From positions 1 to 41,392 of the forward strand of contig WHTA01000052.1 of the NCBI GenBank assembly GCA_009379825.1: 41,392 nt of DNA. Direction: 5' to 3'. Each line of letters begins with the position of its first letter. Positions within the stretch are counted from its first letter, which is position 1. Below the pieces are notes generated by a model. The model saw only the letters and a list, made by a program, of their open reading frames with translations, was not told the DNA's origin and did not search any database. Shown one piece after another: positions 1-41,392 of this stretch. The position numbers and the translations under genes were made by a program. The stretch comes from Streptosporangiales bacterium. Its GTDB lineage: Bacteria; Actinomycetota; Actinomycetes; Streptosporangiales; WHST01.

Positions 1-1
1 C

Positions 2-124
2 CTGGCCGAAGGCAAGACGACCAGAGAGATCCGCCGCTGCCTCAAGCGCTACACCAGCCGCCAGATCTTCCGCACCCTGGCAGCCGCACACCGTGCACCC
101 GAACTCGCCGCGTCAGCGGCTTGA
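2..124 (+). mobile_element. IS110-family transposase, 3' end only
   Basis: An open frame enters from the window edge and gives 40 residues before TGA. The stretch EGKTTREIRRCLKRY is typical of the extreme C-terminus of IS110-family (DEDD/serine, bridge-RNA guided) transposases. Only this tail is visible, so activity of the element cannot be judged. The frame ends right beside a PEP-synthase-like gene on the opposite strand, whose homology stops at about position 135. This suggests that the right end of the insertion lies close to 124-135. The upstream noncoding part, which would carry the bridge RNA, lies outside the window. Confidence 0.75.
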
Positions 125-926
125 CACGACATAGAAGCATCGCGCCGATGTCGCGCAGCTCGGCGAGGCGTGCCGCGTCGAGGCAGCCGTGCTCCTGCTC
201 CGCGGCCGCGCCGTCCGCGGGCAGCAGGTAGTGGTCGGTCACGACGCTGCCGGAGACCACCGCCTCGCCGAGACCGGGTGCCGCGTCGACCACCAGCTCC
301 GCCCGGTTGCCGGTCACCGGGTTCGCGGTGAACAGCACACCGGAGACCGTCGCGTCGAGCATCACCTGCACGACGACGGCGATCGCCACCGTCCGGTGGT
401 CGATGCCGTTGGTGACCCGGTAGCTCACCGCACGTTCCGTCCACAGCGACGCCCAGCAGCGCCGGACGGCAAGCACCACCTCGTCCGCACCTGTGACGCC
501 GAGGTAAGTGTCCTGCAGGCCGGCGAAGCTCGCGTGCGGCAGGTCCTCCGCGGTGGCCGACGACCGTACGGCGACGGGGACGTCGCCCAGCCGGTGGTAC
601 GACGCGACGATGTCCGCACGCAGCCGCTGCGGCAGCCCGGCGTCGAGCACGACGGCCCGCGCGCGCTCGGCCAGGCCGGCCAGCCGCACCGGCTCCTCGG
701 CGGTGACCAGGTCGAGCTCGTCGACCACCGCGCGCATCCGCGGGTCGTCGGCGAGTGCGTCCCGGTACGCCTCGGCGGCGACACAGAAGCCGTCCGGCAC
801 GGCGTGGCCAGTGGTCCGCATCCGCGCCAGGTTGGCCGCCTTGCCGCCGACCTGCTCGGCCGCCTGGCCGGACAGCTCGGCAAGGCCCGCGACCCACTGG
901 TCAGCCGTTGCCCGCACGTGCACCAT
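125..926 (-). pseudogene. PEP synthase/PPDK N-terminal domain protein, truncated by insertion
   Basis: About 265 recognisable residues match the pyruvate phosphate dikinase/PEP synthase N-terminal (ATP-grasp) domain: VGGKAANLARM at residues 27-37, VRSSATAEDLPHASFAGLQ near residue 120, and the VLFTANPVTG and AAPGLGEAVVSG motifs near residues 200-225. Full family members (PpsA, rifampin phosphotransferase and relatives) also have the phosphohistidine and often the PEP-binding domains. These are missing because the coding homology runs into the transposase tail and then reads it antisense until a stop at 42. The ATG at 926 has GGAGG 8 bases upstream, lying inside the end of marR, so the genes overlap by 26 bp and were one operon. 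The fragment probably cannot catalyse phosphotransfer. Confidence 0.8.
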
Positions 927-1353
927 CCCCGTACCTCCTCGCCGCGACGACCAACAGGTCCATCGCCTCGACCACCTGTTTGCGCTCGACGTCGGTGAGG
1001 TGATCCACCAGCTCCTCCAGCGCGGTCACGCGCAGCTGCTGCACGCGACGCAGCAGCGCCGTGCCGTCCGCGGTGAGGCGGACCCGCCGCACCCGGCGGT
1101 CGTCGGCGTCGACGACGCGTTCCACGAGACCGCGCGACACCAGCTGCTCGACCACCCGGCTGGTACGCGACACCGACCGACCGATGCGGTGCGCCAGCTG
1201 GTTGACGGTCAGCGCGTCGCTGCCGTCGATGGCGGCCAGCATCGCGCTGTGGATCAACCGGTGGTCGTCGTTGTCGAACACCCGCAGGACGCTCGGCAGC
1301 ATCTCGCTCTGCATGGCGCGGAACTGGTCGAGCAGCCGCCCGCGGTAGTCCAC
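901..1353 (-). CDS. MarR-family transcriptional regulator
   Basis: A 150-residue protein of normal MarR length. Residues about 48-98 form the winged helix: LTVNQLAHRIGRSVSRTSR, then a wing with DADDRRVRRVRLT. Flanking helices would make the dimer. The GTG start at 1353 is supported by GGAGG 5 bases upstream. The gene overlaps the downstream PEP-synthase-like gene, so the regulator probably controlled that gene and itself through the palindrome just upstream (1383-1402). The ligand is unknown; the family usually senses phenolic or lipophilic compounds. With its target gene truncated, it may now regulate only itself or distant genes. Confidence 0.9.
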   Translation of the reverse strand: MDYRGRLLDQFRAMQSEMLPSVLRVFDNDDHRLIHSAMLAAIDGSDALTVNQLAHRIGRSVSRTSRVVEQLVSRGLVERVVDADDRRVRRVRLTADGTALLRRVQQLRVTALEELVDHLTDVERKQVVEAMDLLVVAARRYGDGARAGNG

Positions 1354-1365
1354 GCCGACCTCCGG

Positions 1366-1402
1366 TAGTTGCCGTTCCGCATTAGTTGCGCTTTAGCAAC
1401 TA
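1366..1402 (-). promoter_or_regulatory. Probable MarR operator
   Basis: A perfect inverted repeat TAGTTGC-N6-GCAACTA lies at 1383-1402. A third half-site TAGTTGC at 1366-1372, 17 bp from the first, abuts the marR ribosome binding site. The AT-rich island stands out in GC-rich surroundings. The site lies 30-50 bp upstream of the marR start, which fits autorepression. Confidence 0.7.
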
Positions 1403-1431
1403 TATTCCGGTGGCTGCCGGCTGTCCACGCC

Positions 1432-1461
1432 GCCGGCCGTCCGGAGCCCCGGACGGCCGGC
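1432..1461 (-). terminator. Terminator-like hairpin after the VIT/vWA gene
   Basis: A perfect 13-bp stem (GCCGGCCGTCCGG and its complement) with an AGCC loop lies 10 bp past the stop of the VIT/vWA gene and before the marR operator. No T-run follows it on the minus strand, so it is a hairpin-type terminator by position and stability only. Confidence 0.6.
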
Positions 1462-1470
1462 CCGGCGGCG

Positions 1471-3693
1471 TCAGCTGCGCCAGAACGCCGCGCGCCGCTG
1501 GGGTCGGTGCGTCCGTGTCAGCTCGCGGACACTCGTGATCGCCGGCTCGACCCGCTCGCCTGAGCGCAGGGCCGCGGCCAGTTCGCGCAGTGGCGCCAGC
1601 CAGGTTTCCGGTGCTCCGATACTGGCCAGGTCGTCGAGCAGCTCGTCGAGCTCCGCGAGCAGGCTCGCGGAGGACTCGCCCGCCGCGAGGCGGTCCAGCA
1701 GTCGCGTCAACCGGTCCTGGTACGCGTCCAGCGGCGGCTCGACCGACTCCGCCTTACGCGACCCCGCTCGCACCGAGCGAGGGACGGCACCCGCCGGCCC
1801 GGCCGCCGCCATCGGCGCGGCCAGGGCTGCGGCCATCGGCTGCGGCCCGCCGGGCTGCTGCCACCCGCTGGGCAGCTCCACCGGCTGCACGACCGGCTGC
1901 GCGCCCGACTCGGTCACCCGCGACCGGTCGACCGCCACGAACGCGGTGAACCTGCTGAGCACCCGGTGGTCGAGCGACGTCGCGACGATCCGCTCCGCGA
2001 GCGCGTCGTCGCCGCGGTGCGCGGCGTAGGCGTCCTCCAGGTCGCGCACCCGCGCGCGGGCCCACCCCGTGCGTACCGCCACGTTCGCCGTCGGGACGGC
2101 CGGCACGGTCTCGTCGGCCATACCGGCACCACGCACGGTCAGCCGCACCTCGCCGGCGGGCATCGCGGCCACCCGGCCGGCGAGCGTGATCGGCACCCCG
2201 GGGAACAGGTCGGGCGCACGGCCAGGCGTGGTCTCTTCTGGCAGCAGCGCCACCCCGTCGGCGGTGACGGTGAGGCCGGTCGCCAACGGCGGGCAGATCC
2301 TGCGGTGCAGCCCCGCCAGCACGTTGTCGAGCCGGTCCTCGGAGTCGACCAGGTCGCACCGCCCCGCACCGATGGCCGCGATCCGGCGCAGGAAGCCGGC
2401 GTTCACCGCCCGGTCGATCCCGAGGGTGAACACCCGCGTCGTCCCCGCCGCCGGCGCCAGTACGCGCAGCACCTCGTCCTCGCCGGCGACTTGTCCGTCG
2501 GTCACCAGCACGACGTACCGCTCCCGCTCCCCCGCCGGCTCGGTGCCGAGCACGCGGACGGCTTCGCGCAGCGGGGCGAGCATCTCGGTACCGCCGCGCG
2601 CCTCGAGCTCGCCCAGCCAGGAGACGGCCGCCCACCGCTGCCGGTCGGTGCCCGCCCGCAACCCTGGCTCACCGGGCGGCTGCACCACCTCGTTGTCGAA
2701 CGCGAGGACGGCGAAGCGATCCGCCGTGCCGAGCGAGTCGACGATCCGCGCCGCCGCCCGCCTGGCCGCCACGATCTTCCAGCCGCCCATGCTGCCCGAC
2801 CGGTCGAGCACGACCACCACGTCCCGCGGTCGCTGCGCGGCAGGCAGCTCCGGGGGCACCACGGTCACCTGCCAGGTCCCGCCGGGACCACCGTCGTCCG
2901 CGGCGAGCAGCCCGGACGTACGCACCCGGTCGGCCGCGATCGGCCAGCGCAGCACGACGTCGCGGTCGAGCCGCTCCCCCGGCCGCAACGCGACCTCGAT
3001 GCCGTCGTCGACCGCCGTCACGTCGGCGTCGTGCAACGTCGACGTCAGCTGGTCCGCGCGCAGCCCGGCCACCCGCAGGGTCGCCCGCAGCGACAGCCGC
3101 ACCGGGCCTTCCTGCCCGGGCAGCAGCACCGGCGGGGTGACCCGGCTGGCGTCCGGCACCCGGTCGGTGTCAGAGACGACCCCGCCACCGACACCTGGCC
3201 CGTCGATCGGCGTACCCGCGACATAGCGCGGGGCGACGACGAGCGGGAACCGGTACTCGGCCGCCTGGTCCTCCACCGGCAGCGGACCTGTCAGGGTCAG
3301 CGTGACGACCGCCTCCTCGCCCGGCTGCAGGTTGCCCACCCGGATGGTGAAGACGCCAGGCCGGTCCTCCTCGGCGATCGCCGCGCGGTGGCCCGCGGCC
3401 AGCGCCTGGTCGTACTCCTCGCGCGCCTTGCCGCGCTCGTCCAGCCGGCCCTCCACGACCCGGCCGGCGAGGTCGGCGACGAACGACGTGACCCCCGCGC
3501 GATCGGGCAGCGGGAAGACGTACGTCGCCTCGATCCCCGTGGTCCTCGTGTTGCGGAAGGTCTGCTTTACCACGGTCGTCGCGACCAGGTCGCGGATGTC
3601 GCCTTCGATCGCCACGGCCACCAGCGGCAACGAGCCGTGCTCGTCACCCAACCGGCCACAGACCTGTGGGGCGGCGCCTTCGGTCACTGTCAT
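1471..3693 (-). CDS. VIT and von Willebrand factor A domain protein
   Basis: A 740-residue protein. Residues about 5-140 match the VIT domain (EATYVFPLPDRAGVTSF, then a region ending FTIRVGNLQPGEEAVV). Residues about 290-455 form a vWA domain with an intact metal site (DRSGS at 297-301, T369 in GGTEM, D399 in VTDG). The C-terminal third is Ala/Pro-rich and has a helical tail after residue 650. I see no signal peptide or membrane anchor, so it is probably cytoplasmic. VIT/vWA pairs occur in inter-alpha-trypsin-inhibitor-like proteins, but bacterial homologues have no settled role. The ATG overlaps the stop of the upstream MerR gene by 4 bp, which indicates coupling. Confidence 0.85.
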   Translation of the reverse strand: MTVTEGAAPQVCGRLGDEHGSLPLVAVAIEGDIRDLVATTVVKQTFRNTRTTGIEATYVFPLPDRAGVTSFVADLAGRVVEGRLDERGKAREEYDQALAAGHRAAIAEEDRPGVFTIRVGNLQPGEEAVVTLTLTGPLPVEDQAAEYRFPLVVAPRYVAGTPIDGPGVGGGVVSDTDRVPDASRVTPPVLLPGQEGPVRLSLRATLRVAGLRADQLTSTLHDADVTAVDDGIEVALRPGERLDRDVVLRWPIAADRVRTSGLLAADDGGPGGTWQVTVVPPELPAAQRPRDVVVVLDRSGSMGGWKIVAARRAAARIVDSLGTADRFAVLAFDNEVVQPPGEPGLRAGTDRQRWAAVSWLGELEARGGTEMLAPLREAVRVLGTEPAGERERYVVLVTDGQVAGEDEVLRVLAPAAGTTRVFTLGIDRAVNAGFLRRIAAIGAGRCDLVDSEDRLDNVLAGLHRRICPPLATGLTVTADGVALLPEETTPGRAPDLFPGVPITLAGRVAAMPAGEVRLTVRGAGMADETVPAVPTANVAVRTGWARARVRDLEDAYAAHRGDDALAERIVATSLDHRVLSRFTAFVAVDRSRVTESGAQPVVQPVELPSGWQQPGGPQPMAAALAAPMAAAGPAGAVPRSVRAGSRKAESVEPPLDAYQDRLTRLLDRLAAGESSASLLAELDELLDDLASIGAPETWLAPLRELAAALRSGERVEPAITSVRELTRTHRPQRRAAFWRS

Positions 3694-4382
3694 GCGGATG
3701 TCCCTTCTTCGCGATGCGTGGGCAGGCCGAGCCGGTGGAGCTGGTCGAGCAACGGGCGGGCGGCGGAGCGGAGCAGCTCGAGGTCCACGTCGGCGACCTC
3801 AGCGCCGGCGCCGACCTCGACGCTGACCTCGACGCCGTCCGCGAGCGGCAGCACCACCGCCGTACGGGCCCGACCGGCCTCGAGTGGCATGGTGTCCGGC
3901 TCTGCGACGGCCGGGTGGGTACGCCAGAAGCTGCCGCCCGCCGGTGTCGCACCGTCCTGCGTGGGCTCGGCGGCATCCCGCGCCCGATCGGCCGGCCGGT
4001 CGTCGACGCGCAGCCCACTGCCGCAGGTCAGCGGTGGCCGTATCGACGCGGCCACGTCGAGCGCCCGCTCGGCGCCCGTACCGATCGCGGCAAGCAGCTC
4101 GCGCCACGACGCGCCAGCGAGCCGGCGCTGGATGTCGGCGAGGCTCACCCCCGCCGCCTGCAGCCGCTTCACCGCGACGACCTGCGCCAGGTGGCGGCCG
4201 CCGTAGCGCGCCTCGCGACCCCCGACCGGCAGCGGCCGGTCGACCAGCCCGTGCTGGGTGTAGTAGCGCACCGTCCGGGCGTCCGGCCGCTGCCGGACCC
4301 GGCGGTTGCCGGCACGTACGCCGAGCGCGTCGAGGGCGCGCCCCGCACGTTCGGTCAGCTCGGCAAGCGTGTACATCTCCAT
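3690..4382 (-). CDS. MerR-family transcriptional regulator
   Basis: 230 residues. The N-terminal MerR helix-turn-helix begins YTLAELTERAG and contains the typical RTVRYYTQHGLVDRP at about residues 36-50, with GGREARYGGRHLAQV after it. Next comes the helix AGVSLADIQRRLAG. The C-terminal ~140 residues are acidic and Arg-rich with no recognised effector domain and no cysteine metal site. The ATG at 4382 is in frame with a second ATG two codons on. It sits just after a repeated palindrome (4384-4410), so autoregulation is likely. It is coupled to the VIT/vWA gene downstream and divergent from the MFS gene. Confidence 0.88.
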   Translation of the reverse strand: MEMYTLAELTERAGRALDALGVRAGNRRVRQRPDARTVRYYTQHGLVDRPLPVGGREARYGGRHLAQVVAVKRLQAAGVSLADIQRRLAGASWRELLAAIGTGAERALDVAASIRPPLTCGSGLRVDDRPADRARDAAEPTQDGATPAGGSFWRTHPAVAEPDTMPLEAGRARTAVVLPLADGVEVSVEVGAGAEVADVDLELLRSAARPLLDQLHRLGLPTHREEGTSA

Positions 4383-4383
4383 A

Positions 4384-4425
4384 CTGACACTGTCACTATG
4401 ACACTGTCAGTTTGTCAAGCCTCAA
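4384..4425. promoter_or_regulatory. MerR/MFS intergenic operator and promoter
   Basis: Two identical copies of the short palindrome TGACA-C-TGTCA at 4385-4395 and 4399-4409 are separated by CTA, so the whole 4384-4410 block is itself almost a palindrome. Another TGTCA half-site lies at 4413-4417. On the minus strand TTGAGG (4420-4425) and CATAGT (4395-4400) are 19 bp apart, the long spacer typical of MerR-activated promoters. The promoter reading is tentative; the repeats are certain. Confidence 0.65.
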
Positions 4426-4521
4426 TTCGCGGCCTGCGTGACCGTGGCCTGCCGAGGCTCGCCATCATGGAAGCCCCAGGGCGTGCGACACCCGCAACGA
4501 GACGGAAGAGGCCAGCCGCCG

Positions 4522-6151
4522 ATGACCACGGAGAACGGCCGCGAGCGGAACCCGTGGCTCGTGCTCGTCGCCCTGTGTCTCGGCTTCTTCATGATCCTGC
4601 TCGACACGACGATCGTTAACGTCGTGCTGCCGGACATCATCGACAAGGTCGGCACGTCGCTGGACGAGGCCATGTGGGTGGTCAACGCGTACGTCCTCGT
4701 CTACGCGGTGCTGCTCATCACGGCCGGCCGGTTGGGTGACATCGCCGGGGCCGCGCACGATGTTCCTCGGCGGACTCGTCCTGTTCATACTCGCCTCGGC
4801 CGCCTGCGGCCTCGCGCGCAGCCCCGGCGAGTTGATCGCCGCCCGCGTAGTGCAGGGGCATCGGCGGCGCCGCGATCACACCGCAGACGCTGACCATCCT
4901 CACCACGATCTTCCCGCCGGACCGCCGCGGCGCCGCGTTCGGCACCTGGGGCGGTGTCGCGGGGGTGGCCACGGTGGCCGGGCCGACGCTTGGCGGCTAC
5001 CTGGTGACGACCTGGGACTGGCGGTGGATCTTCTTCGTCAACCTCCCGGTGGGCGTAGTCGCGATGGTGATGTCGCTGCTCGTGGTGCCCGACCTGCGTC
5101 CCGGACGCAAGCACCGGCTGGACCTGTTCGGCGTACTGCTCGCCTCTGCCGGCCTCACGGCCATCACCTTCGGCCTGCTCGAAGGCGAACGGTACGGGTG
5201 GGGCACGATCCGCGGGGTCGTCAGCATCCCGCTGGTGCTCGGCGTCGGCGCCGTGCTGCTCGTCGGGTTCCTCGTCTGGCAACGCTGCAGAAGAGCGAGC
5301 CACTGCTCCCCTTCGAGGTGTTCCGCGATCGCAACTTCACCATCACCAGCGTCGCCGCGGGCACGCTCACCTTCGGCTTGCTGGGGGTCTTCCTGCCGCT
5401 GACGCTGTACCTGCAGTCCGTGCTCGGCATGTCGGCACTCGCAGCCGGGCTCACCATCGCCCCGATGTCGCTCATGGCCATGGTGCTTGCCCCGTTCACC
5501 GGGCGGCTGGCCGACCGTATCGGCGGGAAGTACATCCTCATCGCCAGCTTCGTGCTGTTCGCCACGGGGATCGGTCTGGTGGTCGCGAGCACAGAACCCG
5601 ACCCCGATCGCTGGGACTTCCTCGCCGGCCTGATCATCGCGGGCTTCGGCATGGGCGGCATCTTCGCTCCGCTGCAGACGGTGGCCATGCGCAACATCCC
5701 GCCGCGTCTGGCCGGGGCCGCCGCGGGCGTACAGAACACCATCAGGCAGCTCGGCGGCGTGGTCGGCGGCGCCGCGGTCGGCGCCGTGCTGCAGAACCGG
5801 CTCGCGGACGCGATGCACGAGCAGGCGCAGGCGCGGGCCGACCAGCTCCCGCCCGGGACCCGCGCACGATTCGTCGCCGGCTTCGACGACGCGGGCGCCG
5901 GCGGGCTCGAGGTCGGCGGGCACGACAGCGGCAAGCTACCGATCCCCAAGGGGCTGCCGGAACCGTTGGCCGAGCAGCTCGGCCGGCTCGCGCACGCCGT
6001 CTACACGCACGGCTTCGTGGACGCCATGCACGTCACGTTGGCGCTGCCGATCGCCGTCATCGCCGTGTCCGCCGTGTTGTGCCTCGGCCTGCGCCGACGC
6101 CGCCGCGCGGCCGCCGCGGACACCGCCGAGGAACGGCCGGCGGCCCGCTGA
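4522..6151 (+). pseudogene. DHA2-type (14-TM) MFS drug transporter, three frameshifts
   Basis: The conceptual protein of about 540 residues is a QacA/EmrB-type proton-drug antiporter: LDTTIVNVVLPDI in TM1, WVVNAYVLVYAVLLITAGRLGDI around TM2, and GPTLGGYLVTTWDWRWIFFVN in the motif C region. The reading frame changes three times. An extra G at about 4746-4749 falls between GRLGDIAG and PRTMFLGG. An extra G at about 4854-4857 falls after ARVVQG. A missing C at about 5285 falls between FLVWQR and LQKSEPLL. Each change is one base in a G or C run, and protein homology is otherwise continuous to the TGA at 6151. This fits either sequencing error or a recently dead gene. The divergent MerR gene is its likely regulator. 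Confidence 0.85.
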
Positions 6152-6228
6152 CCTGGGCCTGCCGTGAGGCGGGGGCAAGATCAACAATTTTCCCGAGAGG
6201 GTTCCCAAGCGGAGACATGTTCCCTATG

Positions 6229-6267
6229 GTGATCACACAGAGCAATCAAGTATCACAGCCAGTGATA
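6229..6267 (+). promoter_or_regulatory. Inverted repeats upstream of the small peptide gene
   Basis: GTGATCAC, a perfect palindrome, lies at 6229-6236. TATCAC-N5-GTGATA, a perfect inverted repeat, lies at 6251-6267. They share the GTGAT half-site and lie 30-70 bp before the peptide start, where a promoter would be. They look like sites for a dimeric regulator that I cannot name. The surrounding 6180-6300 region is clearly less GC-rich than the genes. A confident -35/-10 pair was not found. Confidence 0.5.
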
Positions 6268-6295
6268 GTTGGTCTTACGTGTGAGAGGGGGAGCT

Positions 6296-6379
6296 ATGGG
6301 TCTGCTGTCCGGTTTGCTTGGCGCCGTAACTACGCTGTTGGGCTCGCTGGGTATCGAACTGCCACCGTTGCCTATGTAA
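6296..6379 (+). CDS. 27-residue hydrophobic peptide
   Basis: A short frame starts at ATG 6296, directly preceded by GAGAGGGGGAG, a strong ribosome binding site with about 4 bases of spacing, and stops at TAA 6377-6379. The product starts MGLLSGLLGAV and ends ELPPLPM. It is rich in Leu and Gly, has one acidic and no basic residue, and could form a short amphipathic or membrane helix followed by a proline-rich tail. It has its own leader with inverted repeats and its own terminator, so it looks like a real monocistronic unit and not chance. I do not recognise a family. A membrane-associated small protein, secreted peptide or leader peptide are all possible. Confidence 0.55.
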   Translation: MGLLSGLLGAVTTLLGSLGIELPPLPM

Positions 6380-6383
6380 ATGA

Positions 6384-6410
6384 CCACGTAGCTCTCGGGG
6401 GGTTACGTGG
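6384..6410 (+). repeat. Inverted repeat after the peptide stop
   Basis: CCACGTA at 6384-6390 pairs perfectly with TACGTGG at 6404-6410 across a 13-base G-rich loop. It begins 4 bases after the peptide stop codon and could be a 3' UTR hairpin protecting the short mRNA. The core TTACGTG also occurs at 6275-6281, just before the ribosome binding site. Confidence 0.45.
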
Positions 6411-6421
6411 CAACCTCACAC

Positions 6422-6470
6422 GGGGTCCGGTCGGGTGAAGTGAGGGCTCTCCCGACCGGGCCCCTTTCTT
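6422..6470 (+). terminator. Intrinsic terminator of the peptide unit
   Basis: A 14-bp stem (6422-6435 with 6451-6464) contains a single G-U pair and a 15-base loop, and is followed by TTTCTT. It is a classical rho-independent terminator on the plus strand. It lies 15 bp from the convergent ftsY stop and may also limit ftsY read-through. Confidence 0.85.
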
Positions 6471-6484
6471 GTGCCCCCTGCCGG

Positions 6485-7639
6485 TCAGTCCTCGGCGAGC
6501 AGGGCGTCGACGAACTCCTCCGCCACGAACGGCGCCAGGTCGTCGGGCCCCTCGCCCAGCCCCACCAGCTTCACCGGCACGCCTAGCTCCCGCTGCACCG
6601 CGATGACGATGCCGCCCTTCGCCGTACCGTCCAGCTTGGTCAGCACGAGACCGGTGACGTCCACCACCTCGGCGAACACCCGCGCCTGGGTGAGCCCGTT
6701 CTGACCGGTCGTCGCGTCGAGCACCAGCAGGACGTCGTCGACGGCTGCCTGCTTCTCCACGACGCGCTTCACCTTGCCGAGCTCGTCCATCAGGCCCTGC
6801 TTTGTATGGAGCCGGCCGGCGGTGTCCACGAGCACCGCGTCGACCTCGCGCTCGGCGCCGTCGCGTACCGCCTCGAACGCGACGCTCGCCGGGTCGGCAC
6901 CTTCGTCGCCGCGGACGGTCTCCGCCCCCACCCGGCGGCCCCAGGTCTCCAGCTGGTCGGCGGCCGCTGCCCTGAAGGTGTCCGCCGCACCCAGCAGCAC
7001 CTGCCGGCCGTCGGCGATCAGCACCCGGCCGAGCTTGCCGACCGTGGTCGTCTTGCCGGTGCCGTTCACGCCGACGACGAGCACCACCGCAGGCTTGCCG
7101 TCGTGGCGCACCGCATGCACGGTGCGGTCGAAGTCGCCCAGCTGGTACAGCAGCTCCTCGCGCACCAGCGCGCGCAGCTGGTCCGGCGTACGGGTGCCGA
7201 GCACCCGCACCCTGGTGCGCAGGTTGTCCACGATCTGCCGGGTCGCGGCCACGCCGACGTCCGCGGCGATGAGGTTCTCCTCGACCTCGTCCCAGGTGTC
7301 GTCGTCGAGGGTGTCGCGCGACAGCAGGGTCAGCAGGCCACGCCCAAGGGTGTTCTGCGAACGCGCGAGCCTGGCCCGCAGCCGCACCAGCCGGCCGGCT
7401 GCGAGCGCGGGCACCTCGACCTCTTCGGTGACCGGCTCCGCCGTGGCGGGTGCCGCGGCGTCGGCCGCCGGCTGCGCGGCGGTGTCCTCCTCGGCCTCCA
7501 CCGCGGTCGAGCCGGGCGCGAACGTACCCGACCGCCGGCGCGCACCGACGACGAGACCGACGACGACTACGAGCAGAGCGAGGACGCCGATCGCGATGAC
7601 GAGGGGAAGGTATTCAGCCACGGACACGGAGTCTTTCAT
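6485..7639 (-). CDS. ftsY: Signal recognition particle receptor FtsY
   Basis: 384 residues. SRP receptor GTPase that docks ribosome-SRP complexes at the membrane for co-translational insertion. An N-terminal hydrophobic segment (residues 10-32, LPLVIAIGVLALLVVVVGL) anchors the protein directly. A short acidic linker (about 45-75) is followed by the helical N domain and the NG GTPase: P-loop GVNGTGKTT near 190-198, DTFRAAA, DTAGR near 272-276, and TKLDGTAKGG near 330. The first ATG at 7639 lacks a good ribosome binding site, and a GTG five codons on is possible. It lies last in the smc-side block, as in many actinobacteria and in Bacillus smc-ftsY. Confidence 0.96.
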   Translation of the reverse strand: MKDSVSVAEYLPLVIAIGVLALLVVVVGLVVGARRRSGTFAPGSTAVEAEEDTAAQPAADAAAPATAEPVTEEVEVPALAAGRLVRLRARLARSQNTLGRGLLTLLSRDTLDDDTWDEVEENLIAADVGVAATRQIVDNLRTRVRVLGTRTPDQLRALVREELLYQLGDFDRTVHAVRHDGKPAVVLVVGVNGTGKTTTVGKLGRVLIADGRQVLLGAADTFRAAAADQLETWGRRVGAETVRGDEGADPASVAFEAVRDGAEREVDAVLVDTAGRLHTKQGLMDELGKVKRVVEKQAAVDDVLLVLDATTGQNGLTQARVFAEVVDVTGLVLTKLDGTAKGGIVIAVQRELGVPVKLVGLGEGPDDLAPFVAEEFVDALLAED

Positions 7640-7707
7640 TACGGCTCAACGGTGGGTACCAGCACCCCGAGTCTGCGACAGCCCCCGGCAGGAGGGCAGG
7701 TCGCCGG

Positions 7708-8235
7708 TCAGTGCGGCGCCCTCGTCCCTGCCTTCGCCGCCGACTTGGCGAGGATCTTCGTTTTGGGCTTCGCGGGTGCCTTGGCCACCATCGGGCGCGG
7801 TGGCAGCGCGGGCATCGGTGGCGGCGGCGTCGCGCGCATCAGCTTCGCCCCCTGCGCCTCGCTGGGCCGGGGCGCCACCGGTTCGAACGCAGCACCCGCT
7901 ACCTGGGCCGGCCTTGCCGGCGTCGCGGGCGGTGGTGGTGACTTACGGGTCGGGCCCTCCCCCACCAGATACTGCAGCCGCGCATCGGTGTGCTCGACCG
8001 CCGTGCGCACCTTGTCCACGGCCGGGGTGGCGCGCTCCGCCGCGGACGCCACCCGGTCCGCCACCGGGCGGAACCGCTTGGCGTGCGGACGCAGCCGCTC
8101 CTGCGCGCGCTCGACCCGCGGGTACGGGTCGAGACCCGGTGGCAGCCGATGACCCTGCCGCGGATACGCAGCGAAGGCCAGGACTATGAGTGCTGGCACC
8201 AGGAGAACGAGCAGGACGATGAACATCACGAGCAT
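7708..8235 (-). CDS. Membrane-anchored hypothetical protein, 175 aa
   Basis: I do not recognise a family. Residues 1-24 are a single strongly hydrophobic segment (MLVMFIVLLVLLVPALIVLAF), followed by the basic AYPRQGHRLPPG and a predicted helical stretch with repeated Arg/Ala (residues about 40-90). The rest is a low-complexity Pro/Ala/Lys tail ending in KSAAKAGTRAPH. The pattern suggests an inner-membrane anchor with a disordered basic cytoplasmic tail. It sits between smc-HAD and ftsY and has its own extended -10 promoter. A GGGGG ribosome binding site lies about 10 bases before the ATG; the internal ATG at codon 4 is an alternative. Confidence 0.7.
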   Translation of the reverse strand: MLVMFIVLLVLLVPALIVLAFAAYPRQGHRLPPGLDPYPRVERAQERLRPHAKRFRPVADRVASAAERATPAVDKVRTAVEHTDARLQYLVGEGPTRKSPPPPATPARPAQVAGAAFEPVAPRPSEAQGAKLMRATPPPPMPALPPRPMVAKAPAKPKTKILAKSAAKAGTRAPH

Positions 8236-8256
8236 CTGGTTCTTACCCCCGCACCT

Positions 8257-8265
8257 ATTATTGCA
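8257..8265 (-). promoter_or_regulatory. Extended -10 promoter for the 175-aa membrane protein
   Basis: Reading the minus strand, TGC-AATAAT gives a TGN-extended -10 element at 8265-8257. Transcription would start near 8250, about 15 bases before the ATG at 8235. It is one of few AT-rich hexamers in the block. The -35 is not obvious. Confidence 0.5.
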
Positions 8266-8387
8266 TCACACCAGCCAGACGCCAGGCTCCATGATCTCGT
8301 TTACCGCATCGATTGACAACAATCCGGCGAACCGGGCAGGCGGCACACACCGGGCCGTGTGGCATACGTCTCACCGCGTGGTCGGGG

Positions 8388-9002
8388 CTAGGACAGCTCG
8401 AGCGCGGTGCGGAGCTCGTCTGCACCGGTGTAGACGTGGCCCTGCATCCCGACCGCCTGTGCGACCTCGACGTTGATGGCCGCGTCGTCCACGAACAGGC
8501 AGCGCGTCACGTCCGCCTCGGCGAGCTGCGCGGCCGCGAAGTAGGCGGCCGGCTCGGGCTTCGCGACCCCCAGCCGGGCGGAGCTCACCACGATGTCGAT
8601 GTCGCCCGCGATGCCGAGCACCTCGAGCTCGTCCTCCAGCCGCGTGGTCGCGTTGCTCATCAACACCACGCGCACGCCGGCCGCGCGCACCTCGGCGAGC
8701 AACGCGCGCACCTGCGGGTCGACGGCGCCGACCAGGCCGCTCCAGTCGGCGACGAGGTCGGTCGCGACCTCGATGCAGTACTCCGGCAGCAGCTGCACGG
8801 CGACGTTGCGCCGCCACTCGTCGTCGCTGACCTCGCCGAGGATCGCCGGCCGGAGGAGCTCCTCGGCCATGGCCGTCGCGAGCAGCGTGCCAGGCGGTAC
8901 GCCGTACTTCCCCTCCAGCTGCTCCACCGCCGCATCGTCGTGCCGACGGAGTACGCCGTCGAAGTCACAGAGCACGGCGTCGAACGCCCGCTCGTCCGCC
9001 AT
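8388..9002 (-). CDS. HAD-family hydrolase
   Basis: 204 residues. HAD superfamily phosphatase-like protein with motif I DFDGVLRRHD at residues 13-22 (nucleophile first Asp), motif II VVLMSNATT near 115, motif III Lys in VAKPEPAAYF near 150, and motif IV FVDDAAINVEVA near 172. A helical cap follows motif I (GVPPGTLLATAM), as in subfamily IA. The substrate cannot be told; relatives include phosphoglycolate-phosphatase-like and epoxide-hydrolase N-domain-like proteins. Its ATG comes 3 bases after the smc stop with the ribosome binding site inside smc, so it is almost certainly co-translated with SMC. Confidence 0.9.
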   Translation of the reverse strand: MADERAFDAVLCDFDGVLRRHDDAAVEQLEGKYGVPPGTLLATAMAEELLRPAILGEVSDDEWRRNVAVQLLPEYCIEVATDLVADWSGLVGAVDPQVRALLAEVRAAGVRVVLMSNATTRLEDELEVLGIAGDIDIVVSSARLGVAKPEPAAYFAAAQLAEADVTRCLFVDDAAINVEVAQAVGMQGHVYTGADELRTALELS

Positions 9003-9005
9003 CGG

Positions 9006-12000
9006 CTAGACCGCCTCGGCTTCGCGCATCCGCTGGCTGATCAACGACGTGACGCCGTCGCCGCGCATGCTGACGCCGTAGAGGCTGTCGGCGATCTCCA
9101 TGGTCGGCTTCTGGTGCGTGATCACCACCAGCTGGCTCGACTCCCGCAGCTCCTCGAGGATGCCGAGCAGCCGCCGCAAGTTCGTGTCGTCGAGCGCGGC
9201 CTCGACCTCGTCGAGGATGTAGAACGGGCTGGGGCGCGCCTTGAAGATGGCCACCAGCATGGCGATCGCCACCAGCGACCGCTCGCCACCGGACAGCAGC
9301 GAGAGCCGCTTCACCTTCTTGCCCGGCGGCCGCGCCTCGACCTCGACGCCGGTCGTCAGCATGTCGTTCGGCTCGGTCAGCACCAGCCGACCCTCGCCGC
9401 CAGGGAAGAGCCGGGAGAACACGTTCTGGAACTCCCGCTCGGTGTCCTCGTACGCGCTGCGGAACACCTGCTCGATCCGCTCGTCGACCTCCTGCACGAC
9501 GGTCAACAGGTCGCGGCGGGTGGCCTTCAGGTCCTCCAGCTGCTCGCTGAGGAACTGGTGCCGTTCCTCCAGCGCCGCGTACTCCTCGAGCGCCAGCGGG
9601 TTCACCTTGCCGAGCAGCGACAGCTGGCGCTCGGCCGCCTTGAGTCGCTTCTCCTGCGCCTTGCGGTCGTACATGATCGGCTCGGCCTGCTCGCCGTTCT
9701 CGTCGACCTGCGGCACCGGGCAGTCCGGGCCGTACTCGGAGACGAGCGCGCCGACCTCGATGCCGAGCTCGTCGAGCGCCTTCTGCTCCAGCTGCTCGAT
9801 CCTGGCGCGCTGCTCGGTCCTGGCCAGCTCGGTGCCGTGCATCACGTCGGTCAGCTTGTCCAGCTCACCGGTCAGGTCCCTGATCGTCGCCCGCAGCGCC
9901 TTGAACTCGCCCTCGCGTGCGGTGCGTGCGCGTTCCGCCGCCTCGCGTTCCTCGGCCGCGCGTGCCAGCGACAGCTCGATGCACGCCAACGCGTAGTTCG
10001 CGCCGTGCTCGACCGCCTCGGCGACGGCGGCCTCCTGCCGCCTGCGCTCGCGCCTGCGTACCGCGCGCTCACGCGCCGCGCGCTCCGCGACAGCGGCCCG
10101 CTCCAGCTGGTCCGCACGCCCGCGCAGCGCCCGCACCCGTTCCTCGGCGGTACGGACGGCGAGCCGCGCCTCCATCTCCGCCGAGCGGGCGGTCTCGACC
10201 GTGGTACGCAGCCGGTCGCGGTAGCCGGTGTCGAGCTCGTCGTCCTCGTCCGGCAGCTCCTCGGCCGCCGTGAGCCGCTCCTCCAGCTCGGCGAGGCCGG
10301 ACAGGTCGTGGTCACGCGCCTCTTCCGCGGTCTCGATCGACCGCTCCAGCCGCTCCGCCTCCGCGGTCGCCGCACGCGCCGAAGAACCCAGCTGCGCCAG
10401 CTGCTCGGTGACGGCGGACAGCTGCGCGTCCGACTCGTGCAGCCGGTCGAGCGCCTCCTCCACCGCCCGCTCCGTGGCGGTCAGCTCCTCGCGCGCGGAG
10501 GTCAGCGCGAACGTCGCCCGCTCGCCCCGGTGCTGCGCCTCGTGCAGCTGCTCGGTCGCCTCGTCGACCGCGGCCTGCACCTCGATCAGGCTCTGCGTGC
10601 TCTCCGAGCCACCGCGGGCGCGGTGCCGACCGAGCAGGTCGCCTGACCGGGTGACCGCGTCGACCACGGCGCCGGCCTCGACCAGCTGTCTCGCGCTCGC
10701 GAGGTCGTCGACCACGACGACCCGGTCGAGCACCCCGGCGAGCGCCGGACGCATGGTGTCCGGGCAGTCCACCAGGTCGTACGCGTACTGCGCGCCGGCG
10801 GGCGGCTCCGGCCAGCCGCTGCGCGCGGCGCCCTCGCCGGACCCCACGAGGACGTCGGCGCGGCCGGCGTCGCCGTCCTTCAGCCAGCTGAGTGCCGCGG
10901 ACGCCGACGCCACCGAGTCGACGGCCACCGCGTCCGCCGCGGCGCCGAGCGCCGCCGCCACCGCGGTCTCCGCACCGGCCCGCACGGTCACGAGCGCGGC
11001 CACCGTGCCGAGCAACCCGGACACCTCGTCGGACGCGGCGAGCAGTGCGCCTGCGCCGTCCTTCCTGGCCAACCCGAGCTCGAGCGCCTCCTTGCGGGCG
11101 GTGTGTGCCGCGCGGTCGCGCTCGGCCTCCTGCACCTCCTGCTGCAGCTCCTGCACGCGCTGCTGCGCGGCCTCGTGCGCGAGGACGGCCTGCTCGTGCT
11201 GTGCGTCGAGGTCGACCTCGCCCTCGTCGAGCCCCACCACGGTGCCCTCGATGGCCGCGTACTCCTGCCTGGCCTGCTCGGCACGGTGCTTAGCGTCCTC
11301 CAGCGAGGTGCTCAGCCGGCCGATCTCGGCGGCCGCCGCGGACGCACGGCTGCGCATCGCCTGCACCTCGCCGCGCAGCTTCACCAGACCCTCGCGGCGG
11401 TCGGCCGCGGCCCGCTGCGCGCCGGCCACCCGCTTCTCCTCCTCGTCCAGGGACGACTCGGTCGCGGCGCGGCGGTCCACCGCGTCCGCCAGCGCCTCCT
11501 GGGCGGTCTCCAGCTCCGCGTGCAGGCCGGCCTCGCGCTCACGTACCTCACGGGCCTCGGCCTCGAGCGCGTCGGGGTCCTGGCCGGAGCCCTCTTCCTC
11601 CGGCTCCTCGGCCAGGTGCCGCACCCGCTCCGCGGCCAGCCCTGCGGTGCCGCGGAACCGCTCCCGCAGCGAGGTCAGCCGGTACCAGACCTCCTGCGTC
11701 CGGTTCAGGTACGGCGCGGCCTCGCGCTCCTGCTCCTCCAGCTCCGCCTCACGGCGCTGCGCGGCGCCGAGCTGGGCCTCGACGGTCTGCCTGCGCTGCT
11801 TGGTCGCTGCCTCGTCCGCGACCTCCTGCTCCAGCTGCGTGCGCAACGTCACCAGGTCGTCGGCGAGCAGGCGCAGCTTCGCGTCCCTGACGTCCGCCTG
11901 GATCGCCGCCGCCTTGCGCGCCACCTCCGCCTGCTTGCCGAGCGGCTTGAGCTGGCGCCTGATCTCCGCGGTCAGGTCGGAGACCCTGGTCAGGTTGGCC

Positions 12001-12554
12001 TGCATCGCGTCGAGCTTGCGCAGCGCCTTCTCCTTGCGCTTGCGGTGCTTGAGCACGCCGGCGGCTTCCTCGATGAAACCGCGCCGGTCCTCAGGGGTGG
12101 CGAGCACGACCTGGTCGAGCTGTCCCTGGCCGACGATGACGTGCATCTCGCGGCCGATACCGGAGTCGGAGAGCAGCTCCTGTACGTCGAGCAGCCTGGC
12201 CGGGTTGCCGTTGATCGAGTACTCGCTCTGGCCGGACCTGAACATCAGCCGGCTGATCGTCACCTCGGCGTACTCGATCGGCAGGGCGCCGTCGGTGTTG
12301 TCGATGGTGAGCATGACCTCGGCACGGCCGAGCGGCGGGCGGCCGGCGGTGCCGGCGAAGATGACATCCTCCATCTTGCCGCCGCGCAGCGACTTCGCAC
12401 CCTGTTCGCCCATGACCCAGGCCAACGCGTCGACGACGTTCGACTTGCCCGAACCGTTCGGCCCCACCACGCAGGTGATGCCGGGCTCGAGCTGCAACGT
12501 CGTCGACGAGGCGAAAGACTTGAAACCACGGAGCGTCAGGCTCTTCAGGTACAA
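9006..12554 (-). CDS. smc: Chromosome segregation ATPase SMC
   Basis: 1182 residues, the expected length. SMC forms a ring with ScpA/ScpB, compacts the nucleoid and aligns the arms. Walker A GPNGSGKSN is at residues 32-40. Two long Glu/Arg-rich coiled coils flank a hinge at about 500-660 (LLGTVAALVTVRAGAETAVAAA onward). The C-terminal head carries the signature LSGGERSLVAIAM and Walker B FYILDEVEAALDD. The start is TTG at 12554 (TTG TAC CTG, giving MYLKSLTLRGFKSF), with GGGGAG about 7 bases upstream. An overlapping ATG four bases earlier is out of frame and ends at once. The HAD gene follows directly. Confidence 0.98.
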   Translation of the reverse strand: MYLKSLTLRGFKSFASSTTLQLEPGITCVVGPNGSGKSNVVDALAWVMGEQGAKSLRGGKMEDVIFAGTAGRPPLGRAEVMLTIDNTDGALPIEYAEVTISRLMFRSGQSEYSINGNPARLLDVQELLSDSGIGREMHVIVGQGQLDQVVLATPEDRRGFIEEAAGVLKHRKRKEKALRKLDAMQANLTRVSDLTAEIRRQLKPLGKQAEVARKAAAIQADVRDAKLRLLADDLVTLRTQLEQEVADEAATKQRRQTVEAQLGAAQRREAELEEQEREAAPYLNRTQEVWYRLTSLRERFRGTAGLAAERVRHLAEEPEEEGSGQDPDALEAEAREVREREAGLHAELETAQEALADAVDRRAATESSLDEEEKRVAGAQRAAADRREGLVKLRGEVQAMRSRASAAAAEIGRLSTSLEDAKHRAEQARQEYAAIEGTVVGLDEGEVDLDAQHEQAVLAHEAAQQRVQELQQEVQEAERDRAAHTARKEALELGLARKDGAGALLAASDEVSGLLGTVAALVTVRAGAETAVAAALGAAADAVAVDSVASASAALSWLKDGDAGRADVLVGSGEGAARSGWPEPPAGAQYAYDLVDCPDTMRPALAGVLDRVVVVDDLASARQLVEAGAVVDAVTRSGDLLGRHRARGGSESTQSLIEVQAAVDEATEQLHEAQHRGERATFALTSAREELTATERAVEEALDRLHESDAQLSAVTEQLAQLGSSARAATAEAERLERSIETAEEARDHDLSGLAELEERLTAAEELPDEDDELDTGYRDRLRTTVETARSAEMEARLAVRTAEERVRALRGRADQLERAAVAERAARERAVRRRERRRQEAAVAEAVEHGANYALACIELSLARAAEEREAAERARTAREGEFKALRATIRDLTGELDKLTDVMHGTELARTEQRARIEQLEQKALDELGIEVGALVSEYGPDCPVPQVDENGEQAEPIMYDRKAQEKRLKAAERQLSLLGKVNPLALEEYAALEERHQFLSEQLEDLKATRRDLLTVVQEVDERIEQVFRSAYEDTEREFQNVFSRLFPGGEGRLVLTEPNDMLTTGVEVEARPPGKKVKRLSLLSGGERSLVAIAMLVAIFKARPSPFYILDEVEAALDDTNLRRLLGILEELRESSQLVVITHQKPTMEIADSLYGVSMRGDGVTSLISQRMREAEAV

Positions 12555-12650
12555 CGCATCGCTCCCCAGGCGTAGGGAATCGCCGGCTGGGACGCCGGCC
12601 CGGTGTCATGTCGTGCAGCGGGGAAGCTGGCAACCAAGGATAGCGGTCGG

Positions 12651-12672
12651 CGGCGCGGCCCTCGCCGCGCCG
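12651..12672 (-). repeat. Hairpin in the smc leader
   Basis: CGGCGCGGC and its exact complement are separated by a 4-base loop, about 100 bp upstream of the smc start. It could be a terminator or attenuator between the 66-aa gene and smc, or simply GC-rich structure. Confidence 0.4.
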
Positions 12673-12726
12673 CGCCGATAGGGCGCTGACGAGCATGGAC
12701 GACCTGGTCACGCCCCGGACATGCCA

Positions 12727-12751
12727 GAGGGGACGCCTCTCGCGTCCCCTC
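12727..12751 (-). terminator. Hairpin downstream of the 66-aa gene
   Basis: A perfect 10-bp stem (GAGGGGACGC with GCGTCCCCTC) with a 5-base loop begins about 33 bp past the stop of the 66-aa gene. No T-run follows, but position and strength suggest termination or mRNA processing before smc. Confidence 0.55.
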
Positions 12752-12783
12752 GTCGATGGTGAGTGCCCCGTTCGCACGCGCCC

Positions 12784-12984
12784 CTAGGTCAGCGCGGGCT
12801 CGACATGTTGCTCGGTTAACGTCAGCAGCTCCTCGTGCGACACGGCTGCGACGAGCTCGTCGTTCTCCCGCTTCACGCGGATCAGCTCGTCTTCCAGGTC
12901 GCGTACTCGTCGCTGCAGGCGGCGCACCTCGGACACCATGCGGGGGTCCGGCCCACCCACATGACCGTAAAGCGCCTTCGCCAT
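12784..12984 (-). CDS. Small conserved coiled-coil protein, 66 aa
   Basis: The product starts MAKALYGHVGGPDPRMV at an ATG (12984) with GGAGG 5 bases upstream. That beats the longer open frame, whose extra 42 residues lie in leader sequence. Residues about 17-50 form a heptad-like, highly charged coiled coil (EVRRLQRRVRDLEDELIRVK). The C-terminal residues are acidic. I recall similar MAKAL-GHVGGPDPR proteins as uncharacterised actinobacterial proteins; no function is known to me. Its place between mutM and smc invites a link to chromosome biology, but that is inference. Confidence 0.8.
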   Translation of the reverse strand: MAKALYGHVGGPDPRMVSEVRRLQRRVRDLEDELIRVKRENDELVAAVSHEELLTLTEQHVEPALT

Positions 12985-13140
12985 CAGACCTCCACACCTC
13001 GTCAGCAAAAAGGGTGACGCGGACACCGCGCCATGGGGACGAATGTCCCGGCGCACAGATATCCAAATCCAGGGTCCCACTTGGTACGGAGCGGGGTCAA
13101 GTTGGGGCACTCGACGCGTATTCCCGGATGATCTTCCTGG

Positions 13141-14004
13141 TCACGGCCGTGCGCGGCGGGGCCGGGGCTGGCAGCTCGGGCAGGTGTACGCGGAGCGGTT
13201 CATGAACGGCTCCCGCTTGATCGGCGTACCGCAGCGGTCGCACGGCTCCCCCTCCCTGCCGTAGACGCACAACGCCCGGTCGAAGTACCCGCTCTCGCCG
13301 TTCACGTTGACGTAGAGCGAGTCGAACGACGTGCCGCCGGCCCGCAGCGCCGCGAGCATCACGTCCCGCACGCCGGCGACCACCCGGTGCACCTCGGCCC
13401 TGGTGAGCCCGTCGGTCCCCCGCGCCCAGTGCAGGCGCGCCCGCCAGAGCGCCTCGTCGGCGTAGATGTTGCCCACCCCGCTGATGAACGACTGGTCGAG
13501 GAGTGCGCGCTTGATGTTCGTGCGCCGTTTACGCAGGCGTCGGAAGACCGCATCCTCGTCGAAGTCGCCGTCGAGGGGGTCGGTGGCGATGTGCGCGATC
13601 TCGGCCGGCGGCGTGTCCGCAACGGCGGCCGCTTCGGCGACGAACATGCCGCCGAACGTGCGCTGGTCGACGAACCTGAGCTCGTCCCTGCCGTCGGCGA
13701 ACGGCAGCCGCACCCGCAGGTGCGGGCCGGGCGGCGTGTCCGGCGCGACGACGAGCAGCTGGCCGCTCATGCCTAGGTGCGTGACGAGGACGTCGGGGGC
13801 GTCCAGCGGCAGCCACAGGTACTTGCCGCGCCTGCGCACGGCCGTGACGGTGCGGCCGGACAACCGGGCGACCAGGTCGCCCGGGCCCGCCTCGTGCCGC
13901 CGGACGGCGCGCGGGTGCAACACCTCGACCCGGCCGAGTACGCGGCCACTGATCCACTTCTCGAGGCCGGCCCTGACGACCTCGACCTCGGGGAGCTCGG
14001 GCAT
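13141..14004 (-). CDS. mutM: Formamidopyrimidine-DNA glycosylase (Fpg/MutM)
   Basis: 287 residues. Removes 8-oxoguanine and formamidopyrimidines and cleaves the abasic site (base excision repair). After Met removal the N-terminus is PELPEVE, with the catalytic Pro (Schiff base) and Glu. The conserved Lys of RRRGKYLWL is at about residue 61. The helix-two-turn-helix holds [20 protein letters not shown]. The C-terminal zinc finger has four cysteines (CDRCG and CPSCQ, residues about 250-280), so the lesion-binding loop is complete. Only 6 bp separate it from rnc upstream, so the two are co-transcribed. Confidence 0.97.
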
Positions 14005-14010
14005 CGGCGG

Positions 14011-14733
14011 CTATCCGTCGGTGGCGGACGTCTCCGCGTTCTCGCGCAACGCCTGCCAGGCCACCTCGGCCGCCTGCTGCTCGGCTTCCTTCTTGCTCTT
14101 GCCCTCGCCGGAGCCCAGCGGCGTGCCGCCGACCATCGCCGTCGCCTTGAACGACTTGCAGTGGTCCGGGCCGTCCTCCTCGACGACGTACTCGGGCACG
14201 CCGAGCATCTGCTGCGCGGTCAGCTCCTGCAGTGACGTCTTCCAGTCCAGCCCAGCGCCGAGGGTGGCCGACTCGGCGATGAGCGGGTCGAACAGCCGGT
14301 GCACGAACGAGCGCGCGAGCTCCATGCCACCGGAGAGGTAGACCGCGCCGATCAGCGCCTCGAGCGCGTCGGCGAGGATCGACGACTTGTCGCGTCCGCC
14401 GGTGTTCTCCTCGCCGCGGCCGAGCTTCAGGTGCGAGCCGATGTCGAGCGAGCGGCTCACCCCGGCGAGCGCACGCATGTTGACCACGGCGGCGCGCAGC
14501 TTGGCCAGCTGACCCTCGGGCAGCTCGGGGAAGGAGCGGTAGAGCGTGTCCGTGACGATGATGCCGAGCACGGCGTCGCCGAGGAACTCCAGCCGCTCGT
14601 TGGTCGGCAGCCCCCCGTGCTCGTACGCGTACGAGCGATGCACGAGCGCGAGCTCGAGCAGCTCGGCGTCGACAGCGACGTCGAGAGCCTCCTTGAGCTT
14701 GTCGACGCTCACCGCGGGCTGCTCTTTCACCAT
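14011..14733 (-). CDS. rnc: Ribonuclease III
   Basis: 240 residues. Double-strand-specific endoribonuclease for 30S precursor rRNA processing and mRNA turnover. The signature [13 protein letters not shown] is at residues 46-57, with the second metal site near [15 protein letters not shown] at about 120-135. A double-stranded RNA binding domain occupies about 160-235 (SLQELTAQ, then [16 protein letters not shown]). The ATG at 14733 has GGGGGAG 3-4 bases upstream. It overlaps the last codons of the ACP gene by 7 bp, which points to translational coupling. Confidence 0.97.
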
Positions 14734-15113
14734 TGCTCCCCCTTCGCCCCCTCCATACGCAACAGTGGCGGGGGGACCGTGCGCGATCCGCCCAGCGCGG
14801 TCAGGGCACGCTGCAGCTCGGTGGCCAGTCCGGCCACCTCCCGCGTCCGCATCAGGGCGACGTCGTCGACGTGCACCCGCAACCGGTACCGCCGCGCCAC
14901 CTCGTCCTCCATCAGCTCGACCATCTCGATGATGGCCAGCGAGTCGGCCCCGAGCTGGTCGGCGAGACGGAGCACCGGCGTCACCGTCTCCGGATCGACC
15001 TCCATGACCCTGCTGATCGCCGTGCGGACACAGTCGAAGACGTCGTCCGCCGATGGCTCGACGACGTCCCTGGTCTGATCAGCGGGCACCATGGCTGCTG
15101 TGCAGGCGCTCAT
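14727..15113 (-). CDS. Acyl carrier protein
   Basis: About 128 residues. A carrier-protein fold is shown by [22 protein letters not shown]: the Ser of the DSL motif takes 4'-phosphopantetheine and the following acidic helix II is typical. It has N- and C-terminal extensions compared with an 80-residue AcpP (the C-terminus runs through [19 protein letters not shown]), so it may be a specialised carrier and not the main fatty-acid ACP. The start is uncertain: ATG 15113 or ATG 15092, neither with a good ribosome binding site. I chose the one 16 bases after the rpmF stop. It overlaps rnc, an arrangement like Bacillus acpP-rnc. Confidence 0.8.
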
Positions 15114-15129
15114 CGAGCGCCGCCGCACG

Positions 15130-15318
15130 TCACGCCGGCTCGATGACCTGCCGACGGTTGCCACGGGTGCCATAGGTACCGCAAGTCTGGCACGCCTGGT
15201 GCGGGAGCTTGGCGTCGCGGCACTGCGGGCAGGTCACCAGTGCGGGCGCCTTGCCCTTCCACTGCGACCTACGGCTCCTGGTGTTGCTGCGCGACATCTT
15301 CCGCTTGGGAACGGCCAC
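15130..15318 (-). CDS. rpmF: 50S ribosomal protein L32
   Basis: 62 residues beginning [21 protein letters not shown], the invariant L32 N-terminus. CPQC and CQTC pairs make this the zinc-binding (C+) form; the zinc-independent paralogue used during zinc starvation would lack them. It follows the DUF177 gene with 1 bp between stop and start, the universal yceD-rpmF pairing, and precedes the ACP and rnc genes. Confidence 0.97.
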
Positions 15319-15319
15319 C

Positions 15320-15907
15320 TTAGCTCTCCCTGTCGTCCTTCTGGTCCGTCATCCGCTCGTACAGGCCCGCGAGCTCCGCCCACCGCGGGTCGGTGGTCTC
15401 GTGACGGTGTTCCGGCCCGGCCTCCGCCAGGCGAACTCCGCACTCGGCACACAACCCTGGACAGTCGTCCCGGCACACCGGGCTCAGCGGTAGCTCGAGC
15501 AGCACCGCGTCGCGCAGCGTCGGCTCGAGGTCGACCATGTCGGCCTCGAGCAGGGCCTCGTCCTCGCCGACGTCGTCCCCGGGGTGGGCGAACAGCTCCT
15601 GCAGCCCCACCTCGACCGAGGCCGAGATTGGTTCCAGGCACCGCGCGCACTCCCCGGTGAACTCGGTCTGTGCCACACCGGACACGTAGACGCCCTCCAC
15701 CACCGACTCGAACATGAGATCAAGCTCGATGTCGCTGCCTTCGGGAACGCCGACGAGCGGCAGTTCGAGGTCGGCAGGTGCCGGCACAGTACGCGCCACC
15801 TCGTGCGAGCTACCGGGACGCCCCACGAGGGTTCGCATGTCGAAGACCAGGGGACCCTGTGGGCCCTGCTGATCTTCTTCTGCTGCAGCGGTTCGTCCAG
15901 GCATCAT
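15320..15907 (-). CDS. DUF177 (YceD-like) protein
   Basis: About 195 residues. The DUF177/YceD family is linked to 23S rRNA accumulation and L32 expression. The core [10 protein letters not shown] (Cys pair), the acidic [32 protein letters not shown] and [12 protein letters not shown] are all present, so two CxxC-type clusters could bind metal. The start is chosen at the ATG ATG pair 15902-15907, since [16 protein letters not shown] is the expected beginning; the open frame extends to 16012 without homology. No clear ribosome binding site is visible, so a leaderless or internal start cannot be excluded. It is followed immediately by rpmF. Confidence 0.88.
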
Positions 15908-16025
15908 GATTGAGGTAGCGGTTCTGGGCACGGCAACTTCCGGCCACGAAAGGCCGCCTGCCAGGGTACCCGACGCCACCGCCGCCCGGGCACGTGGGCG
16001 GCAGCCAACCACACCGTGCCGGACG

Positions 16026-16298
16026 TCAGCTGCTGGTGAGCGTCGACCTGATGCCGTCCAGTGCCGCCAGCCGGTCGCTGCGGTTGGGGCCGCGGCGTTC
16101 GTCCAGGCTCAGCCTGGCGACCATGCCGAGCACCTCGCGCCTGCCCTCGGACGGTAGCTCGTCGAAGGCGCCGTAGAGCCGCTCGAGCGAGTCGGCGCAG
16201 GTCGCCGGCGGCAGACCTTGCTCGTCCGCTCCCGCCTCCAGCAGCACGGCGAGATCCACGACGATCTCCAGGAGGGCGTGGTAAGGGGCCTCGGTCAC
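16026..16298 (-). CDS. Hypothetical protein, 90 aa
   Basis: The GTG at 16298 has GGGAGG 7 bases upstream and is preferred over a frame extending to 16349. The product (VTEAPYHALLEIVVDLAV at the start) looks all-helical and soluble, with an acidic N-terminal half, a DELPSEGRREVLGMVARL helix and a basic C-terminus. I do not recognise a family. It has its own good promoter at 16375-16403 and could be the first gene of the DUF177-rpmF-ACP-rnc-mutM unit, with about 118 bp before DUF177. Confidence 0.7.
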   Translation of the reverse strand: MTEAPYHALLEIVVDLAVLLEAGADEQGLPPATCADSLERLYGAFDELPSEGRREVLGMVARLSLDERRGPNRSDRLAALDGIRSTLTSS

Positions 16299-16374
16299 GA
16301 GACGGCCTCCCAAAGACGTCGTACGGGCACCGTGGCGACGGGCTGACACCCGCCTACGGTGGCGTGGTCACACA

Positions 16375-16403
16375 TTTGTAGCCACCTTCCAGGCGGTTAG
16401 CAA
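16375..16403 (-). promoter_or_regulatory. Sigma-70-type promoter for the 90-aa gene
   Basis: On the minus strand TTGCTA (16403-16398), 17 bp of spacer and TACAAA followed by T (16380-16375) match the -35/-10 pattern well. Predicted start is near 16368, giving a leader of about 70 bases. It likely drives the 90-aa gene and possibly the ribosomal/rnc block beyond. Confidence 0.65.
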
Positions 16404-16472
16404 CATCGGGTCTGCGGGGCGCACTGCGATGACACCACGGTCCCATGGATGTGGGCGTGGGTAAAACTCCGG

Positions 16473-16964
16473 TCAAGCAGAATCCTGCCCGTCCATCTCC
16501 TCGGTCAGCCGGCCGAAGCCGTGCGGGTCGCCCAGCCGGTCCCGGCCGCGCCGCACGGCGGCAAGCGTCTTCTCCAGCGTCACCTCGAAGCTGGCCAGCT
16601 TGGCGTCGCAGTAGTCGTCGAGCTCGGCGCGTTGCTGCCTGATCTCGGTGTCCGCGGCGCCGAGGACCCGCGCCGCCTCGTCCCTGGCATCCCGGACGAC
16701 ATCGCTCTCGGTCACCAGGCGTTCCCGCTCTGCCTTGCCGCGCTCCACGATCCGGACGGCCTCCTCGCGGCCCTCCTCGATCACCGCCTCCCGGTCGCGC
16801 AGCAACAGCTCGGCACGCTTCACGTCCTCAGGGAACGCCTGCCTGAGCTCGTCGAGCAGGTCGAGCAGCTGGCCCCGGTTGATCATGCAGGACGCGGACA
16901 TCGGCACCGACCTCGCCGACTCGACCATGCTGACGATCTCGTCGATCTTGTCGTAGACATCCAC
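16473..16964 (-). CDS. sepIVA: SepIVA-like DivIVA-domain protein
   Basis: 163 residues, mostly coiled coil. MDVYDKIDEIVSMVESARSVPMSASCMINR at the N-terminus and the long Arg/Glu-rich helix resemble the mycobacterial DivIVA-domain septation protein SepIVA, which is also encoded next to coaD and takes part in septum and polar envelope regulation. The identification is by pattern and neighbourhood. The GTG at 16964 follows a GGAG 9 bases upstream. It is 28 bp after coaD and in the same direction. Confidence 0.7.
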   Translation of the reverse strand: MDVYDKIDEIVSMVESARSVPMSASCMINRGQLLDLLDELRQAFPEDVKRAELLLRDREAVIEEGREEAVRIVERGKAERERLVTESDVVRDARDEAARVLGAADTEIRQQRAELDDYCDAKLASFEVTLEKTLAAVRRGRDRLGDPHGFGRLTEEMDGQDSA

Positions 16965-16992
16965 TGCCTGCTCCGTCCTTCGTGGCGCCTCG

Positions 16993-17472
16993 CTACCGCT
17001 CCGCCAACCGTTCGACCAACCGTTCCCGCACCAGGTCCGGCACCAGGCCGGTCACGTCGCCGCCGTACGCCGCGATCTCCTTGACCAGGCTCGACGACAA
17101 GAACGAGTAAAGTGGGTTCGTGGCCACGAACATCGTCTCCACGCCGGCAAGTCGCACATTCATCTGCGCCATCTGCAGCTCGTAGTCGAAGTCGCTGACC
17201 GCCCGGAGGCCCTTCACCGTGGCCTTGGCGCCACGCGCGGAGCAGAAGTCCACCATCAGCCCGTGGAACGACTCGACCGAGACGTTCGGCAGACCCTTGG
17301 TCACCTCGGTGAGCATGTCCATGCGTTCCTCGACGCTGAACAGCCCCTGTTTCGATTTGTTGATGAGAACCGCCACGATGACCTCGTCGAACAGGGCTGC
17401 CGCCCGTTCCACGATGTCCAGGTGCCCATTCGTCATCGGGTCGAACGACCCAGGACACACCACCCGAAGCAC
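16993..17472 (-). CDS. coaD: Phosphopantetheine adenylyltransferase
   Basis: 159 residues, the usual length. Fourth step of CoA synthesis: 4'-phosphopantetheine + ATP to dephospho-CoA + PPi. The nucleotidyltransferase motif [17 protein letters not shown] is at residues 8-24 (the TNGH version of HxGH). [20 protein letters not shown] and [13 protein letters not shown], the second substrate-binding signature, follow. The GTG at 17472 has GGGGAGG upstream. The rsmD stop is 12 bp before, the widespread rsmD-coaD pairing. Confidence 0.97.
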
Positions 17473-17484
17473 CAGTCGCCTCCC

Positions 17485-18057
17485 CTAACCAGCCTGCGCG
17501 TGACCGTACCAAAGCGTCGCCTCCCCGTAGCGACGCGACCGGTCGGGCGTGATCCGGTCCGGCCACGGGAACGCGTCCTCGCGGGACGGGCGCTCCACGA
17601 CGAGCACGGCGGGTGCGGCCAGCCAGCCGTGGTCCCACAGGGCGGCGACGACGTCGTGTACCTCGGCGGCGGGCGTCGGGTACGGCGGGTCGAGGAACAC
17701 CACGTCGAACGGCTGCCGGCCCGGCGGCGCGGTGGCGGCGACCTGCTCCATCGGTCGCGCGAGCACGGTGCCGCCGGCGAGTCCCAGCGTCCGCAGGTTG
17801 TCGCCGATGGCCCGGGCCGCGGCCCGGTCGGACTCGACGAACAGCGAGCGCGCCGCACCCCTGGACAGCGCCTCGATGCCGACGGCACCCGTGCCGGCGT
17901 AGCCGTCGAGCACGGCCAGCCCGTCCAGTGAGCCGAGCATCACGGTGAGGCTGGCGAACAGCGCCTCCCTGGCCCGCTCGGCCGTCGGGCGGCCACGGAA
18001 CGACTTGGGCACGGCGATGCGGCGCCCGCCAGCGGTGCCGGCGACGATCCTCGTCAT
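17485..18057 (-). CDS. rsmD: 16S rRNA (guanine966-N2)-methyltransferase
   Basis: 190 residues. Transfers methyl from SAM to G966 in 30S assembly. It starts MTRIVAGTAGGRRIAVP (ATG 18057, AGGA about 8 bases upstream); the frame extends far upstream without homology. The SAM site is VLDGYAGTGAVGIEALSRGA and the catalytic motif FLDPPY is intact. RPTAERAREALF is the RNA-binding signature. It heads the minus-strand block with coaD and diverges from the dienelactone hydrolase by 61 bp. Confidence 0.95.
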   Translation of the reverse strand: MTRIVAGTAGGRRIAVPKSFRGRPTAERAREALFASLTVMLGSLDGLAVLDGYAGTGAVGIEALSRGAARSLFVESDRAAARAIGDNLRTLGLAGGTVLARPMEQVAATAPPGRQPFDVVFLDPPYPTPAAEVHDVVAALWDHGWLAAPAVLVVERPSREDAFPWPDRITPDRSRRYGEATLWYGHAQAG

Positions 18058-18118
18058 GCGTCTATCCTGCACGGTGGGGGCTAGTTCCTGGTCGCTGCCG
18101 ACTCGCGGAAGGGTCTCC

Positions 18119-18841
18119 ATGACAGTCACCACCCACACGATCGCCGTCCCCGCGCACGCCGCAGGCGCCATCCCGGCTTTCGTCGCGGAACCACCGTCCG
18201 GCTCGGGTCCAGGCATCCTGCTGCTGCAGGGGATCTTCGGCGTCAACGGCCACATCCGGCGCCGGGCCGAGCAGCTGGCGGCCCTGGGGTACGTCGTCGT
18301 GGCGCCCGAGCTGTACTGGCGGATCGGCCGCGGCATCGAGATCGACGAGGCCGACGGCGACGCGCTCGAACGCGGGCTGGCGTACCGGCGGCAGCTGCAG
18401 CTGCCGGTGGCCATCGACGACGCGGTGACGGTGTTCGAGCACCTGCGGTCGATGCCGGGCATCTTCAGGCGCAGCGGCGTGCTCGGCTTCTGCCTCGGCG
18501 CGGGCATCGGTTTCGGCGTCGCGACGCACGCCGGTCCCGCGAGCGCGGTGCTCTACTACGGCTCGGACATCCCCGGCCAGCTCGGCCGGGCCGTGCACGT
18601 CAGGTGCCCGGTGCTCTTCCACTGGGGCGGCGACGACGACTACATCCCGGAGGAGACCAGGGAGCGCATCACCGGAGCGTTCGCGCAGCGCGACGACGTG
18701 GAGAGCTACGTCTACCCCGGTGCGTCGCACGCGTTCGACAACGACCGGTCGCCGGTCTTCTCCCGCCCGGAGCAGGCCGCGCAGGCCTGGCAGCGGACGA
18801 CCGAGTTCCTCGGCCGCACCCTCCCCGTCGGCCATCACTGA
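18119..18841 (+). CDS. Dienelactone hydrolase family protein
   Basis: 240 residues. An alpha/beta hydrolase with the DLH triad: Cys125 in GFCLGAG, an Asp near 173 in WGGDDDYIP and His204 in GASHAFDND. LLLQGIFGVNGHIRRRAEQLAALGYVVVAPELY is the usual N-terminal signature. Members hydrolyse dienelactones in chlorocatechol breakdown, but many act on other esters; no catabolic neighbours are present, so the substrate is open. The ATG 18119 has GGAAGGG 6 bases upstream. It is convergent with recG, 9 bp apart. Confidence 0.92.
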   Translation: MTVTTHTIAVPAHAAGAIPAFVAEPPSGSGPGILLLQGIFGVNGHIRRRAEQLAALGYVVVAPELYWRIGRGIEIDEADGDALERGLAYRRQLQLPVAIDDAVTVFEHLRSMPGIFRRSGVLGFCLGAGIGFGVATHAGPASAVLYYGSDIPGQLGRAVHVRCPVLFHWGGDDDYIPEETRERITGAFAQRDDVESYVYPGASHAFDNDRSPVFSRPEQAAQAWQRTTEFLGRTLPVGHH

Positions 18842-18850
18842 GACCGCGGG

Positions 18851-21046
18851 TCAGCCCTTCTCCAGGTAGTCGGCGTCCTCGCCGAGCAGTGCCTCGATCT
18901 CCTTGGCCAGCTGCGGGTGCTCGGTGAGGTCGGGGTCGGCACGCACCAGCCCGATGGCCTCGTCGCGCGCGGCCTTGATGATGTCCTCGTCGTGCAGCAG
19001 GGTGAGCAGCTTCAGGTCGGTGCGGCCGTGCTGCCGGTCGGAGAGGATCGTGCCCTCCTTGCGCTGCGCCAGGTCGAGGCGCGACAGCTCGAAGCCGTCG
19101 ACCGTGCCTGCCACCGCCGCGAGCCGCTCCCGCGCCGGCGCGTCCGCAGGCGCGTCGGTGACGAGCAGGCACAGCCCGGGCGCGCTGCCCCGGCCGACCC
19201 GGCCGCGCAGCTGGTGCAGCTGCGCGACACCGAACCGCTCGGCGTCGAGCACGGCCATGACGGTGGCGTTCGGCACGTCCACACCGACCTCGATGACCGT
19301 CGTCGCGACGAGCACGTCGTACTCGCCGGCGGCGAACCGGCGCATGACGGACTCCTTCTCCTCCGCCGGCAACCGGCCGTGCAGCACGCCGAGCCGGAGC
19401 CCGGACAGTGGGCCCTCCTCGAGCATGGGTGCGACGTCGAGCACGGCGAGAGCGGGACGCTGCGGCAGGTCGGCCTCGTCGGCCGCGTCGTCGGCGTCAC
19501 CCGGCTTCTCGTCGCCGATGCGCGGGCACACCACGTACGCCTGGTGCCCCTTCCCCACCTCCTCGCGGATGCGTTCCCAGCACCGCGCGAGGTGCGCCGG
19601 CTTCTCCGTCGCGGGCACCACGTGGCTGGCGATCGCCGACCGGCCGGCGGGCAGCTGGCGCAGCGTGGACACGTCGAGGTCGCCGTACACGGTCATCGCG
19701 ACCGTACGCGGGATCGGCGTCGCGGTCATCACGAGCACGTGCGGCGGCGCGGTGTTCTTCGCGCGCAGTGCGTCGCGTTGCTCGACGCCGAACCGGTGCT
19801 GCTCGTCGACGACGACCAGGCCGAGGTCGGCGAACTGCACCTGGTCCTGCAGCAGCGCGTGGGTGCCGACGACGATGCCGGCCTGCCCGGACGCCGCCTC
19901 GAGCAGTACCCGCCGGCGCTCTCGCTGCCCCATCGAACCGGTGAGCAGCTCGACCCCCGTGCCGCGCTCGTCGCCGCCGAGCTGGCCGGCGGTCGCCAGC
20001 GGGCCGAGCAGGTCGACGATGGACCGGTAGTGCTGCTGCGCGAGCACCTCGGTCGGCGCGAGCAGGGCGGCCTGGCCGCCGGCGTCGACGACGGCGAGCA
20101 TCGCCCGTACGGCGCAGACGGTCTTGCCGCTGCCCACCTCGCCCTGCAGCAGCCGGTGCATCGGGTGGCTGCGGGCGATGTCGGCGAGGATGGCGTCGCC
20201 GACGTCCTGCTGCCCGGCGGTCAGCTCGAACGGCAGCGCGGCGTCGAACGCGGCCAGCAACCCGTCGGCCACCGGCTTGCGGGGCGCGGCAGGCAGCGCC
20301 TCCTGCGCCCGCCTGCGGCGGGACAGCTCGACCTCGAGGACGAACGCCTCGTCCCACTTCAGCCGCGCCCGCGCGCGGCCTAGCTCGGTCCAGTCGGCGG
20401 GCTGGTGGATGCCGCGCAGCGCGTCCGCCAGGCCGACCAGGCCCTGTCTGCGGCGGACGTCCTCCGGCAGCGGGTCTGCGCCGACGTCGAGGTGGCCGAG
20501 CACCAGCTGCACGCTGCCCTGCACCTTCCACGACGGCAGCTTCGCGGTGGCCGGGTACACGGGGATGATCGCGTTCGCGATCTCCTCCACCTGGTCGAGG
20601 GACGTGTCCGTGCCGTCGAACAGGTGGCAGTCCGGGTGGCTCAGCTGCCGCTTGCCCTTGAACGTGGACACCTTGCCGGAGAACAGCCCCACCACACCCG
20701 CGTGCAGCTGCTTGGCCCGCCACTGCTGGTTGAAGAACGTCAGGTACAGCCGGCCCTGCCCGTCGGTGACGGTGACCTCGACCAGGTTGCGCGGCCGCCG
20801 GCCGCCGCCTGCCCGGCCGCCGCGCGGCGCGACGTTCTTCGTCACGGACTGCTCGACCCTGGCCAGCACGGTGACGTGCTCCCCCTCCGACAGGCTGGCG
20901 AGGTCGGTCAGCTCGCCGCGCTTGGCGTAGCGGCGCGGGTAGTGGCGCAGCAGGTCGGCGACGGTGCGCAGCTCCAGCTCGTTCGCCAGGGCCGTGGCAG
21001 TACGGCCACCCGCGACGGTCTTCAGCTCCGCGTCAAGCGCCGCCAC
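18851..21046 (-). CDS. recG: ATP-dependent DNA helicase RecG
   Basis: 731 residues. Branch-migrating helicase that regresses stalled forks and processes Holliday junctions. The N-terminal wedge/OB domain (residues about 60-170) includes VEVTVTDGQGRLYLTFFNQQWRAK. Walker A is LQGEVGSGKTV, the DEAD-type box is VVDEQHRFGVEQR, motif III VMTATPIPRT, and the C-terminal lobe has VATTVIEVGVDVPNAT and QLRGRVGRG. Slightly short but complete. Start GTG 21046. It lies 77 bp after the FakA-like gene, as in many actinobacteria. Confidence 0.97.
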   Translation of the reverse strand: MAALDAELKTVAGGRTATALANELELRTVADLLRHYPRRYAKRGELTDLASLSEGEHVTVLARVEQSVTKNVAPRGGRAGGGRRPRNLVEVTVTDGQGRLYLTFFNQQWRAKQLHAGVVGLFSGKVSTFKGKRQLSHPDCHLFDGTDTSLDQVEEIANAIIPVYPATAKLPSWKVQGSVQLVLGHLDVGADPLPEDVRRRQGLVGLADALRGIHQPADWTELGRARARLKWDEAFVLEVELSRRRRAQEALPAAPRKPVADGLLAAFDAALPFELTAGQQDVGDAILADIARSHPMHRLLQGEVGSGKTVCAVRAMLAVVDAGGQAALLAPTEVLAQQHYRSIVDLLGPLATAGQLGGDERGTGVELLTGSMGQRERRRVLLEAASGQAGIVVGTHALLQDQVQFADLGLVVVDEQHRFGVEQRDALRAKNTAPPHVLVMTATPIPRTVAMTVYGDLDVSTLRQLPAGRSAIASHVVPATEKPAHLARCWERIREEVGKGHQAYVVCPRIGDEKPGDADDAADEADLPQRPALAVLDVAPMLEEGPLSGLRLGVLHGRLPAEEKESVMRRFAAGEYDVLVATTVIEVGVDVPNATVMAVLDAERFGVAQLHQLRGRVGRGSAPGLCLLVTDAPADAPARERLAAVAGTVDGFELSRLDLAQRKEGTILSDRQHGRTDLKLLTLLHDEDIIKAARDEAIGLVRADPDLTEHPQLAKEIEALLGEDADYLEKG

Positions 21047-21123
21047 CGCGTACCCTCAGCTCCCTGTCTCGCACTGCCGGACGTCTCCTTACCTACCGTG
21101 CCACGCCGTACCGTCAGCGGGCG

Positions 21124-22572
21124 TCACTCCACTCCGATGAGCAGCGACCCGCCTGGCACCGCGTGCTCGTACCCGACCGCCTCGACCTCGGGCCAGGTAG
21201 CGGCGAGGTCCGCGGTGACACCTTCGAGCAGGCCGGCGGGCGCGTCGCACCCGCCGAGCACGGTGACCAGCTCGCGGTCGCCGCCGGCCAGCAGCCGGCG
21301 CACCTCCTCGACGGCCTGCCGGCGCGCGTCCGGTCCGCCGGCCTCCGCGTACGCCGTGCCGACCGCGGCCGTGGTCATCGCCACCAGGTCGTCGTCGTAC
21401 GGCCGCTCCGGCTGGTGCACGGCGAGCGCGGCGAGAGCCTGCACGGCGGCGCGCACCGGCAGCACGGCAACCCGCAGGCCGTCGGCACGCAACCGCTCCG
21501 CGGCGCTGTCGAGCACGACCGCCGAGGGCGCGGCATCGGGCACCAGCACGACCTCGGCCGCGCCGCCCACCGCCGTACACACGTCCGCCACGTCCGGCGA
21601 TGCCTCGCTGCGCATCACCGGCACGGCGCCGCAGCGGCCGTACAGCTCCGCCAGCCGCGCCGTCGCCGCGACGGCCACCACACACCGGCCGCCGGGCCGC
21701 GGCTGGTGCGCGTCCGGCAGGTACGTGACCCGCACTCGGTGCGGCCGGCCCGCGGCGAACGCTGCCTCCACCGCCGCGCCGACGTCGTCGACGTGCACGT
21801 GCACGTTCCACACGTCGTCGCCGCCGACGACGACCAGCGAGTCGCCGAGCTCCGCCAGCCGCTCCCGCAGTGCGGCGACCGCACCGTCGTCGGCGTCGAG
21901 CAGGTACATCACCTCGTACGCGCAGCCGCGCGGCGCGGCGACGCCGGTCGGCACGCCGTGCTCGGGCGCGGGGACCCGTGGCCGGTGCTCGGCGGTCGGC
22001 GTCGCGCCGCTGCACACCCTGGCCAGGGCGTCGAGCACCACCACGAGACCGGCGCCGCCGGCGTCCACGACACCGGCCTCGGCCAGCGTGGGCAGCTGAC
22101 CCGGGGTCGCCAGCAACGCCTGCCACGCACCGTCGGCGGCCGCGGCCACGACCGTCGCGACGTCCGTGCCGGTCGCCGCGGCCGCCGCGGCCTGGGCGAC
22201 GGTGAGCATGGTGCCCTCGACCGGGTCCCCGACCGCCGCGTACGCCACCGCAGCGGCGTGGTCGAGCGCAATCGCCAGCGACGCACCGTCGGTTGGTGCG
22301 TGCTCGGCGACGCCACGCAGCAGCTGGCTGAGGATGACCCCGGAGTTGCCGTGGGCACCGAGCATCGCCGCCCGGGCGAGCGCGGACCAGGTGGCGTCAG
22401 GTTCCGCGGTGGCGGCGGCGTCCGCCGCGGCCACCATGGTGAGGTGCAGGTTGGTGCCGGTGTCGGCGTCCGGCACGGGGAACACGTTGAGCGCGTCGAT
22501 CGCCGCGCGCACCTGGTGCAGGTCGTCCGCCGCCGCGCGGCACCAGCGCCGGACCGCGGCCGCGTCGAGCAT
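21124..22572 (-). CDS. DAK2-domain kinase, FakA-like
   Basis: About 482 residues. The N-terminal DhaL/DAK2 domain has [18 protein letters not shown] (Mg-ATP binding aspartates) and [16 protein letters not shown]. The C-terminal DAK1-like/DegV-binding part ends in [21 protein letters not shown]. FakA phosphorylates fatty acids bound to FakB for phospholipid synthesis; no fakB is in this window. The start is ATG 22572, where GAGGTG is directly adjacent, or GTG 22584; a frame to 22638 has no homology. It precedes recG and diverges from acdS with about 100 bp between. Confidence 0.85.
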
Positions 22573-22670
22573 CACCTCATGCACCGTCGCAGCGTAGCCG
22601 CCGCGTCCGGCGTTGTGCCTACAGCCGCGGCGCAGCACACTGGAGGATCACCACCAGCGAGGAGAACCCG

Positions 22671-23702
22671 TTGTCCCAGACCCCGTCGGCCCTCGGCACG
22701 TTCGCCCGCCACCCGCTGTTGTTCGGCCCCTCGCCAGTACACCGGCTGGAGCGGCTCACCGCACACCTCGGCGGCGCCCAGCTGTGGGCCAAACGGGACG
22801 ACTGCAACTCAGGGATCGCCTTCGGTGGCAACAAGACACGCAAGCTGGAGTACCTCGTCGCGGACGCGCTGGCGCAAGGTTGCGACACGTTGGTGTCGAT
22901 CGGCGGTGTCCAGTCGAACCACACCCGCCAGGTTGCGGCGGTCGCGGCCCGGCTGGGACTTGGTTGCGTGCTCGTGCAGGAGAGCTGGGTCGACTGGCCG
23001 GACCCCGGCTACGACAAGGTGGGCAACATCCTGCTGTCGCGCCTGACCGGCGCCGATGTGCGGTTGGTCGAGTCGGGCTTCGGCATCGGGTTCAAGGACA
23101 GCTGGCGGCAGGCCATCAAGGATGTCGAGGACGCCGGCGGCAAGCCGTACGCCATCCCCGCCGGGGCCTCCGACCACCCGCTCGGCGGCCTCGGCTTCGC
23201 CGGGTGGGCGTTCGAGGTCGCGGAACAGGAACGCGAGCTCGGCGTGTTCTTCGACACCATCGTCGTCTGCTCCGTGACCGGCAGCACGCAGGCGGGCATG
23301 ATCGCCGGGTTCGCCGCACTCGGCGGCAGACCGCGGCGGATCATCGGCATCGACGGCTCGGCCAAACCGAAGCAGACGTGGGAGCAGGTGGCCAGGATCG
23401 CCCGCGGCACCGCGGAGCTCATCGGCGTCCCGCGTGCGCTCGGCGACGACGAGATCATCCTGGACGAGCGTTACCACGCAGGGACCTACGGCCTCGCCGA
23501 CGACTCCGTCGTGGCTGCCATCCGGCTGGCCGCGCGCACCGAAGGGATGATCACCGACCCGGTGTACGAGGGTAAGTCGATGGCTGGCCTTGTCGACCTG
23601 GTCGCGACCGGCGAGATCGCCAACGACTCGACCGTGCTCTACGCGCATCTCGGCGGCCAGCCCGCCCTCAACGGCTACAGCACTCTGTTCGACCAGCACT
23701 AG
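22671..23702 (+). CDS. acdS: 1-aminocyclopropane-1-carboxylate (ACC) deaminase
   Basis: 343 residues. A PLP enzyme that cleaves the plant ethylene precursor ACC to 2-oxobutyrate and ammonia. [12 protein letters not shown] carries the PLP lysine K55. [16 protein letters not shown] and [10 protein letters not shown] are typical. The residues that separate true ACC deaminases from D-cysteine desulfhydrase, Glu and Leu (295 and 322 in the Pseudomonas enzyme), are present as E300 in [10 protein letters not shown] and L327 in [10 protein letters not shown]. Translation starts at TTG 22671 with GAGGAG 6 bases upstream. It is placed between fakA-like and rpmB in an otherwise conserved block. Confidence 0.9.
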
Positions 23703-23750
23703 ACTGACAAAACAGGCATATCGTGCATTGCGGCCAGGCCTGCGCCCGGA

Positions 23751-23781
23751 TTGGCAGCCGTGCAGGCCGGTCGGGTATTCT
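23751..23781 (+). promoter_or_regulatory. Possible rpmB promoter
   Basis: TTGGCA (23751-23756) and TATTCT (23776-23781) are separated by 19 bp, a long spacer. It lies 65 bp before the rpmB start and about 50 bp after acdS, giving rpmB its own expression. Confidence 0.4.
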
Positions 23782-23845
23782 TCTCTGGCTGTCGGTCTCA
23801 CCGACCGCGTTCCGATGTGCCTTCCGACCTCAGCTGGAGTTGACC

Positions 23846-24031
23846 GTGGCTGCCGTGTGCGACATCTGTGGCAAGGGCCCGATGTTCGGCAACAACATCT
23901 CGCACTCGCACCGGCGCACTCGGCGTCGGTTCGACCCGAACATCCAGACGGTGCGGGCGATGGTGAGCGGCACGAGGAAGCGGATGAACGTCTGCACCTC
24001 GTGCATCAAGCGCGGCAAGGTATCGCGCTAG
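23846..24031 (+). CDS. rpmB: 50S ribosomal protein L28
   Basis: 61 residues. The GTG at 23846 (GGAG 7 bases upstream) gives VAAVCDICGKGPMFGNNISHSHRRTRRRF split over the usual L28 core. CDIC and CTSC pairs show the zinc-binding form. A longer upstream frame has no homology. It is followed at 49 bp by a strong bidirectional terminator and by convergent thiL. Confidence 0.95.
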   Translation: MAAVCDICGKGPMFGNNISHSHRRTRRRFDPNIQTVRAMVSGTRKRMNVCTSCIKRGKVSR

Positions 24032-24079
24032 TCCTAGACGCACTCGCGTTCCGCCTCCCGCGGCAGAACTGCGTGCACC

Positions 24080-24120
24080 ACACGTGCTGGGTGGCTTCGG
24101 CCACCCAGCACGTGTCTTTA
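24080..24120. terminator. Bidirectional terminator between rpmB and thiL
   Basis: A perfect 16-bp stem (24080-24095 with 24100-24115) is capped by a UUCG tetraloop and followed by CTTTA. The thiL stop TAA (24118-24120) lies in this tail, so the hairpin begins about 2 bases beyond the thiL stop on the other strand. Confidence 0.88.
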
Positions 24121-25053
24121 CCTGAAGCTGTCCCAGCTCGGGATCTCGTACGGCTCACCGTCCACCGTGACGCCTGTCCCCTCGGCCACCCGGCCGACCA
24201 CCTGCCAGCCGTCCGGCACGTCACCATCGCCGAAGGTGGCGGCGAGCGCGTGGTCCTCGCCACCGGCCAGCACCCACTGCAGCGGGTCAGCGCCGCCGAG
24301 CGCCGCGGCGACCTGCTCGAACGGCGCCGGCACCTCGAACGCCGCCGACATCACGTCGATGGCGACGCCGCTGCCCGCGGCGATGTGCCCGAGGTCCTGC
24401 ACCAGGCCGTCGCTGACGTCGCACATGGCCGTCGCGCCGGCGTCCGCCGCCTGCGGGCCGGCCGCGTACGGCGGCGTCGGCCTGCGGTGTGCCTCCACCA
24501 GCACCCGCGGCGTGCGGAACCCACGGCTCAACACCGCGAGCCCGGCCGCCGACCAGCCCAACCGACCACGGACCGCGACGACGTCGCCCGGCCGCGCCCC
24601 GGCACGTGTCACCGGCTCGCGGCCGCCGAGATCGCCGAGCGCGGTCACGGTGAGGACCATCGGGTCGCTGCGGACGACGTCACCGCCGACCACCACCGCA
24701 CCCACCTCGGCGCACTCGTCACGCAGGCCCGCGGTCAGCTCGTCCGCCCACTCGGTCGGCAGGTCCGGTGACGCACCGAGCGCGACGAGCACGCTCGTCG
24801 CGTTGGCGCCCATCGCGGCGATGTCGGCCAGGCCGGCCGCCACGACCCGCCGGCCGATCTCGTGCGCGGTGGACCAGTCCCGCCGGAAATGCCGACCTTC
24901 GACGTACATGTCCGTCGTCACGACGACCCTGCCGTCGGGGGCGCGTACGACCGCGGCGTCGTCCCCCGGCCCCACCACGATGTCCGGCGCGTCGCCCAAC
25001 CCGGCGATCACCCGTGCGATGAATCCGAACTCACCGAGCTCTCCGATGGTGAT
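24118..25053 (-). CDS. thiL: Thiamine-monophosphate kinase, apparent ATC start
   Basis: About 311 residues. Phosphorylates thiamine monophosphate to the diphosphate cofactor. VVGPGDDAAVV, TTDMYVEGRHF, GLADIAAMGANA, GDVVRSD and CDVSDGLVQDLGHIA are the AIRS/ThiL family blocks. The first ATG/GTG/TTG in frame is GTG 25011, but the conserved N-terminal block GELGEFGFIAR lies upstream of it, and no canonical start precedes that block. A strong GGAGGAGG (25059-25066) sits 5 bases from ATC 25053, which would begin ITIGELGEF. Either ATC is the start, a base error has changed the start, or the protein is shortened. Confidence 0.88.
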   Translation of the reverse strand: MTIGELGEFGFIARVIAGLGDAPDIVVGPGDDAAVVRAPDGRVVVTTDMYVEGRHFRRDWSTAHEIGRRVVAAGLADIAAMGANATSVLVALGASPDLPTEWADELTAGLRDECAEVGAVVVGGDVVRSDPMVLTVTALGDLGGREPVTRAGARPGDVVAVRGRLGWSAAGLAVLSRGFRTPRVLVEAHRRPTPPYAAGPQAADAGATAMCDVSDGLVQDLGHIAAGSGVAIDVMSAAFEVPAPFEQVAAALGGADPLQWVLAGGEDHALAATFGDGDVPDGWQVVGRVAEGTGVTVDGEPYEIPSWDSFR

Positions 25054-25184
25054 GGCGGCCTCCTCCGGTCGTACCCGTCGGCACCATTGTTGCGGGTGTC
25101 GTGTCGTACGCCACCTGAGCCTGCGGTGCGTTGACGGTGGCGCTACGGTTGTCAGGCACCCGACCAGGCGAAGGAGCGCGCTTC

Positions 25185-25418
25185 ATGGTCCAGGCGTACA
25201 TCCTCATCCAGACCGACGTGGGCAAAGCTGCCGACGTCGCACGTGAGATCGCCGCGCTGAACGGCGTGACGCTCGCCGAGGACGTCATCGGTCCCTACGA
25301 CGTGATCGTCAGGGCCGAAGCGAAGAGCGACGACGAGTTGGGCAAGCTGGTCGTGGCGCGAATCCAGCAGATCGAGGGCATCGCCAGGACGCTGACCTGT
25401 CCGGTGGTGCACATCTAG
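25185..25418 (+). CDS. Stand-alone Lrp/AsnC RAM-domain protein
   Basis: 77 residues, starting MVQAYILIQTDVGKAADV (ATG 25185, AAGGAG about 10 bases upstream). It is the ligand-binding RAM fold of Lrp/AsnC regulators (EIAALNGVTLAEDVIGPYDVIVRAEA) without any DNA-binding domain. Such single-domain proteins are widespread and may sense amino acids as oligomers; a target is not evident. It is followed 23 bp later by the DUF3515 lipoprotein and diverges from thiL. Confidence 0.88.
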   Translation: MVQAYILIQTDVGKAADVAREIAALNGVTLAEDVIGPYDVIVRAEAKSDDELGKLVVARIQQIEGIARTLTCPVVHI

Positions 25419-25441
25419 CCAGCCAGGTCGAGAACCACACG

Positions 25442-25903
25442 ATGCTGCGACACGGCCTCACCGCCGGGCTGTTGTGCCTCGTCCTCGTCGGTTGTACGGG
25501 CACCGTCGAGGTGACGCCGCCCGAGCCGGCGAAGCCCGTGAAGGACGCCTGCCTGCGGCTGCAGCAGCAGCTGCCGGACCGGGTCGCCGGCGAGGACAGG
25601 CGCGAGGCCGAGCCGCGGAGCAAGCTGACGGCGGCGTGGGGCGACCCGGAGATCACGTTGCGCTGTGGTGTCGGGAAACCGCGGGCGTACACGAAGACCT
25701 CGCAGCTGTTCACGGTGAACGGCGTCGCGTGGCTGCCGGTGCCGCCGGGCGCGGAGATCCCGACCGCGTTCTACGCGGTCGAGCGCACGGCGTACATCGA
25801 GCTGACCGTGCCAGAGGAACAGCAGCCGGCCGCGGACGCACTGGTCGACCTCGGCAAGGCGATCAAGGCCACCGTCCCGAAGGACCCTGACGCCGGTCCG
25901 TAG
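25442..25903 (+). CDS. DUF3515-type lipoprotein
   Basis: 153 residues. A lipoprotein signal (LLCLVLVGCTG, lipobox Cys at residue 18) should anchor it to the outer face of the membrane. The mature part begins with a Pro-rich linker and has CLRLQQQLPDRVAG, TAAWGDPEITLRCGVGKP, and a C-terminal helix. This matches the actinobacterial DUF3515 family, usually found near ddl and thiL. The function is unknown. The two Cys after the signal could form a disulfide. Confidence 0.8.
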   Translation: MLRHGLTAGLLCLVLVGCTGTVEVTPPEPAKPVKDACLRLQQQLPDRVAGEDRREAEPRSKLTAAWGDPEITLRCGVGKPRAYTKTSQLFTVNGVAWLPVPPGAEIPTAFYAVERTAYIELTVPEEQQPAADALVDLGKAIKATVPKDPDAGP

Positions 25904-25915
25904 GGTCCGCCGCAG

Positions 25916-26692
25916 TCACTGCTCGTGTTGCCACTGCGGCTTGCGCTTCTCCAGGAACGCCTGCATGCCTTCCTTCGCGTCCGGGAGCTGGCTGGTGGCC
26001 GCCATCACCTGCACCGCGTGCTCGTACGCCTGCGGCTGGTCGAGGCCGAGCTGCGCGTAGAGCGTGCGCTTGCCGACCGCCTTGCTCCGTGCGCTGCCGC
26101 GGGTGACCCGGGTGAGCAGCTCGTGCACCGCGTCGTCGAGCTGGTCGTCTGGCACCACCGAGTTGACCAGCCCCCAGTCGAGCGCGGTCGCGGCGTCGAT
26201 GGTGTCGCCGCTGAGCGCCAGCTCCATGGCCCGCTTGCGGCCCACGTTGCGCCCGATCGCGACCATCGGGGTGTGGCAGAACCAGCCGCCCTTGCCGCCT
26301 GGTGCCGCGAAGCCGGCGGACTCCGCCGCCACCGCCAGGTCGCAGGTCGCGACCAGCTGGCAGCCCGCCGCGGTGGCGAGGCCGTGCACGCGCGCCACGA
26401 CCGGCTGTGGCACCGACTGGATCGCATTCATCAGGTCGGTGCACACGTCGAGCATGTCCCTGACGCCGTCCAGGTCGCCCGCCGCGACGTCGGCGAAGTC
26501 GTGCCCGGCGCTGAACACCGGGCCGTTGCCGGCGAGCACGATGCCGAGAGCGTCGGAGTCGGCGAGCTCTTCGAACGCGGCCCGCAGCTCACGCATGTGC
26601 GCGGTGGACAAGGCGTTCCTACGCTTCGGGATGTCCATGGTGATGGTGGCGAAATCGCCCGACCGGTCGACCAGCACGTACTCGTAACCCAT
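25916..26692 (-). CDS. Enoyl-CoA hydratase/isomerase family protein
   Basis: 258 residues. A crotonase fold: PKRRNALSTAHMRELRAAF, oxyanion-hole segments FSAGHDFADV and VHGLATAAGCQLVATCDLAVA. GGWFCHTPMVAIGRNVGRKRAMEL is closest to the ECHDC3-like branch. The catalytic Glu positions of true hydratases are not obvious, so the reaction cannot be set. ATG 26692; a frame to 26869 lacks support. It is convergent with the DUF3515 gene and is an insertion in the conserved ddl-DUF3515 order. Confidence 0.88.
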   Translation of the reverse strand: MGYEYVLVDRSGDFATITMDIPKRRNALSTAHMRELRAAFEELADSDALGIVLAGNGPVFSAGHDFADVAAGDLDGVRDMLDVCTDLMNAIQSVPQPVVARVHGLATAAGCQLVATCDLAVAAESAGFAAPGGKGGWFCHTPMVAIGRNVGRKRAMELALSGDTIDAATALDWGLVNSVVPDDQLDDAVHELLTRVTRGSARSKAVGKRTLYAQLGLDQPQAYEHAVQVMAATSQLPDAKEGMQAFLEKRKPQWQHEQ

Positions 26693-26804
26693 GGCGCCAG
26701 TCTCGCGCACTATGCCGGTCGGTGAAAGAGATCCTGCGACTCGGCCGGAACGTGACCGGACGCGGGTAACCTCGGCACTTCCACGACCGCACGGGGGTGA
26801 CGTG

Positions 26805-27815
26805 ATGACGAACCCTGGCACGCCCGATCCGTTGGTCACCGTGCTGTCCGGACTCGTCCGCGACGGCACCCTCTCCGACGCGCAGGCGCAACGCCTCGAC
26901 GCCGCGTTGCGCGCCGCCGGTGTGACTGCCGAGCGGCCACCGGCACGGCGCGACGGCGCGGTGTCGGCCGCGGAGGTGCTGACCTACCTCGGTGCCGCCC
27001 TCACCATCGGCGCGCTCGTGCTGGTCGTCGGCCTGTCCTGGTCGGAGCTCGGCCGCGCCGGGCAGATCGCCGTCTGCGCGTCGATCACCGCGGTGCTGCT
27101 CGGGCTCGCCGTGCTGGTGAGCAGGTGGCGTAGCTCCGTCTTCCTGATGCGCAGGCACACCGTGGCCTCGGTGCTCGCCAGCCTCGCGTCGATCGGCGCG
27201 GCGATCACCACCGACCTGGTCGCCGAGGTACTCGACGTCGTTACGGGCACGGACATCGCCGCCAGTGCCGTCGCCACGCTCGTCGGGGTCGGTACGTACG
27301 TCGCCTGGCGGGGCGCCCCCGCCGTGTGCGTCATGTTCGTCGGCGGCCTGTTCACCACCGTCAGCGCGCTCGACCTCGCGTTCGACGAGCAGGTCCTGCG
27401 GTACGAGCTGGTGATCTTCGGCTACGGCGCCGCGTGGGCCGCGGCCGGCCGGCTGCTGCGCAACCCGCACGTGCCCGGCGTGCTCGGCGGGCTGCTCGCG
27501 GTCGGCAGCGCCGAGATGTTGGCCACCGAGGCGCACGGCTGGCTGGGGCTCGTCCTCGGTGTGGTCGCGGTGGCCGGGATGTTCGTGCTGTTCCGGTTCA
27601 CCAGGCGCTGGTGGTACGCGGCGGTCGGCGTGCTCGGCGCCCTCCTGGTGCCGACCACGGCGGTCGCGCAGATCTGGGCCGACGGCCGGCTGGCGGCAGC
27701 GGTGCTGCTCGCGATCGGCGTGCTGCTCGTGGTGGCGGCGCTCCTGCTGGCCCGACGCACCCGCACCCACGAGGGCCGGCACGCGGGCGGCCACCACGCC
27801 GCGCCCGGGGTCTAG
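26805..27815 (+). CDS. Polytopic membrane protein, DUF2157-like
   Basis: 336 residues. A cytoplasmic N-terminal region (VLSGLVRDGTLSDAQAQRL, resembling the start of DUF2157/SHOCT-like proteins) is followed from about residue 55 by roughly nine membrane helices (VLTYLGAALTIGALVLVVGL onward) with short loops. The C-terminus is Arg/His-rich. No transport or catalytic motif is visible. The ATG 26805, or a GTG one codon earlier, follows GGGGGTG. Its stop overlaps the convergent ddl stop by 4 bp. Confidence 0.75.
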   Translation: MTNPGTPDPLVTVLSGLVRDGTLSDAQAQRLDAALRAAGVTAERPPARRDGAVSAAEVLTYLGAALTIGALVLVVGLSWSELGRAGQIAVCASITAVLLGLAVLVSRWRSSVFLMRRHTVASVLASLASIGAAITTDLVAEVLDVVTGTDIAASAVATLVGVGTYVAWRGAPAVCVMFVGGLFTTVSALDLAFDEQVLRYELVIFGYGAAWAAAGRLLRNPHVPGVLGGLLAVGSAEMLATEAHGWLGLVLGVVAVAGMFVLFRFTRRWWYAAVGVLGALLVPTTAVAQIWADGRLAAAVLLAIGVLLVVAALLLARRTRTHEGRHAGGHHAAPGV

Positions 27816-28930
27816 CGCAGACCCACCCGGCGTTGCGCCGCCAGCTGGATCAGGCGGTCCACCAGAGCCGGGTAGTCCAGGCCGTGGGCGGCCCACAGCT
27901 GCGGGAACATCGACATCGGGGTGAAGCCCGGCATCGTGTTCAGCTCGTTCACCAGCACCCGGCCGTCGGTGGTGTAGAAGAAGTCCACCCGGGCCAGGCC
28001 CTCGCACGACATGGCCTCGAACACCTGCACGGCCAGCTCCCGGGCGCGCTGCGCGACCGCGGCCGGCACGTCGGCGGGGATGTGCAGGTCGAGGTGCTCC
28101 TCGTCGAGGTACTTGGCCTCGAAGTCGTAGAACTCGTGGTCGCTGCCGTACCCGATCTCCCCCGGCGGGGTCGCCTCAGGCGGGTCGTCACCGAGGCCCT
28201 CGAGCACCGCACACTCGATCTCCCGGCCGTCGACCATCGCCTCGACGAGCACCTTCGGGTCGTGCTCGCGCGCGGTCTCGACCGCCTCGACGAGGCTGGC
28301 GACGTCGGTCGCCTTCGACACGCCCATGCTCGACCCGGCCCGTGCGGGCTTCACGAACACCGGGAAGCCGAGCTCCGCGACCTGCGCGAGCACCCGGTCG
28401 CGGTGCTGCCGCCAGTCCCGGTCGCGCACCACCACGTACGGACCCACCTCGATGCCGTGCCCCTGCAGCACGACCTTCGTGTAGTGCTTGTCCATCGACG
28501 CGGCGGACGCCAGCACCCCGGAACCGACGTACCTGATGCCGGCCATCTCGAACAGGCCCTGGATGGTGCCGTCCTCGCCGTACGGGCCGTGCAGCAGCGG
28601 CAGCACCACGTCGACGGCGCCCAGCTCACGCGGCACCTCGTCCTGCTCGACGACCACCAGCCCGCGGCTGGCCCCGTCCGAGGGCACCACCACCTCGGCG
28701 CCGGTCGGGTCGACCTCGGGCAGCTTGCCGTTCTCGATGGCGAGGCGTTCCGGCTCGGCCGAGCTCAGCACCCACCGGCCGTCGTGCGCGATGCCGATCG
28801 GCACGATCTCGTACTTCTCCGGGTCCATCGCCTGCATCACGCTGCCGGCGGTCGAGCACGAGATCGCGTGCTCGCTGCTGCGTCCGCCGAAGACGACGGC
28901 GACGCGGATCTTGTCGGGCTGCTCACTCAT
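27812..28930 (-). CDS. ddl: D-alanine--D-alanine ligase
   Basis: 372 residues. Makes the D-Ala-D-Ala end of peptidoglycan precursors. VAVVFGGRSSEHAISCSTAGSV at the N-terminus, LHGPYGEDGTIQGL, the ATP-grasp VKPARAGSSMGVSKA, and RVDFFYTTDGRVLVNELNTMPGFTPMSMFPQLW are complete. The omega loop reads EFYDFEAKYL with Tyr, as in D-Ala-D-Ala ligases; the Phe of D-lactate-type VanA enzymes is absent. It is divergent from the PLP enzyme gene (52 bp) and convergent with the membrane protein. Confidence 0.96.
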   Translation of the reverse strand: MSEQPDKIRVAVVFGGRSSEHAISCSTAGSVMQAMDPEKYEIVPIGIAHDGRWVLSSAEPERLAIENGKLPEVDPTGAEVVVPSDGASRGLVVVEQDEVPRELGAVDVVLPLLHGPYGEDGTIQGLFEMAGIRYVGSGVLASAASMDKHYTKVVLQGHGIEVGPYVVVRDRDWRQHRDRVLAQVAELGFPVFVKPARAGSSMGVSKATDVASLVEAVETAREHDPKVLVEAMVDGREIECAVLEGLGDDPPEATPPGEIGYGSDHEFYDFEAKYLDEEHLDLHIPADVPAAVAQRARELAVQVFEAMSCEGLARVDFFYTTDGRVLVNELNTMPGFTPMSMFPQLWAAHGLDYPALVDRLIQLAAQRRVGLR

Positions 28931-28982
28931 TCCGAGCGACCATACTCCTCATGACCGGACCGGCGCCTGTCAGCATGGGCGC

Positions 28983-30110
28983 ATGAACGATGCGTCCGCA
29001 CCTCGCCACACCGCGCCCGACACGATCGCCGTCACCGCAGGACGGCCACCGCACACCCCCGACGCCCCGCTTAACCCACCGCTCGTCCTCGCCGCCACCT
29101 ACGCCGCCGGCGGCGACCTGGAGTACGGCCGGTACGGCAACCCCGTCTGGCAGGCCTTCGAGGAGGTGCTCGGCGAGCTGGAAGGCGGCCGGGCGCTCGT
29201 CTTCGCGTCCGGCATGGCCGCGGCGAACGCCCTGCTCGACACCGTCCCCGACGGCGCCGCGATCGCCGCGCCAAGGCACGCCTATCTGGGCGTGCTCGCC
29301 CTGGTCGAGCAGGCACGGCAGCGCGGGCGGGTGGAGGCCCGCACGCTCGAGGTCGCCGATACCGACACCATCCGGGCAACCGCACCGAACGCCGCGATGG
29401 TCTGGCTGGAGTCGCCCACCAACCCGGCGCTCGAGGTCGCGGACCTCTCGGCCGCGTGCGCCGTCGCGCACGAGCACGGCGCGGTCGCCGTGGTGGACAA
29501 CACGTTCGCCACCCCGCTGCTCCAGCGGCCGCTCGACCTCGGCGCCGACGCCGTGCTGCACTCCGCGACGAAGTTCCTCGCCGGCCACAGCGACGTGCAG
29601 CTCGGCGCGATCGTGACCCGCAACGACGCGCTCTACGACCGGCTGGACGCGCACCGGCGTGCCGCCGGCGCCATCCCCGGCCCGTTCGAGACGTGGCTGG
29701 CGCTGCGTGGCATCCGCACGCTGCACCTGCGCGTCGAGCGGGCGCAGGAGAACGCCGGCGTGCTGGCGCAGCGGCTCGCCGGCCACCAGGCGGTGCAGCG
29801 GGTGCGCTACCCGGGCCTGCCGGACGACCCCGGCCACGCGCGCGCAACCGAGCAGATGGCCGGCTACGGCGCCATCGTCTGCATCGAGCTCGCGGACGCG
29901 GAGACCGCCGACGCCATGTGCAAGCACCTCAGGCTGTGGGTCAACTCCACCAGCCTCGGCGGCGTGGAGTCGACGCTGGAGCGGCGGCGGCGCTGGCCGG
30001 GCGAGCCGACGACCATCCCCGAGGGCCTGCTGCGGCTGTCCGTCGGCGTGGAGAACGTCGACGACCTGTGGGCCGACCTCGCCCAGGCCCTGGACGCGGT
30101 AGCGACCTGA
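28983..30110 (+). CDS. Cys/Met metabolism PLP-dependent enzyme, cystathionine gamma-lyase-like
   Basis: 375 residues. Fold-type I transsulfuration family: LVFASGMAAANALLD, WLESPTNPALEVADL, VVDNTFATPLLQRPLDLGADAVLHSATKFLAGHSD with the PLP lysine in SATKF, and LGGVESTLERRRRWPGE near the end. Conserved synteny with ddl in actinobacteria usually names it cystathionine gamma-lyase, but gamma-synthase or another thiol-lyase role cannot be excluded from sequence. ATG 28983, with a weak ribosome binding site. Confidence 0.88.
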   Translation: MNDASAPRHTAPDTIAVTAGRPPHTPDAPLNPPLVLAATYAAGGDLEYGRYGNPVWQAFEEVLGELEGGRALVFASGMAAANALLDTVPDGAAIAAPRHAYLGVLALVEQARQRGRVEARTLEVADTDTIRATAPNAAMVWLESPTNPALEVADLSAACAVAHEHGAVAVVDNTFATPLLQRPLDLGADAVLHSATKFLAGHSDVQLGAIVTRNDALYDRLDAHRRAAGAIPGPFETWLALRGIRTLHLRVERAQENAGVLAQRLAGHQAVQRVRYPGLPDDPGHARATEQMAGYGAIVCIELADAETADAMCKHLRLWVNSTSLGGVESTLERRRRWPGEPTTIPEGLLRLSVGVENVDDLWADLAQALDAVAT

Positions 30111-30113
30111 CGG

Positions 30114-31370
30114 TCAGGAGTACGCGAACTGCTCGAAGTGGCGTTCGACCACGTTCACCGCGTGCGAGAGACCGTCCTCGGCACGCAGCCGCCGGCCCAC
30201 GCGTGCCGCGTTGGCGGCGATCCCCGGGTCGGACGTCGCCTGCCGGATCGCCGCGGTGAGCTTCGCCGCGGACAGCCCACGGATCGGTTTCGTCCCCGCG
30301 CCGAGCTCCACCACCCGGCGGGCCCAGAACGGCTGGTCGCCGAAGAACGGCACGATCACGCTCGGCACGCCTGCGCGCAGCGTCGCCGCGGTGGTGCCCG
30401 CGCCGCCGTGGTGCACGACGGCCGCCGCCCTGGGCAGCAGCCAGTGGTACGGGATCTCCGGCACGTAGCAGATCCGGTCGTCGTCCAGCTCGGCGCGGTC
30501 GAAGCCGCCGACGAGCACGCCCCGCCTGCCGCTGCGCGCGAGCGCCTCGCTCGCCACCCGCGCCAGCCGGGTCGGGTCCCAGGACGCCATGCTGCCGAAC
30601 GTGATCACGACCGGCGGTTCGCCCGCGTCGAGGAACCGCACCAGGTCCGCCGGCGGCGACCAGCTCGGCGCCGGCTCGTTGAACCAGTAGCCGGCCATGT
30701 GCAACCACGGACCCCAGTCCGGCGGCCGCGGCACGACCGACTCGCTGAACCCGTACAACACGGACTGGCGCCGCTTGTGCGCGTAGCCGAGCGGGGTGTT
30801 CCAGCGCAGCGGTAGCTGCCCGAACGTGTGCCTGATCCGGTTGCCCTGCCGCTGGAACGGTCGCCAGGCCAGCTGTTCGAGCAACACGTGGGTGAGCCGG
30901 TTGTACGGCCCGCCGAGCAGCGGTGCCTCGGGGAACCCGACCGCGGGGAACGCGCTCGTGCGGTTCTTCGGCCACAGCGACACCAGCATGCTCGGCACCC
31001 CGAGCTGCTCCGTGACGTCGCCCACGTTCACCAGCGGCGTGAAGAGCAGCGCCTCGGCGTCGTCGACCGCGTTGCACAGATCGTTCGCCAGCCCCTCGGC
31101 GACGGGTTCGAGCAGCCGGCGCAGCCGGATCGCCTGCGCACCCACACCGCCGGCACCGCTGATCATCTTGCGACCCTCGGAGTCGCTCAGCACCTCGCGC
31201 GCGGACGGCCCGACGCGCACGAAGTCGAGCCCGGCGCCCTCCACCATGCCGGCGAAGTCGGGCGCCGTGCCGATCCGCACCCGATGGCCGGCGCGGTCGA
31301 GCGCGCCGGCAAGTGCGACCAGCGGCTCGACGTCGCCTCGGGAGCCGATCGCGACAACCGTTATCCGCAT
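30114..31370 (-). CDS. GT1-type (UGT-like) glycosyltransferase
   Basis: 418 residues, soluble, GT-B fold. The N-terminal RITVVAIGSRGDVEPLVALAGAL and the C-terminal nucleotide-sugar motif VHHGGAGTTAATLRAGVPSVIVP followed by FFGDQPFWARRV are those of sterol 3-beta-glucosyltransferases and antibiotic GtfA/B/E enzymes. VITFGSMASWDP precedes the donor domain. The acceptor is unknown; with no polyketide or peptide synthase near, a lipid, terpenoid or detoxification role is plausible. It diverges from a polytopic GT-C-like protein by about 135 bp. Confidence 0.9.
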   Translation of the reverse strand: MRITVVAIGSRGDVEPLVALAGALDRAGHRVRIGTAPDFAGMVEGAGLDFVRVGPSAREVLSDSEGRKMISGAGGVGAQAIRLRRLLEPVAEGLANDLCNAVDDAEALLFTPLVNVGDVTEQLGVPSMLVSLWPKNRTSAFPAVGFPEAPLLGGPYNRLTHVLLEQLAWRPFQRQGNRIRHTFGQLPLRWNTPLGYAHKRRQSVLYGFSESVVPRPPDWGPWLHMAGYWFNEPAPSWSPPADLVRFLDAGEPPVVITFGSMASWDPTRLARVASEALARSGRRGVLVGGFDRAELDDDRICYVPEIPYHWLLPRAAAVVHHGGAGTTAATLRAGVPSVIVPFFGDQPFWARRVVELGAGTKPIRGLSAAKLTAAIRQATSDPGIAANAARVGRRLRAEDGLSHAVNVVERHFEQFAYS

Positions 31371-31505
31371 CGCGGTGTGTCACCTCACCGTGGTGCCGTA
31401 GTTTGCGCGTCGGGGCAGCGACGGTATTTTCGTCGGGATGCACCGTGACACCGTCGCACTTTCCAGCGTACCGGCGGCCAGTAAGCGATCTGGGCGACAG
31501 CAGGT

Positions 31506-32912
31506 ATGCAAACGGTAAAGTGGCGGCACTGCTTTTCGGTGTCGGTGGCGTTCACCCGTCGGCACTGGATCTTCCTCGCCGTCGCCCTTGGCGGCAGCGT
31601 GCTCCGCGTCCTCGTGCAGGTCGCATACGAGCCGGCCATCCTGTACATCGACTCGTTCAGCTACCTGGCCACCGCCGCGGACAGTGACCCGGACCCGAGC
31701 CGGGCCAGGCCGATCGGCTACAGCGCGCTCCTGCTTGGCTGGCTGCTGCCACTGCGTGACTTGTCTCTCATCACCACGGTGCAGCACCTACTCGGCGTAG
31801 CCATGGGAGCACTGATCTACGCGCTGCTCCTCCGCCGGCAGGCGCCGCGGTGGCTGGCGACACTGGCGGCGGCACCGATCCTGCTCGACGGCTACCAGCT
31901 GCAGATCGAGCAGAACATCATGACCGACACGCTGTTCCAGGCGCTGGTCCTGGCCGCGTTCGCCACCTTGCTGTGGCGGCGGGAGCCGCACCCCACCGCC
32001 GCGGCGGCGGTCGGCCTGCTGCTCGGCCTCGCGGTGACCGTCCGGCCGGTCGGGCTGCTGCTCATCGGCGTGGTGCTCGGTTACGCGCTGCTGGTGGGCC
32101 AGGACCTCCGGCGCCGACTGACCACGGCCGGCGCGGTGGTGGCCACGTTCGCGCTGCCGTTGGTGGTGTACGGCGCCTGGTACCTGACCGCCGCCGGCGG
32201 CCCGGAGCCGAACCCGTACCAGGGCAAAGTGCTGTACGGACGGGTGGCGCCGTTCGCCGACTGCACCCAGCTGGCCGGCGAACCGCGCCGGATCCGGGAG
32301 CTGTGCCCGAGCGAGCCACCCGAGCACCGGCGCGGGGAGGACCACTACATCCACGCCGACTCGTCACCGGCGAACCAGACGGGCCTGACGGGCGCGGCGG
32401 CGAACGCCGCGCTGCGGACGTTCGCGCGTACGGTGATCGTGAACCAACCCGTCGCGTTCGCTCAGGCGGTCACGGTCGACTTCGCCAAGGGCTTCGCCCC
32501 GGTACGCACGACCGCGCCAGGCGACGTACCGCTGGAACGCTGGCGGTTCCAGCTCAGGTACCCGGTGTACGCGCAGGGCAACCCGTACCACGCGGCCGCG
32601 CACTACGACAGCGAGCAGCCGCGGGTGAACACTGCCCTCGGCGGCTTCCTCCGCGACTACCAGGCCGTGATGTACACCAGGGGCCCACTGCTCGCGGTGG
32701 CGGCCGGCTGCGGGCTGCTCGCAGGCCTCGTCCGCCGCCGCGCCGTACGCAGTCCGGCCGCGCTGGCAGTGACCGTGGCCGGGCTCGGGCTGATCCTCAC
32801 GCCCGCATTCGTCGAGTTCTCCTGGCGCTACCAGCTGCCCGCGATCGTCCTGCTGCCGTTGGGCGGCGCGCTCGGCGTCACCTCGTGGCTGACCGCCAGG
32901 AGGCAGCGCTGA
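31506..32912 (+). CDS. Polytopic glycosyltransferase-like membrane protein (GT-C type)
   Basis: 468 residues with about 10-11 predicted membrane helices. After TM1 (HWIFLAVALGGSVLRVLVQVAY) comes ILYIDSFSYLATAADSDPDPSRARPIGYSALL, matching the first periplasmic loop with catalytic Asp of GT39/ArnT-like enzymes that use polyprenyl-phosphate sugars. A larger extracytoplasmic domain lies at about 235-385 before the last helices. The exact donor is unknown. Start ATG 31506 is uncertain, since the ribosome binding site is poor; later GTGs exist. It ends 3 bp from the gpsA stop, convergent. Confidence 0.75.
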   Translation: MQTVKWRHCFSVSVAFTRRHWIFLAVALGGSVLRVLVQVAYEPAILYIDSFSYLATAADSDPDPSRARPIGYSALLLGWLLPLRDLSLITTVQHLLGVAMGALIYALLLRRQAPRWLATLAAAPILLDGYQLQIEQNIMTDTLFQALVLAAFATLLWRREPHPTAAAAVGLLLGLAVTVRPVGLLLIGVVLGYALLVGQDLRRRLTTAGAVVATFALPLVVYGAWYLTAAGGPEPNPYQGKVLYGRVAPFADCTQLAGEPRRIRELCPSEPPEHRRGEDHYIHADSSPANQTGLTGAAANAALRTFARTVIVNQPVAFAQAVTVDFAKGFAPVRTTAPGDVPLERWRFQLRYPVYAQGNPYHAAAHYDSEQPRVNTALGGFLRDYQAVMYTRGPLLAVAAGCGLLAGLVRRRAVRSPAALAVTVAGLGLILTPAFVEFSWRYQLPAIVLLPLGGALGVTSWLTARRQR

Positions 32913-32915
32913 CGG

Positions 32916-33920
32916 TCAGCCGTACCACTCCGGCTTTGCGCTGCGGCCCATCAGGTTGCGCACGGCGTCCGGCGGGTCCACGTCGCCGTGTACGACGTCG
33001 ACGACGGTCTGGGTGATCGGCATCTCCACGCCGCTGCGGGTCGCCAGCTCGAGCACCGACTGGCACGACTTCACGCCCTCGGCCACCTCGCGGGTGTCGG
33101 CGAGCACCTCGGCCAGCGACTCGCCCCTGCCGAGCCGTTCTCCGAACGTGCGGTTGCGCGACAGCGGTGAGCCACAGGTTGCGACCAGGTCGCCGAGGCC
33201 GGCCAGGCCGGCGAACGTCTGGATGTCCGCGCCGAGCGCGACGCCGAGCCGGACGTTCTCGGCGAGCCCGCGGGTGGTGAGCATCGACGTGGTGTTGTCC
33301 CCGAACCCCATTCCGATGGAGATGCCGACGGCAAGCGCGATGACGTTCTTCGTCGCGCCGCACAGCTCGGCGCCCACCACGTCGGTGCCGGTGTACGCGC
33401 GGAAGTACCCGGTGTGGCAGGCGTCCTGCACCCGTTGCGCGGTCGCGGCGGCCGAGCTCGCGACGACCGTCGCGGCGGGCTGCCGCGCGGCGATCTCCTT
33501 CGCCAGGTTGGGTCCGCTGACGATGACCACCTGGTCGGCCGCGGCACCGGTCATCTCGCCGATGACCTCGCTCATCCGCTTGCACGAGCCCAGCTCGATA
33601 CCCTTCATCAGGCTCACGAGCACGGCACCGGGGTCGAGCACCGCCGCCCACTTCGTCAGGTTCTCGCGGAAGCTCTGCGACGGCACCGCGAAGACCACGA
33701 TCTCCGCCCCTTCGGACGCCTCGGCGACGTCGGTCGTCGCGTAGAGGCTCTCCGGCAGCCGCCGCCCTGGCAGGTGTGCGGGGTTCTCCCTGGTGGCGTT
33801 GATCGCTTCCACGATCTCGGCCCTGCGGCCCCACAGCCGTACGTCGCCACCGGCGTCACAGAGCACCTGCGCGAACGTCGTCCCCCACGAACCACTACCG
33901 AACACCGCGATCCGCGTCAC
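32916..33920 (-). CDS. gpsA: Glycerol-3-phosphate dehydrogenase [NAD(P)+]
   Basis: 334 residues. Reduces dihydroxyacetone phosphate to sn-glycerol-3-phosphate for phospholipid synthesis. Rossmann motif FGSGSWGTTFAQ at residues 7-18, SLMKGIELG, SGPNLAKEIA, catalytic Lys in CGATKNVIALAVGI and GLAGLGDLVATCGSPLSRNR are intact. The GTG start 33920 overlaps the plsC stop in a GTGA, and GGGAAG lies 7 bases upstream. The gpsA-plsC pairing joins consecutive steps of phospholipid synthesis. Confidence 0.97.
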   Translation of the reverse strand: MTRIAVFGSGSWGTTFAQVLCDAGGDVRLWGRRAEIVEAINATRENPAHLPGRRLPESLYATTDVAEASEGAEIVVFAVPSQSFRENLTKWAAVLDPGAVLVSLMKGIELGSCKRMSEVIGEMTGAAADQVVIVSGPNLAKEIAARQPAATVVASSAAATAQRVQDACHTGYFRAYTGTDVVGAELCGATKNVIALAVGISIGMGFGDNTTSMLTTRGLAENVRLGVALGADIQTFAGLAGLGDLVATCGSPLSRNRTFGERLGRGESLAEVLADTREVAEGVKSCQSVLELATRSGVEMPITQTVVDVVHGDVDPPDAVRNLMGRSAKPEWYG

Positions 33921-34639
33921 TGCCCAGCTTCCCTTCGTCCTCCGTCGTGCAGCACGGCAGGCGGCCGCTCGCCGCGCAGCTCGCCCACCAGGTCGGCGAT
34001 CCGCCGCATCACGACTTCGGTGGCCTCCGTCATGGCCGCCGGGTCGGCGCTCCTGCCGCGGTACGCGGTCAGGTCCAGCGGCTCCCCCGCGAGCACCCGC
34101 ACCCGCTTCGGCGGGAACGGACGCGGCGCGCGGTGGTACGGCAGCATCGCCTGTGCGCCCCAGTTGGCGAGCGGCACCAGCGGAACGTCCGCCTCGAGCG
34201 CGATCCGTACGGCACCGCTCTTCCCCGCCATCGGCCACAGGTCGGGATCCGCGGTGATGGTGGCCTCGGGGTACACCACGACGCAGGCGCCGGCGCGTGC
34301 GGCGTCGATCGCCGCCCGGAGTGCCTCCACCGAACGGCGGGAGTTCCGGTACACGGGGATCTGGCCCAGCCGGCGCAGCAGCCAGCCGATCACCGGCGCC
34401 TTGAACACACCGTCCTTGGCGAGGAAGCAAGGGAAGCGCCCGGCGCCGTAGAGGTAGTGGGCGATCACCACGGGGTCCGCCTCGGACAGGTGGTTGCAGG
34501 CGATCACGACGCCGCCCGTGGACGGGATGTGCTCGTGCCCCAACCACACCCGGCGCGTCAGAGCGCTCGACGGCGGCACGACGACGGCCGCGGCGAACCG
34601 CCGCAACGGGCCGCGATGTTCTGCACTGGACACCGGCAC
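33917..34639 (-). CDS. plsC: 1-acylglycerol-3-phosphate O-acyltransferase family protein
   Basis: 240 residues. Acylates lysophosphatidate to phosphatidate. The HX4D catalytic motif is NHLSEAD, preceded by GGVVIAC. The second motif region VYRNSRRSVEALRAAI is normal. The third motif reads YPEATITADPDLWPM, with Ala where PEG(T/L) is usual. The start is GTG 34639 (AGGA 6 bases before), since upstream frame lacks homology; a GTG two codons later is possible. It overlaps gpsA by 4 bp and diverges from fbiD by about 100 bp. Confidence 0.9.
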   Translation of the reverse strand: MPVSSAEHRGPLRRFAAAVVVPPSSALTRRVWLGHEHIPSTGGVVIACNHLSEADPVVIAHYLYGAGRFPCFLAKDGVFKAPVIGWLLRRLGQIPVYRNSRRSVEALRAAIDAARAGACVVVYPEATITADPDLWPMAGKSGAVRIALEADVPLVPLANWGAQAMLPYHRAPRPFPPKRVRVLAGEPLDLTAYRGRSADPAAMTEATEVVMRRIADLVGELRGERPPAVLHDGGRREAGQ

Positions 34640-34738
34640 AGTCTGTCCTGCGTCTTCCGTCGTGTCGAGCAGCCCATCAGCCGGCAGCCGGTTGTGGGCA
34701 TACTGGCCAACGAAGACACTGGACGAGAGGATCAGCTC

Positions 34739-35365
34739 GTGGCCTCGTGGGCACTGGTCGTACCCGTGAAGCCGTTGCCGGTCGCGAAGTCGCGGCTGGC
34801 CGACGTCGCTCGTGACCGCCGCAGCGACCTTGCGCTCGCGATGGCGGCGGACACCGTGCAGGCCGCGCTCAGCGCGCCCGCCGTCGCAACCGTGATCGCC
34901 GTCACCGACGACCCGAGGGCGGCCGAGCTGCTCGGCCGGCTCGGCGCCGTCGTCGTCGGCGACGAGCCGGACGCCGGCCTCAACCCGGCGCTGCGCCACG
35001 GTGCGTCGGCGGCACGCGGGTACGCAACGGCGGTCGGTGCGCTCTCCGCCGACCTGCCGGCGCTGCGGCCGGAGCCGTTGTCGGCGGTGCTCGGTGAGGC
35101 CGCACAACACCCGGTCGCGTTCCTGCCCGACATGGCAAGCACCGGGACCACGTTGTACACGACCACCGCGGACACCGCGTTCGACCCGCTCTTCGGCGAG
35201 CACTCGGCGCGCGAGCACCGCCGGGCAGGCGCTGTGGAACTAGGGCTGCCGGACGCAGCGTCGGTGCGGCGCGACGTCGACACCGGCGCGGACCTGCTCG
35301 CCGCGGTGCAGCTCGGCGTCGGCGCGCACACCCGCGACCTGCTGCGCGAGCTTCGTATCGAGTAA
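34739..35365 (+). CDS. fbiD: Phosphoenolpyruvate/2-phospho-L-lactate guanylyltransferase
   Basis: 208 residues. Activates PEP (or 2-phospholactate in archaeal CofC) with GTP for coenzyme F420 synthesis. VVPVKPLPVAKSRLAD at the N-terminus, VIAVTDDPRAAELLGRLGA, ALSADLPALRPEPL (Mg-binding Asp) and FDPLFGEHSAREHRRAGAVEL fit the family. The GTG start 34739 has GAGAGG 8 bases upstream. Other F420 genes are not in the window, which is normal in actinobacteria. Confidence 0.93.
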   Translation: MASWALVVPVKPLPVAKSRLADVARDRRSDLALAMAADTVQAALSAPAVATVIAVTDDPRAAELLGRLGAVVVGDEPDAGLNPALRHGASAARGYATAVGALSADLPALRPEPLSAVLGEAAQHPVAFLPDMASTGTTLYTTTADTAFDPLFGEHSAREHRRAGAVELGLPDAASVRRDVDTGADLLAAVQLGVGAHTRDLLRELRIE

Positions 35366-35405
35366 CGTCTGGCGCACGGCGTTCGGCGCAGGGAGGGACG
35401 AAGCC

Positions 35406-35648
35406 ATGCAGGCAACGGTGAAGACCTTCGACCCGGAGACCCGCACCGGTGCGGTCTACCTCGACGACGGCACCGAGCTCGCCTTCGACGCGAACGCCTT
35501 CGACGCGGGCGGCCTACGCCATCTGCGGCTAGGACAACGGGTCCGGCTGCGCACCACCGACGAGACGAAGCACGGCCGGGTGACGATCATCACGCTGGCG
35601 ACCTTCGACCTGCCCCCGCTGCCCGTACCGCCATGGGAACGTAGCTAG
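35406..35648 (+). CDS. Small OB-fold/cold-shock-like protein
   Basis: 80 residues, starting MQATVKTFDPETRTGAVYLD. It looks like a shortened cold-shock/OB-like beta barrel (DDGTELAFDANAF, LRLGQRVRLRTTDE), but it lacks the aromatic KGFGFI RNA-binding motif of CspA proteins. Similar small proteins sit beside fbiD/hup in actinobacteria without a defined role. GGGAGGG lies about 8 bases before ATG 35406. It is convergent with hup across a long hairpin. Confidence 0.75.
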   Translation: MQATVKTFDPETRTGAVYLDDGTELAFDANAFDAGGLRHLRLGQRVRLRTTDETKHGRVTIITLATFDLPPLPVPPWERS

Positions 35649-35661
35649 GTCAGGACACGAC

Positions 35662-35698
35662 GAAGGCGGCCGCACGCATCGAGCGTACGGCCGCCTTC
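35662..35698. terminator. Bidirectional terminator between the OB-like gene and hup
   Basis: A near-perfect 16-bp stem (11 bp GAAGGCGGCCG plus a 5-bp inner helix with one C-A mismatch) and a 5-base loop lie between the two convergent genes. No T-run follows, but the length is clearly terminator-like. Confidence 0.75.
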
Positions 35699-35716
35699 GG
35701 CCTTGATGACGCCGTG

Positions 35717-36199
35717 CTAGCGCGACCTCTTCGCCGCAGCCTTCTTGGCAGTCGTCTTCTTGGCCGTCGTCTTCTTGGCGGCGGCCTTCTTCGCCGGTGC
35801 AGCCTTCTTGGCAGCGGTCTTCTTCGCCGGCGCCGCCTTCTTGGCGGTGGTCTTCTTGGCGGCGGTCGACTTCTTGGCCGCAGTCTTCTTCGTGGACGCA
35901 GCCGCCTTCTTGGCCGGCTTCTTCGCACCAGAGACGTAAGCCTTGAAGTCCGCACCAGGCCGGAACTTCGGAGCCGAGGTCTTCTTCACCCGCACCTTCT
36001 CGCCGGTCCGCGGGTTACGCGCGGTGCGCGCACCACGCACGACCTTCTCGAAGACGCCGAATCCGGTGATCGAGACCTTCTCGCCCTTGGCAACCGCAAG
36101 GGTGATCGTGTCGAGGACGGACTCGAGTGCCTGACCCGCCTGCCGCTTGTTCCCATCGAAGTGGACGGTGAGCTTCTCGACCAGTTGTGCCTTGTTCAC
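35717..36199 (-). CDS. hup: HU-family nucleoid protein with Lys/Ala-rich tail
   Basis: 160 residues. The first ~92 form the HU DNA-bending dimer ([55 protein letters not shown]). The last ~65 are repeats of AAKK, PAKKA and TTAKK, resembling histone H1 and matching Streptomyces HupS/mycobacterial HupB. The tail would tighten DNA binding and compact the nucleoid. The GTG start 36199 has GGAGGGG 6 bases upstream. It lies next to leuCD as in related genomes. Confidence 0.96.
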
Positions 36200-36258
36200 T
36201 ACTTCCCCTCCGTGCAGACACTTAATCGCCGGGTCATTACCGACCCGACTCGCGGCGA

Positions 36259-36286
36259 GACTAAGGCGCAAATGGCCAAGACACAA
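36259..36286 (-). promoter_or_regulatory. Possible hup promoter
   Basis: On the minus strand TTGTGT (36286-36281), a 16-bp spacer and TTAGTC (36264-36259) form a plausible -35/-10 pair, giving a leader of about 55 bases. The region is the least GC-rich between hup and leuD. Confidence 0.45.
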
Positions 36287-36293
36287 CGACCGA

Positions 36294-36316
36294 GCGACAC
36301 TTTTTTCTTGTGTCGC
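36294..36316. repeat. Inverted repeat with T-rich loop upstream of hup
   Basis: GCGACAC at 36294-36300 and its complement GTGTCGC at 36310-36316 flank a 9-base TTTTTTCTT. It lies directly upstream of the predicted hup -35, so it could be an operator. On the plus strand the T-run is inside the loop, not after the stem, so it is not a normal terminator. Confidence 0.5.
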
Positions 36317-36328
36317 AACGGTTTCCGT

Positions 36329-36349
36329 CCTCTGCGGGCCCCACAGAGG
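36329..36349 (-). terminator. Short hairpin downstream of leuD
   Basis: CCTCTG pairs with CAGAGG around a 9-base GC-rich loop, about 20 bp past the leuD stop. No T-run. It is a weak candidate for leuCD termination. Confidence 0.35.
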
Positions 36350-36369
36350 CTACTTCGGGCCCGAGAACG

Positions 36370-36957
36370 TCAGCCGGTGACAGGCAACCAGCTCGCCCGC
36401 TTCTCCTCGAAAGCGGTCACATCGTCCACGTTTCGCAGCGTCAGAGCGATGTCGTCGAGCCCTTCGAGCAGCCGCCAGCGCGTGTACTCGTCGATCTCGA
36501 TTGCCGCCTCGACGCCGGGTGCGAGGATCTTGTTGTTCGTCAGATCCACCGTGACCTCGGTCGTCGGGTCGTCCTCGGCGAGCTGCTGCAACTGCTCCAC
36601 GCTCTCTGCCGCCAACGGCACCACGAGCAGGCCGTTCTTCGCGGAGTTGCCGCGGAAGATGTCGGCGAACCGCGGCGCGATCACGACCCGGAAGCCGTAG
36701 TTCTGCAGCGCCCACACCGCGTGCTCACGCGACGAGCCGATGCCGAAGTCCGGGCCGGCGACCAGGATCTGGGCGCCTGCGTAGCGCTCGTCGTTCAGCA
36801 CGAACGACGGGTCCTGCCGCCAGGAGGCGAACAGCCCGTCCTCGAAGCCGGTACGGGTCACGCGCTTCAGATACGACGCCGGGATGATCTGGTCGGTGTC
36901 GACGTTGCTGCGCCGCAGCGGCACCGCGCGGCTGGTGAGTGTGGTGAACGGTTCCAT
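36370..36957 (-). CDS. leuD: 3-isopropylmalate dehydratase small subunit
   Basis: 195 residues. The swivel domain of isopropylmalate isomerase (leucine synthesis), partner of Leu[43 protein letters not shown] and [13 protein letters not shown] are the expected substrate-binding blocks. ATG 36957 is chosen because GGAGG lies 7-8 bases upstream; an earlier ATG 36963 is only 1 base from the site. The leuC stop is 2 bp before. Confidence 0.97.
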
Positions 36958-36959
36958 CG

Positions 36960-38363
36960 TCATACCTCCAGGTCCGCCGGTGAGCTGAGGTGGCCGGTGA
37001 TCGCGGTTGCGGCCGCGACGGGCGGCGAGACCAGGTGCGTGCGCCCGCCGCGCCCCTGGCGTCCCTCGAAGTTCCTGTTCGACGTCGACGCACTGCGCTC
37101 GCCGGGCGCAAGCTGGTCCGGGTTCATGCCCAGGCACATCGAGCAGCCGGCGCCGCGCCACTCCGCCCCGGCGTCGCTGAACACCTTGTCCAGTCCCTCC
37201 TGCTCCGCCTGTGCCCGCACGGCGACCGAGCCGGGCACGACGAGCATCCGGACGTCCGAAGACACCCGCCGACCGCGGATGACGTCCGCAGCGGCCCGCA
37301 GGTCCTCGATCCGGCCGTTGGTGCAGGAACCGACGAACACCGTGTTCACGTTGACGTCGCGCAGCGCCATTCCCGGACGCAGGTCCATGTACTCCAGCGC
37401 CTTCTGCGCCGACACCCGCGCGCCCGGGTCGTCGAACGAGTCCGGGTCGGGCACCGACGCAGAAAGCGGCGCGCCCTGGCCGGGGTTCGTGCCCCAGGTG
37501 ACGAACGGCTGCACCTCGGACGCGTCCAGGTGCACCTCGGTGTCGAAGACCGCGTCCGGGTCGCTGGGCAGCGAACGCCAGTAGTCGAGCGCCTTCTCCC
37601 ACTCCGCGCCCTTCGGGGCACTCTCGCGGCCCTCGACGTACGCGAACGTCGTCTCGTCGGGCGCGATCATGCCGGCCTTCGCGCCCCACTCGATGGACAT
37701 GTTGCAGACCGTCATGCGGCCTTCCATGGACAGCTTCCTGAAGGCCTCGCCGCGGTACTCGACGATGTGCCCCTGGCCGTGCCCCGTGCCGACCTGAGCG
37801 ATCAGCGCCAGCACGAGGTCCTTCGCCGTGCTCCCGTACGGCAGTTCGCCGGTCGCGTTCACGGCCATCATCTTCGGCTTCGCCTGCGAGAGCGTCTGCG
37901 TCGCGAGTACGTGCTCGACCTCGCTGGTGCCGATGCCGAACGCGATGGCGCCGAACGCCCCGTGCGTTGCCGTGTGGCTGTCACCGCAGACGACCGTCGT
38001 GCCCGGCTGGGTGAGCCCCAGCTGCGGGCCGATCACGTGCACGATGCCCTGCGCGGCGTCACCCATCGGGTACAGCCGGACCCCGAACTCGGCGCAGTTC
38101 TTACGCAGTGTCTCGACCTGGGTGCGCGAGACCGGGTCGGCGATCGGCAGGCCGAGGTCGGTGGTCGGGACGTTGTGGTCCTCGGTGGCGATGGTGAGGT
38201 CGGGACGGCGCACCGTACGGTCCGCGAGCCGAAGCCCGTCGAAGGCCTGCGGGCTCGTCACTTCGTGGATCAGGTGGAGGTCGATGTAGAGCAGATCCGG
38301 CTCATTGTCGGCTTGCCGGACGACATGCGCGTCCCAGACCTTCTCCGCTAATGTACGGCCCAT
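36960..38363 (-). CDS. leuC: 3-isopropylmalate dehydratase large subunit
   Basis: 467 residues. Aconitase-family [4Fe-4S] enzyme that isomerises 2- to 3-isopropylmalate. The cluster cysteines are in [13 protein letters not shown] (one) and [11 protein letters not shown] (two). [17 protein letters not shown] and [20 protein letters not shown] are normal. ATG 38363 has AAGGAG 7 bases upstream. It forms an operon with leuD and diverges from the IclR regulator gene with 87 bp between. Confidence 0.97.
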
Positions 38364-38386
38364 CACTGCGCTCCTTGGTTTGACGC

Positions 38387-38415
38387 TTGTCACATCGGGG
38401 TGTGACTTGTAAGTC
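38387..38415. promoter_or_regulatory. Operator/promoter between leuC and ndgR
   Basis: A perfect inverted repeat GTCACA-N6-TGTGAC at 38389-38406 lies in the 87-bp divergent region. On the plus strand TTGTCA (38387-38392), 17 bp and TAAGTC (38410-38415) form a possible ndgR promoter overlapping it. Position fits a leucine-pathway regulator controlling both genes. Confidence 0.6.
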
Positions 38416-38450
38416 TTGTGTCTCGGATCATGAGATGGAAGTATCGAGAC

Positions 38451-39173
38451 ATGGACAACTCTAGCGGTGTCGGCGTTCTCGACAAAGCCGTACGCATTCT
38501 TTCCGCTCTGGAGAGCGGACCGTCGTCGCTTGCCTCCCTCGTCGCCTCGACGGGTCTGGCCCGTCCCACTGCTCACCGGCTCGCCGTGGCACTCGAGCAC
38601 CACCGCCTCGTCACCAGAGACGCGCAGGGACGGTTCGTCCTCGGGCCCCGCCTCGGCGAGCTCGCCACGGCGGCCGGTGAGGACCGGCTGTTGGCCACGG
38701 CTGGACCCATTCTCGCGCAACTGCGCGACCAGACCGGCGAGAGCACGCAACTGTTCCGCCGGCAGGGCGACAGCCGCGTCTGCGTCGCGTCCGCGGAACG
38801 GCTCAGCGGCGGGCTGCGCGACGTGGTGCCGGTCGGCAGTGCGCTCCCGATGACCGCCGGGTCGGCGGCGCAGATCCTGCTCGCCTGGGAGGAACCCGAG
38901 CGCCTGCACCGGGGGCTGCGCAACGCGAAGTTCACCGCGACATCGCTGGCCCAGGTGCGCCGCAGGGGCTGGGCGCAGAGCGTCGGCGAGCGCGAGCGCG
39001 GTGTCACGAGCGTCTCGGCGCCCGTCCGCGGGCCGGGAAACCGCGTGGTGGCCGCGATCTCCGTCTCCGGGCCGATCGACCGGCTCGGCCGCGCCCCCGG
39101 CCGGCTCTACGCGGAAGCCGTCGTACGCGCCGCCGACCGGGTCACCGAGGTGCTGCGCCGCGGCGGCAACTGA
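38451..39173 (+). CDS. ndgR: IclR-family regulator of leucine genes (NdgR/LtbR-like)
   Basis: 240 residues. N-terminal winged helix ([45 protein letters not shown]) and a C-terminal IclR effector domain ([33 protein letters not shown] in two blocks, [12 protein letters not shown]). Divergent placement against leuCD is diagnostic of the NdgR/LtbR group, which controls leucine and related amino-acid genes in Streptomyces and Corynebacterium. ATG 38451. A strong hairpin follows. Confidence 0.92.
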
Positions 39174-39184
39174 CCGCCGGGCCC

Positions 39185-39223
39185 CGCGAAGGAGCGCTTC
39201 CCCCCGGGGAGCGCTCCTTCGCG
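39185..39223. terminator. Hairpin between ndgR and the HtrA-like gene
   Basis: A perfect 14-bp stem CGCGAAGGAGCGCT with its complement, plus a further 4 bp after a one-base bulge, lies 11 bp past the ndgR stop and 16 bp from the convergent protease stop. No T-run; terminator by position and stability. Confidence 0.75.
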
Positions 39224-39238
39224 TGGTGCGTCAGGCGG

Positions 39239-40414
39239 TCAGTCGTCGCTGTCGAGGGTGACGGTTGCTGTGTGCATGTCGCCGCCCCTGCGGTAGGTGA
39301 TGGTCACCTCGTCGCCCGGCCGGTGGGCACGGATCGCCGCGATCAACGCGTCCGCGCTGTCGATCCTGCGCTCGCCCACCTTCGTGACCACGTCGCCGGC
39401 ACGCAGCCCCGCCTTCTCGGCCGCGCCACCGTCGGCGACCGTCGCGATGTGACCGCCTGCGGCGTCGCCCTCCTGGGCGTCCGACACCTGCACGCCGAGC
39501 TGTGCGTGGCTCGCAGTGCCGTCGGCCATCAGCTCCTTGGCGATCGGCCACGCCTCGCCGATCGGAATGGCGAAGCCGACGCCGATGTTCCCCGACTGGC
39601 TGGACGCCTGGTCGCCGCCGACGGTGGCGATCGCCGAGTTGATGCCGACGACACGTCCGTTGCCGTCCACCAGCGGCCCGCCCGAGTTCCCCGGGTTGAC
39701 GGCCGCGTCGGTCTGGATGGCGTCCAGCACGGCACTGTCGCGCTCCACGCCGCCGAACGGGCTGTCGCCTGACCCGCTGGTACGCACCGGTCGGTCGAGC
39801 GCGCTCACGATGCCCGACGTGACGGTGCCGGACAGCCGCAGCGGCGAGCCGATCGCGACGACCGGTGCGCCGACCGCAAGCGACGTGGAGTCGCCGAGTG
39901 CCACCGGCTTCAGGTTCTCCACGCCGTCGACCTTGATCACCGCGAGGTCGGTCGTCGGGTCGGTGCCGACGACCTTCGCCGCGACTTGCTTCCCCGACCG
40001 CAGCGTCACGGTGAGCTCGCCGCCCTGCTCAGCGCCCGCCACGACGTGGTTGTTGGTGAGGATGTGACCGGTAGAGCTGATCACGAAGCCCGACCCCTCG
40101 CTTGCGCTCGTGCCGCCGCTCGCGGTGATCGAGACCACGCTCGGCAGCACCCGCTCGGCGGCCTTCGTCGCGTCGCCGGTCGGTGCCTGCGCGTCGTCGT
40201 CCTTGCCCGGGAGCCCGCTGACGACCGCCTGCGTGCCCGGGTCGACCAGGTACACGGTGCCGGCGCCCACGCCGCCGCCGACCAGGCCGGCGACGGCGGC
40301 GATCGCGACGAACGCGAGCGCGCCCCGACGCTTCGGCTGCGCCGGCGGCGGTGGCGGCGGTGGCGGTGGTGGCTCGTGGTACTGCGGCGGTGGGAACGGT
40401 GTCGGTGTACTCAT
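39239..40414 (-). CDS. HtrA/DegP-like membrane-anchored serine protease with PDZ domain
   Basis: 391 residues. The cytoplasmic N-terminus holds a run of ten prolines (residues 15-24) and a basic PKRR, then one membrane helix (about 31-56). The extracytoplasmic protease has His123 (LTNNHVV), Asp156 (TTDLAVI) and Ser244 (NPGNSGGPLVD), all intact. A PDZ domain covers about 300-385 (LGVQVSDAQE, AGLRAGDVVTKVGERRIDSADAL). This is the actinobacterial trypsin-like S1C architecture, acting in envelope protein quality control. ATG 40414 is last in the frame. Confidence 0.93.
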   Translation of the reverse strand: MSTPTPFPPPQYHEPPPPPPPPPPAQPKRRGALAFVAIAAVAGLVGGGVGAGTVYLVDPGTQAVVSGLPGKDDDAQAPTGDATKAAERVLPSVVSITASGGTSASEGSGFVISSTGHILTNNHVVAGAEQGGELTVTLRSGKQVAAKVVGTDPTTDLAVIKVDGVENLKPVALGDSTSLAVGAPVVAIGSPLRLSGTVTSGIVSALDRPVRTSGSGDSPFGGVERDSAVLDAIQTDAAVNPGNSGGPLVDGNGRVVGINSAIATVGGDQASSQSGNIGVGFAIPIGEAWPIAKELMADGTASHAQLGVQVSDAQEGDAAGGHIATVADGGAAEKAGLRAGDVVTKVGERRIDSADALIAAIRAHRPGDEVTITYRRGGDMHTATVTLDSDD

Positions 40415-40478
40415 GCCGCCCAGCGTGAGCCGCCAGCCTGGAGAACCGCTGAAAGCTTCGTGAACGGACGCGCAGAAC

Positions 40479-40934
40479 TCAGCCGGCGAGGAAGGTCACG
40501 CCGTGCCTGTGGGTCAGCTCCTCGGCGTCGGCACCTGAGCCCATGTCGGTGAAGTAGCTCTCGATGCCGCCGGGCACGGACAGGATCAGCTTGACCGCCG
40601 GGCTCTCGCCGACAGTGTAGCGGTGCGGCACACCGCGCGGCAGGTAGACGAACGAGCCCGGCTCCGCGTGGAAGCTGTCGTCACCGCAGACGATGTCGTA
40701 GCGCCCCTCGAGCACGAAGAAGCACTCGTCCGTACCGCTGTGGACGTGCAGCGGCACCACGTCCCCGGCGGGTGTGTGGCTGCGGATCAGGCTGAACAGG
40801 CCACCGGTGTCCGCGGCCGACGCCAGCACCTCGCCGCCGGCACCCGGCAGCGCGCTGCCCTGCCCCGCTGCGACCACGAACCCGCGGGCGGGGATGGTCT
40901 CGAAGCCACCGCCGAAGCCGTCCGAGTACGACAC
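40479..40934 (-). CDS. Cupin-domain protein
   Basis: 151 residues. One conserved cupin: VPLHVHSGTDECFFVLEGRYDI gives the HxH...E metal ligands of motif 1, and FVYLPRGVPHRYTV gives the His of motif 2. It is a beta-barrel metal protein, possibly a dioxygenase, isomerase or sensor; the sequence does not distinguish these. GTG 40934 with GAGGGGG 5-6 bases upstream. It is 64 bp upstream of the HtrA-like gene in the same direction. Confidence 0.87.
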   Translation of the reverse strand: MSYSDGFGGGFETIPARGFVVAAGQGSALPGAGGEVLASAADTGGLFSLIRSHTPAGDVVPLHVHSGTDECFFVLEGRYDIVCGDDSFHAEPGSFVYLPRGVPHRYTVGESPAVKLILSVPGGIESYFTDMGSGADAEELTHRHGVTFLAG

Positions 40935-41011
40935 GAGGCCCCCTCAGTCTGCCGGGCATCCACTGTCCCGCCTCGCTGCGCATACCGCAACCCCCGGCGA
41001 CGCGCGGAGGG

Positions 41012-41197
41012 TTACCCGCGACCGGCCCCGTTGTCGCGCGAACCGCGCCGGTCACCGCGTTGCTGCTGCTTCCCCTTGGGGCGCTGGCCCTCCGGAATCT
41101 CCTCGCGTGTTCGCCCGTCCGGCGTGCCGACGGTCTGTGCGTTCGGGCCTCGGTTCGGCTTCTTGGGCACTACGGCTCCTCGCCACTGAGCGGTCAT
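41012..41197 (-). CDS. Small basic hypothetical protein, start uncertain
   Basis: From ATG 41197 (MTAQWRGAVVPKKPNRGPNAQ) the product is 61 residues, rich in Lys, Arg, Gln and Gly, with a disordered C-terminus (KGKQQQRGDRRGSRD). No ribosome binding site is clear. The frame stays open to the window edge and upstream translates the 42-bp tandem repeat as LEPSPRRPPRSLVG units, so the gene may be longer and partial. I do not recognise a family, and it could be non-coding. Confidence 0.35.
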   Translation of the reverse strand: MTAQWRGAVVPKKPNRGPNAQTVGTPDGRTREEIPEGQRPKGKQQQRGDRRGSRDNGAGRG

Positions 41198-41252
41198 GTC
41201 GCGAGCTTTGTCGATCTTGCCGGTCCACCGGTTCCATCGAGCCAGCGAACGC

Positions 41253-41392
41253 GGTTCCAGCCCGACCAGGGAACGTGGGGGCCTACGGGGGCTCGGTTCC
41301 AGCCCGACCAGGGAACGTGGGGGCCTACGGGGGCTCGGTTCCAGCCCGACCAGGGAACGTGGGGGCCTACGGGGGCTCGGTTCCAGCACGAC
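41253..41392. repeat. 42-bp tandem repeat, over 3 copies, cut by the window edge
   Basis: Three identical 42-bp units occupy 41253-41294, 41295-41336 and 41337-41378, followed by 14 bases of a fourth with one change (C to A). Each unit starts GGTTCCAGCCCGACCAGGG and contains GTTCC and GGAAC as an internal inverted pair. A diverged partial copy lies at 41230-41251. The unit length is a multiple of three and keeps a minus-strand frame open. No spacers, so not CRISPR. Confidence 0.92.

What the first reader, a model, noticed from the sequence alone, without database searches (positions are those of the whole stretch)
6180..6470. Self-contained unit for a 27-residue hydrophobic peptide
A strong ribosome binding site, a Leu/Gly-rich peptide without basic residues, two palindromic sites upstream, a 3' hairpin and a strong terminator all fit in under 300 bp. 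The layout looks like a regulated small-protein gene with no recognised family, the kind missed by annotation.
Basis: partly seen in the sequence, partly recalled or inferred. Interest (0 to 1): 0.62.

Follow-up and report, generated by a model that had tools for sequence, protein, structure and literature searches.

The report
Conserved unannotated 27-residue membrane peptide gene
A short stretch of an actinobacterial genome carries a real, selectively conserved gene for a tiny greasy peptide, with its own promoter, RNA hairpin and stop signal; it belongs to no known family and its function is still unknown.

Summary
ORF 6296-6379 (+) encodes MGLLSGLLGAVTTLLGSLGIELPPLPM. A second species of the genus (G001) carries the same unit: over 24 substitutions the codon-position pattern is 8/1/15, with 5 conservative residue changes against 13.2 expected (0 of 20,000 randomisations). 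The -35 hexamer, the 17-nt spacing to a TANNNT -10, one of two palindromes, the 12-bp 3' hairpin (27/28 columns, against 12/27 third codon positions) and the terminator are also conserved; the palindrome GTGATCAC is not. No protein, RNA or structure library recognises it. In about 340 genomes of the order it is found only in this genus; a class sample gives one look-alike, in another genus, beside an ABC exporter. Best reading: a monocistronic gene for a membrane-inserting amphipathic mini-protein, whose mRNA has a separately constrained 3' hairpin, so a dual-function RNA is possible. An attenuator leader is unlikely (next gene is convergent); a type I toxin lacks any sign of an antisense partner; a cationic secreted peptide is disfavoured (no basic residues). 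The gene is demonstrated by comparison; membrane insertion and function are inferred.

The parts
6179..6201 (+). Partly conserved block upstream of the -35 (GATCAAC..TTTTC.CG.GAGG)
   Evidence: 23/32 columns identical over 6171-6201 against G001, including GATCAAC 7/7; possible activator site or UP-like element, inferred
6202..6230 (+). Inferred promoter: -35 TTCCCA, 17-nt spacer, -10 TATGGT
   Evidence: -35 identical (6/6) and the 17-nt spacing exact in G001 (TTCCCA-17-TACATT), while the spacer itself is only 7/17 identical; not called by the E. coli-type scanner
6229..6236 (.). 8-bp palindrome GTGATCAC overlapping the -10; not conserved
   Evidence: Present but TTGACTAC in G001
6247..6271 (.). 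Conserved inverted repeat CAAGTATCAC-N5-GTGATAGTTG in the 5' UTR (operator or RNA hairpin)
   Evidence: Core ATCACANCCAGTGAT 14/15 identical; T-A to C-G and G-G to T-A changes in G001 lengthen the stem; one copy per genome at up to 1 mismatch
6284..6293 (+). Ribosome-binding site AGAGGGGGAG
   Evidence: Sequence; G001 has AAAGGGGGG at the same place
6296..6379 (+). 27-codon gene, MGLLSGLLGAVTTLLGSLGIELPPLPM
   Evidence: 81% aa identity in G001; codon-position differences 8/1/15, 5 aa changes against 13.2 expected, 0/20000
6384..6410 (+). 3' UTR hairpin CCACGUAGCUCU-CGG-GGGGUUACGUGG (12 bp)
   Evidence: z -4.95; 27/28 columns identical in G001, the only change being one extra G in the loop run
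6414..6419 (+). CCUCAC, may pair with GUGAGG (6440-6445) in the terminator loop (pseudoknot, tentative)
   Evidence: Inverted repeat I20; in G001 5 of the 6 pairs can form (read from the alignment)
6422..6471 (+). Rho-independent terminator (14-bp stem) and U-rich tail
   Evidence: 37/43 identical, one C-G to U-A compensatory pair and one G-U to G-C change in G001; kept in G001 where no ftsY is adjacent on the contig

Best explanation
This is a stand-alone gene for a 27-residue membrane mini-protein. RNA polymerase starts at its own promoter (-35 TTCCCA, 17 nt, -10 TATGGT) about 60 nt before the ATG. The short mRNA passes an inverted repeat, which is a repressor site or an RNA hairpin, is translated from AGAGGGGGAG, and ends at its own terminator. 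Residues 2-19 form an amphipathic helix. Its conserved Leu/Val stripe (L3, L4, L7, L8, V11, L14, L15, L18) faces lipid or a protein partner; a Gly/Ala/Ser/Thr face allows close packing; the acidic, proline-rich tail ELPPLPM stays at the membrane surface. The likeliest role is to bind or tune a membrane protein or the membrane itself. The almost unchanged 3' hairpin is a second constrained element, for mRNA stability or base-pairing, so the transcript may be a dual-function RNA. Shown by comparison: coding selection, promoter spacing, inverted repeat, hairpin, terminator. Inferred: transcription, translation, membrane location, partner, regulation.
For: Coding selection on the frame. Regional footprints: -35 6/6, 5' inverted repeat 14/15, hairpin 27/28, terminator 37/43, while the promoter spacer is 7/17 and the palindrome-SD gap 5/26. 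Strong 3' folds in both species (z -4.5 and -4.7). Amphipathicity of residues 2-19: muH 0.256, shuffle P 0.0008, and P 0.0019 in G001. The residues shared by all four known sequences are mostly the Leu/Val stripe. No family or RNA library match. The upstream DHA2-type MFS gene is broken by three frameshifts in this genome while the unit is intact, so the peptide does not depend on that transporter.
Against: Only two sequences of the unit itself are available, from one genus. Hydrophobicity is moderate (best 19-residue Kyte-Doolittle mean 1.69) and there is no basic residue to set topology, so a stable transmembrane helix is not certain. No transcript, ribosome or protein data exist here. No partner or regulator was identified.
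Confidence: 0.55

Rival explanations
1. Dual-function RNA: the 3' hairpin with its G-rich loop base-pairs with target mRNAs while the ORF makes the peptide, as in SgrS/SgrT or VcdRP.
For: The hairpin is the best-conserved stretch of the unit (27/28 columns, against 12/27 third codon positions identical). Comparable design: VcdRP has a 29-aa peptide and a base-pairing segment that needs four consecutive cytosines (PMC8672173).
Against: A stable hairpin just before a terminator is also explained by mRNA protection. No targets were tested. The 6C sRNA, which could pair with a G-run, was not found in the own genome.
Confidence: 0.2
2. Type I toxin: a small hydrophobic membrane toxin whose mRNA is silenced by an antisense RNA.
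For: Size, hydrophobicity and predicted helix match the published description (<60 aa, hydrophobic, helical membrane domain; PMC8309996). The mRNA is strongly folded, and in the window 5'-UTR GUGUGAG can pair with 3'-UTR CUCACAC.
Against: No basic residues (most type I toxins have them at the C-terminus). No complementary second copy elsewhere in the genome. No promoter-like site on either strand at the scanner's threshold. Single copy. The 5'-3' pairing is not kept in the predicted G001 fold. Type I systems were reported only from Proteobacteria, Firmicutes and Tenericutes plus one cyanobacterium (PMC12390103).
Confidence: 0.1
3. Secreted amphipathic peptide (PSM-like or leaderless-bacteriocin-like) exported without a leader.
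For: Short, starts MG with a Leu/Gly helix. In G001 an HlyD/ABC/MacB-type operon lies between the MFS gene and the unit. The look-alike in G356 lies upstream of an ABC exporter on the same strand.
Against: Net negative with no basic residue, unlike cationic bacteriocins. The exporter genes of G001 are absent from the window (no hits). No immunity or modification gene recognised nearby.
Confidence: 0.1
4. Leader peptide of a transcription attenuator (ORF, hairpin, terminator in front of a regulated gene).
For: The order ORF - hairpin - terminator is the classical attenuator layout. In G356 an ABC exporter follows its look-alike.
Against: The gene beyond the terminator is ftsY on the opposite strand (6485-7639, -), so nothing lies downstream to attenuate. 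The amino-acid sequence, not only the codons, is conserved.
Confidence: 0.03
5. Chance ORF between a terminator and a promoter, with no gene product.
For: Short ORFs are common in GC-rich DNA (one search lists 59 of at least 25 aa in 7 kb).
Against: 0/20000 randomised substitution sets keep the residues as well; promoter, repeat, hairpin and terminator are co-conserved.
Confidence: 0.02

Closest known systems
Small bacterial membrane proteins (AcrZ, KdpF, MgtS, SgrT type; from general knowledge)
   Same: Stand-alone or accessory genes for <50-aa hydrophobic helices, usually unannotated, with their own regulation
   Different: No sequence relation detected; no adjacent partner gene that is intact in both species of the genus
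VcdRP / SgrS-SgrT dual-function RNAs (PMC8672173)
   Same: Short transcript with a peptide of similar length and a separately constrained RNA segment
   Different: RNA targets not shown; hairpin loop G-rich rather than C-rich; other phylum
Membrane-associated type I toxins (DinQ, IbsC, Fst; PMC8309996)
   Same: Very short hydrophobic peptide, strongly folded mRNA
   Different: No antisense or complementary RNA found, no basic residues, single copy
Phenol-soluble modulins (PMC12607899)
   Same: About 20-27 residues, amphipathic helix, no signal peptide; similar hydrophobic N-terminal pattern recalled from memory only
   Different: No charged face, no Pmt-like exporter at the locus, other phylum; resemblance not tested by alignment
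Short ORF of G356/G378 (other family of the same class; L122, L123)
   Same: MGLL-GLL--V--LLG-L core, SD, isolated ORF, strong terminator, coding constraint
   Different: Cationic C-terminus (RIRIGLG/KVRIGLG), other flanking sequences, sits upstream of an ABC exporter; common descent not proven

Membership tests
Conserved protein-coding gene | Substitutions favour synonymous sites | tested here: met
   Codon positions 8/1/15, 5 aa changes against 13.2 +/- 1.7 expected, 0/20000
Conserved protein-coding gene | Ribosome-binding site and start codon kept | tested here: met
   AGAGGGGGAGCT-ATG and AAAGGGGGGTTC-ATG
Conserved protein-coding gene | Transcript and peptide detected | not testable with these tools
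   No expression data
Type I toxin-antitoxin | <60 aa hydrophobic toxin | tested here: met
   27 aa, GRAVY 1.30
Type I toxin-antitoxin | Antisense or complementary RNA antitoxin | tested here: not met
   No second or complementary match in the own genome; no promoter-like site in 6100-6700 on either strand; weak actinobacterial promoters could be missed
Type I toxin-antitoxin | Toxic on overexpression | not testable with these tools
   Needs an experiment
Attenuator leader peptide | Regulated gene downstream on the same strand | tested here: not met
   ftsY lies convergent, 6485-7639 minus
Dual-function RNA | RNA segment constrained apart from the ORF | tested here: met
   Hairpin 27/28 columns identical
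Dual-function RNA | Base-pairs with trans targets | not tested
   Not attempted
Phenol-soluble modulins / leaderless bacteriocins | Amphipathic helix | tested here: met
   muH P 0.0008
Phenol-soluble modulins / leaderless bacteriocins | Dedicated exporter at or near the locus | tested here: inconclusive
   HlyD/ABC/MacB genes in G001, not in the window; ABC exporter beside the G356 look-alike
6C sRNA and other Rfam RNAs | Covariance-model match | tested here: not met
   No gathering-level match; 6C absent from the genome

The most novel reading that the evidence does not exclude
The unit is an actinobacterial dual-function RNA of a kind not described before: one short transcript whose peptide acts in the membrane and whose 3' hairpin acts as a regulatory RNA, belonging to a scattered family that also includes the exporter-linked peptides of G356/G378.
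Probability: 0.12. Interest if true: 0.65.

Novelty: new member of a known kind. Interest (0 to 1): 0.4.

Why it matters
Genes this short are dropped by annotation pipelines and are rarely backed by more than an ORF and a ribosome-binding site. Here one unit has comparative evidence for the peptide and, independently, for its promoter, a 5' inverted repeat, a 3' RNA hairpin and its terminator. That makes it a compact, cloneable test case for small-membrane-protein function in Actinobacteria, and a candidate for a peptide-plus-RNA regulator in a phylum where such regulators are poorly known.

Tried and rejected
Mobile unit: flanks looked unrelated in the first alignment, but the VWA/MerR/MFS genes precede the unit in both species and the G001 ftsY contig ends 169 nt after ftsY, so vertical inheritance is likelier. 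Phage or plasmid origin: no tblastn match in plasmids, one irrelevant match in phages. The 17-mer of the hairpin hit 3 viral contigs, about what chance gives for such a large collection, and the peptide profile found none. 6C sRNA pairing: no 6C RNA in the genome. Weak Rfam hits (miRNA families on the terminator, sodF sRNA on the G356 terminator) are far below gathering scores. Profile hits in other genomes of the order at E 0.002-0.3 lie in larger open frames (70 aa to thousands), so they are background. Accessory of the upstream MFS: that gene is frameshifted here.

Full report
What is there. The window encodes MGLLSGLLGAVTTLLGSLGIELPPLPM at 6296-6379 on the + strand, behind AGAGGGGGAG and between an MFS transporter gene (ends 6151, +) and ftsY (6485-7639, -). 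The unit is distinctly poorer in G+C than its surroundings: 57%, and 51% in the promoter and 5' UTR, against 72% for the window. It occurs once in the genome.

Is it a gene? A second species of the genus (G001) has the unit with 81% peptide identity. In 81 coding bases there are 24 substitutions at codon positions 1/2/3 = 8/1/15. Only 5 residues change (G-S, T-A, G-A, I-V, L-V), against 13.2 +/- 1.7 when the same substitutions are placed at random (0 of 20,000).

What else is under selection? A gap-corrected alignment gives identities of 6/6 for the -35 TTCCCA, 7/17 for the spacer (whose length of exactly 17 is kept), TANNNT at the -10 in both, 14/15 for the core of the inverted repeat at 6252-6266, 5/26 between repeat and SD, 57/81 for the ORF, 27/28 for the 3' hairpin and 37/43 for the terminator. 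The inverted repeat keeps its symmetry through changed pairs, and the terminator stem has one compensatory C-G to U-A pair. The hairpin is more conserved than the ORF's own bases, so the RNA is constrained for its own sake. With only two sequences, protection of the mRNA cannot be told from a trans-acting role.

Location and history. In G001 the same VWA, MerR and MFS genes precede the unit, with a PadR gene and an HlyD/ABC/MacB-type operon added. The G001 ftsY sits at the end of another contig. The contig ends share a 20-nt repeat, so conserved synteny is likely but not proven. In the window the MFS gene is split over three frameshifts relative to G001; neighbours such as VWA, FtsY and SMC are intact. 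The MFS gene therefore looks like a decaying pseudogene, and the unit persists without it.

Distribution. In about 340 genomes of the order, the profile finds only this genus; the other hits, at E up to 0.3, lie in larger open frames. A class sample of 394 genomes gives one short look-alike, MGLLGGLLGSVGALLGTLRIRIGLG in G356. In its sister species G378 the frame changes by 2 residues over 11 substitutions (2/1/8) and the terminator is identical. A pattern of SD plus MGLL-GLL--V matches only these two loci in 394 genomes, with no background hits; the pattern was made after seeing both, so this shows rarity and is not an independent test. The G356 ORF lies upstream of a 598-aa ABC exporter and divergent from a methyltransferase. 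Homology is plausible but unproven, because an 18-residue Leu/Gly helix could converge.

How it most likely works. Residues 2-19 give an amphipathic helix (muH 0.256, P 0.0008) with a Leu/Val stripe that is shared by all four peptides and a small-residue face that carries three of the five substitutions. With no basic residue and a short acidic, proline-rich tail, I infer a membrane-inserted mini-protein that acts on a membrane partner, made from an autonomous mRNA. I put about 0.55 on this, about 0.2 on a dual-function RNA as the main point, and about 0.1 each on a type I toxin and a secreted peptide.

Comparison with known kinds. Libraries find nothing: Pfam, where the best hit, DUF454, has E 0.49 and is far under its cut-off; NCBIfam; PHROGs; PADLOC; PDB; Rfam. 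Type I toxins share size and hydrophobicity, but the antisense partner was sought and not found, and in the paper consulted such systems are reported only from other phyla. The attenuator reading fails because nothing lies downstream on the same strand. VcdRP is the closest published design for a peptide plus an RNA function.

Limits. Two sequences of the unit, no expression data, one scan of the named genome collection (spent on FtsY), anonymous genome handles, and no structure model for so short a peptide. G002, the third genome of the genus, is 77% complete and also lacks a detected ftsY, so the unit's absence there says nothing.

Noticed in passing
window 4492-6091 (+): The DHA2-type MFS efflux gene upstream is read in four pieces in three frames relative to the intact 556-aa G001 protein (three frameshifts), while neighbouring long genes are intact: a likely recent pseudogene, or local assembly errors.
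   Followed up: partly
L140 3379-6864 (G356) and L141 (G378): A short Leu/Gly peptide ORF sits between a divergent methyltransferase and a same-strand ABC exporter in two species of another family. The region 5' of it contains about 120 nearly invariant bases, and the terminator is identical.
   Followed up: partly
L003 about 1800-1820 and L120 about 2694-2713: Both G001 contigs, near the unit and after ftsY, share the 20-mer CGTTGATCACGTTAACCTCG close to their ends; probably a repeat that broke the assembly.
   Followed up: partly
window 6414-6445 (+): CCUCAC before the terminator can pair with GUGAGG in the terminator loop (5 of 6 pairs also in G001): a possible pseudoknot.
   Followed up: no
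window 24319-24413 (-): The only tRNA called, tRNA-Ala(GGC), is 95 nt long with its anticodon at position 39; unusual for tRNA-Ala, so it may be a false call or carry an insertion.
   Followed up: no
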